The notes: generated by a model from the letters alone, not told the origin. Positions 1 through 64,000 are shown, counted from the stretch's first letter. The stretch is DNA of 64,000 nt from Deltaproteobacteria bacterium (GCA_006226595.1 SBGP01000111.1:1-64000), one strand, 5' to 3'. Numbers and translations are program-made.

Positions 1-612
1 CAGGCGCTTGTCCGAGAGGTTGTAGCGATCCTGAGGACGGGACTCGGGCTGCAGTGGCGTGCGCTCGAGCTTTTTGTCGAAGGACAGCGCCTTGCGCACG
101 GACTTCCAGTCATCCGGACTGTAGGCGTACTTCACCTGCAGCTTGTGGATCTCGACCGGCTCGTCGAAGCCGTCGGGCAGGAACTCGAACACGTAGCGCT
201 TGACGCTCTTCACGACGCCGGTGGCGCGCTGCCCCTGGTGCAGGGCGAGGGCGACGGGCGAACCGGCCTCGGCCGACTGCACGAGGATCGAGCGGTAGCG
301 GTTCGCGGCGCGATGCTCTTCCATGCGACGACGCGCGAGTACCTGCTCGAGGGAGGCGTGGCCGATGGCGATCTGGGTGGCGAGCGCGCGAGACAGCTCG
401 TGGCGCTCCATGAGCCGATCGACCTTCTCGTCACGCGCGAGGCGCTCCAAGGCATCGGACAGGTCGATCCGACCGTGGGCCACGGCCATCGCCAGCTGGA
501 ACGGCATGCCCTGGGCGTGAAGCTCCTCTGCGCGCTGCCGCGGCGTCACCTCGGGCTTTCGCCGCCCACGGGTGCGACTCACGACAACTGGACGCTCGAC
601 GCGGCGCGCCAT
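1..612 (-). CDS. Unknown protein with possible Sm-like segment, 3' end cut by the window edge
   Basis: Reading leftward from an ATG at 612, the frame stays open for 204 codons to position 1, so the C-terminus lies outside the window. A strong GGAGGAG ribosome binding site sits 5 bases before the ATG and fixes the start. The first ~30 residues are basic; residues ~30-95 look helical (motifs PFQLAMAVAHGRIDLSDALE and LEQVLARRRMEEHR). Residues ~105-155 read SPVALALHQGQRATGVVKSV, then KLQVKYAY, which loosely resembles the Sm1 and Sm2 motifs of Hfq (in E. coli, strand-turn GIKLQG and YKHA). That resemblance is my inference from pattern only. The rest is charged. I do not recognise the family. The next gene upstream (723-1790) runs the same way after a 110-bp gap. 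Confidence 0.8.
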   Translation of the reverse strand, partial: MARRVERPVVVSRTRGRRKPEVTPRQRAEELHAQGMPFQLAMAVAHGRIDLSDALERLARDEKVDRLMERHELSRALATQIAIGHASLEQVLARRRMEEHRAANRYRSILVQSAEAGSPVALALHQGQRATGVVKSVKRYVFEFLPDGFDEPVEIHKLQVKYAYSPDDWKSVRKALSFDKKLERTPLQPESRPQDRYNLSDKRL

Positions 613-671
613 CCGACTCCTCCAACGCTCTGACTCACAGACCCCTGCTCGCCATCGCATGTTCCTGCCAG

Positions 672-688
672 GTGCGACGGGGTCGCAC
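672..688 (-). terminator. Short hairpin, possible terminator of the 723-1790 gene
   Basis: A perfect 7-bp inverted repeat (672-678 with 682-688) encloses a 3-base loop in the 110-bp gap downstream of the minus-strand gene at 723. No U-run follows, so this could equally be a pausing hairpin inside an operon. The rest of the gap holds only the ribosome binding site of the next gene. Confidence 0.3.
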
Positions 689-722
689 TTCCCAAGCGTA
701 ACACCCCGACCGGCCGGCGGCG

Positions 723-1790
723 TCAGTCCGCGTCGCGAAGCGCCCGCTGAAGGGCGCCGAGCAACTCCTGCCAACCGCCCGCTCCGACCACACCGACGGC
801 GCCAGCCTCGACCAGCGCTCGATGCTCGGACGACGGGTCCACGCCCCACGCCACGACCACGGCGGTGTCCGCCTCGACGCCGTGCAGCCCCCCGCGCACG
901 AAGCTCACCCTGGGGTCCAGCCGCGCTGCGAGCAGGTGGAGGGTCAGCGCGTCGGCGCCCACGATCGCCAGCTGGCGGCGGCCGCAGAGCATCATCTCCT
1001 CACCGAGCCGCGCCACCTGGGCGTCGATGGCCGCGCCGCGCGGAAGTTCGGCGCGCTCGGGGGCCACGGCGACCGGAACGAGGCTGTCGGGGAGTCCGGC
1101 CAGAGGAACCTCTTCGACGAGCACCACGCGGGTCCGGAGGAGCTCGGTGAGGCGCCCGCCATCGGCGAGCACGGCCCCACCGAGGGCCTCCAGCAACAGC
1201 CGACGCTCCGCGAGCCCGGCCAGCGCGCGCTCGATCTCGTCCGGGCCGCGAAGTCCCCTGCCCTGGACCAGATCGCGAAGCTGTGGAGGCTGCTGCAGTT
1301 CCGCGAGACGCCCTTGCGCGCTGCCGAGCTGCTCACGCAGCCGGCGGACTTCCTCGCGCAACGCGCTGTTCTCGAGCTCGAGCGCCGTCGGCTCCGGTGC
1401 CTCGTCCTCGGCCACCACGGGCGCGGCCTGGTGGGTCGGCTCCGGCGCGGGCTCGGCGGGCGCTGCCTTGGCGACCACGCGGGGGCTCGGCGTGGACGGC
1501 GCGGCGGGGCGACCGCCGAGCGGCACGATGCCCGGGATCAGCGCCGCCATGAAGTCGTTTGCCGGGGCCGCCTCGGGGGCGGCGGCACGCTTGGTACGGG
1601 CTGGCGCGACCTCGAGAGCCACGGGCCGAATGCCTTGCCGGGCCGCGTCCTCGACCTTGCGAACGACGTTGTCGGGGAGCATGTCCTCGGCGCTCTTGTA
1701 GCGCTCGTAGCCCACCGCATGGAGCAGTCCGAGGACCTCCACCGGGCTTCGCTTGAGCTGGCGGGCGAGCTTCTTCACGCGCAGGGCCAC
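723..1790 (-). CDS. IF2N-domain / coiled-coil protein with a possible DUF2325-like C-terminus
   Basis: A 355-residue protein. It starts at a GTG (1790), supported by GGAGGT four bases upstream. Residues 1-50 (RVKKLARQLKRSPVEVLGLL and KSAEDMLPDNVVRKVEDAA) match the pattern of the small helical N-terminal domain of translation initiation factor IF2, a putative nucleic-acid-binding module also found in unrelated myxobacterial proteins. An Ala/Pro-rich linker (~60-130) leads to a coiled coil (~135-170, LELENSALREEVRRLREQLG). The C-terminal third has a Rossmann-like pattern: LAIVGADALTLHLLAARLDP followed by a hydrophobic strand and AGAVGVVGAGG. It vaguely resembles DUF2325 proteins, which is inference only. 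The gene follows the TPR gene at 1831 with a 40-bp gap, suggesting cotranscription. A regulatory or DNA/RNA-binding role is possible but not shown. Confidence 0.75.
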   Translation of the reverse strand: MALRVKKLARQLKRSPVEVLGLLHAVGYERYKSAEDMLPDNVVRKVEDAARQGIRPVALEVAPARTKRAAAPEAAPANDFMAALIPGIVPLGGRPAAPSTPSPRVVAKAAPAEPAPEPTHQAAPVVAEDEAPEPTALELENSALREEVRRLREQLGSAQGRLAELQQPPQLRDLVQGRGLRGPDEIERALAGLAERRLLLEALGGAVLADGGRLTELLRTRVVLVEEVPLAGLPDSLVPVAVAPERAELPRGAAIDAQVARLGEEMMLCGRRQLAIVGADALTLHLLAARLDPRVSFVRGGLHGVEADTAVVVAWGVDPSSEHRALVEAGAVGVVGAGGWQELLGALQRALRDAD

Positions 1791-1830
1791 GTGTACCTCC
1801 GGGGCCGGGCATGTAACCCACCCGGGTGCA

Positions 1831-3981
1831 TCACAGCTGCGAGCGTGCGGCCTCGAGGACCTGCTTCACGTCGGATTCCAGGTCGCCTGCCTTGCCCACC
1901 ACCAGCTCGCACAGGCTGATCGCGAGCTCGGGCCGTTCGCCGTTGTAGGCGTCGACCGCCACGGAATAGGCCGCATACACGCCGGCGACGTCGCCCTCGA
2001 GCAGATCGTAGGCCCGACGCGCCGCCCCGGCTCGGGTCTCGAGATCCCCCTCACGCTCGGCCACCGCGGCGTACAGCTGACCCGAGACCTTGTGCAGGCC
2101 GAGCTGCTCGGTGGCGGTGAGTGCCTTTCGCAGCGCCTCGTCCACGTCCCCGAAGGCGAGCTCATCCGCCGCCAGGGCCTTCGCGGCCAGGGCTCGCGCC
2201 TCGAGCTCCGGATCCTCGACGAGTACGGCCTCCTGCGCGACCTCGGAGTAGAGGGTCATCCGTGTCTCGGGCTTGCCGGTGTGACCGCCGTTGAACGTGG
2301 CCCATGCACGGGCGGCTCTCGCCTGGCGCGCGTAGGCCTTCTCGCCGAGCGCCTCGAAGGACTCGAAGGCCTCGTGGAACAGCGGCTGCGCCGTCGCGAA
2401 CTTCTTGCCCTCGAAGGCCTTCAGGCCCCGCGCGTAGGCATCCTTCGCGGACTCGAAGCGCTCGAGACGGGCGACGCTGTCTCCGAGGCCGTGCTCGGCG
2501 GCGGCCTTCGCGGCCTCGCTGTTCTGTCCCATCGACACAAGCACCTGCGCCGCGTTCTCGCGCGCGAGCGCCTGCAGCGCCTCTGCGCGCGCCCCGCCAG
2601 CCGCCTTGGCCGCGTCCGCCGCCTCGATGAAGGCCTGAAGTGCATCCGCGCCCTGCTTGGCTCGCGCCAGCCCCACACCCTCGGCCATCGCGACGTGAAC
2701 GGGGCCGAGTGAATCGCCGGCGCGCATGAAGGCATCGAGCGCTTCCTTGCGCGTCTTGGGGAGCTTCTTGGACGCCATCTGCGCCTGGAGCTCGACCCGC
2801 AACACCGCGACGCGCGCCGCATCGGCATGCCAGTCCTTGAGCTCGAGCGCCGCCTGGGCCCGAGACAGTGCCACTTCGGCACCGTGGGTATCGCCCGCGC
2901 GGGCGAGCACCGCGCCTTCCAGCTCGTCGATCCGTGGCTCCGCAGTCGGATCCTCGACCTCCTTGGCCGCCTTGCGGGCGCGCTCCAGCTGCCCCCGCGC
3001 CGACTCGAGATCCTCGAGAGCCAGGGCGACACGGCCCGCCTCGACCCGGTAAGCGACCTCGTTCAGCCGAAAGCTGCTTCCCGCGACCATCGACACGGCC
3101 TCGGCGAGCGGCTCCCGAGCCAGCGCCGGGCGTCCGCCGACCCGGAACACGCCGCCCATCTCGGCGAGTAGTGCGGCGCTCTCGCGCGACAGCCCGCCCT
3201 CTCGCGCCAGGGTCAAGGCACTCTGGAGCGTGAGCGCGGCCTCGTCGAAGCGCCCCTCGGCCCGAAGGATGGCGCCCTCGGCGAGCGCGCGACGCACCCG
3301 TGCCCTGCGGTCCTGCTCTGCGGCAGTCGGCAGGCTCTCCCGGGCCGCACCGGTCTGGCCCTTTCGCAGCGCCTCGCTGACCTTGGCGAGCGCGTCCCCT
3401 CGCCCGCCGCCACCGCGCGCGGCCTCGAGCACGGCCCGGTTCTCGGCTACCCGCTCGCTCAGCTCGTCGTCTCCGGCGGCCTTGGCCCGCGACGCCGCCT
3501 CGTCGAGCGCGGTCTCGGCATCGCCGAAGGCACCGAGATCCATGTGTACGAGCGCCGTGTTCAGCGAGATACGCGCCCCGAGCACGTCGTCGTCTCCGCG
3601 CAGGGACTCGGCCTTGCGCAGCACGCGGAGCGCCTCGTCCCCCTTGCCCTTGTCGGCGAGCACCAGGCCCTGGAGCGTGAGCAGCGGCGCGTGATTCGCC
3701 GCCCGTTCCAGGCCTGTGTCCACCGCCTGCGACGCCTGTCGCAGATCGCCGGCCTCGTACGCCGCCACCGCATGCAGATAGGCGTAGTCCGCCGAGTCCG
3801 AGGCCCCGGAGAGGGCCGCGAAGCCCGCAGCCGCCTCGTCGAAGCGACGCCCCGAGAGTGCAGCGAGTGCTGCCTCCACTGCCGGTGCCGCGTCGTCGGA
3901 AATCTCGATCTCGGCGCGGGTCGCCGGGAGGACCAGCGGTTCGGCAGCGGGAGCGAGCAACGCGAGAAGCAGCAGGAACAC
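1831..3981 (-). CDS. Secreted TPR-repeat protein
   Basis: A 716-residue protein starting at GTG 3981 with GGAGG four bases upstream. Residues 1-13 (FLLLLALLAPAAEP) form a short signal peptide, so the protein is probably periplasmic. Almost all the rest is Ala/Leu/Glu-rich helical hairpins with the TPR spacing, for example AAAGFAALSGASDSADYAYL, GDEALRVLRKAESL, ARGQLERARKAAKE and FATAQPLFHEAFESFEALG. At least ten such hairpins can be seen between residues 35 and 710. TPR arrays bind other proteins; no enzymatic motif is visible, so the partner is unknown. The start lies 141 bp from the divergent CoA-transferase gene, and that gap should hold promoters for both genes. The next gene downstream (723-1790) follows closely. 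Confidence 0.85.
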   Translation of the reverse strand: MFLLLLALLAPAAEPLVLPATRAEIEISDDAAPAVEAALAALSGRRFDEAAAGFAALSGASDSADYAYLHAVAAYEAGDLRQASQAVDTGLERAANHAPLLTLQGLVLADKGKGDEALRVLRKAESLRGDDDVLGARISLNTALVHMDLGAFGDAETALDEAASRAKAAGDDELSERVAENRAVLEAARGGGGRGDALAKVSEALRKGQTGAARESLPTAAEQDRRARVRRALAEGAILRAEGRFDEAALTLQSALTLAREGGLSRESAALLAEMGGVFRVGGRPALAREPLAEAVSMVAGSSFRLNEVAYRVEAGRVALALEDLESARGQLERARKAAKEVEDPTAEPRIDELEGAVLARAGDTHGAEVALSRAQAALELKDWHADAARVAVLRVELQAQMASKKLPKTRKEALDAFMRAGDSLGPVHVAMAEGVGLARAKQGADALQAFIEAADAAKAAGGARAEALQALARENAAQVLVSMGQNSEAAKAAAEHGLGDSVARLERFESAKDAYARGLKAFEGKKFATAQPLFHEAFESFEALGEKAYARQARAARAWATFNGGHTGKPETRMTLYSEVAQEAVLVEDPELEARALAAKALAADELAFGDVDEALRKALTATEQLGLHKVSGQLYAAVAEREGDLETRAGAARRAYDLLEGDVAGVYAAYSVAVDAYNGERPELAISLCELVVGKAGDLESDVKQVLEAARSQL

Positions 3982-4122
3982 CGGGCCTCCGAGGCGAGAA
4001 CGAGCAGGTCGAACAGAGCTTTAGCGCGCTCGTCGCACGCTGGCGTAGGCAAGGACACCAGGGCACGCATTCCGTTCCGCTACCCGCGACCCCGCGGCGG
4101 ATCCCCGCGCTATGCATCGCCC

Positions 4123-5283
4123 ATGAACGGCATCAAGATCCTCGACCTCTCTCGCGTGCTCGCCGGCCCCTGGGCCACCATGCACCTCGCCGATCAGGGC
4201 GCCGAGGTCGTGAAGGTCGAGCCGCCCACCGGCGACGAGACCCGCGGCTACGGCCCCTTCGTGGAGGGGGTGAGCACCTACTTCCTCTCCGCGAACCGGA
4301 ACAAGCGATCGCTCGTGCTCGACCTCAAGTCCGCGGGCGGCCAGGAGGTACTTCGCGAGCTGCTCGCCTGGGCCGACGTCGTGGTCGAGAACTTCCGGCC
4401 GGGCGTCGCGGCGCGCCTCGGCCTCTCGTGGCCCGAGCTGCACCGTCGCCACCCCGAGCTCGTGTACGTGGCGATCCACGGCTTCGGCGACGAGGCCGCT
4501 CCCGAGTGGACCTCACGGCCGGGCTACGACCTCGTGCTCCAGGCCATGGGTGGGGCCGCCTCGATCACCGGGCAGCCCGAGGGACCACCGACGAAGAACG
4601 GCACGAGCATCGCCGACCTGCTCACTGGCCTGTACGCGGTGCACGCCATCCTGAGCGGCCTGCTCCACCGCGAGCGCGGCGGCGGCGGGCAGAAGATCGT
4701 CGTCAACATGCTCCAGGCCCAGGCGGCGGCACTCGCCTACCACGCGACCCGCTACACGGTCGCCGGCCAGCTCGAGGAGCGACGGGGGAGCGCCCATGCC
4801 GCGCTGCTCCCGTACCGGTTCTTCGCGTGCTCCGATGGCTGGCTCGCGCTCGCGTGCGGAAACGACGGCATCTGGGTGCGGCTGCGCGAGGTCCTCGGCA
4901 TCGAGGACCGCCCCGAGTGGCGAAAGAACGCCGGACGACTCGCGGATCGCGCGGGCGTCGACGCCGTCGTCGAGGCCAGGCTCGCGACGCTCACCGTGGC
5001 CGAGGCCGACGCGCTGTTCGCCGAGGCAGGCGTGCCCGCGGGTCCGGTTCACACCATCGACCAGGTGCTGGCGCATCCCGTGGTCGAGCTGGTCCACCCG
5101 GTCCACCCCACCCTGGGCCCCACACCGATGCCCGCCCCTGCCATCCGCACGGCAACGACGCGCGAAGCGCACCGCGCGCCCCCCGGCCTCGGCGCGGACC
5201 GCGACGCCATCCTCGACGAGCTGGGGCTCGGGGATGCTGCCGAGCGCCTCGCGGCGACAGGCGCCTTCGGTCAGGTGAAGTAG
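4123..5283 (+). CDS. Class III (CaiB/BaiF family) CoA-transferase
   Basis: A 386-residue protein, typical for family III CoA-transferases, which move CoA between carboxylic acids in the cytoplasm through an enzyme-aspartyl intermediate. The start MNGIKILDLSRVLAGPWATM is the family's classic N-terminus. Other conserved stretches are GAEVVKVEPP (residues 27-35), DLKS (67-70), VVENFRPGVAARLGL and PTKNGTSIADLLTGL, where Asp165 is the expected catalytic residue. The C-terminal VPAGPVHTIDQVLAHP is also typical. The substrate cannot be told: formyl-CoA, carnitine, succinyl-CoA/2-methylsuccinate and racemase-type members all look alike at this level. The gene is convergent with the metallo-hydrolase at 5271 and overlaps its end by 13 bp. 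No strong ribosome binding site precedes the ATG. Confidence 0.92.
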   Translation: MNGIKILDLSRVLAGPWATMHLADQGAEVVKVEPPTGDETRGYGPFVEGVSTYFLSANRNKRSLVLDLKSAGGQEVLRELLAWADVVVENFRPGVAARLGLSWPELHRRHPELVYVAIHGFGDEAAPEWTSRPGYDLVLQAMGGAASITGQPEGPPTKNGTSIADLLTGLYAVHAILSGLLHRERGGGGQKIVVNMLQAQAAALAYHATRYTVAGQLEERRGSAHAALLPYRFFACSDGWLALACGNDGIWVRLREVLGIEDRPEWRKNAGRLADRAGVDAVVEARLATLTVAEADALFAEAGVPAGPVHTIDQVLAHPVVELVHPVHPTLGPTPMPAPAIRTATTREAHRAPPGLGADRDAILDELGLGDAAERLAATGAFGQVK

Positions 5284-5984
5284 CGAAGGAAGGTCGAGAG
5301 CTCCGGCACGTTGAGCACCGGATTGCTCTGACGCACCTCGGAGAGCAGGGCCGAAGGCACCTGACCGTAGTCATGGCCGCCGTAGATGCGGAGCTCGCCA
5401 GGCAGCGTCTTCAGTCGCTGGTTGAGCGTCCGCCACATCTCCTCCGGGTCGCCGCCGGGGAAGTCCGTGCGCCCGCACCCCTGAAGGAACAGCGTGTCGC
5501 CGGTCATCAGGGCGCCGCCACACTGAAAGCAGAGAGATCCGGGCGTGTGGCCAGGCGTGTGCAGACACTCGACCTCGACCTGGCCCACCTTCACCACGTC
5601 AGCATGGTCGTGGTGCACGAGATCCCCCGCCTGAAGGCCACTGACGCGCTGGACCCACGTGGCCTCTGCCTTGTGGACATGGATCGGCACGTCCACGCGC
5701 TCGAGGAGCTTGGCGAGGCCCTCGATGTCGTGACCGAACAGCGGCCCCCCGATGTGGTCGGGGTGGTAGTGGCTGACGAGCGCGCCCGTGACCGTGTAGC
5801 CGTCCTCGCCCGCGGCCCCGAGGATGCCGTCGATGTCCCACGCCGGGTCCACGACCAGGCACTCCCGGGTGACGCTGTCGCCCACGAGGTACACGAAGTT
5901 GGCCATCTGGGCGGCCCCGGGAGACTGGCTCCCGAAGTCCCGTCCGGCACGGAGCTGGCGGATGTAGAGGCGGTCGTCGGTCAT
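5271..5984 (-). CDS. Metallo-beta-lactamase-fold hydrolase, glyoxalase II / persulfide dioxygenase-like
   Basis: A 237-residue metallo-hydrolase. The metal site is intact: SHYHPDH (His72, His74, Asp76, His77), then HTPGHTPGS, GDTLFLQGCGRTDFPGGD and GGHDYG near the C-terminus. The order and the GCGRTDFPGG segment match the hydroxyacylglutathione hydrolase / ethe1-like branch, whose members hydrolyse thioesters or oxidise glutathione persulfide. The C-terminal substrate domain of glyoxalase II looks reduced. An N-terminal FVYLVGDSVTRECLVVDPAWD strand pair is typical. The ATG at 5984 shares an ATGA with the end of the sigma-factor relic upstream, so the two were once translationally coupled. The 3' end overlaps the convergent CoA-transferase by 13 bp. 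Confidence 0.9.
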   Translation of the reverse strand: MTDDRLYIRQLRAGRDFGSQSPGAAQMANFVYLVGDSVTRECLVVDPAWDIDGILGAAGEDGYTVTGALVSHYHPDHIGGPLFGHDIEGLAKLLERVDVPIHVHKAEATWVQRVSGLQAGDLVHHDHADVVKVGQVEVECLHTPGHTPGSLCFQCGGALMTGDTLFLQGCGRTDFPGGDPEEMWRTLNQRLKTLPGELRIYGGHDYGQVPSALLSEVRQSNPVLNVPELSTFLRYFT

Positions 5985-6279
5985 GCGCCGCTCATAGCCA
6001 CACACCGCCGTGGCGTCACTCTCCGTCGCACGCGACTCGTCCGCCGCTCCAGGGTCAGCTCCCGCCGGCGCATGGCATGCCGAAGGCACACGTTGGCACG
6101 ATGCGAAGGACGAAGGTTCGCTCCGAGGACTCACCGCGGAAGCTCGGCAGCGCCCGCCACAGCGCGAGGGCCACCTCCTGCCCGAGCTCGGCCCGGCGGG
6201 GTCCCGGTGCCGCGTAGCTCGCGACGACGCGTCGCATCGACGCCCCGTAGCACCGCTCGATGGCCTCCCAGTCCTGCAC
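5981..6279 (-). pseudogene. ECF sigma factor remnant (region 2 only, frameshifted)
   Basis: From a GTG at 6279 (with GGTGAGG upstream) the frame reads DWEAIERCYGASMRRVVASY, then LGQEVALALWRALPSFRGES and SERTFVLRI. This is the unmistakable region 2 of an extracytoplasmic-function sigma factor. Just after RI (around 6100) the expected core-binding/-10 helix continues in another frame (NVCLRHAMRRRELTLERR), consistent with one missing base. Read straight, the original frame stops shortly after, giving a short VPTCAFGMPCAGGS tail. The shifted frame stops at 5981 in an ATGA overlap with the metallo-hydrolase start. Region 4 is absent in either case, so the product could not be a normal sigma factor. 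It is either a decayed gene or a single-base assembly error on top of a truncation. The rest of the 5985-6406 gap (6280-6406) holds only upstream sequence, with a relatively AT-rich stretch near 6350-6390 that may carry the promoter of the next gene. Confidence 0.6.
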
Positions 6280-6406
6280 GGTGTCCTCACCCTCCCCTTC
6301 GCGCCGAGCGCGTACTCGGTGTCGCACGTGGGGGGTAGTGCCGACGACGCCAAAAACCTTACCGTTCCTCCTCAGATTTTCTGTGCCGACGGGCTAGCTG
6401 CAGCGG

Positions 6407-7744
6407 ATGACACCGCTACACGAAGTCGATGCCCTGCTCGCCCTCGCCGAGGGCACGGGCCCCGCCGCCGACTGGGCCCGCGCTCGCCTGGTCTTCCTCG
6501 CACCCGAGGCGCCTACGGCTCTCCCGGACGCCCACGCGCCGCTCACGCCATGGCTCGTCGCCGCTCCCGGCGGCATCGACCTGGTCCTGGGCGCCCTGGT
6601 CGAGCGCCGAGAGCTCGCCGCCGTCGGCCTGCTCGAGGCCCTGGAGCTGGGGCTGCTTCCAGAGGACACCGCGCCCGTGGCCGAGGCGGTCCAGGCTGCC
6701 CTGCTCGGAGACGGCAGCCCCGAAGATCTCCACCTCGCGACGCTACTCGCCCGCCTGGGTCCGGTGGACACCACCGTGCTGGCCGCCGCCGCGCGCTCCG
6801 AGAGCCCGGACCGCGACTGGTTGCTGCCCTCGGTGGCCCTGCGCGCAGCGGAGAAGCTCGGCAAGGTCGGGGACGTCGCCGAAGAGGTGGCTGGCGCCCT
6901 CCTCGGGGCCGAGCGCCAGCGGCCCGGCGCCATCGCCCTGTGCTTCGCGGAGCTCGGGGTTCCCACCCGCTCGACCTGGGACGTGCCGCACGAGTCCGTC
7001 CGCGATGCGGCCGCGGTTCTCGGTGTGCCGGCACCCGCCCTGTCGCCAGCCCGTGGCTCGAAGAAGCGCCATGCGCAGCAGGCCGTACGCGAGCTGCTCG
7101 ACGGGCGCGACGACGCGGGAAGCGCCCTGCTCCGGGCCCTTGCCAGTCGGGACGCCGACCTCGCCCGCCGCCTCGTGTACAGCGCCGCGTGGCTCGCGGC
7201 CTTCGAGCCGACCGATGCCGTCGCCGACGCCGTGTACCGCCACGGCGGCCTCGACTCGGTACGCCTGTCCGCCGCCCGACGTGATCTGGGCGAAGAGCAC
7301 AAGCCCATCCTCGCGGGGGCCCTCGACCACGGCCTCGAGAAGGCCGCCATCCTGGCCCACCACCTGCCCGGCCACCCGCTCGCGAACGAGGTCCTCGACT
7401 ACCTGGTCCGCCACGACATGGCCCACCGCATCGATCTGTTCCTCGGCGTGCGCGCCGCCTGGGGCGCTCCCGAGCGCGTGCCCCAGCTCCTTGGCAACCA
7501 GGCCACCCTCGCGCTCGGCCTCGTCATCGCCGAGTGGATGCCGACCCTCGAGGTGCTCCAGGCCCTGCTCTCGGTGACCCTGCCCGAGGGCACGGAGTGG
7601 ACCCATGCCTACGCGAAGGCCCTCGCCGCGATGGGCGATCCGGCGGCCGCCGATGTGCTACGAAGCCTCGTCCAGGAGGAGCCCGAGGCGACGGCCGAGG
7701 CACGTCTGCTCGCCGAGTCCATCCTCCACCAGCCGCTTGTATGA
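6407..7744 (+). CDS. Unknown alpha-helical repeat protein
   Basis: A 445-residue protein made almost entirely of Ala/Leu/Glu-rich helices with Pro/Gly breaks, such as VERRELAAVGLLEALELGL, AAEKLGKVGDVAEEVAGALL and ALDHGLEKAAILAHHLPGHP. This spacing suggests HEAT- or ARM-like helical repeats, a protein-binding scaffold. There is no signal peptide, so it is probably cytoplasmic. I do not recognise a family. It is the first gene of a plus-strand operon: the S9 peptidase begins 7 bp after its stop, and a secreted protein overlaps that in turn. Nothing in the sequence links it functionally to the peptidase beyond this arrangement. Confidence 0.75.
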   Translation: MTPLHEVDALLALAEGTGPAADWARARLVFLAPEAPTALPDAHAPLTPWLVAAPGGIDLVLGALVERRELAAVGLLEALELGLLPEDTAPVAEAVQAALLGDGSPEDLHLATLLARLGPVDTTVLAAAARSESPDRDWLLPSVALRAAEKLGKVGDVAEEVAGALLGAERQRPGAIALCFAELGVPTRSTWDVPHESVRDAAAVLGVPAPALSPARGSKKRHAQQAVRELLDGRDDAGSALLRALASRDADLARRLVYSAAWLAAFEPTDAVADAVYRHGGLDSVRLSAARRDLGEEHKPILAGALDHGLEKAAILAHHLPGHPLANEVLDYLVRHDMAHRIDLFLGVRAAWGAPERVPQLLGNQATLALGLVIAEWMPTLEVLQALLSVTLPEGTEWTHAYAKALAAMGDPAAADVLRSLVQEEPEATAEARLLAESILHQPLV

Positions 7745-7751
7745 GGAACCC

Positions 7752-9674
7752 ATGGCGCTGATCCCCCGCGAAGTCTTCTTCGGCAACCCCGAGCGCATCG
7801 CCCCCCGCATCTCTCCCGACGGCCGACACCTCGCGTGGCTCGCTCCCGACGAGGGCGTGCTCAACGTGTGGGTCGCCCCGACGGACGCGCCCGACCAGGC
7901 CCGGCCCGTCACGAAGGACCGTCACCGCGGCATTCGCGTCCACGGATGGGCGCACAACAGCCGGCACCTCGTGTACATCCAGGACAAGGATGGCGACGAG
8001 AACTGGCACCTGTACGCCGTCGACCTCGACAGCGGAGAAGCGCGGGACCTGACGCCGATCGAAGGCGTCGCTGCGCAGATCATCGGCGGTAGTGCCGACC
8101 ACCCCGACGAGCTGCTGGTCGCGATCAACGACCGAGAGCCGTCGCTACACGACCCGCACCGCGTGAGCCTCGTCACCGGCGAGCGTACCCGCCTGCTCGA
8201 GAACCCGGGGTTCGTGGGCTGGCTGTCGGACCGCGAGCTGAACATCCGCTTCGGCGCAGCCATGCAGCCCGACGGGTCCTTCGTGTGGATGCGCTACACC
8301 GGCGAGGGCTGGGAGCCCTTCGCGAGCTACCCCTCCGAGGATGCCCTCAGCAGCGGCCTGTCCGGCTTCGATGAGCACGGTCGCCTGCTGGCGCTCGACT
8401 CCCGCGGCCGCGAGACCGCGGCGCTGGTCGTGCTCGAGGATCCGGCGGACCCGCAGACGGTCGCCGCCCACGAGCGCGCGGACATCCAGGGCATCGCCCA
8501 GCACCCGGGGACCCACGCGGTCCAGTGGGTGTACGCCGACGCCGAGCGCCGCGAGCGAATCCTGCTCGACGACAGCGTCGCCGGAGACCTCGCCGCCCTC
8601 GAGGCGATCTCGGCGGGCGACCTCGAGGTGGTCAGTCGAACCCACGACGACCGGCACTGGGTCGTCGCGCACCTCGTGGACAACGGCTCGACCCGCTACC
8701 ACCTGTGGAACCGCGACACGCGGACGGCGAGCTTCCTGTTCACCGCCCGTCCGAGCCTCGACGAGCTCGAGCTCGCGCGCATGCACCCGCTGACCCTGTC
8801 CGCCCGAGACGGGCTGCCGCTGGTCGCCTACCTCTCGCTGCCGCCAGGGCGCGACGTCGATGGGCGCCCGCCGGAGCCGCTCCCGATGGTACTCGTCGTC
8901 CACGGTGGCCCGTGGGCCCGGGACAGCTGGGGCTACAACGCCGAGCACCAGTGGCTCGCCAACCGCGGCTACGCGGTGCTCTCGGTGAACTTCCGCGGGT
9001 CCACCGGCCTCGGCAAGACCCTGCTCAATGCCGGTGACCTCGAGTGGGCCGGCAAGATGCACGACGACCTTCTCGACGCCGTCGACTGGGCCGTGGCCGA
9101 GGGCGTCGCCGACCCCGACAAGGTCGCCATCTTCGGAGGCTCCTATGGCGGGTACGCCGCGCTGGTCGGGCTCACCTTCACGCCGACCCGCTTCGCGTGT
9201 GCCGTGGACATCGTCGGGCCCAGCAACCTACAGAGCCTGATCGAGAACATCCCGCCGTACTGGGCGCCGCTCCGCGCGACCTTCGACATTCGCGTGGGCA
9301 ACATCGACACCGAGGAGGGCCGTGCCCTCCTCCGCGATCGCTCGCCTCTGCACCGGGTCGACGCCATCGAGCGTCCCCTGCTCATCGCTCAGGGTGCGAA
9401 CGACCCCCGGGTGACTCAGGTCGAGTCCGACCAGATCGTCGCCGCGATGCAAGACAAAGGCATTCCCGTGACCTACGCGCTGTTTCCCGACGAGGGGCAC
9501 GGCTTTGCCCGCCCGGAGAACCGCTTCGCGTTCTATGCGCTCACCGAGAGCTTCCTCGCCAAGCACCTCGGCGGAACCTCCCTGCCCCTCGGTGGGTTCG
9601 AGGGTTCGTCGCTCACCGTGCCCGCCGGCGCCGAGCACCTCGCCGGCCTCGCCGACCTCCTGGAGACCCCATGA
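7752..9674 (+). CDS. S9 family (prolyl oligopeptidase-like) serine peptidase
   Basis: A 640-residue peptidase with the family architecture: an N-terminal beta-propeller (residues ~10-370, with ISPDGRHLAWLAPDEGVLNV and later blades) and a C-terminal alpha/beta-hydrolase domain. The catalytic triad is visible: Ser464 in GGSYGG, Asp551 in GANDPRV and His583 in DEGHGF. The oxyanion region VVHGGPWARDSWGYNAEHQW and NFRGSTGLGK are typical of acylaminoacyl-peptidase/dipeptidyl-peptidase-like members, which cut short peptides. No signal peptide is visible, so it probably acts in the cytoplasm. It lies 7 bp after the helical-repeat gene and its stop overlaps the next start (ATGA at 9671), which indicates one transcript and coupled translation. 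Confidence 0.95.
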   Translation: MALIPREVFFGNPERIAPRISPDGRHLAWLAPDEGVLNVWVAPTDAPDQARPVTKDRHRGIRVHGWAHNSRHLVYIQDKDGDENWHLYAVDLDSGEARDLTPIEGVAAQIIGGSADHPDELLVAINDREPSLHDPHRVSLVTGERTRLLENPGFVGWLSDRELNIRFGAAMQPDGSFVWMRYTGEGWEPFASYPSEDALSSGLSGFDEHGRLLALDSRGRETAALVVLEDPADPQTVAAHERADIQGIAQHPGTHAVQWVYADAERRERILLDDSVAGDLAALEAISAGDLEVVSRTHDDRHWVVAHLVDNGSTRYHLWNRDTRTASFLFTARPSLDELELARMHPLTLSARDGLPLVAYLSLPPGRDVDGRPPEPLPMVLVVHGGPWARDSWGYNAEHQWLANRGYAVLSVNFRGSTGLGKTLLNAGDLEWAGKMHDDLLDAVDWAVAEGVADPDKVAIFGGSYGGYAALVGLTFTPTRFACAVDIVGPSNLQSLIENIPPYWAPLRATFDIRVGNIDTEEGRALLRDRSPLHRVDAIERPLLIAQGANDPRVTQVESDQIVAAMQDKGIPVTYALFPDEGHGFARPENRFAFYALTESFLAKHLGGTSLPLGGFEGSSLTVPAGAEHLAGLADLLETP

Positions 9675-10603
9675 TCTCGCTGCTGCTCGCCACCGCCCTC
9701 GCCGGTGGCACCTTCCACCCCGACGACATCGCTGCGCAGAGCGAGGCCTTCGCGCGCGCCTCCGAGGCCGCCCCCAAGTACGAGGAGGCCGAAGCGGACT
9801 CGCGGATGCTGGCCCAGGCGCTGACCACCTACGAGGAGAACCTCGACCTGCTCGGAAGCCGCGCTCCAGAGGGAGCTCGCGAGCGCCTCGACACGCTGCG
9901 CACGACCTATGGACGTGAGCAGGCCGAGCTCCAGTCTTTCGCCGGTGCGCTGATGGAGGACTTCGACACGGTGTTCACCGCGGCGATGGAGCGGGCTGTC
10001 GCCGCCTACCCGGACGCGCAGATGTGCGCGCGCACCGTGCGCAAGGCGGGGCTGCCCGGCATGCCCGGAAAGGAGGAGGCGAACCCGGAGTGCCAGGGCG
10101 ACGACCTCTCCGCGGACATCGCGAAGGCCATGGACGGGGATGCCCAGCTCGCCGCGCAGGTCGACGAGCTGCTCGCCCGCGAGTGGCCGACCATGACCTC
10201 CCCCGAGGACGCTCAGGCCCCAATCGGCGCCAGCGAGCGCTGGGTCACCGTGGACCGCTTCTTCGGCGAGGCCGCGGGTGAGACGCTGCGGGCCATTCGC
10301 CAGGCCGACGAAGACGCCCGCCTGCCCATCGCCGCCGCCCTCGAGGAGGGCAAGGACCCCGCATCCCAGCTCGACGCCGCCCGGAAGATCACCGAGCAGA
10401 CGGCCGCCAAGCGTGCCGCCCTCGCCGCGCCGTTCTGGGCCGCCATCGACAAGGCGGTCGCAAAGCGCGTGAAGAAGGGCAACGACCCGATCGCGTTCTG
10501 CGCGAACCCGGTCGAGCTGGGCGGCTGCACGGGCGAGAACGCGAGTGCCGAGCTCACCGAGGTCCTGCTCGCCGACAAGAAGGTCGGCAAGCTCGTCCCC
10601 TAG
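9671..10603 (+). CDS. Unknown secreted protein
   Basis: A 310-residue protein starting at an ATG that overlaps the S9 peptidase stop (ATGA). Residues 1-12 (MISLLLATALAGG) make a short signal peptide, so export is likely. The mature part is charged and mainly helical (SEAFARASEAAPKYEEAEAD, LQSFAGALMEDFDTVFTAAM), with two Cys pairs: one near residues 118-136 (MCARTVRKAGLPGMPGKEEA through ECQG) and one near 277-285 (FCANPVELGGCTG). These may form disulfides after export. I do not recognise a domain. Its stop shares a CTAG palindrome with the stop of the convergent beta-lactamase-like gene, so the two coding regions overlap by 4 bp and no terminator fits between them. Confidence 0.8.
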   Translation: MISLLLATALAGGTFHPDDIAAQSEAFARASEAAPKYEEAEADSRMLAQALTTYEENLDLLGSRAPEGARERLDTLRTTYGREQAELQSFAGALMEDFDTVFTAAMERAVAAYPDAQMCARTVRKAGLPGMPGKEEANPECQGDDLSADIAKAMDGDAQLAAQVDELLAREWPTMTSPEDAQAPIGASERWVTVDRFFGEAAGETLRAIRQADEDARLPIAAALEEGKDPASQLDAARKITEQTAAKRAALAAPFWAAIDKAVAKRVKKGNDPIAFCANPVELGGCTGENASAELTEVLLADKKVGKLVP

Positions 10604-11841
10604 TCCTCGGGCTCGGCGAGCTCGACGTCCTCGAGGTCCGCTGAGGGCGGCGCCGCTGGCGTCGCCGTTCGCTCGGCCTCGTGGTCGCCTGACAGCGCAA
10701 TCGCGAGCGAGCGCTCCGCCTCGGGGTCGACGAGGGCCTTCAGCATCAGCTGTTGGTGCGCAAACGAGCTGATCGCGGCGAACCAGCCGGCCAGCGGCAT
10801 GTCGTCCATGAGCAGCACCACGATGCGCACCTCGCCCTTCTGTGGGCCTGCAGAGGGCTCGCCGACCATGACCTCGGTGAGCACTCCGGGCAGTGCGCCG
10901 CCCTTGGTCCCGAGGGTATCGAGGGTCTCGAAGCTGCCGCCGCGTCGCATCGGCCACTGCAGGTGGTGGTGCACGATCTCGCGCGCGCTCTGCGGGTAGG
11001 TCGGCTCGTAGGTCGCCGCCACGAGCCGCGCCATGCTGCGCGCCGAGGCGCGGTGGTCGAGCCGACCGGTGGCGCGCATCTGGTCGCCGAGGCCACCGAG
11101 ATCGGCGTCCGGCCGTCCCGCCGCCTCCCACGCATCGACGGCGGCCAGGGCCGCCGCCCGGACATCGTCTTCGCGGGTCACCTCGCTCCCGAAGAGCAGG
11201 AACTCGCCGAGGAGCGGGTGCAACGGGTCCATCTCGATGTCGAGGGCCGCGAGGCTGGCATCCACCGCCTCGAAGCCGAGGCGGTCGAGCACGAGGTCCG
11301 TTGCCGCGTTGTCCGAGTGCGCGATCATCGCCGCGACCACCGTGTCGAGCGTGGTCTGCTCGCCGACACCCAGCGTCTCGAGCGCACGAGCGTGCGCGCC
11401 GCCGTCCGTGCCTGGCAGGTACCAGCGCTCCCACTCCGCGAGCGACACCGGCTCGTCTGGGGCCACCCGGCCCGCCACCACCGCATCGGCGTAGGCGACG
11501 AGGACCGCGATCTTCACCGACGACGCCAGAGGGCGAGGCTCGTCGGCACGGTGCGAGGTCGGGCAGACCATGCCCCCGTCCGTGCGCGAGCACACGATCA
11601 TCGAGCTGCTCTCGCGATGGGCGCGCAGGTAACGAAGCAGCGCGTCCTCATCGGGAATGTCCGCCCACTCGGGATCCTCGAGGATGAGGCTCACGGCCTC
11701 GAACGCCACGCCCAGGGGCTTGCGGGACACGAGCCCGCCCGCGAGGCACCCAAGCGACACCATGCCCGCGACACCCGCAACCACCGACAACCAGCGCTTG
11801 ATCCATCCTCCCGCACGCCCGCGGCGGGGCGCATGCGACAC
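10600..11841 (-). CDS. Membrane-anchored serine beta-lactamase / DD-peptidase-like protein
   Basis: About 413 residues from a GTG at 11841; the exact start is uncertain because no strong ribosome binding site is visible. Residues ~17-40 (WLSVVAGVAGMVSLGCLAGG) form one membrane segment, placing the rest outside the cytoplasm. The penicillin-binding fold motifs are present: SSVK (Ser107, Lys110), SDN (176-178) and a KTG-box variant, TKGGALPG. The general-base Glu of class A beta-lactamases (usually in an E-x-x-L-N motif) is not evident, so penicillin hydrolysis is doubtful; a peptidoglycan hydrolase or a non-catalytic relative is as likely. The C-terminal ~30 residues are acidic (SADLEDVELAEPED). 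It is divergent from asnS with a 64-bp gap. Confidence 0.8.
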   Translation of the reverse strand: MSHAPRRGRAGGWIKRWLSVVAGVAGMVSLGCLAGGLVSRKPLGVAFEAVSLILEDPEWADIPDEDALLRYLRAHRESSSMIVCSRTDGGMVCPTSHRADEPRPLASSVKIAVLVAYADAVVAGRVAPDEPVSLAEWERWYLPGTDGGAHARALETLGVGEQTTLDTVVAAMIAHSDNAATDLVLDRLGFEAVDASLAALDIEMDPLHPLLGEFLLFGSEVTREDDVRAAALAAVDAWEAAGRPDADLGGLGDQMRATGRLDHRASARSMARLVAATYEPTYPQSAREIVHHHLQWPMRRGGSFETLDTLGTKGGALPGVLTEVMVGEPSAGPQKGEVRIVVLLMDDMPLAGWFAAISSFAHQQLMLKALVDPEAERSLAIALSGDHEAERTATPAAPPSADLEDVELAEPED

Positions 11842-11905
11842 AGTGTGCCCACGAAGGCAGGCAAGGCAAGTGTCCCGCGATATGAGGTGCCGCCGAGGAG
11901 AAGCC

Positions 11906-13260
<1,355 letters not shown>

Positions 13261-13261
<1 letters not shown>

Positions 13262-13713
13262 TGAGCGGCCAGCCGTACGTCGAGATCTACACGGACGGCG
13301 CGTGCTCTCCGAATCCGGGCCTCGGAGGTTGGGGCGCGGTGCTGGTGTCTCCCGCGCACGACCACGTGCGCGAGATCAGCGGTGCGGAGCCCGACACGAC
13401 GAACAACCGCATGGAGCTCACCGCCGTCGTCGAAGGACTGCGTGCGTTGAAGCGCCCGTGTCGGGTGCGAGTGACCACGGACTCGCGCTACGTGGCGAAC
13501 GCGTTCACGCAGGGCTGGCTCGCGGGGTGGAAGCGCAAGGGCTGGAAGACGGCGAACAAGGACCCGGTGAAGAACCGGGACCTGTGGGAATCGCTCGACA
13601 GCCTGGTCCAGCAGCACCAGGTCGAGTGGCAGTGGGTGAAGGGACACGCCGGCCACCCGCGCAACGAGCGTGCGGACGCGCTCGCGGTCGCGGCCCGCGA
13701 AGCACTGCGCTGA
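13261..13713 (+). CDS. rnhA: Ribonuclease HI
   Basis: A 150-residue enzyme that cuts the RNA strand of RNA-DNA hybrids, removing primers and R-loops in the cytoplasm. The four acidic metal-binding residues are present: Asp12 in [11 protein letters not shown], Glu52 in NNRMELTAV, Asp74 in TTDSRYV and Asp139 in NERADALA. The basic handle ([20 protein letters not shown]) and the active-site-flap [10 protein letters not shown] are also typical of the E. coli-type enzyme, and the length is normal. The start overlaps the asnS stop by one base. Its TGA is immediately adjacent to the stop of the convergent small membrane protein, the two forming TGATCA. Confidence 0.97.
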
Positions 13714-13929
13714 TCAGCCCGCGAAGCGCCGCTCGACGAGCTCACGAGCGGCGTGCACCCAGCGGATGCCGCCGCCCAGGAAGAACCCGGCGAAGCCCCA
13801 GTAGCCGCCGCTCAGGAAGGGGTCGCCGCTGATCCAGCACGTGCCCGTCGTACAGCCGATGAGCTTGTAGTACGCGAGGCCGAACGCGACGCCGGCGAGG
13901 GTTCCGCCGATGGGCTTGAGCTGGGACAT
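13714..13929 (-). CDS. Small DUF6132-like membrane protein
   Basis: A 71-residue protein with GGAGG five to six bases before its ATG. Two hydrophobic stretches (GGTLAGVAFGLAYYKLIGC, residues ~8-26, and SGGYWGFAGFFLGGG, ~40-54) bracket a Cys-x4-Cys loop, CTTGTCWISGDPF. The pattern membrane helix / YYKLIGCTTGTCWI / NP-like turn / helix resembles the small DUF6132 family, which has no known function; I judge this from memory of the motif and not from a search. The Cys pair could bind metal or form a disulfide. Transcription starts upstream of 13929 in the 104-bp gap it shares with the terminator of the OmpA gene. Confidence 0.8.
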   Translation of the reverse strand: MSQLKPIGGTLAGVAFGLAYYKLIGCTTGTCWISGDPFLSGGYWGFAGFFLGGGIRWVHAARELVERRFAG

Positions 13930-13985
13930 GCGTCCTCCGGGACCCAAGTGTACTCCCCTCGCCCGCGAACGCACAGCCTGAGCAG

Positions 13986-14013
13986 GAACGCCGCCCCCGA
14001 GGGAGCGGCGTTC
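13986..14013 (-). terminator. Hairpin terminator of the OmpA gene cluster
   Basis: A perfect 9-bp GC-rich inverted repeat (13986-13994 with 14005-14013) encloses a 10-base loop 21 bp beyond the stop codon of the OmpA-family gene at 14034. No clear U-run follows, so termination could need help from Rho or be leaky. It probably ends the three-gene surface operon that begins at 24172. Confidence 0.55.
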
Positions 14014-14033
14014 GGCGCGATGACCGGTGGGGG

Positions 14034-16193
14034 CTACTCGGCGGCCCACTCGGTGATCACGAACTCGACGCGGCGGTTCTTGGCCCAAGCCTCGGCGTTC
14101 TCGGCCGGGTCGACCGGCGTGGTCTCGCCGAAGCCCTTGCTCTCGAGGCGTGCCGCGTCGACGCCCGCGTCGATGAGGTACTGGCGCACGCTCGCCGCGC
14201 GGCCCTCGGACAGGCGCATGTTCGACGAATCCGAGCCACGGCTATCGGTGTGACCCTCGACGCGAACCTTGAGGATGTCCTCACGGTCCTTGAGGATCTG
14301 CGCGATCTCGTCGAGCAGCTCGAAGGACTGCTGCTTGATGGTGGTCTTGTTGGTGTCGAAGAACACCTTGTCGAGGATCTCGATCTTCTCGCGGCTGACC
14401 TTGATCTTGGTCGGCGACAGCGTGAGCGTGACCGCGGACTCGGCGCCGGCGTTCACCTTCACCTGGGCCTTGGCGGGCGCGAAGCCCTCGGCACGGGCGA
14501 TGACCGTGTACTCACCGGGCGCGACCTCGGTCTCGGTGTCCTTGCCGGACACCTTCTGCTCCTCGCCATCCTCGCCGAACGCATAGGTAGCGCCTTCGAT
14601 GGCCTGGCCCTCGGCGTCGACGACGGTCACGGTGACCTTGCCCACCGCCTTCTCCAGCGTGAACACGACCTCGGCGGACTCGCCGGGCACCACTTCGACG
14701 TTTTCGGTCGCGTCGAAGTAGCCCTCGGCCGACGCCGTGAGTGCGTAGCGACCCTCGAGCATGGAGATCTCGGTGGAGCCAGACTCGGTCGCGAAGCTGT
14801 CCTCCTCGGAGGAGGCCACGCGGCCGTCGATCGGGTTGCCGTCCTTGTCCTGGATCTTGGCGACGATGGTGCCGAGCACGACGGTCGGCTTCATCACCTT
14901 CTCGACGTCGATCGGCGGGCCCGAGGGGACCTCGAAGCTGTCTTCGATGGCGTCGTAGCCCTCGGCGGTCGCCTGCAGAGCGTAGGTGCCGGGCTCGAGT
15001 TCGACCTCGAACGAGGCATTGCCCATCTTCGCGTCGGTCTCGTCGAGCTGGACCATCGCCTGGACGCCCTGGACCGCGCGGCCATTGGGATCGACGATGC
15101 TCACGCGAACCAGGGTCCGCGGGTCGGGACAGCCGTCCTCGTCCTGCCAGTTGTCCGGGTCCTCCGGCTCCATCGGGCAGGAGTCCGCGGTGTCGAGCAG
15201 GCCGTCGGCGTCGTTGTCGAGGTCCGGACAGCCGTCGCGGTCCTCGTACGAGTCCTTGTCCTCCGGCTCGTCCGGGCACTGGTCGACGTTGTCGAGGATG
15301 CCGTCGAGGTCGCGATCGCGGTCGCGGGCCGGCTCGTAGCCGACGGAGAACACTCCGCGGAACGCGGGAGCGCCGATGCCATCGGTGAATCCGGTGCCGA
15401 TACCGCCACGAAGCACGATGTTGTCGCTGACGCGTCCCCAGCCGCCGACCATGCCCTCGATGGGAAGACCGGTGAGGTCCAGCTTGCCTTCCGCGTCCTT
15501 GGCGGGCTGACGGAAGTCCTTGATCAGCTGGAAGTCGACACTCGCGCCCGCGTTGTCGGTGATCGAGTAGCCCACGCCAAGGCGGGTCTGGAGCGCGTTG
15601 CCCAGCTCGACGTTGTTCTGGTCGATCTTCGGTCCGAGCTTCGCGCCGATGTTGAGCGCGAGGAGCACGTCACCGAGGTCCTTGTCGAAGATACCGGTGA
15701 TCTCGGCGGCCGGCTTCGGCGCGCCGAGCGGAACGTTGACCGTCGCCGTGGGCAGCGCCATGCGCGCGCCGAGGGCGATGCCGAGCGGTGCGGTCTCGGG
15801 GTTGAGGATGGTGCCCTTCGCATCGAGTGCGAGGTCGCCGAGTCCCGCGCCACCGAGGTCTTCCCAGTCGCTGGTCGCCAGCAGGTACACGGGGGCATCG
15901 AGTCCGACGCGAACCGGACCGAGCTGCACGCCGCCAACCAGGTTCAGTCCCAGCACGTCGCCGAGCACCTGGGCCTTGGAGTCGTCGAGGAACACCGCGC
16001 CGATCGGTCCGTGGATGTACTGGGTGTACAGCCGGCCCGTCGCCCACAGATGGGGCGCCTGAGCGGCGTCCTGGGCCCACATCGTGCGCTGCGCATCGAT
16101 GGGCGCCCGATACAGCTGCGCGTTCATGTCCGGCACGGGCACCGTGGTGGAGTCCTGTGCATTGGCCATCAGGGCCAAGGCGAGCATCAGCAT
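14034..16193 (-). CDS. OmpA-family outer-membrane protein with TSP3 and carboxypeptidase-regulatory-like repeats
   Basis: A 719-residue protein with a short signal peptide (MLMLALALMANAQD). Residues ~25-285 look like an outer-membrane barrel, with alternating strands such as VGGVQLGPVRVGLDAPVYLL and VLRGGIGTGF. Residues ~290-345 are TSP3-type calcium-binding acidic repeats (DRDLDGILDNVDQCPDEPED and relatives, with Cys). Three beta-sandwich repeats follow (~350-590, for example GTYALQATAEGYDAIEDSFE). The C-terminal ~120 residues are an OmpA domain with FFDTNKTTIK, EGHTDSRGSD, LSEGRAASVRQYL and NRRVEF, which grips peptidoglycan. GGGAG upstream supports the start. It is a longer paralogue of the next gene upstream (16251-17768), 57 bp away, and probably shares its transcript. 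A structural link between outer membrane and cell wall is the likely role. Confidence 0.92.
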   Translation of the reverse strand: MLMLALALMANAQDSTTVPVPDMNAQLYRAPIDAQRTMWAQDAAQAPHLWATGRLYTQYIHGPIGAVFLDDSKAQVLGDVLGLNLVGGVQLGPVRVGLDAPVYLLATSDWEDLGGAGLGDLALDAKGTILNPETAPLGIALGARMALPTATVNVPLGAPKPAAEITGIFDKDLGDVLLALNIGAKLGPKIDQNNVELGNALQTRLGVGYSITDNAGASVDFQLIKDFRQPAKDAEGKLDLTGLPIEGMVGGWGRVSDNIVLRGGIGTGFTDGIGAPAFRGVFSVGYEPARDRDRDLDGILDNVDQCPDEPEDKDSYEDRDGCPDLDNDADGLLDTADSCPMEPEDPDNWQDEDGCPDPRTLVRVSIVDPNGRAVQGVQAMVQLDETDAKMGNASFEVELEPGTYALQATAEGYDAIEDSFEVPSGPPIDVEKVMKPTVVLGTIVAKIQDKDGNPIDGRVASSEEDSFATESGSTEISMLEGRYALTASAEGYFDATENVEVVPGESAEVVFTLEKAVGKVTVTVVDAEGQAIEGATYAFGEDGEEQKVSGKDTETEVAPGEYTVIARAEGFAPAKAQVKVNAGAESAVTLTLSPTKIKVSREKIEILDKVFFDTNKTTIKQQSFELLDEIAQILKDREDILKVRVEGHTDSRGSDSSNMRLSEGRAASVRQYLIDAGVDAARLESKGFGETTPVDPAENAEAWAKNRRVEFVITEWAAE

Positions 16194-16250
16194 GGCAGCT
16201 CCCTACGAGCGGATGAGGGACGGGAATCCCGGTGCGGGCCGCGCCCGATG

Positions 16251-17768
16251 CTATTCCGCATCAGACGCCTCCTCGGCCCATTCTTCGATATGAAACTCTA
16301 CGCGGCGGTTCTGTTGCCAGGCCGCCTCGTTCTCCGCAGTGTCGATGGGCCGGGATTCCCCGTAGCCCTCGGACGTCAGGCGATCTGCGGAAACGCCGGC
16401 GTCGATCAGGTACTCGCGCACGGAAGCGGCGCGTCGGCGCGACAGGTCGAGGTTGAAGTCGTCCTCGCCACGGCTGTCGGTGTGCCCCTCGATCCGAACG
16501 CGCAAGATGTCTGCACGGTCGGTGAAGGTCTTCGCCACCTCGTCGAGCAGCCCGAAGGACTCGGGCCGGATCGTGGCCTCGTTGGTGTCGAAGTACACCT
16601 TCTCGGTGATCTCGATGCGCTCGCGCGTGACCTTCACCCGCACCCGCTCGAGGGTGACCTCGAGGGTGGTGGAGCGGCCGGCCTCGATGAGGAAGCCCTC
16701 GCCGGTCGTCCGGAACCCGGGTGCGTCGATCACCAGCAGGTGTTCACCGGGCTGGAAGTCCTCGGCAGCCTTGCCGCCACGCGCGAGCCCCGACCGTTCG
16801 CCGACCTTCCACTCGGCCTCGACCGGCTGGCCCTCGGTGTCGCGGATCTTGAGCTTGAGGGTGCCGAAGCGAGCCACGGGCTCCGGGTCGGGGATGGCCT
16901 CGGGCATCGCGGGCTCGTCACGGCGTGGCTCGTAGCCAATGCCGACGAGAGTGCGCATGACCGATGCCCCGGCACCAGAGGTCAGCCCCGTGCCCACGCC
17001 CCCGCGCAGCACCACGTTGTCCGAGAGGCGCAGCCAGCCGCCCACCATGCCCTCGAAAGGCGAGCCCACCGGGTCGGCGAGCGGCGTACTGAAGCTGCTT
17101 CGGCCGGCCACTTCCACCGAGAAGCCCGCATCCGGGCTCACGCGGTAACCGACGCCGAAGGCCGCGAGCACCGCGCTCTTCTGCGTGAGGTTCTGTGCGT
17201 TGACCTCGGGACCGCCCCCGACGCCGAGGTTCGCGACGAGCATGACGTCGCGGAACCGATGGTCGACGACGCCCTCGAGCTCCCAAGAGAGACCGCGGGA
17301 GCCGAGGGGCAGCTTGACCGTGGCGGTCGGCAGGCCAAGTCGACCTGCGAGCGCGATGCCCACTGGGCTCTGCCGCGGGTCCAGGGCCACCGCCTTCACG
17401 TCGAGGGCGATGTCACCAAGTCCCCCACCGCCGATGTCGAGGTCGCTGGTCGCCAGGGCGTACACCGGAATGTGCGCGCCAAAGCGCACCGGCCCGACCG
17501 TCGCCCCCCCGAGCAGCTCGAGCGCGACGACATCGTCGACGATGACCGTGTGGGTGCCGTCTTCGCCCACCGCCCCGAGGGGGCCGTGGAACACGTCGAT
17601 CAACGCCCGACCGGTGAAGCTCTTCGACGCACCGAGACCCGCATCACGGGTCCACAGCGTGCGCTCGGAGTCCACCGGAGGCCGGTAGAGCTGAGCATCC
17701 AGCTCCGGCAGGTCCTCTGGAGCGGGGGCTTGCCCAAGGGCGGCCCCCACGGCCAACGCGAGGAGCAT
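16251..17768 (-). CDS. OmpA-family outer-membrane protein (short paralogue)
   Basis: A 505-residue paralogue of the 14034-16193 protein. The start is the ATG at 17768, whose first base is the last base of the upstream giant gene's TGA (TGATG), indicating coupled translation. A signal peptide (MLLALAVGAALGQAP) precedes a barrel-like region (~20-285, with VGPVRFGAHIPVYALATSDL matching the paralogue nearly residue for residue). One beta-sandwich repeat follows (~315-370), then an OmpA domain (~385-500: YFDTNEATIRPESF, EGHTDSRGED, RRRAASVREYL, NRRVEF). It lacks the TSP3 block of its paralogue, which suggests duplication followed by loss or gain of that block. A peptidoglycan-bound outer-membrane protein is the likely function. 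Confidence 0.92.
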   Translation of the reverse strand: MLLALAVGAALGQAPAPEDLPELDAQLYRPPVDSERTLWTRDAGLGASKSFTGRALIDVFHGPLGAVGEDGTHTVIVDDVVALELLGGATVGPVRFGAHIPVYALATSDLDIGGGGLGDIALDVKAVALDPRQSPVGIALAGRLGLPTATVKLPLGSRGLSWELEGVVDHRFRDVMLVANLGVGGGPEVNAQNLTQKSAVLAAFGVGYRVSPDAGFSVEVAGRSSFSTPLADPVGSPFEGMVGGWLRLSDNVVLRGGVGTGLTSGAGASVMRTLVGIGYEPRRDEPAMPEAIPDPEPVARFGTLKLKIRDTEGQPVEAEWKVGERSGLARGGKAAEDFQPGEHLLVIDAPGFRTTGEGFLIEAGRSTTLEVTLERVRVKVTRERIEITEKVYFDTNEATIRPESFGLLDEVAKTFTDRADILRVRIEGHTDSRGEDDFNLDLSRRRAASVREYLIDAGVSADRLTSEGYGESRPIDTAENEAAWQQNRRVEFHIEEWAEEASDAE

Positions 17769-20700
17769 CAAGCGCTCCGGCGCCGACGGACCAGGAGGAG
17801 GCCGAGGACACCGAGCCACGCGAAGTTCGCGCTGCCGGTGGCCGAGGCATCACAGCCACAGGAGTGACCGACAAACTCGGGCGGGTTGTCGTCCCAGGGG
17901 TTGTCGACCGGGTTGGTGCCGTTCTGGACCTCGTCGTAGTCGGACACGCCGCCGTCGTCGGTATCCTCGTCGTTCGGATCGGTACCGTGCTCGAGGACTT
18001 CCTCGCCGTCGAGCAGACCGTCGTCGTCGCTGTCGTCGTCGAGCGGGTCGGTGTCGTACAGGTCGACCTCGTCGCCGTCGATGAGACCGTCGTCGTCGGT
18101 GTCCTCGTCGAGCGGGTCGGTGTCCCAATCGAACACTTCCTCGCCGTCGAGCAGGCCGTCGTTGTCGGTGTCGTCGTCGAGCGGGTCGGTGTCGTGGTCG
18201 TAGTACTCCTCGCCGTCGTTGAGGCCGTCACCGTCGGTGTCGGGGTTCGTCGGATCGGTGCCGATCTTCTCCTCGACCCAGTCGGTGATGCCGTCATCGT
18301 CGGTGTCGAGCATGTCGTCTTCCGGCGTGCTCACGGGCTCGGTGCCGTCAATGAGCACCTCCTCGCCGTCGGTCCGGCCACCGCCATCGGTGTCCTCGTC
18401 GAGCGGGTCGGTACCGTAGGTGACCACCTCCTCGCCGTCGGTGAGGCCATCGGCATCCGTGTCGGGATCCTGCGGGTCCGTACCGAGGTCGATCTCGGAG
18501 TTCACGCAGTCGTCCGCGGGGAGGATGCCGTCGGTCTCGTTGTCGACGCGGACGTCGTCGCAGAGGCCGTCACCGTCGGTGTCGGGGTTGGTCGGGTCGG
18601 TCTCGTCGGCGTCGAGCACGCCGTCGCCGTTGAGGTCCTCCTCCGCGTCGGTGAGGCCGTCGTCATCGGTATCGGCGTCGTTCGGGTCAGAGCCGGAGCC
18701 GGTGATCTCGCCGCCGACGCAGGCATCGGCAGGGCTGATGCCATCGTTCTCGTTGTCGACACGGATGTCGTCGCAGAGGCCGTCGTCATCGCTATCGGGA
18801 TCGTTCGGGTCGGTCTCGTCACCGCTCGAGTCGGTGCCGTCGAGGCCGAACCACTCCTCGGCGTCGTTCAGGCCGTCATCGTCGCTGTCCGCATCGTTCG
18901 GGTCGGTGTTGGACACCGTGTCCTCGAAGAAGTCGGTCAGGCCGTCGCCATCGGTGTCGAGCAGGTCGTCGCCAGGGGTGTTCACGGGCTCGGTGCCGTC
19001 GATCAGCACCTCCTGGCCATCGGTCCGGCCACCGTCGTCGGTGTCGGGATCGAGGGGGTCGGTGCCCGCATCCACCTCGGAGCCACCACAGGGATCCGCC
19101 GGGTCGATGCCGTCGCCGTCGTTGTCGGTACGGGCACCGTCGCACAGCCCGTCGTCGTCGGAGTCGGGATCGAGCGGGTCCGTGCCGTTCGCGACCTCGG
19201 CGCCATCGGCGATGCCGTCGTCGTCGCTGTCCTCGTCATCCGGGTTCGGGTCGACGCCGTCACACGGATCGGTCGGGTCGATGCCGTCGGCCGGAACTTC
19301 GTTGTCGGTACGGGGACCGTCGCAGAGGCCGTCGTCATCCGTGTCGGGGTCGATCGGCGAGGTGGTGCCGTTCGTCTCCTCGAGGTCGCCCAGGCTGTCG
19401 TCGTCGCTGTCGGCATCGAGCGGGTCGGTGCCTTCGGCGATCTCGGAGCCCACGCAAGTGTCCGCCGGGTCGATGCCGTCGCCGTCGTTGTCGGTACGCG
19501 TACCGTCGCAGAGTCCGTCGTCATCGGAGTCGGGGTCGTTCGGGTCGGTGCCGTTGGCGACCTCGGTGCCGTCGTCCACGCCATCGTCGTCGGTGTCCGT
19601 GTCGGTCGGGTCGGGGTCGACGCCGTCACACGGGTCCGTCGGGTCGATGCCGTCGGCCGGATCCTCGTTGTCGGTACGGGGACCGTCGCAGAGCAGATCG
19701 TCGTCGGTATCGGGGTCGTTCGGGTCGGTCTCGCCCGCGTCGAGCACACCGTCACCGTTCGCATCCTCCTCGCCGTCGAGCAGGCTGTCGTCGTCGGAGT
19801 CGGCGTCGAGCGGGTCGGTGCCGGCATCCGTCTCGGAGCCCACGCAAGCGTCGACGGGGTCGATGCCATCGCTGTCGTTGTCGAAGCGGGTGCCGTCGCA
19901 GATGCCGTCGTCGTCGGTGTCGGGATCGAGCGGGTCGGTGCCGTTGTCGATCTCGGTCAGGTCGTCGATGCCATCGTCATCCGCATCGGCGTCGCCCGGG
20001 TCGGGGTCGACGATGCTGCCGTCACACGGATCCGTCGGGTCGATGCCGTCGGAGTCGTTGTCGGTACGGGGCCCGTCACAGATCAGGTCGTCGTCGCTGT
20101 CGGGATCGTTCGGGTCGGTCACGCCGCTGTTCCACTCGACGCCGTCACTCAGGCTGTCGTCGTCGCTGTCCGCGTCGAAGGGATCGGTGTTGGACGTGTT
20201 CGTCTCGAAGAAGTCCGAGAGGCCGTCGCCATCCGTGTCGAGGAGGTCGTCCTCGGGGGTGTTCACGGGCTCGGTGCCGTCCTGGAGGACTTCCTGACCG
20301 TCGGTACGACCGCCGTCGTCGGTGTCGGGGTCACGCGGGTCGGTGCCCGCATCGACCTCGGAGCCGCCGCAGATGTCGGACGGGGTCAGGCCGTCGGCCG
20401 GGACCTCGTTGTCGACACGGTTGTCGTCACACAGGAGGTCGTCGTCGGTGTCGGGGTCGTTCGGGTCGGTCTCGCCCGCGTCGAGCACGCCGTCGAGGTC
20501 CAGGTCCTCCTCGCTATCGAGCAGGCTGTCGTCGTCGGAGTCGGCATCGGTCGGGTCGGTGCCCGTGGTGCCCTCGTCGCTGGTGCAGGGATCGGCCGGT
20601 TCGATGCCGTCACCATCGTTGTCGGCGCGCGGGCCGTCACAGATGCCGTCGCCGTCGGTGTCGGGGTCGAGCGGGTCGGTGCCCAGCGCGTCCTCCTCGC

Positions 20701-23700
20701 CGTCGGTGAGGCCGTCGTCGTCCGCGTCGGAGTCGGTCGGATCGGGGTCGGTGCCGTCACAGGGATCCGCCGGGTCGATGCCGTCGGCGGGGACCTCGTT
20801 ATCGGTACGCGGACCATCGCAGAGCAGGTCGTCATCGGTGTCGGGGTCGTTCGGATCGGTCTCGCCCGCGTCGACCACACCGTCGGCGTCCTGATCCTCT
20901 TCGAGGTCGGAGAGGCTGTCGTCGTCGCTGTCCGCATCGGTCGGATCCGTGCCGGTCACCACCTCGGAGCCGATGCACGTATCCGTCGGGTCGATGCCGT
21001 CGCTGTCGTTGTCGGTGCGCGCACCGTCACAGATGCCATCGTCATCCGTGTCCGGATCGAGGGGGTCCGTGCCCTGGCTCACTTCCTCGGCGTCCGTGAG
21101 ACCGTCGTCATCGGCATCGGCGTCGGTCGGATCGGGGTCCACGCCGTCGCACGGGTCGGACGGGTCGATGCCGTCGGTCGGCACCTCGTTGTCGGTACGG
21201 GGGCCATCGCAGAGCAGGTCGTCGTCGGTGTCGGGGTCGGTGGGGTCGGTCTCCCCCGCGTCGAGCACGCCGTCGCCGTTCTGGTCCTCTTCGAGGTCGG
21301 TGAGGCTGTCATCGTCGGAGTCGACGTCCAGCGGGTCGGTGCCGGCAACGATCTCGGAGCCGACGCAGGTGTCCGCCGGGTCGATGCCGTCGCCGTCGTT
21401 GTCGGCACGGGTGCCGTCGCAGATGCCGTCGCCGTCGCTGTCCGGGTCGTTCGGGTCGGTGCCCGCCGCGGTCTCCGCACCATCGCTGATGCCGTCGTCG
21501 TCCGAATCGCTGTCGCCCGGGTCCGGATCGTCGCCGTCACACGGGTCGACCGGGTCGATGCCATCGCTGTCGTTGTCGGTACGGGGTCCGTCGCAGAGCA
21601 GGTCGTCGTCGGTGTCCGGGTCGTTCGGATCGGTCTCCCCGGCGTCGAGCACGCCGTCGCCGTTCACGTCCTCCTCACCGTCAGTGAGGCTGTCGTCGTC
21701 GCTGTCGAAGTCGGTCGGGTCGGTGCCCGCGACGACCTCGGAGCCGACACACGTGTCACTCGGGTCGATGCCATCGCCGTCGTTGTCGGCACGGGTACCG
21801 TCGCAGAGGCCGTCACCGTCGGTGTCGGGGTCGAGCGGGTTCGTGCCCTGCGCGACCTCGGCGCCGTCCGTGAGGCCATCGTCGTCCGCATCGGAGTCCG
21901 TCGGCTCCGGGTCGGTGCCGCCACACGGGTCAGAGGGATCGATGCCGTCCGCCGGGACCTCGTTGTCGGTACGGGGACCGTCGCAGAGCAGGTCGTCGTC
22001 GGTGTCGGGATCGTTCGGGTCCGTCTCGCCCGCATCGACCACGCCATCCGCGTCCTGGTCCTCTTCGAGGTCGGAGAGGCTGTCGTCGTCGCTGTCCGCG
22101 TCGGTCGGGTCCGTGCCGGTCACGATCTCGGAGCCGATGCAGTCGTCGATCGGGTCGATGCCGTCGCTGTCGTTGTCGACGCGGGCGCCGTCACAGATGC
22201 CGTCGCCGTCGGTGTCGGGATTGGCCGGGTCGGTTCCGTTCGCGAGCTCGGTGCCGTCGGGGATGCCGTCGTCGTCGCTGTCGGAGTCGTTCGGCTCGGG
22301 GTCGACGCCACCACACGGGTCGGCGGGATCGATACCGTCGCCATCGTTGTCCGTGCGCGGGCCGTCACACACGAGGTCATCGTCGGTGTCGGGGTCGGCG
22401 GGGAACGTGCCGTTGGCGACCTCGCTGCCGTCCGAGAGCGAGTCGTCATCGCTGTCGGAATCCTGCGGATCGGTGCCCTCGGCAACCTCGGAGCCGATGC
22501 ACGCGCTGGGCTGGGGGTCGAGGCCGTCACCGTCGTTGTCGGCGCGGGTGTCGTCGCACAGTCCGTCGTCGTCGGTGTCGGGGTCGGTCGGGTCGGTCTC
22601 GCCCGGGTCGAGGAAGCCGTCCGCGTTCAGATCCTCCGCACCATCGTCGAGGCCGTCGTCGTCGGAGTCGTAGTCGGTCGGGTCGGTGCCGACCGTGACC
22701 TCGGAACCGATGCAGCTACCGCCCCGGTCGTTGCCGTCCCCTTCGGCGTCGTTGCGGGCGTCGTCGCAGATGCCGTCGGCGTCGGTGTCGGGGTCGAGCG
22801 GGTTCGTCTCGCCGGTGTCCACCACGCCGTCGGCGTCGGTGTCCTCCTCGAGGTCGGTGAGACCATCGTCGTCGGAGTCCGCGTCGTTCGGGTCGGTGCC
22901 GTTCGCGATCTCACCGCCAATGCAGCCATCCACCGGGTCGATGATGTCGCCGTCGCCGTCGAGGTCCCCCTCGTCGAGCGGATTCAGAGGCGGGACACCG
23001 TCGTTGGTGCACACCGGGTCGTCGGCACCCGCCTGGTCGAGCGGGAACAGGTTGTCCGCCCGCACGTTGTCGCAGATCCCATCGCCGTCGGTGTCCGGGT
23101 CGTTCGGGTTGGTCTCGTCGCCGGTCCCGAGGATGCCGTCGAGGCCGTAGACCTCTTCGTAGTCGTTGAGTCCGTCGTCGTCGGAGTCACCGTCCTGCCA
23201 GTCGGTCTCGATGCACGGACCGTCCGGGCCGTAGATCGGGTTGTCGGCGATATCCACCGCACAGCGCTCGACCCGGTCGATGATGCCGTCACGGTCCGTG
23301 TCGCGCGTGCCACCCGCGACGCAGTCCCACGGATCCGTGCAGCTCGCCCCCGCGATGTCCTTCATCGTGTAGCCGGCGTTCGAGCCCGTAGCCATCACCA
23401 TCGGGGTGATGTCGACGTCCGAGAAACCGGTGTTGTTCTGCAGGTCGACAAGCGGAAGCTGGACGTCGAGCCAGTAGTCGGTGCAGCCGCCGCCGCCGTC
23501 GGGCACGCCGTCAGCGTCGGCGTCGAGGCGACACGTGTCGGTGTCGCAAGCGTCCCCGGTCACGAAGGACGTACACGCGGGCACCACGCGAGCAAAGCTG
23601 CCCTCGTAGTACTCGTCCGTCTGGCCATCGCCATCGTTGTCGACGCCGTCCACCTGCAGGCCGGGGTCGGCGCCGTAGGTGCACAAGGCATCGGGGCTGC

Positions 23701-24172
23701 TGTGGGAGTCGGTGCACCAGCCGCCGCTCGGGTCGGGGTCGCAGTTCTCGCGGAGGACGATCTCCTCGCCGACGCCATCGAGCACGACGAGGTTGTCCCA
23801 GCTCTCGTCCGCCGTGTCGTCGTCGGTCTCGAGGTAGGTGTAGAAGGCGAAGCTATCCCAGGACCACGTGCCCGAGCCCTGGTTCTTCGTCGGATCGTCG
23901 CCGAGGCGGATCCGGAAGAACACCGAGTCGGCGCTCTGGTAGAAGTAGCCCGCCGCTTCGAGGCCCGAACCGGCCGCCTCGAAGGTGGAGTTTCCGCCCT
24001 GGGCATCGTCGCTCGGATCGCTCAACGCAGAACCGTCCGGGCCCGCGAGCCACACCCAATCGGTCTCTTCCGGCCACGAGGCCGGGTCGCCTCCCGCGCA
24101 GGACGGCGACCCATCACAAGTCTGCCCAAAGGCAGGGTTGAGCAGGCCAATGGCGAGCCAGAACAGAGACAT
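17768..24172 (-). CDS. Giant acidic TSP3-repeat surface protein with MYXO-CTERM-like tail
   Basis: A 2134-residue exported protein. The ATG at 24172 is preceded by GGGAG, and residues 1-16 (MSLFWLAIGLLNPAFG) are a signal peptide. Residues ~17-280 form a non-repetitive Cys-containing domain. From ~300 to ~2090 the protein is a tandem array of Asp/Gly-rich thrombospondin type 3-like units, such as DTDGDGICDGTRADNDGDGI, which in characterised proteins bind Ca2+ in extended rods. Many units carry a Cys pair about 17-20 residues apart (LCDGPRTDN ... DPC), probably disulfides. Lys is almost absent. The tail (SCGCDASA, hydrophobic stretch, RRRR) fits the MYXO-CTERM sorting signal, processed at the cell surface by myxosortase-type proteases. 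It is first in an operon with two OmpA proteins (1-bp overlap). An adhesin or surface rod is my inference. Confidence 0.9.
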   Translation of the reverse strand: MSLFWLAIGLLNPAFGQTCDGSPSCAGGDPASWPEETDWVWLAGPDGSALSDPSDDAQGGNSTFEAAGSGLEAAGYFYQSADSVFFRIRLGDDPTKNQGSGTWSWDSFAFYTYLETDDDTADESWDNLVVLDGVGEEIVLRENCDPDPSGGWCTDSHSSPDALCTYGADPGLQVDGVDNDGDGQTDEYYEGSFARVVPACTSFVTGDACDTDTCRLDADADGVPDGGGGCTDYWLDVQLPLVDLQNNTGFSDVDITPMVMATGSNAGYTMKDIAGASCTDPWDCVAGGTRDTDRDGIIDRVERCAVDIADNPIYGPDGPCIETDWQDGDSDDDGLNDYEEVYGLDGILGTGDETNPNDPDTDGDGICDNVRADNLFPLDQAGADDPVCTNDGVPPLNPLDEGDLDGDGDIIDPVDGCIGGEIANGTDPNDADSDDDGLTDLEEDTDADGVVDTGETNPLDPDTDADGICDDARNDAEGDGNDRGGSCIGSEVTVGTDPTDYDSDDDGLDDGAEDLNADGFLDPGETDPTDPDTDDDGLCDDTRADNDGDGLDPQPSACIGSEVAEGTDPQDSDSDDDSLSDGSEVANGTFPADPDTDDDLVCDGPRTDNDGDGIDPADPCGGVDPEPNDSDSDDDGIPDGTELANGTDPANPDTDGDGICDGARVDNDSDGIDPIDDCIGSEIVTGTDPTDADSDDDSLSDLEEDQDADGVVDAGETDPNDPDTDDDLLCDGPRTDNEVPADGIDPSDPCGGTDPEPTDSDADDDGLTDGAEVAQGTNPLDPDTDGDGLCDGTRADNDGDGIDPSDTCVGSEVVAGTDPTDFDSDDDSLTDGEEDVNGDGVLDAGETDPNDPDTDDDLLCDGPRTDNDSDGIDPVDPCDGDDPDPGDSDSDDDGISDGAETAAGTDPNDPDSDGDGICDGTRADNDGDGIDPADTCVGSEIVAGTDPLDVDSDDDSLTDLEEDQNGDGVLDAGETDPTDPDTDDDLLCDGPRTDNEVPTDGIDPSDPCDGVDPDPTDADADDDGLTDAEEVSQGTDPLDPDTDDDGICDGARTDNDSDGIDPTDTCIGSEVVTGTDPTDADSDDDSLSDLEEDQDADGVVDAGETDPNDPDTDDDLLCDGPRTDNEVPADGIDPADPCDGTDPDPTDSDADDDGLTDGEEDALGTDPLDPDTDGDGICDGPRADNDGDGIEPADPCTSDEGTTGTDPTDADSDDDSLLDSEEDLDLDGVLDAGETDPNDPDTDDDLLCDDNRVDNEVPADGLTPSDICGGSEVDAGTDPRDPDTDDGGRTDGQEVLQDGTEPVNTPEDDLLDTDGDGLSDFFETNTSNTDPFDADSDDDSLSDGVEWNSGVTDPNDPDSDDDLICDGPRTDNDSDGIDPTDPCDGSIVDPDPGDADADDDGIDDLTEIDNGTDPLDPDTDDDGICDGTRFDNDSDGIDPVDACVGSETDAGTDPLDADSDDDSLLDGEEDANGDGVLDAGETDPNDPDTDDDLLCDGPRTDNEDPADGIDPTDPCDGVDPDPTDTDTDDDGVDDGTEVANGTDPNDPDSDDDGLCDGTRTDNDGDGIDPADTCVGSEIAEGTDPLDADSDDDSLGDLEETNGTTSPIDPDTDDDGLCDGPRTDNEVPADGIDPTDPCDGVDPNPDDEDSDDDGIADGAEVANGTDPLDPDSDDDGLCDGARTDNDGDGIDPADPCGGSEVDAGTDPLDPDTDDGGRTDGQEVLIDGTEPVNTPGDDLLDTDGDGLTDFFEDTVSNTDPNDADSDDDGLNDAEEWFGLDGTDSSGDETDPNDPDSDDDGLCDDIRVDNENDGISPADACVGGEITGSGSDPNDADTDDDGLTDAEEDLNGDGVLDADETDPTNPDTDGDGLCDDVRVDNETDGILPADDCVNSEIDLGTDPQDPDTDADGLTDGEEVVTYGTDPLDEDTDGGGRTDGEEVLIDGTEPVSTPEDDMLDTDDDGITDWVEEKIGTDPTNPDTDGDGLNDGEEYYDHDTDPLDDDTDNDGLLDGEEVFDWDTDPLDEDTDDDGLIDGDEVDLYDTDPLDDDSDDDGLLDGEEVLEHGTDPNDEDTDDGGVSDYDEVQNGTNPVDNPWDDNPPEFVGHSCGCDASATGSANFAWLGVLGLLLVRRRRSA
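18450..22950 (-). repeat. Tandem DNA repeats (~390-bp super-repeat) within the giant gene
   Basis: The coding sequence contains long tandem repeats at DNA level. Near-identical blocks recur at about 20819, 21209, 21593 and 21982, a period of 384-390 bp (about 130 codons), each coding for two TSP3-like half-modules of roughly 62 and 70 residues. Copies towards both ends are more diverged and some carry an inserted module with the motif DGTEPVNTP. All lengths keep the reading frame. Boundaries given here are approximate. Such arrays expand and contract by recombination, and short-read assemblies may collapse them. Confidence 0.8.
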
Positions 24173-24260
24173 ATTCACTCCCGAATCCCATACGCAGCCG
24201 GACGTTCGATGCACGTCGAGCGCGTACGCAGCGACCTCAAGGTTTACCGGTTGTCGAGGA

Positions 24261-24279
24261 AATGCCAAGCGGGGGCATT
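24261..24279. promoter_or_regulatory. Small hairpin in the 200-bp divergent intergenic region
   Basis: A 6-bp perfect inverted repeat (24261-24266 with 24274-24279), loop of 7, followed on the plus strand by an A/T-rich stretch (24280-24291). It lies between the divergent giant surface-protein gene and ettA, 94 bp before the ettA start, in the most AT-rich part of this 200-bp gap. It could be a 5'-leader structure or operator. I see no other defined element in the gap. Confidence 0.25.
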
Positions 24280-24372
24280 CAAAAAGATTTTCAGCATCGG
24301 CTGGACCGTGCACAACGACACGGCACTCGGTTACCGGCGGACCTCTTCCCCAGCGAAGTCTTGGAGGTCATC

Positions 24373-26049
<1,677 letters not shown>

Positions 26050-26084
26050 ACGGTCGCGGGCGCCGTTTCGCCCACGCTAGTCTG

Positions 26085-26122
26085 CGGAACTCGATGGCCC
26101 ATGGCGGCGCTGTCGAGTTCCG
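26085..26122. promoter_or_regulatory. 10-bp inverted repeat just upstream of the beta-helix gene
   Basis: A perfect 10-bp inverted repeat (26085-26094 with 26113-26122) separated by 18 bp ends 18 bp before the ATG of the surface protein. As RNA it would be a stable stem with a large loop close to the ribosome binding site; as DNA, the two half-sites are 28 bp apart centre to centre, compatible with a dimeric repressor. No U-run follows, so a Rho-independent terminator for ettA is less likely. Confidence 0.4.
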
Positions 26123-26140
26123 CTCTTCTCTGGGACGCGC

Positions 26141-29100
26141 ATGACCCGTCACCTGCCCCTCCCCCTGCTCCTCGCACTCGTCGCTCCGACCGACGCGCTG
26201 GCTCGCCGCGTGTTCGAGGTCGAGGCCGGCGGGGAGTTCACGACCATCCAGGCCGCCATCGACGCCGCGACGAGCGGTGATCGCATCCTCATCGCCGCGG
26301 GCACCTACACCGAGTGCCTGTCGATCGACATCGACCTCGAGCTCGTCGGCAGCAGCTCGTCCAGCGGGACGACCCTCGACTGCGCGGGGGGCGATGCCTA
26401 CGCGATCAACGCGATCGGCGCGAGCCTCGTCCTCGAGAACCTCGCGATCCGCAACAGCGGCCAGCACGGCCTGCTGCTCGACGGCGGTAGCCTCACCGGC
26501 CGAGACCTCGACTTCGACGGGCTGGGTTCGCTCACCACAGGCTTCCAGGGCGGCGGCATGAACGTCGCGAACGCCACGGTCACGCTGCACACGGTGCGCT
26601 TCGCGAACACCCAGGCCGACGAAGGCGGCGCGATCTACGCCACCGACTCGGACATCCACCTCACCGCGGCCACGTTCGCCACGACCTCCGCGAACAACGG
26701 CGGCGTCGCGTGGGCCAAGGACTCGGACCTCGCCCTGTTCGAGAGCACGGTGAGCAGCACCTCGGCGACCGCGAACGGCGGTGCCTTCTACGTCACCGAC
26801 CAGGACGTGCTCGCCGGCGACGAGCCCGACCTGACCAACGCGACCCTGCTCCTGCTCGAAGACACCACCCTCACCGGCGGCTCGGCCGGCGGAGACGGCG
26901 GCTACGTGTACGCGAGCGGCCCCGGCACGGTCGTCGCCATGGTCGGTTCCGCGGCGCTCAGCGGCCAGGCCGGAGGCAACGGCGGCGCCATCTACAGCGA
27001 CGGCTACCAGGTACGCCTCGACACCACGACCCTGCGCAACGGTCGAGCCCAGGCCGGCGGTGGCGTGTACAGCCTCGGTCGAACCCTCTACGCCACGCGC
27101 CTGACCCTCGAGACCAATCAGGCGACGGCCACGCACGGCGGCGGCATCTACTGGGTCGCGCCCACCCCGGTGAACGGCGAGAACAACTTCGCTCGCATCG
27201 AGGGAGGCACCGTCAGCGGCAACTCCGCGGCCGACATCGGCGGCGGTCTCGCGATGTACGGCAACACCGGCGTTCGCGGGGTCACGTTCAGTGGCAACTC
27301 CGCCGTGGCGGGTGGAGGCTTTGCCGGAGGTTCGAGCGCAACCACCGACATGCACGAGATCGAGTACTCGGTGTTCGACGGCAACTCGGCCACCGACGGC
27401 GGCGGCTTCTACGTCGAGAACCGCGCAGCCGCTTGGATCAGCGACAGCCAGTTCACCAGCAACACCGCGACCACCGGCGGCGCGATGCGCTTCGTCGGCT
27501 CGGGCAACACCAACGGTGACCGCCTCGATCGCGTCATCGTTCGCGCGAACGAGGCCAATGACGGCGCCGGCCTGCACGTGCAGGGGCGCTCCGTCACCGC
27601 GACTGGCGGCGTGTACAACCAGAACGCAGCCACCGGATCGGGCGGCGCGCTCCACGTCGGCTCGGCGGCGTCCCTGTCGATGTCGAACGGCCGAATCAGC
27701 GGCAACACCGCGGCCACCGGTGCCGGGCTGCTGCTCGACGGCGGCACCGTGAGCCTCACGGAGATGCGGTTCGCGAACAACGACGCCACCGGCAACGGCG
27801 GCGCCATGGCCGCCAACAACGGCACCACGTCGGTCCAGTCGTCGTGGATGTGCGAAAACAGCGCCGCTACCGGATCGGTCGCTCACATCCGCAACATCGC
27901 CTCGTACGACGACTGGAGCTCGGTCGCCATCGCCGAGAACGACGGGTACGCGACGCTGTATCTCGACGGCTACGGTGCACTCGCTCGCGGCGTGGCCGGT
28001 CTGTATTTCCAGAACAGCACCGTCGTCGGCAACACGGGCAGCTCTGCGGCGCTGACCGTGCTCGCCAACCCGAGCTCCGGCGGCACGCCGGCCTATTCCT
28101 CCAGCTACCGCAGCTTCTACCTGTCGAACGCTGCCGCAGCCCTACTCACCGAGGGCGGCGGCGCCAGCTCGTACTGGGGCAGCTACCAGGACCTGTTCCA
28201 GGGCCACGACATCGACCTCTCGCCCGGCGGAACCCCGTCGGGCAGCTTCAACCTCGATGGCGGGCCGGCTCTGTTCCCCTCGTACACGGCGGGCGATGGC
28301 TGCAGCGCCAACCTCGTCCCCGAGGCTCGCTACCTTGACACCGGCCTCGGCTACCCCGACCGCAGCGGTAGCGCGGATGACCTGTTCCGCGACCTCGACG
28401 GCGACGGCGTGACCTTCGCGGGCGGTGACTGCGAGCCCAACAACCGCAGCGTGCGCTTCGGCGGCACCGAGGTCGACGGCGACGGGCTCGACAACGACTG
28501 CGACGGCGTCGACGGCGACGACGGGGATGGCGACGGCATCGCCGCCGGCTTCGACTGCGAAGAGTTCGACGTGACCATTCCCCGCAGCGCGGGTGAGCAG
28601 TACTACAACGACATCGATCAGGACTGCTCGGGCATCAGCGACTGGGACCAGGACCGCGACCGGTTCGACTACATCAGCGCGACGCACACCACGCCCGACC
28701 CCCCGCCGCTCAACAGCCTCGGAGACTGCGACGACACCGACCCGCACGTGTACCCGGGGGCCCCCGAGCGCTGGTACGACCTCATCGACCAGGACTGCGA
28801 CGGGCGTAACGACTTCGACCAGGACTTCGACACCTACGTCACCGTCGACATCCGCGCCGGCGGCACCGCACCGAACACCGACGACTGCGACGACCTTCGC
28901 GCCGACGTGTACCCGGGTGCGCCGGACGTCTGGTACGACGGCGTCAACTCCGACTGTGGCGTGTACCCGGTTGGGCACCCCCGCGCGGGCCAGTTCGAGA
29001 ACGACTTCGACCAGGACGGCGATGGCTACATCGCGGCCGGCTACGAGGGCAACGAAGGCAACCTGCTCACCGGCGACTGCAACGACACGGACGCCAGCAT

Positions 29101-29695
29101 CAACCCCGGCGCCACCGAGATCGAGAACAACGGAGTCGACGAGAACTGCGACACCTTCGACGTCGACGCGACCTCGGACAGCGACGCCGACGGCATTCCC
29201 GATGTCTACGAGCTCGCCGAGGGCACCGACCCCGACGACCCGGACAGCGACGGGGATGGCATCAGCGACGGAGACGAGTGGTTCGAGGCCTGTTCGGGCT
29301 CGACGCTCGGTGACCCGCCGACCGACACCGACGGCGACGAGACCATCGACGCGCTGGACGAGGACAGCGACGGCGACGGTGTGTCCGACGCCGACGAGGG
29401 TAACGTCGACACCGACGAGGACTGCCATCCGGACTACGCCGACGACGACGACGATGGCGATGGCGTGTCCACGGCCGACGAGATCGCGAACGGCACCGAC
29501 CCGACCAACTGGGACACCGACGGCGACAGCGTCAGCGATCTGCTCGACCCGGCGCCCCTCGACAACGGCGCCGCCGGCTCCGGCACGCCCACCCCGCCCG
29601 AAGGCTACGGCTGCGGCTGCACCAGCAGCGGTCCGGGCAGTGTCATGTGGCTCGCTCCCCTGCCCTTGCTGGTGCTTCGCCGCCGGCGGCGGTAG
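26141..29695 (+). CDS. Surface protein: beta-helix, MopE-like and TSP3 repeats, MYXO-CTERM-like tail
   Basis: A 1184-residue exported protein. A signal peptide (RHLPLPLLLALVAPTDALA) is followed by the pectate-lyase-like opening GGEFTTIQAAIDAATSGDRI and about 650 residues of right-handed beta-helix turns of the Pmp type, with repeated GGA/GGG and SGNSA motifs (for example GGTVSGNSAADIGGGLAMYG). Residues ~750-1000 hold MopE-like putative metal-binding units (DCDDTDPHVYPGAPERWYD, DQDCDG). Residues ~1000-1150 are TSP3-type acidic repeats (DSDGDGISDGDEW). The end, YGCGCTSSGPGS plus a hydrophobic stretch and RRRRR, fits MYXO-CTERM. It is probably a Ca2+-binding surface or adhesion protein; no enzymatic residues are evident. 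It shares tail type and TSP3 units with the giant protein on the other side of ettA. Confidence 0.92.
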   Translation: MTRHLPLPLLLALVAPTDALARRVFEVEAGGEFTTIQAAIDAATSGDRILIAAGTYTECLSIDIDLELVGSSSSSGTTLDCAGGDAYAINAIGASLVLENLAIRNSGQHGLLLDGGSLTGRDLDFDGLGSLTTGFQGGGMNVANATVTLHTVRFANTQADEGGAIYATDSDIHLTAATFATTSANNGGVAWAKDSDLALFESTVSSTSATANGGAFYVTDQDVLAGDEPDLTNATLLLLEDTTLTGGSAGGDGGYVYASGPGTVVAMVGSAALSGQAGGNGGAIYSDGYQVRLDTTTLRNGRAQAGGGVYSLGRTLYATRLTLETNQATATHGGGIYWVAPTPVNGENNFARIEGGTVSGNSAADIGGGLAMYGNTGVRGVTFSGNSAVAGGGFAGGSSATTDMHEIEYSVFDGNSATDGGGFYVENRAAAWISDSQFTSNTATTGGAMRFVGSGNTNGDRLDRVIVRANEANDGAGLHVQGRSVTATGGVYNQNAATGSGGALHVGSAASLSMSNGRISGNTAATGAGLLLDGGTVSLTEMRFANNDATGNGGAMAANNGTTSVQSSWMCENSAATGSVAHIRNIASYDDWSSVAIAENDGYATLYLDGYGALARGVAGLYFQNSTVVGNTGSSAALTVLANPSSGGTPAYSSSYRSFYLSNAAAALLTEGGGASSYWGSYQDLFQGHDIDLSPGGTPSGSFNLDGGPALFPSYTAGDGCSANLVPEARYLDTGLGYPDRSGSADDLFRDLDGDGVTFAGGDCEPNNRSVRFGGTEVDGDGLDNDCDGVDGDDGDGDGIAAGFDCEEFDVTIPRSAGEQYYNDIDQDCSGISDWDQDRDRFDYISATHTTPDPPPLNSLGDCDDTDPHVYPGAPERWYDLIDQDCDGRNDFDQDFDTYVTVDIRAGGTAPNTDDCDDLRADVYPGAPDVWYDGVNSDCGVYPVGHPRAGQFENDFDQDGDGYIAAGYEGNEGNLLTGDCNDTDASINPGATEIENNGVDENCDTFDVDATSDSDADGIPDVYELAEGTDPDDPDSDGDGISDGDEWFEACSGSTLGDPPTDTDGDETIDALDEDSDGDGVSDADEGNVDTDEDCHPDYADDDDDGDGVSTADEIANGTDPTNWDTDGDSVSDLLDPAPLDNGAAGSGTPTPPEGYGCGCTSSGPGSVMWLAPLPLLVLRRRRR

Positions 29696-29714
29696 TCCAG
29701 AGGACGGGAAGACC

Positions 29715-29738
29715 ACGGCGGCGCCTCGGTGCCGCCGT
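29715..29738. terminator. Bidirectional terminator between convergent genes
   Basis: An 8-bp perfect GC-rich inverted repeat (29715-29722 with 29731-29738) with an 8-base loop lies in the 57-bp gap between the ends of the beta-helix gene and the Ser/Thr kinase gene. The stem can be extended with GAAGA/TCTTC on a small bulge. On the plus strand TCTTCGTTC follows, a weak pyrimidine-rich tail. It can serve both genes. Confidence 0.6.
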
Positions 29739-29752
29739 TCTTCGTTCGGGGC

Positions 29753-31090
29753 TCAGCCCGAGAACACCACGGCGGCGATGCCGAGGAGCACGACCAGCAC
29801 CAGCACGAGCCCGCCAATGATCGCGAGCTTCGCGTTGGAGGACGACTCCTGCGGAAAGGACGAGAAGGCGGCCGGCGCCGGCGTCGCCGTGTGGCTCGGC
29901 GCGGGCGGCGGGGTCGGGGCGCTCGGCGCGGGCGCGGGAGCTTCGGAGGCCTCGGGCTCGGCGCTCTGTGGCTTCGTGTCGACCTCGGGTGCGGCTTCCA
30001 CCGCTTCGGGTGCAGCCTTCACCGCCTCGGGCGCGGCCTTCGGGGGCGGCGCCTGGGTCGGCTCGAGGTTGTCCTCGAGATCCAGGTCGTCGTCGAGATC
30101 GTCGTCATCATCGAAGGGATCGACGTTCTCGAGCAGCCGCTTGCGCGCCGCCTCGTCCTTCATGTCCTGACGTTCCTCCATGACCTCGGTGGCGAGGTCC
30201 GCCTGGAGGTCTTCGAGGTCGAGACCGATGCCCAGCCCGTCGAGCACGTCGCGGATCGCGAGCGCGAGATCGCGACAGTCCTGGTAACGATCCTCCGGGT
30301 CCACCATCGTGCACCGCTGAAACAGCGCAATCACGGCATCCGGTGCATCGACGAGCGTAACGACCGGCAGCGGCCGGGTGACGACGTCCACCGCCTCGCC
30401 GACAGAGGCCGCCGTGGACGCGTGACGCCCGGTGACCAGGTAGTGCAGGAGCAGGCCCAGACAGTAGATGTCCGAGGTCTTGTGGATCGCGTCCAGCCCG
30501 CGAATGTGCTCGGGGCTCGCGTAGCGGGGCGACACGACCACCGCCGACTGACCGTCGATGACCACCGGATGAGCCATGAGCGCCACGGTGCCGAAGTCGG
30601 TGACCCGCGGGACCCACTGGGCCGGGTCCAGCGCCTCACCCTCGATGAGGACGTTCTCGGGCTTGAGGTCGCCGTGGACCACGCCCTTCGCATGGGCGTA
30701 CTCGACGCCCTGGACGATGCCGAGAAGCACGGCGAGCGCCTGGTCGAGCGGCAACCCATTCTGGTGGTTGCGACTCACGAGGCGATGGAGCGTCATGCCG
30801 CCGCTGACCAGGTCGAGGACCAGGGCGAGCCGCCCCTCCTGCTCGACGAGCTCGCGCGCGGAGGCGATGTGGGGGTGCTTGAGCTGCAGGCCGATCAGCC
30901 CCTCTTCGCTGAAGCGCTTGCGCCAGGCTTCCTCGTTGCCGAGCTCGGCGTGCAGCACCTTGAGCGCGACCGGGCTGCCATACACCGCGTGCCGGGCCGC
31001 ATAGACGCGGCCCATGCCGCCACCCGCGACCAGGCCCTCGATCTTGTAGCCGCCGAACTGCTCGCCGCTCGTCAGTGCTGCTTCGCTCAC
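29753..31090 (-). CDS. Membrane-anchored Ser/Thr protein kinase (Hanks type)
   Basis: A 445-residue kinase starting at GTG 31090, which overlaps the rhodanese stop by 4 bp (GTGA). The kinase domain (~12-290) is intact: glycine loop GLVAGGGMGRVYAA (19-32), Lys44 in VALKVL, catalytic loop VVHGDLKPENVL (Asp141; HGD instead of the common HRD, so a non-RD kinase that would not need activation-loop phosphorylation), TDFGTVAL (Asp165) and SPRYASPEH. A short helical segment is followed by an Asp-rich patch (~318-335) and a long Ala/Pro/Glu linker, then one membrane helix (~422-443) ending at the C-terminus. So the kinase faces the cytoplasm and nothing sizeable is outside. It is the last gene of a six-gene minus-strand cluster. 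Its substrates are unknown. Confidence 0.94.
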   Translation of the reverse strand: MSEAALTSGEQFGGYKIEGLVAGGGMGRVYAARHAVYGSPVALKVLHAELGNEEAWRKRFSEEGLIGLQLKHPHIASARELVEQEGRLALVLDLVSGGMTLHRLVSRNHQNGLPLDQALAVLLGIVQGVEYAHAKGVVHGDLKPENVLIEGEALDPAQWVPRVTDFGTVALMAHPVVIDGQSAVVVSPRYASPEHIRGLDAIHKTSDIYCLGLLLHYLVTGRHASTAASVGEAVDVVTRPLPVVTLVDAPDAVIALFQRCTMVDPEDRYQDCRDLALAIRDVLDGLGIGLDLEDLQADLATEVMEERQDMKDEAARKRLLENVDPFDDDDDLDDDLDLEDNLEPTQAPPPKAAPEAVKAAPEAVEAAPEVDTKPQSAEPEASEAPAPAPSAPTPPPAPSHTATPAPAAFSSFPQESSSNAKLAIIGGLVLVLVVLLGIAAVVFSG

Positions 31091-31566
31091 CGCGCCCCCT
31101 TGTCCACGCCGTAGGTCAGCAGCTCGCTCGGAGCCAGGAGCGGGTAGCCCGCCGCCTTCCAGCCTTCGATACCCCCCTCGACGTTGACCACGGTGTGGCC
31201 AGACTCGGCGGTCGAGGTTGCGGCGCGCAGCGAACGTGCGCCCTTGCCGCTGATGAAGAAGATCGGCGCGTCCTTGGGCGTCGTGCTCACCGGAGGCGCC
31301 GTCGGGGTGTACTCGCCGAGGGGCATGGGAACCGAGCCCGCGATCATGCCGGTCTCGAGCTCGTCCGGGTTGCGGACGTCGACGATGCGCACCGGCTCGC
31401 CCGAGTCGACGAGCTTCTTCAGCTCTTCGACCGAGATGTGCCCGACGCGACGGTCCACGGACGGCGTGACCGGCCCGGACTTCACGACCTCGACGACGGC
31501 CTCGCCCGAGGGCGGTTGAGCGGAGCCACTACACGCGGCGAGAACGAACAGGAGAAGCGGTTGCAT
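31087..31566 (-). CDS. Rhodanese-like lipoprotein without catalytic cysteine
   Basis: A 159-residue protein. MQPLLLFVLAAC is a lipoprotein signal peptide with Cys12 in the lipobox, so the protein is anchored in the envelope. Residues ~45-145 are a rhodanese domain: HISVEELKKLVDSGEPVRIV, DVRNPDELETGMIAGSVPMP and GIEGWKAAGYPL. The active-site loop, normally CxxGxRS, reads SGKGARS (106-112), with Ser106 in place of the sulfur-carrying Cys. Sulfurtransferase activity is therefore unlikely, and a binding role is more plausible. Translation is coupled to the kinase gene downstream (GTGA overlap), and the prenyltransferase gene upstream ends 8 bp before it, which hints that the three act in one envelope process. 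Confidence 0.88.
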   Translation of the reverse strand: MQPLLLFVLAACSGSAQPPSGEAVVEVVKSGPVTPSVDRRVGHISVEELKKLVDSGEPVRIVDVRNPDELETGMIAGSVPMPLGEYTPTAPPVSTTPKDAPIFFISGKGARSLRAATSTAESGHTVVNVEGGIEGWKAAGYPLLAPSELLTYGVDKGAR

Positions 31567-31574
31567 GCCCGTGG

Positions 31575-32561
31575 TTACCTCGCGCGGCGCACGCGCTCAA
31601 GGTGCTGTGCAGCCTCCCACTGACGCATGCGACGCGGAGGAAGCAGCGGGCGATCCGACGGATGGCCCGCGGCGGTGCCGAGACCGGCTACGGGGCGGTT
31701 CTGCGCCGACTGCCACACGTACTGGGACAGCGCGCACACCACGAGCACGAGTGCCGTGGAGAGCAGTCGCTTCGCGAGCCGACGCGCATAGGCCTCGGTG
31801 CCGCCGTCCTCGGCGCGTAGCCACTCCGCGAACAGCTGGTCCGCGCGCCACCAGAACGGTAGCGCGACGAGGCACACCCGCGGCATCCAGCCGAGCACGC
31901 ACAGGATCATCGCCCCGCCGAACGCTCCGCCGATGCCGATGCGACCCGCCCACAGACAGGCACGCGGCCCGTGGGTCACCACCAGCGTGCGGTAGCCGCG
32001 CTCCGCGTCCTCCTCGCGCTGGAAGGCCTGTGCCATGAAGAACGCGCCGGCGATGCCCCAGGCCCCGAGGGTCCACAGCACCAGTGTCCTCGGATTGACC
32101 GGCACCTCGGCGAGCGACCAGCCCGCGTACGGCGAGAGCAGCCCGTAGCCGACGATGTTCACGAAGGGTCCGCCGAGTGGGTGCCCCTTCCACAGGGTCC
32201 GCGGGTGGCTGTACAGCACCGAGAGCACGGCGCTCCCCGCCGCCGCGCATCCGGGCGCGACCCCTGCGACGAAGGCCAGGCCCACCGCGGCCACGAGCGC
32301 CGCGTAGCCCGCGGGCACCGCGAACGGCGGCACCGGCACCGCCTCACCCATGAGCACCTCGCCCTCGTCCTTGTCGACCGCGGCATTGAGCCACATCGTC
32401 CCCGCATGCAGGAAGAACCAGGCGACCAGGACCCAGGGGAGCGCATCGAGGTTCTGCGCGAGCAGCGCCCGGTCCCAGTGCGCCCAGCCGTAGCCCGCCA
32501 GGGGCATGAGCAGGATGTAGGGCAGCAGCTTGGGCCGGAGCAGCGTCCACAGCGCGCTCAC
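31575..32561 (-). CDS. UbiA-family prenyltransferase-like membrane protein
   Basis: A 328-residue multi-pass membrane protein starting at GTG 32561, which overlaps the upstream stop (GTGA). About eight hydrophobic helices are visible. The first Asp-rich motif of the family appears as NAAVDKDEGE (residues ~68-77) and the second as AFQREEDAERGYRTL (~195-210), both in the expected loops. YSHPRTLWKGHPLGGPFVNI between them is also typical of UbiA proteins, which transfer isoprenoid chains to aromatic or sugar acceptors. The C-terminus carries a basic tail. The acceptor cannot be told; no quinone, heme or lipid genes are adjacent, and the neighbours are two unknown proteins, a rhodanese-like lipoprotein and a kinase. 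Confidence 0.85.
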   Translation of the reverse strand: MSALWTLLRPKLLPYILLMPLAGYGWAHWDRALLAQNLDALPWVLVAWFFLHAGTMWLNAAVDKDEGEVLMGEAVPVPPFAVPAGYAALVAAVGLAFVAGVAPGCAAAGSAVLSVLYSHPRTLWKGHPLGGPFVNIVGYGLLSPYAGWSLAEVPVNPRTLVLWTLGAWGIAGAFFMAQAFQREEDAERGYRTLVVTHGPRACLWAGRIGIGGAFGGAMILCVLGWMPRVCLVALPFWWRADQLFAEWLRAEDGGTEAYARRLAKRLLSTALVLVVCALSQYVWQSAQNRPVAGLGTAAGHPSDRPLLPPRRMRQWEAAQHLERVRRAR

Positions 32562-33319
32562 TCGTCGAACCCCGCGAACAGCACGAGCTCTCGGGTGGCG
32601 TGGCGGCGCTCGTTGAAGCGCGCGATCTCGGCCTCGGAGTACGGGAACTTCGAGGTCTGGACCTCGGCCTTGATGAAGGCCTCGACCGCCTCGCGAATCA
32701 TATCGCCCCACTCGGTGTCGGTGCGGCTGTCCCAGAACGCGAGGATCGCCTCCTTGCGCGCGTCCATGCTGTCCAGACGACCGCTGCCCTCCTCGAGCGG
32801 CACGCCCTCCTCCCACAGTGCGGTGAGGCGGTCGGGAAGCGCGTTCACCTTCTCGTCCACCGCGCGATCGGCGACGCGATCCCCGTACGCACCGACAGAG
32901 TCCTCGCTGGCCGACAGAGCCCGCCCCTTCTGGGCATCGAGCTTTCGCTTGGAGACCAGCTGGCCGCCCGTCTTCACGCACGCGAACGGGTACAGGATGC
33001 AGGTCGCCCACGCGCCCGCGGTGTTCTCGTCGGCCCACGGGGTCTTCGGCGCCCGCAACTGCACCGGCTGGCGCTTCATGCGCACCCAGCCGTCATCGTA
33101 GATCCGGACCTCGCCCTTCCACGTCTGGTCCGAGCGCAGCAGGGTGTACCCGTCCCGGTCGATGACCTGGGTGTAGCCCATGTCCTCGAAGTCCTCGATC
33201 ACCTCCTGTCGGGCGCGCTCGACCTCGAGGTCGCCCCACACGATGATCTCGCGGTCGTCCTCGGGAGCGTCCTGAGCCACCGCGAGCTGCGCGAGCAGCA
33301 GCAGCCCGGTCACGCCCAC
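32558..33319 (-). CDS. Unknown secreted protein
   Basis: A 253-residue protein beginning at GTG 33319, with GGAGG four bases upstream; a second GTG two codons in (33313) forms a GTGA overlap with the preceding gene's stop and is an alternative start. The N-terminus (TGLLLLAQLAVAQDAPEDD) is a signal peptide. The mature part begins with IIVWGDLEVERARQEVIEDF and a GYTQVIDRDGYTLLRSDQTW strand pair, has two Cys near residues 107 and 114 (CILYPFAC), then long charged helices. The beginning EDDREIIVWGDLEVERAR hints at a small alpha/beta domain of the kind found in periplasmic pre-sequences, but I do not recognise the family. Genes on both sides overlap it. Confidence 0.75.
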   Translation of the reverse strand: MGVTGLLLLAQLAVAQDAPEDDREIIVWGDLEVERARQEVIEDFEDMGYTQVIDRDGYTLLRSDQTWKGEVRIYDDGWVRMKRQPVQLRAPKTPWADENTAGAWATCILYPFACVKTGGQLVSKRKLDAQKGRALSASEDSVGAYGDRVADRAVDEKVNALPDRLTALWEEGVPLEEGSGRLDSMDARKEAILAFWDSRTDTEWGDMIREAVEAFIKAEVQTSKFPYSEAEIARFNERRHATRELVLFAGFDE

Positions 33320-33636
33320 GGCGCCTCCGTGATCGGGGGGTCGCCGAAATCGGCGACGAAGCGGCGCGCCTCGTCGAGGGACTCGAACAGCCGCACGTCG
33401 AGACGCGGATGCTCCACGAGCAGCGTCGGCGAGGTGACCAGCGCGACAAAGGCAAAGCCGCTCCGCTTGTCCCGCAGGGCGGCGTAGCGCCAGGCGTGGG
33501 CGTGCGGACCGGCGTCACGACCCCAGGCGTCCCGGGTCCAGCTCGCGTCGAAGCGCCACATCCCCTCGGGATCGGGGAGAAAGATGGCGGCGGCACCGCC
33601 CTGGGCAAGGGCTTCGTCGAAGGGGCTGCAGAACAC
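33310..33636 (-). CDS. Unknown small protein
   Basis: A 108-residue protein starting at GTG 33636 with GAGGAG seven bases upstream. It lacks a signal peptide and membrane segments. It reads as a small alpha/beta protein: FLPDPEGMWRFDASWTRDAW, then GFAFVALVTSPTLLVEHPRL and a helix LFESLDEARRFVADFG. The C-terminus overlaps the next start. I do not recognise it. Its position at the head of the five overlapping genes (unknown, unknown, UbiA-like, rhodanese-like, kinase), 47 bp after the DUF547 gene, suggests that all are made together. Confidence 0.72.
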   Translation of the reverse strand: MFCSPFDEALAQGGAAAIFLPDPEGMWRFDASWTRDAWGRDAGPHAHAWRYAALRDKRSGFAFVALVTSPTLLVEHPRLDVRLFESLDEARRFVADFGDPPITEAPWA

Positions 33637-33683
33637 GGGTGTACTCCTCGCGCCCCCTTATCCTCTTCGCGCCACTTGGCGGG

Positions 33684-35856
<2,173 letters not shown>

Positions 35857-35864
35857 CCGAGCGA

Positions 35865-35903
35865 GGGCGGGCGACGCACCGACGATCGCCACGTCGCCCG
35901 CCC
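35865..35903 (+). terminator. Strong hairpin terminator of enolase
   Basis: A perfect 12-bp GC-rich inverted repeat (35865-35876 with 35892-35903) with a 15-base loop begins 9 bp after the enolase stop. It is the longest perfect stem in the window's intergenic regions. No U-run follows, as is common in GC-rich genomes. Confidence 0.65.
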
Positions 35904-35986
35904 ATCGCCGTGCGCCAGCGGATGCGCGGCGCCGCCCTCCCGAGCGGCGCACACCGCTGATAGGCTGCCCCTCCGCTGGAGGAACC

Positions 35987-37759
35987 ATGGCTGCCGACAC
36001 CATCATCCACCGTCTGTTCGAGCGCGCGGACAGCAACGGGGACGACCCCGCATACTTCGCGAAGGAGAACGGGAGCTACGTCTCGACGAGCTACCGCAGC
36101 TTCGCCGCGGAGGTCCGACTCGCCGCCAAGGCGATGGTGGCGCTGGGGCTCGGCGTCGAGGACCGGGTGTGCATCCTCGGCTTCAACCGGCCCGAGTGGG
36201 CGATCTTCGATCTCGCCGCGATGGCGGCCGGAGGCTGCCCTGCCGGCATCTACACCACGAACTCGCCGGACGAGGTCCGTTACATCGTCGACCACTCCGA
36301 GTCGCCGCTCCTGCTCATCGAGGACCTCGGGCAGTGGGCCAAGGTCAACGAAGTCCGGGAGCAGCTGCCGAAGCTCCGCCACGTCATCCTCATGAAGGGT
36401 GTCAAGGTCGACGACCCGCTCGCGATGACCTGGGACGAGTTCCTTGCCCACGGCGAGGGCGTCGACGACAGCGCGCTCGATGCCCGTGTCGACGCGCTGC
36501 GTCCCGATCAGATGGCGACCTTCATCTACACCTCGGGCACCACGGGCCCCCCGAAGGCCGTCATGCTGTCGCACGACAACCTGTCGTGGACCGCCAAGTG
36601 CGCGGTGGACCTGGTCGGCATGACCCGCGACGACTTCTCGGTCAGCTACCTGCCCCTGTCGCACATCGCCGAGCAGATGTTCACGCTGCACGCCCCGATC
36701 ACCGGCGGTGGACACGTCTACTACGCCGAGTCCATCGACAAGCTCCCGGACAACCTCAAGGAGGTCCAGCCGACCATCGTCTTCGGCGTGCCGCGCATCT
36801 GGGAGAAGTTCCACGCCGGCGTGAGCGCGAAGATGGCCGAGGCCACCGGGCTGCGGAAGCGCATCCTCGACTTCGCCCTCGCGACCGGACACGCCGTGCG
36901 CGCGGTGGAGAACCGCGGCGAGAAGCTCGATCCGATCATGCGCCTGCGCCGCAAGATCGCGAACCGACTGATCTTCTCGAAGGTCAAGCCGGCCATCGGT
37001 CTTGCCCGCGCGCGGATCTGCGTCAGTGGCGCCGCGCCGATCCAGCCCGAGATCCTCGAGTTCTTCAGCGGTCTGGACCTGTCGATCTACGAGGTGTACG
37101 GCCAGTCCGAGGGTTCGGGCCCGACGAGCTTCAACTATCCGGGCCACTGCAAGTACGGCACGGTCGGCCCCGCGCTGCCCGGTGTCGACGTGAAGATCGC
37201 CGACGACGGCGAAATCGTATTCAAGGGCCGCAACGTGTTCCTCGGCTACTTCAAGGACGAGGCGGCGACCGCCGAGACGCTCGTCGACGGCTGGCTGCAC
37301 TCCGGTGACCTCGGGTCCTTCGACAAGGACGGATACCTGTCGATCACGGGCCGCAAGAAGGAGATCATCATCACCGCCGGCGGCAAGAACATCGCGCCCA
37401 AGAACATCGAGGCCGCGATGAAGAACCACGAACTTGTCGCCGAGTGCGTGGTCATCGGTGACCGACGGAAGTTCCTCTCGGCGCTGGTCACCCTCGACGA
37501 GGAAGCCGTCGCCCGGTTCAAGGAACAGCACGGCCTCTCCGGCGCCATCCACGACTCTGCCGAGGTCCGGGCGGAGATCGACAAGGCGGTCGAGGCGACC
37601 AACGCCCAGTTCGCGCGGGTCGAGCACATCCGCAAGTACACGGTGCTCCCGCGGAACTTCACGGTCGAGGACGGCGAGCTCACCCCGACCCTGAAGATCA
37701 AGCGGCGGATCATCCACGACCACTTCGCCGACGAGATCGAGGCGATGTACGCGGAGTAG
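35987..37759 (+). CDS. Long-chain fatty-acid-CoA ligase (AMP-binding)
   Basis: A 590-residue adenylate-forming enzyme with GGAGG five bases before its ATG. The P-loop TFIYTSGTTGPPKAVMLSHDN (residues ~178-198), YEVYGQSEGSGPTSFN (A5 region), GWLHSGDLGSFDKDGYLSIT (A7) and GRKKEIIITAGGKNIAPKNIE (A8) mark it as a member of the large acyl-CoA synthetases. PLSHIAEQMFTLHAPI and the insertion before the A5 motif match the long-chain FadD15/FACL-type enzymes of actinobacteria and deltaproteobacteria. It activates fatty acids with ATP and CoA, probably at the inner membrane face. It is convergent with the L,D-transpeptidase gene (4-bp gap). Confidence 0.93.
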   Translation: MAADTIIHRLFERADSNGDDPAYFAKENGSYVSTSYRSFAAEVRLAAKAMVALGLGVEDRVCILGFNRPEWAIFDLAAMAAGGCPAGIYTTNSPDEVRYIVDHSESPLLLIEDLGQWAKVNEVREQLPKLRHVILMKGVKVDDPLAMTWDEFLAHGEGVDDSALDARVDALRPDQMATFIYTSGTTGPPKAVMLSHDNLSWTAKCAVDLVGMTRDDFSVSYLPLSHIAEQMFTLHAPITGGGHVYYAESIDKLPDNLKEVQPTIVFGVPRIWEKFHAGVSAKMAEATGLRKRILDFALATGHAVRAVENRGEKLDPIMRLRRKIANRLIFSKVKPAIGLARARICVSGAAPIQPEILEFFSGLDLSIYEVYGQSEGSGPTSFNYPGHCKYGTVGPALPGVDVKIADDGEIVFKGRNVFLGYFKDEAATAETLVDGWLHSGDLGSFDKDGYLSITGRKKEIIITAGGKNIAPKNIEAAMKNHELVAECVVIGDRRKFLSALVTLDEEAVARFKEQHGLSGAIHDSAEVRAEIDKAVEATNAQFARVEHIRKYTVLPRNFTVEDGELTPTLKIKRRIIHDHFADEIEAMYAE

Positions 37760-37763
37760 TCCC

Positions 37764-38435
37764 CTACTCCGCCCAGCTCGGCGGGCCGTCGGCAATGGTC
37801 ACAGCCTGCCCGAGCCCGAGCACCTGCTCGTCGATCAACGCCTCGAGCACGTCGGCGGCAAGGTGCACGCAGCCCCCCGAGTTCGAGGCGCCGAGGTCCT
37901 CCTCGGGCGTCGGCGTACCGTGCAGCGCGATCGAGAACCAGCGCGCGGTTCCCCGATAGCGGCTCATCTTCGGGCCCGTGACCGCGGTCTCCGAGTGCAG
38001 CCCGACGTAGCCGCCGCCGTACGCGCGATCCGCCGCGCCATCGCCATCGAAGTCGAGCTCGGACATGGCCCGCCACAGCCGCTCCAGGCCTGCCGAGCTC
38101 GCGAGGAGCTCGACGTATTCGGGCTCCTGGGCGAACCGGGCGCAAACCGACGGGTCGACCGCGTTGTGCGTACCGACCTCGTGAAGGACGAGATCGACGA
38201 CGAACGCGCCGGTCGGCGTGACGTAGTCCGCCATCGCCTGCTTCTCGACGAGTCCTCCCCGTCCGATGCCCACCGGCGCCGTGGTCACGCTTCCGTCCGT
38301 CCGCCGCACCGACAGCGTGTGTCCCGCGCGATCGACGTGGACCGCGACCGTCGCGAACCGAGGTTCGCTGTGCACCGCCTGGGGGACGAGCGGAGCGGGC
38401 TCCGGCGTCGCACACGCCAGCAGCCACAGGATCAC
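37764..38435 (-). CDS. L,D-transpeptidase-like lipoprotein
   Basis: A 223-residue protein from GTG 38435, overlapping the upstream stop (GTGA). MILWLLAC is a very short lipoprotein signal with Cys8 in the lipobox. Residues ~35-215 form a YkuD-type domain: [43 protein letters not shown] and the active-site box SNSGGCVHL, where Cys and the preceding His are the expected catalytic pair. Such enzymes cross-link peptidoglycan or attach proteins to it from the periplasm. The overlap with the hydrolase-OsmC gene indicates one transcript, although the functions are not obviously linked. Confidence 0.88.
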
Positions 38436-39637
38436 GGGTTCTCCGCGAGCGACGTGTGTACCTCGAGGGGGCCATGGAGCGTGCGGTGGACCGGGCAGCG
38501 ATCGGCGATCTCGAGCAACCGCTGCCGTTGCTCCCTATCGAGCGCCTCCCCGCGAATGTGGACGACCCGGTGCAGCACCTGAAGCGGCCCCTCGCCCCCC
38601 GACGCGCGCTGGCGGCGCTCGTGAGACAGCTCGACCCGCACGCCCTCGAGCGGCCACTGCTTGCGGTCCGCATACATGCGCAGCGTCATGGCGGTGCACG
38701 CTCCGAGCGACGAGAGCAGCAGGTCGTAGGGCGTGGGTCCGAGATCCGCGCCCCCGACGTCCGGCGGCTCGTCCGCGAGCAGGTGATGCGGCCCTGCCGT
38801 GATCCGCGAGGTGTAGTGCGACCGGTCGATGGTCACCTCGACGAGGCCGCGGTCGGTGACCGCCTCTGGAGGCGGCTCGGACAGCGCGTAGCGCTCCGCC
38901 CAGGAAGCCACGACCTGGCCAACGTACCGGGCGTCCGCGGCGTCGGTGAGCAGGTGGTCCGCGCCGTCGAGCGAGATGAAGCTCTTCGGATGCCGCGCCG
39001 CCGCGAACAAGCTCGAGGCATGGTCCACCGAGACCACGGTGTCCTGGGGTGAGTGAAGGAACAGCAGCGAGCGGCCGCGCAAAGCCGGAACGACCTCGCG
39101 GAGCAGCCGCTGGCTACGAAGGTCCTCGACCAACTCCTGCTTCACACGGAACCGCCGACCCGCGAGCTCCGCGACGGCCTCGCCCTCGCGTGCGAGGTCC
39201 TCCTCGACCTCCGCGAACAGCCGTGCCGCGTGCGCAGGCTCGCTGGGTGCCGCGATGGCGGCGATGGCGCGAATCGACGGCCTCTCGACTGCTGCGGCCA
39301 GCGCCGCGGAACCCCCGAGCGAGTGCCCGACGAGCAAGGTGGGCTCCCCCGCCTCGGCCGCGAGCCAGTCGATCGCCGCGACCAGATCGCCCACGTTCGA
39401 GGTGAACGTGGTGTCGGCGAACTCGCCCTCGGACTGGCCCAGACCGGTGAAGTCGAAGCGCAGCACCCCGACACCCGCCGCGGCGAGGGCCTCGGCAATG
39501 TGGCGAGCGGCAAGCAGGTCCTTGCCGCAGGTGAAGCAGTGCGCGAACACCGCCCATCCACGCGGGTGCACCGGCCGATGCAGCCGCCCGACCAGGATCT
39601 CGCCCTGGGCTCCGGTGAACGTCACGCGCTGAGACAT
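38432..39637 (-). CDS. Bifunctional alpha/beta hydrolase - OsmC domain protein
   Basis: A 401-residue fusion. Residues 1-250 are an alpha/beta hydrolase with [14 protein letters not shown] (oxyanion region), [14 protein letters not shown] (nucleophile Ser), [16 protein letters not shown] (Asp region) and GADHLL (His). Residues ~270-395 are an OsmC domain: [39 protein letters not shown] with the peroxidatic Cys, and [13 protein letters not shown] with the resolving Cys. OsmC proteins reduce organic hydroperoxides using these two Cys. The fusion is known in other bacteria, where the hydrolase is thought to act on the lipid or ester partner. The ATG at 39637 has a nearby GGAGGAA. It is upstream of the L,D-transpeptidase (GTGA overlap). 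Confidence 0.94.
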
Positions 39638-39690
39638 GCTTCCTCCACGCTAGGACCGTCACACGTGCCGAGGGTCCGTGCTCGGAACGC

Positions 39691-40224
39691 TCAGTCCCCC
39701 TGGATGAGGCGCGGCGGGGGCGCGACCTTCCGCTCGGGCACCGGGGCCTCGCTCACCTCGTCCGCTTCGATCACCAGGATCTCGTCCGCGAAGTAGTAGC
39801 CCTTCCTACCGAACAGCTCCTCGGTGCCGAACGGCACCTGCTGCGCGGTGGCGAGACCGACCTTGCCCCGCACGGTCATGAACTCGTAGCTGACCAGCCG
39901 GCGGGGCTGCCGCTCGGTACGCACGAGGAGCTTCACCGCGCGACTGTCCGTGTCGTGCGCCTCATAGAGCGGGAACAGGTACAGCGTTCGCCCTTCCTGG
40001 AAGAACTTGCCGGGCATCTCCTGCTTCACGACCACGCTGTAGTGGCTCATGCCCGTGACCTCGACGAACGGCTCCCGGGTCGGGTCGACCGCGTCGAGGG
40101 CGGTGGCCACGTAGGTCGGGTCCTCGAAGAGCGGGCGCCCGTCGCGCTGCCACACGTAGGCGAGCGGCGCTCCGACGAGCACGAGCAACACGAAGGGAAC
40201 GAGGAACGGCAGGTAGCGACGCAC
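39691..40224 (-). CDS. Unknown membrane-anchored protein
   Basis: A 177-residue protein starting at GTG 40224. Residues ~4-24 (YLPFLVPFVLLVLVGAPLAYV) are one membrane anchor, so the rest is probably periplasmic. The remainder looks like a small beta-rich domain (EPFVEVTGMSHYSVVVKQEM, TLYLFPLYEAHDTDSRAVKL, LVSYEFMTVRGKVGLATAQQ) followed by a Pro-rich end. I do not recognise a family. It is separated by 53 bp from the hydrolase-OsmC gene downstream and by 128 bp from the divergent tldD gene. That 128-bp gap shows no clear promoter consensus. Confidence 0.75.
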   Translation of the reverse strand: MRRYLPFLVPFVLLVLVGAPLAYVWQRDGRPLFEDPTYVATALDAVDPTREPFVEVTGMSHYSVVVKQEMPGKFFQEGRTLYLFPLYEAHDTDSRAVKLLVRTERQPRRLVSYEFMTVRGKVGLATAQQVPFGTEELFGRKGYYFADEILVIEADEVSEAPVPERKVAPPPRLIQGD

Positions 40225-40352
40225 AGGGCTGTGGACCTCGGTTCGGCGATTCGGTGCCCGAATAACGCGCTGGGAGGCAGGCCCGCGCTGGCCACGACCC
40301 GTGCGGGGATTACCTTCCTGCGAACCCTCCGCCCGTACTCCCCGGAGATCCC

Positions 40353-41789
40353 TTGTCTGCAGTTCCCCACCTCGACCACTTCGAGCGCTTCGGCGTCACC
40401 GAGAACGAGTGGCGTCGCGTGCTCGCCGAGGCCACCGCCCTCGGCGCCGATGATGCCGACCTCTACTTCGAGCACACGACCGCCACCGCGGTCGCGCTCT
40501 CCGATCGCATCGTGAACTCGGCACACACCTCGGTGGACGTGGGCGTCGGCGTGCGCGTCGTCGTCGGCGACCAGGTCGGGTACGCCTACACCGAGGAGCT
40601 CACGCTGCCCGCCATGCTCGAGGCCGCGCGCATTGCCCGCGAGATTGCTCGCTCGGGCCAGGCCTCGCCGCTCCAGGTCGTCGGCCTCCAGGCGCGCGCC
40701 GGCTCCGACTTCTACCCGGTGAACCGCCGCTGGGCCGAGGTCGATGTCAGCGAGCGCATCCCGCTCATCCGGGCATGGGAAGAGGCCGCCTTCGCCGCGG
40801 ACCCCCGCATCGAGAAGGTCCAGGCGAACCTGTCGGACGCCGACAAGTACGTGGTCATCGTCCGCGCCGACGGCAAGGTGGTCGCCGACTACCGCCCAAT
40901 GACCCGCGGCGGCGTGTCCTGTGTGCTCGAGGACGGCGGTCGCCGCGAGGCCGGCGGCTACGGCGTGGCCGCCCGCAACGACCTCTCCTGGTACACGCCC
41001 GAGCGCCAGGAGCGGCTGGTCCGCGAGGCGGTGAAGCGCGCCTCCGACGCACTGCTCTCAGTGCCCGCCCCCGCCGGCGAGATGCCGGTGGTCATGGCGG
41101 CCGGCTCGAGCGGCATCCTGCTCCACGAGGCCATCGGCCACGGCATGGAGGCGGACTTCAACCGCAAGGGCATCAGCATCTTCGCGGACCGCATCGACAC
41201 CCGGATCGCTCCGAACGAGGTCACCATCGTCGACGACGGCACCCTGCCCGGCGCCCGTGGCGCGGTGAACGTCGATGACGAAGGCAGCGAGACCGAGAAG
41301 ACCGTGCTCGTCGAGAACGGCACGCTGCGCACCTTCCTCCACGACCGGATCTCCGCGCGCCACTACGGCGTCAACCCGACCGGCAGCGGTCGCCGCGAGA
41401 GCTTCCGCCACCCGGTCCTGCCCCGTATGCGGTGCACCTACATGGAGAACGGCCCGCACGACCCGTCCGAGATCATCAAGAGCGTCGACAAGGGCATCTA
41501 CTGCGAGAGCTTCCAGAATGGGCAGGTGGCCATCGGCGCCGGCGACTTCGCGTTCTACGTGCGCCAGGGCTACCTCATCGAGAACGGCAAGCTCACCCAA
41601 CCGGTGAAGGACGTGAACCTCATCGGCAACGGTCCCGAGGTGCTCGCCGCGATCGAGATGGTCGGCAACGACCTCGCCATCGACGAAGGCGGCTGGACCT
41701 GCGGCAAGGACGGCCAGTCGGTGCCGGTCAGCCAGGGCATGCCCACCGTGAAGGTCGGCAAGCTCTCCGTGGGCGGAGGTGCGCGATGA
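40353..41789 (+). CDS. tldD: TldD family metalloprotease subunit
   Basis: A 478-residue zinc peptidase subunit starting at TTG 40353 with GGAG upstream. It has the zinc site HEAIGH (258-263, the HExxxH signature of TldD) and the C-terminal GWTCGKDGQSVPVSQGMPTV, whose Cys is the expected third ligand. Other family stretches are PRMRCTYMENG and GIYCESFQNGQVAIGAGDFA. TldD and TldE form a heterodimer that degrades unfolded peptides; in other bacteria it processes modified peptides such as microcin B17. The stop overlaps the pmbA start (ATGA). It is the first gene of eight that run to 47534 with overlaps or gaps of 7 bp at most, which places the peptidase in one transcript with polyamine genes. 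Confidence 0.95.
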   Translation: MSAVPHLDHFERFGVTENEWRRVLAEATALGADDADLYFEHTTATAVALSDRIVNSAHTSVDVGVGVRVVVGDQVGYAYTEELTLPAMLEAARIAREIARSGQASPLQVVGLQARAGSDFYPVNRRWAEVDVSERIPLIRAWEEAAFAADPRIEKVQANLSDADKYVVIVRADGKVVADYRPMTRGGVSCVLEDGGRREAGGYGVAARNDLSWYTPERQERLVREAVKRASDALLSVPAPAGEMPVVMAAGSSGILLHEAIGHGMEADFNRKGISIFADRIDTRIAPNEVTIVDDGTLPGARGAVNVDDEGSETEKTVLVENGTLRTFLHDRISARHYGVNPTGSGRRESFRHPVLPRMRCTYMENGPHDPSEIIKSVDKGIYCESFQNGQVAIGAGDFAFYVRQGYLIENGKLTQPVKDVNLIGNGPEVLAAIEMVGNDLAIDEGGWTCGKDGQSVPVSQGMPTVKVGKLSVGGGAR

Positions 41790-43114
41790 CCCCCGAAGCC
41801 CTCCTCGATCTCGCGACCCGCGTCGAGACCAAGGCCCGCGAGCTTGGCGCCTCGGAGGCCGGCGTCGCCGTGTCCACGGGCACGCACACCACCCTGCAGC
41901 GACGCGAGGGCAAGGTCGAGCGCGCCACCTCGGCGACCACCCGGGGCCTCGGCGTCAGCCTGCTCGTCGATGGCCGCTACTCGAGCCACAACACCTCCGA
42001 CCTGCGCCCCGAAGCCCTCGACCGCTTCCTCGAGCAGGCGGTGGCCGCCACGCGCTTCCTCGAGCCCGACCCCTACCGTGGGCAGGCCGAGGGCGAACGG
42101 TGCGGTCGCGCCGCCAGCGAGGACGAGCTCGACCTCTACGATCCGCACCTCGAGGCCATCACCGCCGAGGAGCGCGCTCAGATCGCCGAAGAGATCGAGA
42201 CCCACGTCAACGGCCTGGGCCGCGACGATGTCGCGAGTGCGTCGGTGTACGTCGCCGACGGCTCCGGGACCACGGCGCGAGTGATGAGCAACGGCTTCGC
42301 CGAGGTGACGCGGGGCGGCTGGTTCGCCCGCGGCGGAGACATCACGGCCACCGAGCCAGGCGGCAAGCGCCCCGAGGCAGCGGCCTACTACTCCGCGCGC
42401 CACGCGAGCGATCTGCCCGACAACGCCTTCATTGCCCACGAGATCGGCAAGCGCCTGCAGAGTCGCCTGGGCAGCAAGAGCATCGAGTCGGGCGCCTACC
42501 CCATGCTCCTCGCCAACCGCGCCACAGGTCGCATCCTCGGCGTGCTCGGCGGTCCGCTCTCTGGCGGAGCGCTGCACCAGAAGCGCAGCTGCCTGCTCGA
42601 CAAGCTCGGCGAGTCCATCGCGTCGAACAAGCTCACGCTGCTCGACGACCCGCTCCGTCCACGGGGCCTGTCCTCGCGCCCCTTCGACGGCGACGGCATG
42701 TTCGCGCGTCCGCGCACCATCATCGACCGCGGCGTGCTGCAGCAGTACTACATCGGCGTGTACCACGGCCGAAAGCTCGGTACCGACCCGACCACGGGTG
42801 GTCGCAGCAACTGGGTGGTGCCCGCGGGTGAGCGCAGCCCCGAAGAGATCGCGAAGGCCTTCCCGAAGGCCATCTGGGTCGACGGCTTCATGGGTGGCAA
42901 CAGCAACCCGGTCACCGGCGACTTCTCCTTCGGCATCCGCGGCATGCTGCTCGAGCACGGCGAGCCGGTTCAGAGCCTCTCCGAGATGAACGTGAGCGGC
43001 AACCTGCTCGGCATCCTCGGCAGGCTGACCGAGGTCGCCAACGATCCGTGGACCTACTCGTCGCTCGTCACGCCGACCCTGGTGTTCGACGACGTGCAGT
43101 TCTCCGGACTGTGA
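41786..43114 (+). CDS. pmbA: PmbA/TldE family peptidase partner subunit
   Basis: A 442-residue TldE-type protein with an ATG overlapping the TldD stop (ATGA). It has the family fold but lacks the HExxxH zinc site, which is normal for TldE, the subunit that shapes the peptide tunnel. Recognisable stretches are LQRREGKVERATSATTRGLG (residues ~33-55), RPFDGDGMFARPRTIIDRGV, GGNSNPVTGDFSFGIRGMLL and EMNVSGNLLGILGRLTEVAN near the C-terminus. Adjacent coupled tldD and pmbA genes are usual. What is unusual is the direct overlap of its stop with the speD start (GTGA at 43111), tying the peptidase pair to the polyamine genes. Confidence 0.94.
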   Translation: MTPEALLDLATRVETKARELGASEAGVAVSTGTHTTLQRREGKVERATSATTRGLGVSLLVDGRYSSHNTSDLRPEALDRFLEQAVAATRFLEPDPYRGQAEGERCGRAASEDELDLYDPHLEAITAEERAQIAEEIETHVNGLGRDDVASASVYVADGSGTTARVMSNGFAEVTRGGWFARGGDITATEPGGKRPEAAAYYSARHASDLPDNAFIAHEIGKRLQSRLGSKSIESGAYPMLLANRATGRILGVLGGPLSGGALHQKRSCLLDKLGESIASNKLTLLDDPLRPRGLSSRPFDGDGMFARPRTIIDRGVLQQYYIGVYHGRKLGTDPTTGGRSNWVVPAGERSPEEIAKAFPKAIWVDGFMGGNSNPVTGDFSFGIRGMLLEHGEPVQSLSEMNVSGNLLGILGRLTEVANDPWTYSSLVTPTLVFDDVQFSGL

Positions 43115-43455
43115 GCAAGCCGCTCGGCTGGCACTGGATGGCGCAGATCGCTGACGCTCCGCGCGGTGTTCTCGCCGATCCAGCCGCGCTGCGCGACGTT
43201 CTCGCCGCCGTGGTCGACGCCCTCGGCCTTCGCGCGGTGAGCGCCCCCACCGCCGTGCCCACCGCGAGCGGTGTGGCCGCGGTCGTCCTGCTCGCCGAGA
43301 GTCACCTCGCCGTACACACGCTTGCGGCCGAAGGCCGGGCGCTGGTCGACCTGTTCTCGTGCACTCCCGTCGATGCCGCCCTTGCCCGGCGGACCTTCGC
43401 GCGGCTGCTCGGGACCGACGCGATCCGCGATGAGCTGGTGGAGCGGCTTCCGTGA
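43111..43455 (+). CDS. speD: S-adenosylmethionine decarboxylase proenzyme (SpeD)
   Basis: A 114-residue pyruvoyl enzyme starting at a GTG overlapping the pmbA stop. It decarboxylates S-adenosylmethionine to give the aminopropyl donor for spermidine. The processing site is intact: LLAESHLAVHT places Glu63-Ser64 as the self-cleavage point, His69 and Cys84 (in VDLFSC) at the spacing known for the Thermotoga maritima enzyme (Ser63, His68, Cys83). Length is typical for the short bacterial class. Relatives with this motif have also been shown to act on other amino acids, so the substrate should not be taken as certain. It overlaps the next gene (GTGA), which is a degenerate copy of itself. Confidence 0.88.
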   Translation: MSKPLGWHWMAQIADAPRGVLADPAALRDVLAAVVDALGLRAVSAPTAVPTASGVAAVVLLAESHLAVHTLAAEGRALVDLFSCTPVDAALARRTFARLLGTDAIRDELVERLP

Positions 43456-43745
43456 CCCGCCTGCTCATCCGACTTCCGCGCGATCCTCGCGCTCTGGTCG
43501 ATGCGCTCGTACCGCTCGGCGAAGAGGTCGCGCACCGCTTCGAGCCCCACGGGCTGTCCCTCGTACGCATCGGCTCTCGAGGCAGCGCGGCGCTGCACAC
43601 CTGGCCCGAGCACGACCGGGCCACCCTCGACTGCTACGGTACGGCCGCAGATGGCCTGGAAGAACGGCTCACCGACCTCGGTGTGACCGTGCTTCGCCGG
43701 CTCACTCCCCTCACGGAGGACGCGTGGAACTCTTCAACGAGCTGA
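43452..43745 (+). CDS. Second SpeD-like protein, catalytically degenerate
   Basis: A 97-residue protein from a GTG overlapping the speD stop (GTGA). It follows the SpeD pattern from SLVRIGSRGSAALHTWPEHD through ATLDCYG, which corresponds to the SESH-TIHTWPE and VDVFTCG motifs of SpeD. The conserved HTWPE (His49) is kept, but the cleavage pair Glu-Ser is Arg43-Gly44 and the catalytic Cys position is Thr64. It therefore cannot form the pyruvoyl group. An inactive partner that binds and controls SpeD, like the trypanosomal prozyme, is the natural guess; other explanations are a scaffold role or decay. The C-terminus overlaps the next gene by 22 bp. Confidence 0.7.
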   Translation: MTRLLIRLPRDPRALVDALVPLGEEVAHRFEPHGLSLVRIGSRGSAALHTWPEHDRATLDCYGTAADGLEERLTDLGVTVLRRLTPLTEDAWNSSTS

Positions 43746-43945
43746 AGCCCGACGTGCTCATCGCGAGCATCGTCTACACCCTGCTCGGTCTCGCCCTGTT
43801 CGGCGGCAGCCTGTGGATCATCACCAAGGTCGCCCCCTTCTCGGTCCGCAAGGAGATCGAGGAGGACCAGAACACCGCGCTGGGGGTGATGATCGGCTGC
43901 ATGTTCCTCGGCATCGCGATCATCGTCGCTGCCGCCATCCACTAG
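43724..43945 (+). CDS. DUF350-like membrane protein (single half)
   Basis: A 73-residue protein from GTG 43724 with GGAGG four bases upstream, which lies inside the end of the previous gene. Two membrane helices (~11-34, LIASIVYTLLGLALFGGSLWII; ~50-72, ALGVMIGCMFLGIAIIVAAA) surround the conserved FSVRKEIEEDQNTALGV loop, which matches the DUF350 (YjfL) signature. Most DUF350 proteins are about 130 residues with two such halves, so this one has a single copy and may dimerise. DUF350 genes are known to sit beside polyamine synthesis, PspA-like and DUF4178 genes, as here. Its function is not known. Confidence 0.85.
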   Translation: MELFNELKPDVLIASIVYTLLGLALFGGSLWIITKVAPFSVRKEIEEDQNTALGVMIGCMFLGIAIIVAAAIH

Positions 43946-43952
43946 GACGCGT

Positions 43953-45818
43953 GTGGAGCTGAGCTGCCCGAGCTGCGGCGCGGTCACCGCGCTGCGCAAT
44001 CCCGGTATCGCCGTCGTGGTGTGCGAGTCCTGCCACACGACCCTGTACCGGGAGGCCGACGTGCTTCGTCAGGGGGCGGAGTCGATCCTCGGCGAGCCCC
44101 GCTCGGCGCTGGCCACCGGCAAGTCCGGGCGCCTCGGCGACCGGGAAGTGCACCTGGTCGGGCGACTGCGTTTCGACCATGGCCGCGGCTATTGGGACGA
44201 GTGGTTCATCGAGGACGAACGCGGTGGGTTTGGCTGGCTCGTCGAGGACGAGAAGTCCTACACGCTCGAGGCCCGGACCCCGACCGCGCCGGAGCTGTCC
44301 CCGGAGGCCCCGGTCGGCACGGTGGTGTCGCACGGCGGTGCTGAATGGGAGGTCCGCGAGACCGGCGTCGCGCGGCTGGTCGGTCTGGAAGGTCAGCTCG
44401 ACCGCAGCCTCGTCCCCGACACGATGTACCGCTACTCGGACCTCGGCGAGGTGGGCGGCGAGCGCCAGCTGCTCGTCGAGTTCGACGACGAGGACCGGCC
44501 GACGGCCTTCCTCGGACGCAGCGTGCCCACCGCCCTCGTCCAGTTCACGGGCCCGGCCCCCGCCCCCACCGAGGCGCGCGAGGCCGAGACGATTCGCTGC
44601 GCCAGTTGCGGCGCTCCCTTCGAGCTCCCGGCGACCCCCGACCCGGTGGAGACGGCCGCCTGCCCGTTCTGCGACGCCCTGCTCGAGCTCGACCATGCCC
44701 AGAGCCTCGTCGTCGGCAAGCGCCGCGACCGCGCACCGGGCTTCACCCTCGAGCTCGGCGATGCGGCCGAGCTGTTCGGCCATCGCTGGGAAGTCTGCGG
44801 GCGCATCCAGTACACCGAGGGGCGCTGGGCCAGCCACGAGTACCTGCTGTTCCACCCGACAGCCGGCTATCTCTGGCTGGAGCACGACGACGGCCACTGG
44901 CTGTTCTCGCGACGTGCACCCACCGGGCCGGCGCTACGAGCGCTGGCGGGCAACTACTGGGGCGACGAGGTCGACTGCGGCGAGAAGGTCTACAAGCTCG
45001 CCTCCCACGGCAGTGGCTACGTGGACTACGTCGACGGCGCGTTCCCCTGGCGGGTGCGGCTCCAGGACGCGCACGAGTACTGGCTTCTCGTCCGTCCCCC
45101 GTACACGTTCACGGTCGAGAAGAGCGGCACGGACGACGGCGGCGAGATCGAGCACTTCGAGGGGAGCTGGCTCGAGACCGGCGAGCTCATGGCCAAGTTC
45201 GGCAAGTCGCCCGAGTGGACCGTCGAGCGCCACCCGGCGATGCCGAACCCGTACGCCCCGTGGCTCGGTACCGCCGTGATCGCGGCACTGCTCGTCGTCA
45301 TCAACCTCGTCGCGGCCCTGGGCACCGCGGTGTCCGGGCAAGAGATCGCCTCGTTTCACGTGCTGTCCAACGAGACCGATGCCTCGAGCCCCATCTTCCG
45401 CATCGAGCCGGGCACCCGCACGCTCGGCGTGACCTTCGAAGCGCCGGTCGACAACTCCTGGGTCTACCTGGACGCCGAGCTCGTCGACGCCGAGGAGGAG
45501 GAGGTCGAGGCCGCCTTTGGCGAAGAGGTCGGCTACTACCACGGTGTCGAGGGCGGCGAGAGCTGGTCCGAGGGCTCGCGAAGCTCGCATCGCGTGTTCC
45601 GCGCCGTCGAACCGGGCGCCTACCGCCTGTTCATCTCCGCCGAGGACGACCGCCCGGTCCGCACCCACGTGACCATCCGGGTCAATGACCAGCTGGCGCG
45701 CTACAACCTCGCTCTAGTCGTGCTCTTCGCGATCGTCGCCGCGTACGTGTTCGTGCGCTACTTCGTGTTCGAGCGCGAGCGCTACGGCGAGACCTTCGAG
45801 ATCGAGTGGGACGACTGA
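43953..45818 (+). CDS. Double zinc-ribbon / DUF4178 membrane protein
   Basis: A 621-residue protein from GTG 43953. It begins with a zinc ribbon (Cys5, Cys8, Cys24, Cys27: SCPSCGA and CESC), followed by a DUF4178 domain (~55-195, VHLVGRLRFDHGRGYWDEWF and GFGWLVEDEKSYTLEAR). A second zinc ribbon (CASCGAPFEL and CPFC, ~216-240) and a second DUF4178 domain (~250-380, GRIQYTEGRWASHEYLLFHP and GYLWLEHDDGHWLFS) follow. A membrane helix (~435-458), an extracytoplasmic part and a second helix (~583-605) end the protein. This order shows internal duplication. DUF4178 proteins recur with DUF350, SpeD and aminopropyltransferase genes. The stop overlaps the small peptide gene (TGATG). Confidence 0.88.
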   Translation: MELSCPSCGAVTALRNPGIAVVVCESCHTTLYREADVLRQGAESILGEPRSALATGKSGRLGDREVHLVGRLRFDHGRGYWDEWFIEDERGGFGWLVEDEKSYTLEARTPTAPELSPEAPVGTVVSHGGAEWEVRETGVARLVGLEGQLDRSLVPDTMYRYSDLGEVGGERQLLVEFDDEDRPTAFLGRSVPTALVQFTGPAPAPTEAREAETIRCASCGAPFELPATPDPVETAACPFCDALLELDHAQSLVVGKRRDRAPGFTLELGDAAELFGHRWEVCGRIQYTEGRWASHEYLLFHPTAGYLWLEHDDGHWLFSRRAPTGPALRALAGNYWGDEVDCGEKVYKLASHGSGYVDYVDGAFPWRVRLQDAHEYWLLVRPPYTFTVEKSGTDDGGEIEHFEGSWLETGELMAKFGKSPEWTVERHPAMPNPYAPWLGTAVIAALLVVINLVAALGTAVSGQEIASFHVLSNETDASSPIFRIEPGTRTLGVTFEAPVDNSWVYLDAELVDAEEEEVEAAFGEEVGYYHGVEGGESWSEGSRSSHRVFRAVEPGAYRLFISAEDDRPVRTHVTIRVNDQLARYNLALVVLFAIVAAYVFVRYFVFERERYGETFEIEWDD

Positions 45819-45988
45819 TGACCTTGCGCACCGCCATCTTCGGCTTGCTGTTCACGGCGCTCACCGCCGGGGCCACGTGGGCCGGGACCTCGGGCTTCGG
45901 CGCCGACGGGAGCCTGCACCAGCAGCAGGGCCTGCGCCATGCGGGTGGCCGCGTGTACGTCGGTGGCGGGCTGCGCGGTGGCAAGTAG
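45818..45988 (+). CDS. Small secreted Gly-rich peptide of the polyamine operon
   Basis: A 56-residue peptide whose ATG overlaps the stop of the DUF4178 gene (TGATG). Residues 1-22 (TLRTAIFGLLFTALTAGATW then Ala) form a clear signal peptide with a plausible cleavage after Ala22. The 34-residue mature part contains 12 Gly, a run of three Gln (QQQ), two basic turns and the end VGGGLRGGK; its only Lys is the last residue. I find no known family. Its stop lies inside the next gene, overlapping it by 11 bp, so it cannot be removed from the operon structure easily. A substrate for polyamine attachment or for the TldD/TldE peptidase is my speculation. Confidence 0.7.
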   Translation: MTLRTAIFGLLFTALTAGATWAGTSGFGADGSLHQQQGLRHAGGRVYVGGGLRGGK

Positions 45989-47534
45989 CCCTCCCCGCTC
46001 CCCTGCGGGCTCGCGCGAGGCCGTGCTCCTCGCCAGCGTGTTCGCGGTGGCAGTCGCGGGCCTGATCTACGAGCTGGTCGCCGGCACCTTGTCGACCTAC
46101 CTGCTCGGCGGCTCGGTGGTCGTGTTCTCGCTGGTCATCGGCGTGTTCCTGTTCGCGATGGGCATGGGAGCATTCGCCGCTCAGTGGCTGCACTCCGAGC
46201 TCGAGCGCCGCTTCGTCGAGGCGGAGCTACTCCTCGGGGTCGTCGGTGGGTCCAGTGCCCTCGGCCTGTTCTGGGCCTTCGGGGCGCTCGGCGAGGGCTA
46301 CACGATTGCGCTGGGCCTCACCTGTCTGGTGGTCGGCGCCCTGGTTGGGGTCGAGATCCCGCTGCTCTTGCGCATCCTCGAGCGGCGGGTCGAGGTGCGG
46401 CTCGCCGTGAGCCAGGTCCTCGCGCTGGACTACGCGGGGGCCCTGGCCGGGTCCATCCTGTTCCCGCTGGTGCTCCTGCCGTGGCTCGGTGCCGTGCGCG
46501 CCGCCGCGCTCGTGGGCCTGCTCAATGTCGGGGTCGCCGGTCTGGGCATCGCGTGGCTCGGCGACCACATCCGCGGTCGCAACCGACTGGCCGTCGCGTC
46601 CGTCGTCGCGGCTCTCGGACTCTCCGGCGTCCTGCTCACCGGTGCCCGCACCACCACGTGGATCGAGGACCAGCTGTACCAGGACTCGGTCGTGCACGCC
46701 GAGAGCACCCGCTACCAGCGCATCGTCGTTACCCGCTGGCGCGAGGACCTCCGCCTGTACCTCGACGGCCACCTGCAGTTCTCGTCGGTCGATGAATACC
46801 GCTACCACGAGTCCCTGGTGCACCCCGCGATGCAGGCCGCAGGCTCAGCCAGGCGAGTGCTCATCCTCGGCGGCGGGGACGGCATGGCCGCCCGCGAAGT
46901 GCTCAAGCACCCCGAGGTCCGCCAGATCGACCTCGTCGATCTCGACCCGGTCCTCACCGAGCTGTTCCGCGAGCAGCCCGAGCTCGCCGCCCTCTCCGGC
47001 CACGCGCTCTCCGATCCGCGCGTGACCGTGCACAACGACGACGCCCTTCGCTTCCTCGAGGATGCCGAGGCTCGCTGGGACGTGGTGATCATGGACCTGC
47101 CCGACCCGAACGACTCCGGGCTCTCACGGCTGTACAGCGAGGCCGCGTTCCGGCTCGCGGGCCGCCGACTCACCGACCAGGGGGCGCTGGTCACCCAGGC
47201 AACCAGCCCGTTCTATGCACCCGAGGCCTTCTGGTGCATCGCGCGCACCGCCGAGGCCGCGCTGTCCGAGGGACCGCAGCCGCGCACCATTCGCCCGTAC
47301 CACGTGCACGTGCCGAGCTTCGGCGAGTGGGGCTTCGTGCTCGCCAGCCACGGAGAGGTGTCGCCAGAGGCCCTCGTGCCCGAGGTGCCGACCCGCTTCC
47401 TCGACGAGTCCGCCGTCCAGGCGATGGTCCGCTTTCCCGCCGACCTCGGCCCACGCGACGTCGTGATCAACCGCCTCGAGGACGCGGCCCTCGCCCGCTA
47501 CTACGCGCAAGGCTGGCGGCACTACCGCCAGTAG
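45978..47534 (+). CDS. speE: Membrane-anchored polyamine aminopropyltransferase
   Basis: A 518-residue protein, start taken as GTG 45978 (11-bp overlap with the peptide gene; a GTG at 46023 is an alternative). The N-terminal half (~15-225) has seven or so membrane helices, for example AVLLASVFAVAVAGLIYELV. The C-terminal half is a spermidine synthase fold: LYLDGHLQFSSVDEYRYHES, LVHPAM, the SAM-binding LILGGGDGMAAREVL (~296-308), VDLDPVLTELF and the catalytic-loop MDLPDPNDSG. It moves the aminopropyl group from decarboxylated SAM to a diamine, here probably at the membrane. It follows SpeD, DUF350 and DUF4178 genes. Its stop is 3 bp from the convergent gene at 47538. Confidence 0.88.
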   Translation: MASSPPRSPAGSREAVLLASVFAVAVAGLIYELVAGTLSTYLLGGSVVVFSLVIGVFLFAMGMGAFAAQWLHSELERRFVEAELLLGVVGGSSALGLFWAFGALGEGYTIALGLTCLVVGALVGVEIPLLLRILERRVEVRLAVSQVLALDYAGALAGSILFPLVLLPWLGAVRAAALVGLLNVGVAGLGIAWLGDHIRGRNRLAVASVVAALGLSGVLLTGARTTTWIEDQLYQDSVVHAESTRYQRIVVTRWREDLRLYLDGHLQFSSVDEYRYHESLVHPAMQAAGSARRVLILGGGDGMAAREVLKHPEVRQIDLVDLDPVLTELFREQPELAALSGHALSDPRVTVHNDDALRFLEDAEARWDVVIMDLPDPNDSGLSRLYSEAAFRLAGRRLTDQGALVTQATSPFYAPEAFWCIARTAEAALSEGPQPRTIRPYHVHVPSFGEWGFVLASHGEVSPEALVPEVPTRFLDESAVQAMVRFPADLGPRDVVINRLEDAALARYYAQGWRHYRQ

Positions 47535-47537
47535 GGC

Positions 47538-48326
47538 TCACCCGGCGAGCGTCGCGTCGACTTCGTCAGCGTGTCCGGCCGCCCGCAGCAGCTCCACGTG
47601 CAGCGGGATCGACACGCGGTACCGGCGCGCCGCCGCGATCATCCACCCGTTCCGCCAGCGCCACTCCTTCACCGAGGCGGTGTAGTCCGGAATCGAGCGA
47701 CTGTAGTCTTCCAGCCGCTTCGTCACCCAGCCTACCGAGAGGTCGGCGCCACGCGCCGCACGCCACACGGCGACGAACTCCTGGACCACCGAGGTCAGCT
47801 CCGCGTGGCGCTTCTCGGCGATGGTCCCGACGTCGCACTTGTACAGCTCGCACAGCAGGCCGTGGGCGATCAGCCACGCGAGCTTGACCCCCTCCTCGAC
47901 CACGAAGGCCGGCCACATCAGGTCCTGGGCCGGAAGCCCCATCGCGTGGAACCAGGTCGCCATGGTCAAGGCGTGGCGGCCCGTGAACGGCGAGGGCGTG
48001 TCGCCCGGGGTGATCGGGTCGCCCCGCTTCGCGACCGCCAGGTACAGCAGGCCGCGGGTCACGTCACCGAGGTCCTCGGCGGTGATCCAGTCGCCGATGG
48101 CCCCGTTCTGCACGAACACCAGGTCGGAGCGCCGGTGCAGCGGGATCCGCGGGAGGATGTCGGCGAGGTCGTCGTTGCGAACGCAGAGGACGATCGGCAT
48201 GGCGCTCGGCTCGTCGAGCACGTCCCAGCCGGCATCACGGCGGATCAGGGTGCAGTCGATGCCCGCAGCCTGCGAGGCCTCGGCGAGTGCCGTGCCGACG
48301 CGGCCGGCTCCAATGATCGTGATCAC
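47538..48326 (-). CDS. Rossmann-fold oxidoreductase, ketopantoate reductase-like
   Basis: A 262-residue protein from GTG 48326 with GGAGGAGGA upstream. The N-terminus ITIIGAGRVGTALAEASQAA is a clear NAD(P)-binding motif (GxGxxG), followed by CTLIRRDAGWDVL and PIVLCVRNDDLADILPRIPL, a pattern typical of the ApbA/PanE group. The C-terminal half is helical (GLPAQDLMWPAFVVEEGVKL, HAELTSVVQEFVAVWRAARG) as in that family, but diverges from classical PanE. It is therefore a plausible 2-dehydropantoate reductase or related dehydrogenase; the substrate is not certain. It is divergent from murB with only 37 bp between starts, so their promoters or leaders overlap. Confidence 0.78.
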   Translation of the reverse strand: MITIIGAGRVGTALAEASQAAGIDCTLIRRDAGWDVLDEPSAMPIVLCVRNDDLADILPRIPLHRRSDLVFVQNGAIGDWITAEDLGDVTRGLLYLAVAKRGDPITPGDTPSPFTGRHALTMATWFHAMGLPAQDLMWPAFVVEEGVKLAWLIAHGLLCELYKCDVGTIAEKRHAELTSVVQEFVAVWRAARGADLSVGWVTKRLEDYSRSIPDYTASVKEWRWRNGWMIAAARRYRVSIPLHVELLRAAGHADEVDATLAG

Positions 48327-48363
48327 GGCGGATCCTCCTCCGGTGGGCGGTTACCGTAGCGCC

Positions 48364-49296
48364 GTGCCCCTCTCCCGCGCCACTTCCGAGGCCCTCGCCG
48401 CCCGAGGCGTTGCCGTCGAGCCCGACTTCGACCTGTCGACCCGCGCGTGGTGGCGGGTCGGCGGCCCGGCCGACGGCTTCGCCACCGTGAGCTCGCTCGA
48501 CGAGCTGGTGGCGGTCCAGGAGGTCGCCGCGGCGCACGACCTGCCAGTGTTCGTGCTCGGCAACGGCAGCAACCTGCTCGTCTCGGACGCCGGGGTCCGC
48601 GGGCTCGTGCTCGTGCTCGGGGGCGCACTCGCCGAGTGCGAGGTACTCGACGACGACGCGCGCGAGCTGCGTGTCGGCGCCGGGTTCAAGCTCACCGTCC
48701 TCGTCAGCCGAAGCCATCGTCACGGCTGGACGGGGCTCGAGGTGTTCGCGGGCATCCCCGGTACGCTCGGGGGCGCCATCCGCATGAACGCCGGCGCGGG
48801 CCTCGGCGAGACCGTAGAGGCGCTGGTCGACGCGGAGGTCGTGCTCCGCGGGGGCGAGGTACGCACGTTCACGGTGGACGAGCTGCGCATGAGCTACCGC
48901 ACCTGCCACCTGCCCGAGGGCAGCATCGTGGCGCGGGCACGCCTCAAGACGCGAGGTGGAGATCCCGATGCCTTCCGCGAGCGCGTGAAGACCTTCCTCG
49001 AGCGTCGCAAGGCCACTCAGCCGCTCAAGTTCCCGAGCTGCGGAAGCACGTTCCGAAACCCGCCCGGTGACTACGCCGGGCGCCTGATCGAGGCGGCTGG
49101 CCTCAAGGGCTACACGCTGGGCCAGGCCCAGGTCGCCGAGAAACACGCGAACTTCGTGCTCAACCTCGGCGGCGCCACGGCATCCGACCTGCGCCGCGTC
49201 ATCGAGCACATGCAGCGCACCGTGCACGAGCAGTTTGGCGTGGAGCTCGAGCGCGAGGTGCACTACGCGGGCGACTGGTCGGGCTGGCAGCCGTAG
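48364..49296 (+). CDS. murB: UDP-N-acetylmuramate dehydrogenase (MurB)
   Basis: A 310-residue flavoenzyme that reduces UDP-GlcNAc-enolpyruvate to UDP-MurNAc for peptidoglycan. GTG 48364 is the best start. The FAD-binding region has WWRVGGPADGFATVSSLDEL and VLGNGSNLLVSDAG; GLEVFAGIPGTLGGAIRMNA and AGAGLGE follow. The catalytic residues are visible: SYRTCHL (Arg), KFPSCGSTFRNP (the proton-donating Ser) and the C-terminal Glu in EQFGVELEREVHYAG. The short length and motif order match the type II (Bacillus-like) enzyme. It lies apart from other cell-wall genes; tdk is convergent 12 bp downstream. Confidence 0.96.
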   Translation: MPLSRATSEALAARGVAVEPDFDLSTRAWWRVGGPADGFATVSSLDELVAVQEVAAAHDLPVFVLGNGSNLLVSDAGVRGLVLVLGGALAECEVLDDDARELRVGAGFKLTVLVSRSHRHGWTGLEVFAGIPGTLGGAIRMNAGAGLGETVEALVDAEVVLRGGEVRTFTVDELRMSYRTCHLPEGSIVARARLKTRGGDPDAFRERVKTFLERRKATQPLKFPSCGSTFRNPPGDYAGRLIEAAGLKGYTLGQAQVAEKHANFVLNLGGATASDLRRVIEHMQRTVHEQFGVELEREVHYAGDWSGWQP

Positions 49297-49308
49297 CCGC
49301 GGGCGGGC

Positions 49309-49926
49309 CTACTTCGAGAGTCGCTCGGCGAGGTTCGGCCCGAAGGGCAGTCGTTGCTGCTGTCCCTCGGCTCCTTCCGGGTCCCAGTGCAGACGGCAGC
49401 GGGCTTCGTAGCTGTCGGCCTCACCGACGAGCACGGTGTCCTTGCTCGCGACCAGGCGCTGCGAGCGATCCGCGGGGTTGCCGCAGATCACGCACACGGC
49501 CAGGGCCTTCTGGATGTACTCGGCGCGGCAGAGCAGCATCGGCATGGGCCCGAACGGGTTGCCCTTGTAGTCGAGGTCGAGTCCCGCGACGATCACCCGC
49601 TTGCCCGCGTTCGCGAGGTCCTCGCACACCTCGACGAGCTCGTCCTCGAGGAACTGGGCCTCGTCGATGCCCACCACCTGCGCGGCTCCGGCGAGCTCAC
49701 GGATCTCGGCGGCACGGTCGATCTGCACGCAGAGGAGCTTGGTTCCCGAGTGCGAGCCCACACTGTCGAGGCTGTAGCGGTCGTCGATCCGCGGCTTGAA
49801 CACGACCACGGGCTGACGCCCGTACTGGGCGCGGCGAACGCGACGGATGAGCTCCTCGGTCTTGCCGGAGAACATGCATCCGGCGATCACCTCGATCCAT
49901 CCGGTGTTGGTGGGGGTGCGGATCAC
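49309..49926 (-). CDS. tdk: Thymidine kinase
   Basis: A 205-residue type II thymidine kinase of the nucleotide salvage pathway, cytoplasmic. It starts at GTG 49926 with GGAGG four bases upstream. Key parts are the P-loop GWIEVIAGCMFSGKTEELIR, the Walker B GIDEAQFLEDEL, the lasso GLDLDYKGNPFGPM and the Cys-ribbon CVICGNPADRSQR with YEARCRLHW. Length is typical (about 190-205). It follows an unknown gene (49947-50945) by 20 bp on the same strand and may be cotranscribed with it. It is convergent with murB. Confidence 0.95.
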   Translation of the reverse strand: MIRTPTNTGWIEVIAGCMFSGKTEELIRRVRRAQYGRQPVVVFKPRIDDRYSLDSVGSHSGTKLLCVQIDRAAEIRELAGAAQVVGIDEAQFLEDELVEVCEDLANAGKRVIVAGLDLDYKGNPFGPMPMLLCRAEYIQKALAVCVICGNPADRSQRLVASKDTVLVGEADSYEARCRLHWDPEGAEGQQQRLPFGPNLAERLSK

Positions 49927-49946
49927 GGTGCCTCCGGGCGGACCTT

Positions 49947-50945
49947 TTACACCGAGGTCCAGCCGAGGCGGAAGCGCTCGTCGCCGAGGTGGGCGAACAC
50001 TGCGAAGCGGCGACCGGGAAACACCGGCGCCTCCTCCCGTCCCGTGCACCACGGATTCTCGTGGGCCCAGCGTCGCACCTGGCCGTTGCCGTCGGGCTCG
50101 AACCACCACACGGCGCTCACGGTCTCCGCCGCCCGCTCTCCGAGCAAGGCGCCCGCGGGCGAGAACACCGCGGAGTATTGGGGCTCGCTGCCACAGTACG
50201 CGACGATCTCGGCTGCGGTGCCGTACAGAACCTGCTCGGCATGTCCGCGAGGCAGGCGCCAGGCGGGCTCCGCCGAGAGCAGCGGAATCAGCGGGCCGAG
50301 CGCACGCACCCGGGCATGCAGCGCCGAGAGCCGGAGCAGGATCGAGCCGACGACGCCCATGCGCTCGAGGCCGGGAATCGGGTTGGCCTGAAGCATCAGG
50401 GCCGGGCCGTCACCGCGCGGCACGTCGGTGAGGGTGAGCTCGATGTGCACGCCGTCGTCCTGGTACACAGCATCGCTGCCCACGTACTCGCCGCGACGCA
50501 CCGCGTGCTGCCACAGCGCGACAGCCTGGACGACAGGCTGCGGATCGAAGCCGCGCGGCAGGGGCTGGCGAATGTGCAGGACGTAGCGACGCTCGCCGAC
50601 CGCTCCCTCGAGCGCTCGACGCAGGCGCTCCTGATCCTCGAGCGACCCCGCCTCGTGGGGGCGAGTCTCAAAGGCCAGTGGCGCGAGCACCGCGGACCCT
50701 CCGTCGCCTTCGACGTGGATGAGCCCGCGCGCGGCCATCGCTCGAACGTCGTAGCCGGCCTCGCGCGCAGCCTGGATGCCGTACAGGGCACAGCGCCCCC
50801 GTGCCGCCTGCCGAGGATGAGCGAGCCACCCCTCGACGACCGTGCGCACGTCCGCTGGCAGCGAGCTCACGACCTCGATCAACTCGCCGTCATCACGATG
50901 TTCGGCGCCACTCGCGTGGCTGGCCGGCTGGGGTTTCCCGGGCAT
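49947..50945 (-). CDS. Unknown protein
   Basis: A 332-residue protein from ATG 50945. It has no signal peptide. The N-terminal ~60 residues are helical (LIEVVSSLPADVRTVVEGWL), followed by an alpha/beta mix: DVRAMAARGLIHVEGDGGSA, a RYVLHIRQPLPRGFDPQPVV segment and VHIELTLTDVPRGDG. Later parts contain AVWWFEPDGNGQVRRWAHEN and FPGRRFAVFAHLGDERFRLG. I do not recognise a domain or any catalytic motif. The 20-bp gap to tdk suggests one transcript; the 120-bp gap to the divergent hydrolase at 51066 should contain both promoters but I see no clear consensus there. Confidence 0.72.
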   Translation of the reverse strand: MPGKPQPASHASGAEHRDDGELIEVVSSLPADVRTVVEGWLAHPRQAARGRCALYGIQAAREAGYDVRAMAARGLIHVEGDGGSAVLAPLAFETRPHEAGSLEDQERLRRALEGAVGERRYVLHIRQPLPRGFDPQPVVQAVALWQHAVRRGEYVGSDAVYQDDGVHIELTLTDVPRGDGPALMLQANPIPGLERMGVVGSILLRLSALHARVRALGPLIPLLSAEPAWRLPRGHAEQVLYGTAAEIVAYCGSEPQYSAVFSPAGALLGERAAETVSAVWWFEPDGNGQVRRWAHENPWCTGREEAPVFPGRRFAVFAHLGDERFRLGWTSV

Positions 50946-51065
50946 GACGGGCGCCTATATCTCGATCACGCCATCGCGCCCGAACCGGCGCGTAGAAACG
51001 GAGAAAAGGCGCGCTGTCACCGGATGTACGCTGACGACCGCGTTTCTCGTGAATAGACTTCGGCC

Positions 51066-52037
51066 ATGAACGCCCCGAATCCGCGCCTCCTCCATGTCGA
51101 GCGTCACAGTGTCCGCACCGCGGACGGCTGGACCCTCACCCTCCACCGCGGCGTTCGCCGTGGGCAGCCCCCCGGAAAGCCCGTGCTCTTCGTGCCGGGC
51201 TTCGGCATGAACGCGTACATCTTCCGCTACCACCCGAGCGGCACCTCGATGATGGAGGCGATGGCGGCGCACGGGCTCGACCCCTGGTCGGTGGACCTTC
51301 GAGGGCAACGCAGCAGCCGTGCCCCGAGTCGGCGCACCGGCCAGCCCGGCCTCGACGACCACGTGTTCGGCGATCTGCCCGCGGCGTTCGAGTACATCGC
51401 CCAGCACACGGGCATCGAGAAGATCCACGCCATCGGCTGCAGCCTCGGCGGCGCCCTGCTCTACGGCTACGGCGCCCTGGAGGGCAGCGATCGACTCGAC
51501 CGCCTGGTCACCATGGGGACCCCCCTGCGGTGGCGGCGCCCGTCCTGGCTCGTTCGCGGCTTCTCGGTGGTGGGGCCCCTCTCCGCTCGCCTGCCCGTCC
51601 GCGGTACGCGCCACCTCGCCCGCGCCGGCCTGCCGATTGCCGCCCGCATCGCACCCGGTCCGCTGTCGATCTACCTGAACCCGAAGCTCACGCAGACCTC
51701 GGACGCCAAGAGCCTGACCCGCACCGTGGAGAACCCGATCCCGCGCACGAACCGCCAGCTCGCGAAGTGGATTGCCTCGGGCGACCTGCGGATCGGCGGC
51801 GCGAACCTGACCGAGGCCCTCGACCGCTTCGAGCGCCCGCTGCTCGTCGTCGCCGGAAACGGCGATCAGATCTGCGACGCCGCATCCGCGCTCGCTGCGC
51901 TGGATGCGGTGCGCGGCCCCGCCCGCTCGCTGGTCGTCGGCACCCCACAGGAACGCGTCAGCCACGCGGACCTGTTCATTGCGGACCTGGCTCCGGAGCG
52001 GATTTTCGCGCCGGTCGCCTCGTTCCTTACCGAGTGA
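51066..52037 (+). CDS. Alpha/beta hydrolase
   Basis: A 323-residue hydrolase. The oxyanion strand (GKPVLFVPGFGMNAYIFRYH) precedes the nucleophile elbow HAIGCSLGGALLYG with Ser126. Downstream lie an Asp candidate in LLVVAGNGDQICDAASALAA and a His in QERVSHADLFIADL. The long cap region (~150-235) includes IAARIAPGPLSIYLNPKLTQ. There is no signal peptide. An esterase or lipase-like role is likely, but no more specific substrate can be told. It starts a row of four plus-strand genes (to 56247) with gaps of 32, 35 and 63 bp, so they may be cotranscribed. Confidence 0.9.
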   Translation: MNAPNPRLLHVERHSVRTADGWTLTLHRGVRRGQPPGKPVLFVPGFGMNAYIFRYHPSGTSMMEAMAAHGLDPWSVDLRGQRSSRAPSRRTGQPGLDDHVFGDLPAAFEYIAQHTGIEKIHAIGCSLGGALLYGYGALEGSDRLDRLVTMGTPLRWRRPSWLVRGFSVVGPLSARLPVRGTRHLARAGLPIAARIAPGPLSIYLNPKLTQTSDAKSLTRTVENPIPRTNRQLAKWIASGDLRIGGANLTEALDRFERPLLVVAGNGDQICDAASALAALDAVRGPARSLVVGTPQERVSHADLFIADLAPERIFAPVASFLTE

Positions 52038-52069
52038 CAGCCCCCGGGCGAAAGGGTTACTCGGCCTCC

Positions 52070-52819
52070 ATGCGCGCTGCCCCCCTGTTCCTGCTGCTGA
52101 TTCCCGAGCTGGCCCTGGCCATGCCCTGGTGGATCGAGTCCGAGCAGGCTCCTGCGCTCAGCGCCAGCCTCGAGACCCTGTGGCCGGGACACGACGTCGA
52201 GGTCGTCTCCGGCGCGCCCGCCAGCGGTGATGGCATCTGGTGGTCCGAGGGCGCGCTCTTCTTCCGGAACCAGGGTCAGCTCCGCTCGGACGCGGTCCCG
52301 GCCGACGACTTCGCGACGCAGGTCGTGCTCGCGCGCGCGTGGGCCGGCAGCGTCGAGGTCCTCGACGGCGGCTGGCTGCCGCCGGAGCTCAGCACGAGCG
52401 CCCATGTGGAGCGAAGCCGGGTACGCGGCTACCTGCGCGTAGACGCGGCGAGTACCGCGCAGTTCGCCCCCTCCGTGAGCCTGGCCACCGGCCTTGCGTT
52501 CCAGCGCGCGCGCGCCGGCGTGCGCCTGTCCGGCGGACTCGACGAGGCCAACCCGCTCACGCTGTCGACCCAGGTGTCCGCGTGGGTTCCCGTGCGGCGC
52601 TCGGCCCTGGAGCTTGGCCTCGGTCCGGGCCTCGCCTGGCAGAAGGACCGCGTCGCGCCGCTCGTGCGCTCCCAGCTCACCGTGTGGGCCCCCGACCTCG
52701 ACGGCAACCGCGTCGGCGTCGGCCTCGCCGCGGATTTCGACCCCCGTGCGCTTCCCCAGCTCAAGGATGCCTTCGCCATCCGCGCCGAAGTGTCATGGAC
52801 CTTCGGCCCCTCGCGCTGA
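52070..52819 (+). CDS. Secreted protein, possibly an outer-membrane beta-barrel
   Basis: A 249-residue protein with the signal peptide RAAPLFLLLIPELALAMPWW. The first ~100 mature residues (SEQAPALSASLETLWPGHDV, FRNQGQLRSDAVPADDFATQ) seem a small alpha/beta part, with an ASGDGIWWSEGALFF strand pair. From ~115 on, alternating hydrophobic strands (GYLRVDAASTAQFAPSVSLA, ALELGLGPGLAWQKDRVAPL, DGNRVGVGLAADFDPRALPQ) end in VSWTF, an aromatic C-terminus as in outer-membrane barrels. No family is recognised. It lies between the hydrolase and the UbiB-like kinase genes on the same strand. Confidence 0.75.
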   Translation: MRAAPLFLLLIPELALAMPWWIESEQAPALSASLETLWPGHDVEVVSGAPASGDGIWWSEGALFFRNQGQLRSDAVPADDFATQVVLARAWAGSVEVLDGGWLPPELSTSAHVERSRVRGYLRVDAASTAQFAPSVSLATGLAFQRARAGVRLSGGLDEANPLTLSTQVSAWVPVRRSALELGLGPGLAWQKDRVAPLVRSQLTVWAPDLDGNRVGVGLAADFDPRALPQLKDAFAIRAEVSWTFGPSR

Positions 52820-52854
52820 TCGCGCCCGACCGCCTGCTCGGATAAGCCCGCCCC

Positions 52855-54573
52855 ATGAAGAGCATCCAGGTCCAGGACCTCGGCCGAATCCAGGAGATCG
52901 CACGCGTCCTCGCCAAGAACGGCTTCGGGCACGCGTTCTCGGTCATCGGCATCACGAACCTGCCTGCAGGCGACCCCGAGATCGCGACCAAGCCCTACGC
53001 TCGCCGCGCGCGCCAGGCTCTCATCGATCTCGGCCCCACCTACGTCAAGCTCGGCCAGGTGCTCTCGGTTCGCCCGGACATCCTGCCCCCGGACGTGCTC
53101 ACCGAGTTCGCGACGCTGCAGGACAAGGTGCCGCCACTCGGCATTCAGCAGGTGCGCGCCGCCATCACCCAGGAGCTCGGCCGTCCGCTCGAGGACGTGT
53201 TCTCGTCACTCGAGGAGACCCCGCTCGGGAGCGCGTCCATCGCGCAGGTCCACCGCGCCGTGCTCAAGGACGGGCGTGAGGTGGCGGTCAAGCTTCAGCG
53301 GCCGAACATCGAGAAGAAGATCCAGTCCGACCTGGCCATCCTCTACAGCCTCGCGCGCGCGCTCGAGGGGCGCGTCGAGATCCCCGGCTTCTACACGCCG
53401 GTCGCCATCGTTCGCGAGTTCGACCAGGCGATCACGCGCGAGCTCGACTTCCTCGACGAGGCCAGCGCCTCGGCCCGCATGCGCCGGAACTTCTCGAGCA
53501 ACCCCGACGTGCTCATCCCGGAGATCTTCGACGAGTACACCACCCGTCGCCTGCTCGTGATGGAGCTGGTCAAGGGCGAGCCGCTGTCGGTGGTGATGAA
53601 GACCGCCAAGGCCTCGCTGCAGCGCCGCATCGCGCACAAGCTGATGGAGGCCACCTACCAGCAGGTGTTCGAGCACGGCTTCTTCCACGGCGACCCGCAC
53701 CCCGGAAACATCCTGCTCACCGAGGACGAGCGGCTCGCGTTCCTCGACTTCGGCGTCACCGGGCTGCTCACCGGGCACATGCAGGACACCATCATCTCCG
53801 CGTTCACGAGTCTGGTGTTCCGCGATGCCGAGACCCTGGCGATGACGGTGTATCGGGCGGGCGCGACCGCCGAGCGCGTGGACCTCCGCGCGTTTCGCGA
53901 CGACATGGAGTTCCTCATGGTCAAGTACCATGGCGTCTCCCTGGATCAGCTGTCGACACGCGCCACGCTCGTGGATGTGTTCCAGCTGGCCAGCACCTAC
54001 CGCATCAACCTCCCGAGCGAGTACGCGGTGCTCTCACGCGCCGTGACGCTCATCGAGGGCATCTGTCGCGGGCTGCTTCCCGGCATCGACATCGTCGAGG
54101 AGGTCACCCCATACGCCCAGCGACTGATGCGCAAGCGCTTCAGTCCCGAGCGGGTCGCCGGAGACGCTGCAAAGCTGATCATTCAGGCCCAGGGCCACAT
54201 GCGAGAGCTGCCGACGCAGCTGTCCCAGGTGCTGATGGATCTCGAGGCCGGCAACGTCTCCTTCGTCACCAAGGACCCCGAGGCCGAGCTCCTTCGCGAA
54301 GAAATCCGCATGGGCGCGATGCGCATCTCGCTCGGCCTGCTCGCTTCGACGACGACGATGGGTGCGGTGATCTTCCTTGCCGCATGGTCGCCCGCACCTC
54401 TGGGCGTTCCTGTGTTCGGCCTCATCGGGTTTTTGATCCTCGGCATCGGGATCGGCCTGTTCGGAGCATTGGGCGTGCACGTGCTGTTCGCAGGCCTGCT
54501 CTCGCCGGCTGCATGGCGCCGGCGGATCGTCGGGCTGTTCCGCTTCTTCCGATGGCGCCGACGCGCCGAATAG
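52855..54573 (+). CDS. ABC1 / UbiB-family atypical kinase
   Basis: A 572-residue ABC1-type protein. The family marks are present: PTYVKLGQVLSVRPDILPPD (KxGQ, residues ~62-80), PLGSASIAQVHRAVLKDGRE (Ala-rich loop), VAVKLQRPNIEKKI, FFHGDPHPGNILLTEDERLA (catalytic loop near His278-Asp280) and FLDFGVTGLL. Two membrane helices lie at the C-terminus (~490-545, including LGVPVFGLIGFLILGIGIGL), followed by a basic tail (RRRIVGLFRFFRWRRR). In E. coli UbiB is needed for ubiquinone synthesis; homologues act in lipid or quinone handling. Here no quinone genes are adjacent, so the specific role is open. A 63-bp gap separates it from the pseudokinase gene. Confidence 0.93.
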   Translation: MKSIQVQDLGRIQEIARVLAKNGFGHAFSVIGITNLPAGDPEIATKPYARRARQALIDLGPTYVKLGQVLSVRPDILPPDVLTEFATLQDKVPPLGIQQVRAAITQELGRPLEDVFSSLEETPLGSASIAQVHRAVLKDGREVAVKLQRPNIEKKIQSDLAILYSLARALEGRVEIPGFYTPVAIVREFDQAITRELDFLDEASASARMRRNFSSNPDVLIPEIFDEYTTRRLLVMELVKGEPLSVVMKTAKASLQRRIAHKLMEATYQQVFEHGFFHGDPHPGNILLTEDERLAFLDFGVTGLLTGHMQDTIISAFTSLVFRDAETLAMTVYRAGATAERVDLRAFRDDMEFLMVKYHGVSLDQLSTRATLVDVFQLASTYRINLPSEYAVLSRAVTLIEGICRGLLPGIDIVEEVTPYAQRLMRKRFSPERVAGDAAKLIIQAQGHMRELPTQLSQVLMDLEAGNVSFVTKDPEAELLREEIRMGAMRISLGLLASTTTMGAVIFLAAWSPAPLGVPVFGLIGFLILGIGIGLFGALGVHVLFAGLLSPAAWRRRIVGLFRFFRWRRRAE

Positions 54574-54636
54574 AGCGTCCTCACGCGTGTGGTAGGGTTC
54601 GCGGAAGTAGCCGGAACCAACCGGTGGGAGTGTCAC

Positions 54637-56247
54637 GTGAGCAACCAGTTCGGGCGAGGCGATGTCATCGCCTCTCGGTTCGAGGTTCGGGATCTGCTGG
54701 GAGAGAGCCCTCTCGGCACGAGCTACCGCGTCAGTGCCAAGGGCACGTCGCATCACCTGCTGGTCCTCAAGCCAGACCTGGCGACCAAGGCTGGCGACAA
54801 CGGGCTCGCCCGCGCCGAGAAGCGCGCCAAGGGACTCGAGGATGCGAACATCCTCGCTCTCAAGGAGATGGTGCAGGCCGACGGCGTGACCGCGTTCCTG
54901 TACGAGGACTTCGAGGGTCAGCCCCTTCGCGCGTTCATCAACGAGCAGCGCGTCGAGGGCAAGCAGCTCGAGGCCAAGGCCGCGGCGCAGATCGTCGGCA
55001 AGATCCTCGCCGGCCTCGAGACCGCGCACCTGAAGAGCGCGTTCTTCCGGGCCCTGCGCCCCGAGTACACCCTGGTGCATGCCCGCCAGACCGGACCCGG
55101 CGGCCGCAACCTCGTCGCCACGGTCAAGCTGCTCTACCTCGGCCTGTGGGACCTCGCGGACTCCACGCTCCTCGCCGAGGACGAGTTCGCCCGTGGTGAA
55201 GCGCAGTACATGGCTCCCGAGCTCAAGGGCTTCGAGCCGCGCGCGACGCCACGCTGCGACGTGTACTCCGCCGGCGTGATCTTCTACGAGCTGCTCGTCG
55301 GCACCCCGCCGATGGGCACGTTCCAGACGCCTCGACAGATCCGCGGCGAGCTGCCCGGCCACGTCGACAACGTGGTCGAGCTCGCCATCGCGAATGCGCC
55401 CGAGGACCGCTACCAGTCCGCCAAGGACATGCGCATCGACGTCGAGCGCACGTTCAAGGATGCAGCCATCCTCGAGGAGCGCGTCAAGAAGCCGCTCATC
55501 GGCCTGATCGGCTGGGCTACCCTCGGCGTGCTGGTCATCGTCCTCGGTGTGGTCGCCTTCTTCCTGCGTCCCGACGCCGAGCTCGACGCCAAGGCAAAGG
55601 ATGCCGCGGTGATGCAGCAGGTGGTCGACGCGCAGCCGCAGATCGACCCGGCCGAGGCCACCCGCCTCGTCGCGAAGAACCCGAACATGGTGTACGTGCC
55701 CGCCGGACCGTTCGTGCGCGGACGCCTGCACGTCGAGGACCCGAAGGACGCGAGCCGGAGCGAGCCCCTCGCCGAGGTCGCCGAGGTCCCCGCGTTCCTC
55801 ATCGACGCGTACGAGTACCCGAACAAGGCTGGCGAGCGCCCCGAGTACGGCATGCCCTACGAGGAGGCCGAGACCAAGTGCGCCGAGGCTGGCAAGCGCC
55901 TGTGTACCGCCGACGAGTGGGAGAAGGCCTGCAAGGGTCCCCTGTCCTCGGTGTACAGCTACGGCGACTTCTTCGACCTCGACCAGTGCGGCGATGGCCT
56001 CGAGAACCGTGGCTACCCCTCCGGTGCGCGCGCGAACTGCCGCTCGCGCTACGGCGCCTTCGACATGTCGGGCAACTTCCAGGAGTGGACCGGGACCTCG
56101 CCGGAAGGCAAGGACACCCGGCGCATCATCAAGGGCGGCCAGCGCGGGAACGCGCGTCGCGGTACTCGCTGCGCGTTCTCCAACGACGAGAGCATCGCCC
56201 TCAAGGACAGCGCGGTCGGCTTCCGCTGCTGCAAGACGCCAGAGTAG
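54637..56247 (+). CDS. Pseudokinase - transmembrane - FGE-sulfatase (SUMF1-like) fusion
   Basis: A 536-residue protein from GTG 54637 with GGGAG six bases upstream. Residues ~10-275 follow the Ser/Thr kinase fold (FEVRDLLGESPLGTSYRVSA, Lys45 in LLVLKP, YMAPELKGFEPRATPRCDVY, SAGVIFYELLVGTPPMG), but the catalytic loop reads FFRALRPEYTLVH (HRD replaced by Phe137-Arg-Ala139) and DFG is replaced by LGL (168-170). It should therefore be inactive. One membrane helix (~287-310) leads to a periplasmic formylglycine-enzyme-like domain (~345-536: MVYVPAGPFVRGR, RLCTADEWEKACKG, FDMSGNFQEWTGT, IKGGQRGNARRGTRCAFSND, VGFRC). Only one of the usual pair of active-site Cys is evident, so this part may be binding only. 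Confidence 0.88.
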   Translation: MSNQFGRGDVIASRFEVRDLLGESPLGTSYRVSAKGTSHHLLVLKPDLATKAGDNGLARAEKRAKGLEDANILALKEMVQADGVTAFLYEDFEGQPLRAFINEQRVEGKQLEAKAAAQIVGKILAGLETAHLKSAFFRALRPEYTLVHARQTGPGGRNLVATVKLLYLGLWDLADSTLLAEDEFARGEAQYMAPELKGFEPRATPRCDVYSAGVIFYELLVGTPPMGTFQTPRQIRGELPGHVDNVVELAIANAPEDRYQSAKDMRIDVERTFKDAAILEERVKKPLIGLIGWATLGVLVIVLGVVAFFLRPDAELDAKAKDAAVMQQVVDAQPQIDPAEATRLVAKNPNMVYVPAGPFVRGRLHVEDPKDASRSEPLAEVAEVPAFLIDAYEYPNKAGERPEYGMPYEEAETKCAEAGKRLCTADEWEKACKGPLSSVYSYGDFFDLDQCGDGLENRGYPSGARANCRSRYGAFDMSGNFQEWTGTSPEGKDTRRIIKGGQRGNARRGTRCAFSNDESIALKDSAVGFRCCKTPE

Positions 56248-56251
56248 TCGC

Positions 56252-56722
56252 CTAGCGACCCCGAAAGCGCACGACCCGGACCTCGATGGCCCGGGTCGTC
56301 GTGTGTTGAAGGGCATCGATCAGCGCAGCGTGCGCACGAACCTCGTCCATGCCGCCGCTTCCCGCACCGATGACGGGAAACGCGATACTCGCCAGGCCGT
56401 GGGCATTGGCGAGTGCGAGCGCCGAGCGAACGCAGTGGTGAATCGTCTGTTCGGACGACCGCCACAGCAGGTCGATGCCGGCGACATGGATCAGCGCGCG
56501 ATGCGGGAGCTCCCCTGCCCCGGTGATCACCGCTTCCCCGAGCGGAATCATCGGCATGCGCGCCAGCTCTCGAAACGGCGCGAGCCCCGCTCGCCGCTTG
56601 AGCGCCCCACTCACACCCTGCGGCAGCAGCAACCACCACGGAAACAGGTTGCGGTTCCAGGCGTTGACCAGCACCTCGACGTCCTGGTCGAGCAGATCGC
56701 CCTCGACCTCGACCAGCCTCAC
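56252..56722 (-). CDS. Macro-domain protein
   Basis: A 156-residue protein. I take GTG 56722 as the start because it overlaps the upstream stop (GTGA) in the way seen throughout this window; a GTG 15 bp earlier is also possible. The macro fold is recognisable: VEVEGDLLDQDVEVLVNAWN (strand plus the NAxN ligand loop), LGEAVITGAGELPHRALIHV, then SIAFPVIGAGSGGMDEVRAH (GxGxGG phosphate loop). Macro domains bind or hydrolyse ADP-ribose derivatives. This one fills the whole protein, like the small bacterial de-ADP-ribosylases. It is convergent with the pseudokinase-FGE gene (4-bp gap). Confidence 0.88.
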   Translation of the reverse strand: MRLVEVEGDLLDQDVEVLVNAWNRNLFPWWLLLPQGVSGALKRRAGLAPFRELARMPMIPLGEAVITGAGELPHRALIHVAGIDLLWRSSEQTIHHCVRSALALANAHGLASIAFPVIGAGSGGMDEVRAHAALIDALQHTTTRAIEVRVVRFRGR

Positions 56723-57252
56723 TCGACGACGACCCACGCAAACGTCGGCGGGCGGTCCGTCCCGGTCGACACGACCACGTGGCTGCGTCCCGGAGCGAGC
56801 GCCTGGATCTGGACCGAGCGACCGTCCGCGCCGACCTTGAACCCGAGGACCGCCGGGTCGCCGACGACCACGCGCTCGGCCACACCTTCGAGCGCGAGCC
56901 CGGTCACCTGCCCCACCGCGAGGTCGAAGTCGGAGTCAATGGCCTCGGCCACGACCTCGATAGGCAGCTGATGCCGGACGTCCCCGAGGTCGGCTACGAG
57001 CACGGTCTCGCCCACAGCCTCGCCGAAGACATGGAAGCGCGCTTCACCGTCGAAGCGAACGACGGTCGCCACGCCCGGGTTCTTCATGGTCACCCGAGCC
57101 GGGGCTACGCCGTAGGCGACGACCCCGCTCCCCCGCTCGAGCACGCGCAGCGGTCGCGCGCGCTTCACCTCGACGGTGGTGTCGATGTACGGCACCTCCG
57201 CCGTCACGGGCTTGGCGCAGGCGAGCAGGAGCAGGAGCGAGAGAAAGCGCAT
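56719..57252 (-). CDS. Lipoprotein with two pilus/secretin N-terminal-like domains
   Basis: A 177-residue lipoprotein (MRFLSLLLLLAC, Cys12 in the lipobox). Two similar beta-rich segments follow: residues ~28-95 (ARPLRVLERGSGVVAYGVAP, VTMKNPGVATVVRFDG) and ~108-177 (GQVTGLALEGVAERVVVGDP, AVLGFKVGADGRSVQIQALA). The GVAERVVVGDPAVL ... ALAPGRSHVVV pattern resembles the small N-terminal domain of CpaC/RcpA-type secretins, which binds other pilus or secretion parts in the periplasm. There is no secretin domain here, so it may be a stand-alone adaptor. Its stop overlaps the macro-domain start (GTGA), coupling two seemingly unrelated proteins. Identification is by motif only. Confidence 0.7.
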   Translation of the reverse strand: MRFLSLLLLLACAKPVTAEVPYIDTTVEVKRARPLRVLERGSGVVAYGVAPARVTMKNPGVATVVRFDGEARFHVFGEAVGETVLVADLGDVRHQLPIEVVAEAIDSDFDLAVGQVTGLALEGVAERVVVGDPAVLGFKVGADGRSVQIQALAPGRSHVVVSTGTDRPPTFAWVVVE

Positions 57253-57302
57253 GTGCTCCTGTACCGCATCCGAGGTGCGGGAGCATCCGAGACCCAGACG
57301 CA

Positions 57303-57338
57303 CGAAACCCCGGCGCGGCGGTGCCGAACCGGGGTTCG
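57303..57338 (-). terminator. Hairpin terminator of the sucCD operon
   Basis: An inverted repeat (57303-57313 with 57329-57338, one bulged A) of about 10 pairs with a 15-base loop, 20 bp beyond the sucD stop. On the minus strand the 3' arm is followed by TTTCG, a weak U-run. It lies between sucD and the lipoprotein gene at 57252 and separates these units. Confidence 0.6.
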
Positions 57339-57350
57339 CGGAAGCCGAAG

Positions 57351-57370
57351 CTCGGGGATCAGACCCCGAG
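57351..57370 (-). terminator. Hairpin enclosing the sucD stop codon
   Basis: A perfect 7-bp inverted repeat (57351-57357 with 57364-57370) whose 6-base loop contains the sucD TGA (57359-57361). It stacks directly upstream of the terminator hairpin at 57303-57338 in the transcript. It may slow ribosomes at the stop, or help termination and stability of the mRNA 3' end. Confidence 0.4.
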
Positions 57371-58237
57371 GACCTCGGCCATCTTCTTGCCCATGCCGCC
57401 GGGGCTGCGCACGATGTGCACGCCCGCGTCGGAGAGCGCGGCGAACTTGGACTCGGCCGTGCCCTGGCCGCCGCTGACGATGGCGCCAGCGTGGCCCATG
57501 CGGCGTCCCGGAGGCGCCGTGGCACCCGCGATGAAGGAGACCACCGGCTTGGTGAAGTGCTCCTTGATCCAGGCCGCGGCCTCTTCCTCGGCGTTGCCGC
57601 CGATCTCACCGATCATGATGACGGCGTCGGTGTCCGGGTCCTCGTTGAACAGCTTCATCACGTCGATGAACTTGGTGCCGATGATCGGGTCACCGCCGAT
57701 GCCCACGCAGGTGGACTGGCCGAGACCGACCGCCGAGAGCTGGCCCACCGCCTCGTAGGTCAGCGTGCCGGAGCGCGAGAGCACGCCGATGCGACCGGGA
57801 GTGTGGATGTGCCCGGGCATGATGCCCATCTTGCATGCACCGGGGGTGATGACGCCGGGGCAGTTCGGGCCGACCAGGCGGGTGTTGCTGTTCTCCAGCG
57901 CCGCTGCGACACCGATCATGTCCCGAACCGGAATGCCCTCGGTGATGCCGATGGCGAGCTCGATGCCCGCATCGATGGCCTCGAGGATGCCGTCCGCCGC
58001 GAACGGGGGCGGCACGAAGATCATCGACGCGTTGGCGCCGGTCTCCGCGACCGCCTCTGCGACGGTGTTGAAGATCGGCACGCCGGTGTCTTCGAAGGTC
58101 TGTCCACCCTTACCGGGCACCACACCACCGACGACGTTGGTGCCGTAGGCGATGCACTGCTTGGTGTGGAAGGCGCCGGACTTGCCGGTGATGCCCTGGG
58201 TGATGACGCGGGTGTCCTTGTTGACGAGAATGGCCAT
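57359..58237 (-). CDS. sucD: Succinyl-CoA synthetase subunit alpha
   Basis: A 292-residue subunit of the TCA-cycle enzyme that makes ATP or GTP while converting succinyl-CoA to succinate. The N-terminal CoA-binding Rossmann fold has [20 protein letters not shown], then [20 protein letters not shown] and [14 protein letters not shown]. The phosphorylated His is in [40 protein letters not shown] is also typical. It follows sucC with a 3-bp gap, so the two are made together. Its stop lies in a hairpin loop and a second hairpin follows. Confidence 0.97.
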
Positions 58238-58240
58238 GAT

Positions 58241-59476
58241 CTACCCCTGCACCGCGGCGACGATGGCTTCGGCGGCCTCTTCGAGGTCGCCGGCCGGTGT
58301 AATGGCGAGTCCGGACTCGGCGAGGATCTTCTTGCCGAGCTCGACGTTGGTTCCAGCGAGGCGCACGACGAGCGGCACCTCGAGACCGACTTCCTTGACC
58401 GCCGCGATCACACCCTCGGCGATGACATCACACTTCATGATGCCGCCGAAGATGTTGACGAGGATGCCCTTCACCGCCGGGTCGCTGGTGATGATCTGGA
58501 AGGCCGCCGCGACCTGCTCCTTGGTCGCGCCGCCGCCGACATCGAGGAAGTTCGCGGGCTGCGCGCCCTTGAACTGGATGATGTCCATGGTCGACATCGC
58601 GAGACCGGCGCCGTTGACGAGGCAGCCGATGTTGCCGTCGAGCTTCACGTAGGACAGGCCGTACTTGCCGGCCTCGAGCTCGCTCGGATCCTCTTCGTGG
58701 ATGTCGCGCAGCGCCTCGAGGTCCTTGTGACGGAAGAGCGCGTTGCCGTCGAAGCTCATCTTCGCGTCGAGCGCGAGCACCTCGCCCTCGCCGTTGATCA
58801 CCATCGGGTTGATCTCGAGCATCTCGGCGTCGGTCGCCCAGTAGGCCGCGTACACAGCCTTGAGGAACTTGCCGAAGTGACGGACCGTCTTGCCGCTCAT
58901 GTTCAGCGCGAACGCGAGCTTGCGGGTCTGGTAGTCGGCGAGACCGACGGCCGGGTCGACCCAGATCTTCTTGAGAGCGTCGGGATCTTCCTCGGCGACG
59001 TCCTCGATGTTCATGCCGCCGGCCTCGGAGGCGATGACCATGATCTTGTTGCAGCTGCGGTCGAGGAGCATCGACAGGTAGAGCTCCTTCTTGATGTCGC
59101 AGCCGGCCTCGATGAACACGGTGCGGACGGTCTTGCCCTCGGGCCCCGTCTGCTTCGTGACCAGCGTCTGGCCCAGCATGTTGTCGGTGTGCTTCTTCAC
59201 GTCGTCGATGGAGAACGCGAGGCGCACGCCACCTTCACCCTCGCTGGCCTTCTTGCCCGCGGCGGCTTCGGCGATGGCGTCAGCGGAGACCTGCTCGATG
59301 AAGCGGCCCATGCCGCGACCACCAGCGTGGATCTGGGACTTCACGACCCAGACCTTTCCGCCCATCTCGGTTGCTGCCGCGGCCGCGTCGTCAGCGGACG
59401 TCACGGCCTTGCCCGCGAGGAGCGGCACGCCGTACCCCCGCAGGACCTCCTTCGCCTGATACTCGTGGATCTTCAT
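58241..59476 (-). CDS. sucC: Succinyl-CoA synthetase subunit beta
   Basis: A 411-residue ATP-grasp subunit. [20 protein letters not shown] is the canonical start, and a GGAGCAGGG sequence precedes the ATG. The nucleotide-binding grasp contains [20 protein letters not shown]; further landmarks are [20 protein letters not shown] (metal ligands) and [20 protein letters not shown], with [15 protein letters not shown] and [20 protein letters not shown] at the C-terminal subunit interface. Length is typical. It heads the sucC-sucD operon, which follows the gltA terminator on the same strand. Confidence 0.97.
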
Positions 59477-59518
59477 CCCTGCTCCATGTGAGCGATTGGC
59501 GGCCGCGAGTCGCGACCC

Positions 59519-59549
59519 GAAAACGAAAACGACGGACCGAGGTCCGTCG
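59519..59549 (-). terminator. Rho-independent terminator of gltA
   Basis: A perfect 9-bp stem (59530-59538 with 59541-59549) with a 2-base loop, followed on the minus strand by TTTTCGTTTTC (59529 down to 59519). Stem plus U-rich tail is a textbook intrinsic terminator. It lies between the gltA stop and the sucC start, so sucCD probably has its own promoter or depends on read-through. Confidence 0.85.
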
Positions 59550-59555
59550 CTGGCA

Positions 59556-60722
59556 TCAGCCCTTGAGGCTGCGAGGCTCCTGGTCCTCGGCAACGAACTT
59601 GGGCCGGTAGATCGGCGCACCCTTTCCGCCGCGGAACCGCAGGCGCTCGTCGACGATCTGCGCCGAGATGCCGGTACAGCGCGAGAGACCGAACAGCACC
59701 GTGTAGTAGTTGCTGTCGGTGAGGCCGCAGGCGTTGAGCAGCGTGCCGCTCACCGCGTCGACGTTCGGGTACGGGTTGGAGATCTTGGGGAACTCCTTGA
59801 GGACACGAACCGCCACCTCGCGCATGTTCGCGGCGGTGCGGAACAGGTCGTCGTCGGCGCAGATCTTCTCGCCGAGCGCGTACTGGATGGTCGCGCGCGG
59901 GTCCTCGGCGCGGAGTACCGCGTGGCCGAAGCCATAGATCTTCTTCTTGTTCGCGAGGGCATCGCGGATGAACTTCTCGATCTCGTCGGGGTCGCTGCTG
60001 CCGACGCTGCGGACGAAGTTGAGGCAGTCCTGGTTCGCGCGGCCGTGGAGCGGACCGTACAGGCCCGACATCGCCGCCGCGAGGGACGCGTACAGGTCGG
60101 TGTGGGCCGACGCCACCGCCTTGCCAGCAAAGGTCGAGAGGTTGCCGCCGCCGTGGTCCATGTGGAGGATGTAGAACACGCGCAGGAGGTCCGTGAGACG
60201 CTCCGAGTCGCCGCCGGGCACGCCCAGCATGTTCACGAAGTCCTCGATCAGACCCAGCTCGGGGTTCGGCGCGATGGGCTCGCCCCAGCCGCTGCGGATA
60301 CGGAAGATGGCCGCGACGAGCTCCGGAAGGCGCGCAATGAGGTTCTTCGCGTCCTCGAGGTAGTCGCCCGTCTTGCTGGTCATGCCCATGAAGATGAGGC
60401 CGCTGATCAGCCACTCCATCGGGTGGCCGTCGGTCGGGAGGGCCTTGAGCAGCTCGATGACCTTGCCGTCGACACCGCGGCGGCTCTTGAGGTCCGCCAC
60501 GAACACAGACAGCTCCTCGTCGGTCGGGAGCTCGCGGTGCAGCATCAGGTAGGCCACCGCCTCTTCTTCGAGCTCGGCGAGCTCGGCGATGGGGTAGCCC
60601 ACGTAGGAAACACCGGTCATGGGGTCGACGCGGGAGGTGCGGCAGGTGCCGACCGGGAAGCCGCGGAGGCCGGTGTTGAGGTGGGCGCTGGTGATCTCGA
60701 AGAGGACGTCGGTGTCGGCCAT
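59556..60722 (-). CDS. gltA: Citrate synthase
   Basis: A 388-residue enzyme that condenses oxaloacetate with acetyl-CoA. The active site is recognisable: [33 protein letters not shown] (His), [19 protein letters not shown] (His and Asp region) and [20 protein letters not shown], then [20 protein letters not shown]. The [14 protein letters not shown] and YPNVDAVSG / NYYTVLFG wording is closer to mitochondrial (type I) citrate synthases than to the NADH-regulated type II of E. coli, and the N-terminal zinc or NADH domain of that type is absent. This is inference from motif memory. It sits between sdhB and sucC with a terminator on each side. Confidence 0.94.
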
Positions 60723-60909
60723 CAGTGCGTTTCTCCAGGGGCGGTCGAGAGGTGTATGCCCGCGACAGACACCGGTCAAGCGCCCTATTCCACCCGTTTT
60801 TCCGACCTCTCGGGATGCCGCTTGATTGCCCATGATCCGGAAGGTCACATCTGCGTCATGACGCCGTCGCGGTGGGCGCAACAAGGGGCAAATCGCCGAT
60901 TTCGGACGC

Positions 60910-60939
60910 AAAAAAGCCCGAGTCGAGGGACCCGGGCTT
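60910..60939 (-). terminator. Rho-independent terminator of the sdh operon
   Basis: A 7-bp stem (60914-60920 with 60933-60939) with a 12-base GC-rich loop; on the minus strand six U follow the stem (plus-strand A-run 60910-60915). It ends the sdhCAB transcript 18 bp after the sdhB stop. The rest of the 235-bp gap to gltA (60723-60909) should hold the gltA promoter; I see no clear consensus. Confidence 0.85.
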
Positions 60940-60957
60940 CGAAACCGCCGACGGAGA

Positions 60958-61701
60958 CTACTTTCCGCCGAACAGCTTGCGGGCGATCATCGCGATCGGG
61001 TCGTAGTAGCGGTCGACGACGCGCTCCTTCATCGGGATGATGCCGTTGTCGGTGATGTTGATGTGCTCGGGGCACACCTCGGTGCAGCACCGCGTGATGT
61101 TGCAGTATCCGGTCCCGTACTCTTCCTTGGCAGCGGGAATGCGGTCCTCGACGTCGAGGGGGTGCATGTCGAGCTGCGCGAGGCGGATCATGAACCGCGG
61201 GCCGACGAACTGGTCACGCTTGTCGTGATCGCGAAGCACGTGGCACGTGTTCTGGCACAGGAAGCACTCGATGCATTTCCGGAACTCCTGGACGCGCTCG
61301 ACGTCCTCGGTGGTCATGCGCCACTGCCCGTCGGCATCGCGGGGACGCGGCGTGAACGGCTTGATGCGCTCGTTCTGCCGGTAGTTCCACGAGACGTCGG
61401 TCACGAGGTCCTTGATCACCGGGAAGGTCTTCATCGGCTGGACGGTGATCACCTCGTCCGGGCCGTAGTCCGAGACGCGGGTCATGCAGCCGAGCTTCGG
61501 CTTGCCGTTGATCTCCATCGAGCACGAGCCGCACTTGCCCGCCTTGCAGTTCCAGCGCACCGCGAGGTCGTTCGCGTGCTCGGCCTGCGCGAGGTGGATG
61601 ACGTCGAGGACGACGACGCCCTCGCCCACCTCGACGGTGTACTCCTCGAACTTGCCGCCTTCCTGGTTGCCGCGCCAGACGCGGATGGTGCGATTAGGCA
61701 T
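60958..61701 (-). CDS. sdhB: Succinate dehydrogenase / fumarate reductase iron-sulfur subunit
   Basis: A 247-residue subunit that passes electrons from the flavoprotein to the membrane anchor. The three iron-sulfur centres are visible: the [2Fe-2S] site WNCKAGKCGSCSMEINGKPK with a later GCMTR, then FRKCIECFLCQNTC and CNITRCCTEVCPEHI for the [4Fe-4S] and [3Fe-4S] clusters. Its ATG overlaps the end of sdhA by 8 bp. The N-terminal basic NRTIRVWRGNQEGGKFEEYT strand and long C-terminus resemble the actinobacterial/myxobacterial-type enzyme rather than E. coli SdhB. Confidence 0.94.
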   Translation of the reverse strand: MPNRTIRVWRGNQEGGKFEEYTVEVGEGVVVLDVIHLAQAEHANDLAVRWNCKAGKCGSCSMEINGKPKLGCMTRVSDYGPDEVITVQPMKTFPVIKDLVTDVSWNYRQNERIKPFTPRPRDADGQWRMTTEDVERVQEFRKCIECFLCQNTCHVLRDHDKRDQFVGPRFMIRLAQLDMHPLDVEDRIPAAKEEYGTGYCNITRCCTEVCPEHINITDNGIIPMKERVVDRYYDPIAMIARKLFGGK

Positions 61702-63526
61702 TGCTGCCCTCCAGCTCCTCGAGGGTGGCGCGAGCGATCTTGGAGAGGTGCTCGGGCTCGGGGCCGCGCTCCACCTTCTCGACGATCATCTCGCCGTTGT
61801 CGCCCTGGTAGCAGATGATGTTCACCTTGCTCCACTCCGCGCGCTCGCCCTCGAAGTCGACGCGGGTGTGACCGCCGCGGCTCTCCTCGCGCATGAGCGC
61901 GGAGCGGGCGATGGCCTCGGAGATGCAGAACAGGTTCGGCAGATCGAGCGCCTCGTGCCAGCCGGCGTTGTACTGGCTGGTGCCGTAGGCCTTGACGTTC
62001 TTCGCCCGAGCCGCGAGCTCCCGCTGCTTCTCCACGCCCTCGGCGAGACCCTCGGCCGTGCGGTAGATACCGACACAGTCCTGGTTCACGTCGCGAAGCG
62101 CCTCGTGGATGACGTAGGGGTTCTCGCCATCCTCGCGGTTGAGGATGTCGGTGGCGCTGCGGATGATGCGCTTCGCCTGCTCGTGGTCGACGGCCGGAAG
62201 GTCCGAGTTCGCGTCAATGAACTCCTTGGCGCCGACGCCCGCGAGGCGGCCGAAGACGAGGAGGTCGGAGAGGCTGTTGCCACCGAGACGGTTGGCACCG
62301 TGCAGTCCGGCGGCGCACTCGCCACAGGCGAACAGACCCGGGACCTTGGTCATCTGGCTGTCGGCGTCGACTCGGATGCCGCCCATCATGTAATGGAAGG
62401 TCGGGCCGACCTGCATCGGCTCCTTGGTGATGTCGACCTCGGCCAGCTCCTTGAACTGGTGGTACATCGAGGGAAGCTTCTTCTTGATGTACTCGGCGGG
62501 ACGCTGCGAGCCGATGTCGAGGTAGGCACCGCCGTTGGTCGAGCCGCGACCGGCCTTGACCTCCTGGACGATGGCACGGGCCACGACGTCACGGGTGAGG
62601 AGTTCGGGAGGCCGGCGGGCGTTCTTGTCGCCAGCGAGCCAGCGCGCCGCCTCTTCCTCGGTGTCCGCGGTCTCGGCCTTGAAGCGGTCCGGGATGTAGT
62701 TGTACATGAACCGCTTGCCCTCGGAATTCTTGAGAATTCCGCCCTCACCACGCACGCCCTCGGTGACGAGGATGCCGCGAACGGAGGGGGGCCAGACCAT
62801 GCCCGTCGGGTGGAACTGGCAGAACTCCATGTCCATCAGCTCCGCACCCGCGCGGTAGGCCATGCCCTGGCCGTCGCCCGTGTACTCCCAGCTGTTGGAG
62901 GTGATGCGCCAGCCCTTGCCGCCGCCGCCGGTGGCGAAGATGATCGCCTTGGCGCGGAAGATGACGAAGCGACCGGTCTCACGCCAGTAGCCGACCATGC
63001 CCGCGATGCGGTCCCCGTCCTTGAGCAGGTCGAGGACGGTGCACTCCATGTGGACCGACAGGCCGCTGTGCACGCCCTTGTCCTGAAGGGTGCGGATCAG
63101 TTCGAGGCCGGTGCGGTCACCCGTGTGCGCGAGGCGCGGGTAGCGGTGGCCACCGAAGTTGCGCTGCGCGATCAGGCCGTCCTTGGTGCGGTCGAAGACG
63201 GCACCCCACTCCTCGAGCTCGCGGATCCGGTCGGGAGCCTGCTTCGCGTGAAGCTCGGCCATGCGCCACTGGTTGAGGAACTTGCCGCCACGCATCGTGT
63301 CGCGGAAGTGGATCTTCCAGTTGTCGCGGGAGTCGACGTTGCCGAGCGCCGCCGCAGCGCCGCCCTCGGCCATGACCGTGTGGGCCTTGCCGAGCAGGGA
63401 CTTGCAGACCACGCCGCAGTCGAGGCCCTGGCGGGAGCACTCGATGGCCGCGCGAAGACCGGCGCCGCCGGCTCCGACGACGATGACGTCATGGGTGATG
63501 GTCTGGATCTCGTTGATGTCCAGCAT
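61694..63526 (-). CDS. sdhA: Succinate dehydrogenase / fumarate reductase flavoprotein subunit
   Basis: A 610-residue FAD-binding subunit. The dinucleotide motif HDVIVVGAGGAGLRAAIECS is followed by LLGKAHTVMAEGGAAAALGN, whose His is expected to hold the FAD covalently. Substrate-site stretches include MDMEFCQFHPTGMVWPPSVR, EGVRGEGGILKNSEGKRFMY, LDIGSQRP and YMMGGIRVDADSQMTKVPGL, with LHGANRLGGNSLSDLLVFGR near the C-terminal part. It oxidises succinate to fumarate, coupling the TCA cycle to the quinone pool at the cytoplasmic membrane. It is 3 bp after the anchor gene and overlaps sdhB by 8 bp. Confidence 0.96.
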   Translation of the reverse strand: MLDINEIQTITHDVIVVGAGGAGLRAAIECSRQGLDCGVVCKSLLGKAHTVMAEGGAAAALGNVDSRDNWKIHFRDTMRGGKFLNQWRMAELHAKQAPDRIRELEEWGAVFDRTKDGLIAQRNFGGHRYPRLAHTGDRTGLELIRTLQDKGVHSGLSVHMECTVLDLLKDGDRIAGMVGYWRETGRFVIFRAKAIIFATGGGGKGWRITSNSWEYTGDGQGMAYRAGAELMDMEFCQFHPTGMVWPPSVRGILVTEGVRGEGGILKNSEGKRFMYNYIPDRFKAETADTEEEAARWLAGDKNARRPPELLTRDVVARAIVQEVKAGRGSTNGGAYLDIGSQRPAEYIKKKLPSMYHQFKELAEVDITKEPMQVGPTFHYMMGGIRVDADSQMTKVPGLFACGECAAGLHGANRLGGNSLSDLLVFGRLAGVGAKEFIDANSDLPAVDHEQAKRIIRSATDILNREDGENPYVIHEALRDVNQDCVGIYRTAEGLAEGVEKQRELAARAKNVKAYGTSQYNAGWHEALDLPNLFCISEAIARSALMREESRGGHTRVDFEGERAEWSKVNIICYQGDNGEMIVEKVERGPEPEHLSKIARATLEELEGSNA

Positions 63527-63529
63527 GGT

Positions 63530-64000
63530 CTAGAAGCCTCCCCACGTGTTGGGGTCGGTGATGACGCCCATGGCCACGAGGCGAATGTAGAGGTCGGTGA
63601 ACGCGATCCAGATCAGGCTGGTCCAGGCCCAGCGCATGTGGTTCTCGTTCAGCTTGGTCACGCCCTGCCAGGCGCCGTAGCGAAGCCGCGGAACGGCACC
63701 GCAGGAGAAACAGTTCAGCTGGCCGCCGACAAGGTGGCGCCAGGCGTGGCATCCGAGCGTGTAGAAGCTCAGGAACACGCAGTTCATCACCATGATGATG
63801 CTGCCGAGGCCCACGCCGAACTCACCCTCGTGGAAGAAGCCCATCGCAGCCTCGTAGTAGAGGTACGGCAGGAGCAGCAGGGCGCCGTAGAGCGCGTAGC
63901 GGTGCAGGTTCTGGAAGACCAGCAGGAAGGTCTCGCCGCGGTAGTCCTGCGGGCGGGCGCCGACCGCACAGCCCGGGGGCGTGCCGAAGAACGCGCGGTA
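63530..64000 (-). CDS. sdhC: Succinate dehydrogenase membrane anchor (cytochrome b), 5' end cut by the window edge
   Basis: The frame is open from position 64000, so the N-terminus lies outside the window; 156 residues are visible. They show hydrophobic helices with conserved His: FQNLHRYALYGALLLLPYLY, then IIMVMNCVFLSFYTLGCHAW with the sequence CHAWRHLVGG, and WAWTSLIWIAFTDLYIRLVA near the end. The His in HRYALY and in HAWRHLVGG are the probable heme ligands. The type with one larger anchor subunit before sdhA, as in many actinobacteria and myxobacteria, fits. It is the promoter-proximal visible gene of the sdh operon. Confidence 0.85.
   Translation of the reverse strand, partial: YRAFFGTPPGCAVGARPQDYRGETFLLVFQNLHRYALYGALLLLPYLYYEAAMGFFHEGEFGVGLGSIIMVMNCVFLSFYTLGCHAWRHLVGGQLNCFSCGAVPRLRYGAWQGVTKLNENHMRWAWTSLIWIAFTDLYIRLVAMGVITDPNTWGGF

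Follow-up and report, generated by a model that had tools for sequence, protein, structure and literature searches.

What an unbroken run of eight genes holds together, and on what its polyamine enzymes act, are the questions raised by positions 40,353-47,534 of the window, the whole 64,000-nucleotide stretch of DNA from a Deltaproteobacteria bacterium (GCA_006226595.1, SBGP01000111.1:1-64000) that was analysed. An initial annotation, made from the sequence alone, had treated the run as one system in which a TldD/TldE peptidase pair and polyamine enzymes perhaps make or trim a polyamine-modified secreted peptide. All eight genes are present on the plus strand in the order it gave, and Pfam and NCBIfam models back every gene name but that of the peptide:

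40353-41789, plus strand: tldD, TTG start, metallopeptidase subunit with a HEAIGH motif (Pfam PmbA_TldD, 1e-66)
41786-43114, plus strand: pmbA/tldE, the partner of tldD (Pfam PmbA_TldD, 2e-56)
43111-43455, plus strand: speD1, AdoMet decarboxylase (AdoMet_dc, 2.4e-16) with the ESH pyruvoyl-serine motif, His and Cys intact
43452-43745, plus strand: speD2, a degenerate paralogue of SpeD lacking the pyruvoyl serine (AdoMet_dc, 1.9e-9)
43724-43945, plus strand: DUF350, a 73-aa membrane protein with two transmembrane (TM) segments (PF03994, 3e-13)
43953-45818, plus strand: DUF4178 protein (PF13785 in two stretches, 2e-26)
45818-45988, plus strand: 56-aa exported microprotein with a hydrophobic N-terminus, a Gly-rich tail and a C-terminal Lys (...VYVGGGLRGGK), the proposed acceptor
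about 45978-47534, plus strand: membrane speE, PRK03612 aminopropyltransferase (614 bits, above the cut-off)

The genes are joined by overlaps of 1-4 bp, apart from a 22-bp overlap between speD2 and DUF350, one 7-bp gap, and a join of 11 bp between the peptide gene and speE with its GTG start. The absence of an internal terminator was borne out by a scan that returned one site, within speE, fewer than the 1.9 expected by chance.

The eight genes do form a run, but it joins two separate things, a TldD/PmbA pair and a polyamine module. The upstream pair is a clear member of the TldD/TldE (PmbA) peptidases, with PmbA_TldD domains and an HExxxH zinc motif (HEAIGH). Every one of the 21 same-family genomes has a good match to pmbA, accompanied by tldD where the contig extends far enough, and only in the window's genome are the two genes followed by speD and DUF350. 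In a genome of the same genus (G014), tldD and pmbA are 83% and 76% identical to those of the window, and a DUF4178 gene is absent. Neither TldD nor PmbA was found near the module in any of 82 other SpeE-centred loci or of 40 held-out DUF4178 loci, and further TldD/PmbA-type genes lie elsewhere in the window's genome. Since the pair is family-wide and its adjacency to the module is confined to the window's genome, the peptidase link is a local arrangement; the pair was rejected as a member of the system, and trimming of the peptide by TldD/E would be at most a local add-on. Of the single system first proposed, the polyamine enzymes, the membrane proteins and the small exported peptide thus stay together, whereas TldD/PmbA falls away. 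The search for the same gene order in other genomes, suggested at that time as a check, divides in the same manner: speD, DUF4178, the small ORF, DUF350 and speE recur, but tldD/pmbA adjoins them in none of the other loci covered. That the genes from speD1 to speE constitute a peptide-aminopropylation system with TldD/PmbA outside it is, as judged from their sequences, an even bet.

To delimit the module, the speE proteins of three same-family genomes served as queries, yielding 80 loci from GTDB species genomes, in which speD, DUF4178, DUF350 and speE were located with home-made profiles. The four genes occur together in most of the fetched loci, a sample that was drawn by similarity to the window's SpeE type and is thereby enriched for the module. 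The combination of speD, DUF4178, small ORF, DUF350 and speE was encountered in Myxococcota, Acidobacteriota, Planctomycetota, Elusimicrobiota, Bacillota, Bacteroidota, Chlorobiota, Pseudomonadota, Bdellovibrionota, Campylobacterota, Lentisphaerota and Gastranaerophilales. DUF4178 is present in 114 of 379 Myxococcota genomes, and three close SpeE relatives stand alone without a peptide (L034, L041, L075), which speaks against a role of SpeE in modifying the peptide.

The recurring neighbourhood of DUF350, DUF4178, SpeD and spermidine synthase to which the initial annotation had pointed is therefore seen across a dozen phyla, and it is also in print (PMC11237479). The main text of that paper (Ravi et al. 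2024) describes a PspA-CesT/Tir operon group with a TM-fused spermidine synthase, DUF350, DUF4178 and a 'novel lipoprotein (Ctha_1186 domain)'. A membrane-fused SpeE, DUF350, DUF4178 and a small exported protein, as given there, are shared with the window, and the small protein is probably the same as the peptide described here. The published group includes PspA and the CesT/Tir dyad, whereas the window operon has no PspA or CesT gene (no Pfam match to PspA among its eight genes); SpeD, conversely, is an addition of the window module. The main text of PMC11237479 makes no mention of a C-terminal lysine or of an outside catalytic domain, and no other paper mentioning DUF4178 was found by a full-text search of mainly open-access literature. 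The polyamine neighbourhood is hence already published, and the peptide with its terminal lysine is new here, though it may have been mentioned earlier.

Alignment to solved SpeD structures and relatives showed that SpeD1 possesses the class 1b self-cleaving-serine motif ESH together with the His and Cys. The second speD-like gene retains an AdoMet_dc match, as had been recognized, but its catalytic serine is missing: ESH is replaced by RGS with Gly at the serine position, and the SpeD2 copies in two other genomes (G013 and G005) are also devoid of the pyruvoyl serine. SpeD2 is probably inactive and is a candidate non-catalytic partner of SpeD1. These two are the only SpeD matches in the window's genome. 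In addition to SpeA, this genome encodes a deoxyhypusine-synthase relative similar to the homospermidine-forming SpeY, below the equivalog cut-off. Considering this SpeA plus SpeY-like route, the bulk triamine need not come from the operon.

SpeE combines seven predicted TM segments with a C-terminal aminopropyltransferase domain in which the SAM- and amine-site residues of the fold (Q, DE, YHE, GGGDG, D, DA, DxxD) are conserved. Q267, D272, E273, Y276, H277, E278, D323, D355, D373 and D376 are identical in 82/82 sequences and D301 in 81/82, a conservation that would equally be expected of a plain polyamine synthase. The AlphaFold model has a pLDDT of 94.5, and Foldseek pairs the C-terminal domain with solved structures of SpeE. 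The number of Lys and Arg residues per sequence in the successive loops of 82 homologues alternates strictly (3.1/0.15/2.7/0.27/3.5/0/3.4), and from this charge bias the positive-inside rule predicts a cytoplasmic N-terminus, seven TM segments and a catalytic domain outside the membrane. Such a catalytic domain needs decarboxylated SAM to be exported, and the transporter for this export is so far hypothetical. A defence function was rejected, the only PADLOC hit being a weak match of the methyltransferase-like domain of SpeE to mad2.

The 56-aa peptide belongs to no Pfam or NCBIfam family, and its Bacillota versions match DUF4247 only below the cut-off, so that membership in a Pfam family was rejected. 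A chance ORF was also rejected: G003 and G013, two genomes of the same family, carry relatives at the same place with the tails ...TIIGGGLHGGK and ...VYVGGGLRSGK, and this shared C-terminus indicates that the ORF is a real gene. In nearly every locus a short ORF with a hydrophobic N-terminus lies between DUF4178 and DUF350 or speE. Candidates were chosen blind by position after DUF4178, a hydrophobic N-terminus and a small overlap with the neighbour, the last residue being ignored. A candidate emerged in 60 of the 70 loci having an upstream DUF4178 gene, and a Lys-ended one was present in all 60, including 52/52 loci with a single candidate; altogether 61 of the 69 blind candidates end in Lys. 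Inspection by eye revealed a Lys-ended protein in all of the remaining ten loci, six being short peptides below the hydrophobicity threshold and four carrying the tail on the DUF4178 protein itself. Among control proteins of the same loci, only 4 of 200 end in Lys (SpeE 2/82, SpeD 0/45, DUF350 2/73).

A held-out set of 40 further Myxococcota DUF4178 loci gave 30 blind candidates, every one of them Lys-ended (30/30). Five more of these loci bear the tail on DUF4178 (...SGSGVYSGGK), two more proved Lys-ended on inspection, and one runs off the contig end, giving 37 Lys-tailed loci among 39 evaluable; no Lys-ended ORF was found in the other two (L192 and L193). Counting both sets, DUF4178 proteins carry the tail as a fusion in L037, L073, L088, L094 and L194-L198, and the terminal Lys is kept on unrelated scaffolds of 43 to 280 aa. 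The net charge of the peptides is +1.4 before the hydrophobic segment and -0.1 after it, higher on the N-terminal side in 55/68 and lower in 5/68, which predicts an N-in orientation with the tail outside the membrane. The earlier view of the peptide as a likely modified partner is strengthened by its conservation across phyla with an invariant C-terminal Lys.

Seventy-two tails, collected as lysine-ended, were analysed further. Their penultimate residue is only Gly (56) or His (16), resulting in ...GK or ...HK endings; position -6 is Gly in 52/72, and the last Lys is the sole Lys within the final 25 residues in 38/72, arginines being common. A quick SpeE tree places every HK tail on a single branch, with one change against a shuffled mean of 14.8, and this branch spans Bacteroidota, Chlorobiota, Pseudomonadota, Bdellovibrionota and Myxococcota. 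The tail type appears to travel with SpeE, as expected of an enzyme and its substrate and equally of any co-inherited operon, since co-inheritance of one operon explains the match without contact between enzyme and substrate.

The two remaining membrane proteins offer structural features. The DUF350 gene adjoins speE in most loci, and its product has a conserved PFSxRKEIEEDQN loop. The DUF4178 protein comprises two CxxC zinc ribbons with invariant cysteines and two DUF4178 domains, followed by a TM segment, a beta-sandwich and another TM segment, and its AlphaFold model (pLDDT 89.8) displays the same succession of zinc ribbons and beta domains, TM helix, beta-sandwich and second TM helix. In Foldseek the domain between the TM helices is weakly GOLD-like, and as this was the only match, an assignment of function from the fold was rejected.

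The gene set in a dozen phyla, the near-invariant Lys tail, the catalytic residues and the charge bias are thus supported by sequence. In the most far-reaching form of the proposal, to which a probability of about 0.4 is given, the C-terminal Lys of membrane-anchored microproteins is where an aminopropyltransferase working outside the cytoplasm assembles a polyamine, the same complex exports decarboxylated SAM, and the modification is widespread in bacteria. In the preferred reading, the even bet named above, SpeD1, perhaps with the probably inactive SpeD2, would make decarboxylated SAM in the cytosol; the donor would cross the membrane, perhaps via the membrane domain of SpeE together with DUF350, and SpeE would then load the side-chain amine of the terminal Lys with one or more aminopropyl groups. 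The DUF4178 protein may serve as a scaffold or present the substrate. The outcome would be a membrane-anchored or secreted peptide tipped with polyamine, which might bind anionic envelope polymers or membranes. The polyamine-modified peptide of the initial annotation would accordingly be narrowed to one that receives aminopropyl groups on its C-terminal Lys. This Lys is the most economical acceptor for several reasons: its side chain resembles a diamine end, nothing else in the partner is invariant, the Lys and the catalytic domain are predicted to share one side of the membrane, and the donor-making enzyme is encoded in the operon.

An unlikely but serious competitor is plain polyamine synthesis at the membrane. 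SpeE would then convert a free diamine to spermidine or a related polyamine, to be used or to be exported across the envelope, and the Lys-tailed peptide would belong to an assembly with SpeE, DUF350 and DUF4178 as a structural or regulatory subunit, its C-terminus docking into the complex or sensing polyamine. The catalytic residues of SpeE are those of ordinary aminopropyltransferases, SpeD1 is intact, SpeA could make agmatine or putrescine available, and a terminal Lys, by resembling a diamine, could control access to the active site. Nevertheless, this scheme by itself does not account for a last residue that stays the same across unrelated scaffolds, DUF4178 fusions included; free spermidine synthesis requires no exported peptide, and the genome has a SpeY-like route.

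It is improbable that the peptide acts as a carrier that shuttles a covalently bound group, its C-terminal motif taking the group from one enzyme and passing it to an envelope acceptor. The model for such a carrier is DltX, a membrane microprotein whose extracellular C-terminal motif contains an invariant residue; in relatives this motif is fused to the C-terminus of a larger membrane protein (described for DltX/PatA, PMC12148441). Both this architecture and the microprotein-or-fusion pattern are matched by the peptide and its DUF4178 fusions. In DltX, however, the residue is a Tyr bearing an acyl group, in an MBOAT/SGNH system that has no polyamine enzymes, and the FxYxxF motif with this invariant Tyr is missing from the window peptide, where the tail is GGK and the invariant residue Lys. 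Moreover, an aminopropyl group on a Lys amine would not be reactive as a leaving group, and the module conserves no additional transferase.

In Braun's lipoprotein, too, the final residue is a Lys, and it is attached through its side chain. A comparable attachment of the peptide to peptidoglycan or another envelope polymer, with the polyamine enzymes acting elsewhere, has similarly little chance of being correct. An L,D-transpeptidase-family gene does lie near the operon (37764-38435), but a YkuD motif was found in 0 of 119 related loci, and the L,D-transpeptidase link was rejected on that count; besides, Bacillota have the module as well, cysteine and hence a Braun-type lipobox is absent from the window peptide, and the strict linkage to speE is left unexplained.

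At the nucleotide level, a Shine-Dalgarno-like motif is present in the last codons of 28/72 tails and GGA is favoured at the last two glycines (30/56 and 28/40), suggesting that the codon choice for GGK may partly reflect a ribosome-binding site for the next gene. That the lysine ending itself is a by-product of this DNA constraint, GGA-GGA-AAR plus stop doubling as the ribosome-binding site, is highly implausible and was rejected: the codon bias is real, yet the 44/72 tails without the motif still end in Lys, including HK tails and the window's GGT-GGC-AAG, and the Lys stands always directly before the stop, in DUF4178 fusions too.

Aminopropylation of the C-terminal Lys gains plausibility from three precedents, DltX being one of them. 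The second is the Escherichia coli pair YgiC and YjfC, which join spermidine to peptides according to the title of a 2023 paper cited in PMC12270671 and are named peptide-spermidine ligases in RefSeq. Their operons, yjfIJKLM-yjfC and ygiB-ygiC, likewise pair a polyamine enzyme with an exported protein, of the DUF1190 family, whose C-terminus is Gly-rich, and the yjf operon also has a DUF350 protein as the module does. They differ in using an ATP-grasp peptide-spermidine ligase instead of SpeD and SpeE, and in partner proteins that end in GG rather than Lys; no GspS-like ATP-grasp ligase gene was found in the window operon by Pfam. The third precedent is the diatom silaffins, whose lysines carry aminopropyl units and for which a bacterial-type SpeD and an aminopropyltransferase have been proposed as the enzymes (PMC3820600). 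Peptide lysines bearing chains built from aminopropyl groups would be common to both, but the silaffin lysines are internal, the setting is eukaryotic silica vesicles and the enzymes are only proposed.

With the last Lys of an overlooked microprotein, the SpeD/SpeE/DUF350/DUF4178 neighbourhood of a dozen phyla gains a concrete lead. If the C-terminal Lys is indeed aminopropylated, bacteria would possess a protein modification parallel to hypusine and to the lysine polyamines of silaffins, and decarboxylated SAM would occur outside the membrane. Such a modification would also explain SpeD genes that seemingly do not serve bulk spermidine, and would urge caution against the default annotation of membrane SpeE genes as spermidine synthases.

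A SpeD paralogue lacking the pyruvoyl serine is encoded in the window and at two further fetched loci:

43452-43745, forward strand, window (speD2)
about 12600-12881, locus L013
2894-3187, locus L014

An intact SpeD precedes the serine-less copy in the window and in the family genome G013, and the degenerate copy is the sole SpeD at this locus in G005. The AdoMet decarboxylase of trypanosomes displays a prozyme arrangement, which the paired intact and degenerate SpeD of the window and G013 resemble.

The peptide was located after DUF4178 in four family relatives (L184, L189, L201 and L207), with speE absent within the fetched stretches, and no lysine-tailed ORF was found near DUF4178 at the held-out Myxococcota loci L192 and L193. 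Solitary membrane SpeE genes closely related to the module SpeE occur in Archangium-type genomes (L034, L041 and L075), with no DUF4178, DUF350 or lysine-tailed peptide nearby. The SpeE and module of L043, titled Comamonas sp. KCTC 72670, cluster within Myxococcaceae, indicating that this genome is probably mislabelled or contaminated.

Two genes lie upstream of the operon:

37764-38435, reverse strand (opposite to the operon), L,D-transpeptidase (YkuD) family gene
38432-39637, reverse strand, alpha/beta-hydrolase fused to an OsmC domain

No YkuD motif was detected in 119 related loci.

The source genome also carries a bifunctional-looking aspartate kinase/diaminopimelate decarboxylase fusion (L209, contig C117). 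At L208 (contig C1), speA adjoins a SpeY-like gene of the deoxyhypusine synthase family, a gene adjacency which suggests a homospermidine route separate from the SpeD/SpeE operon in this organism.
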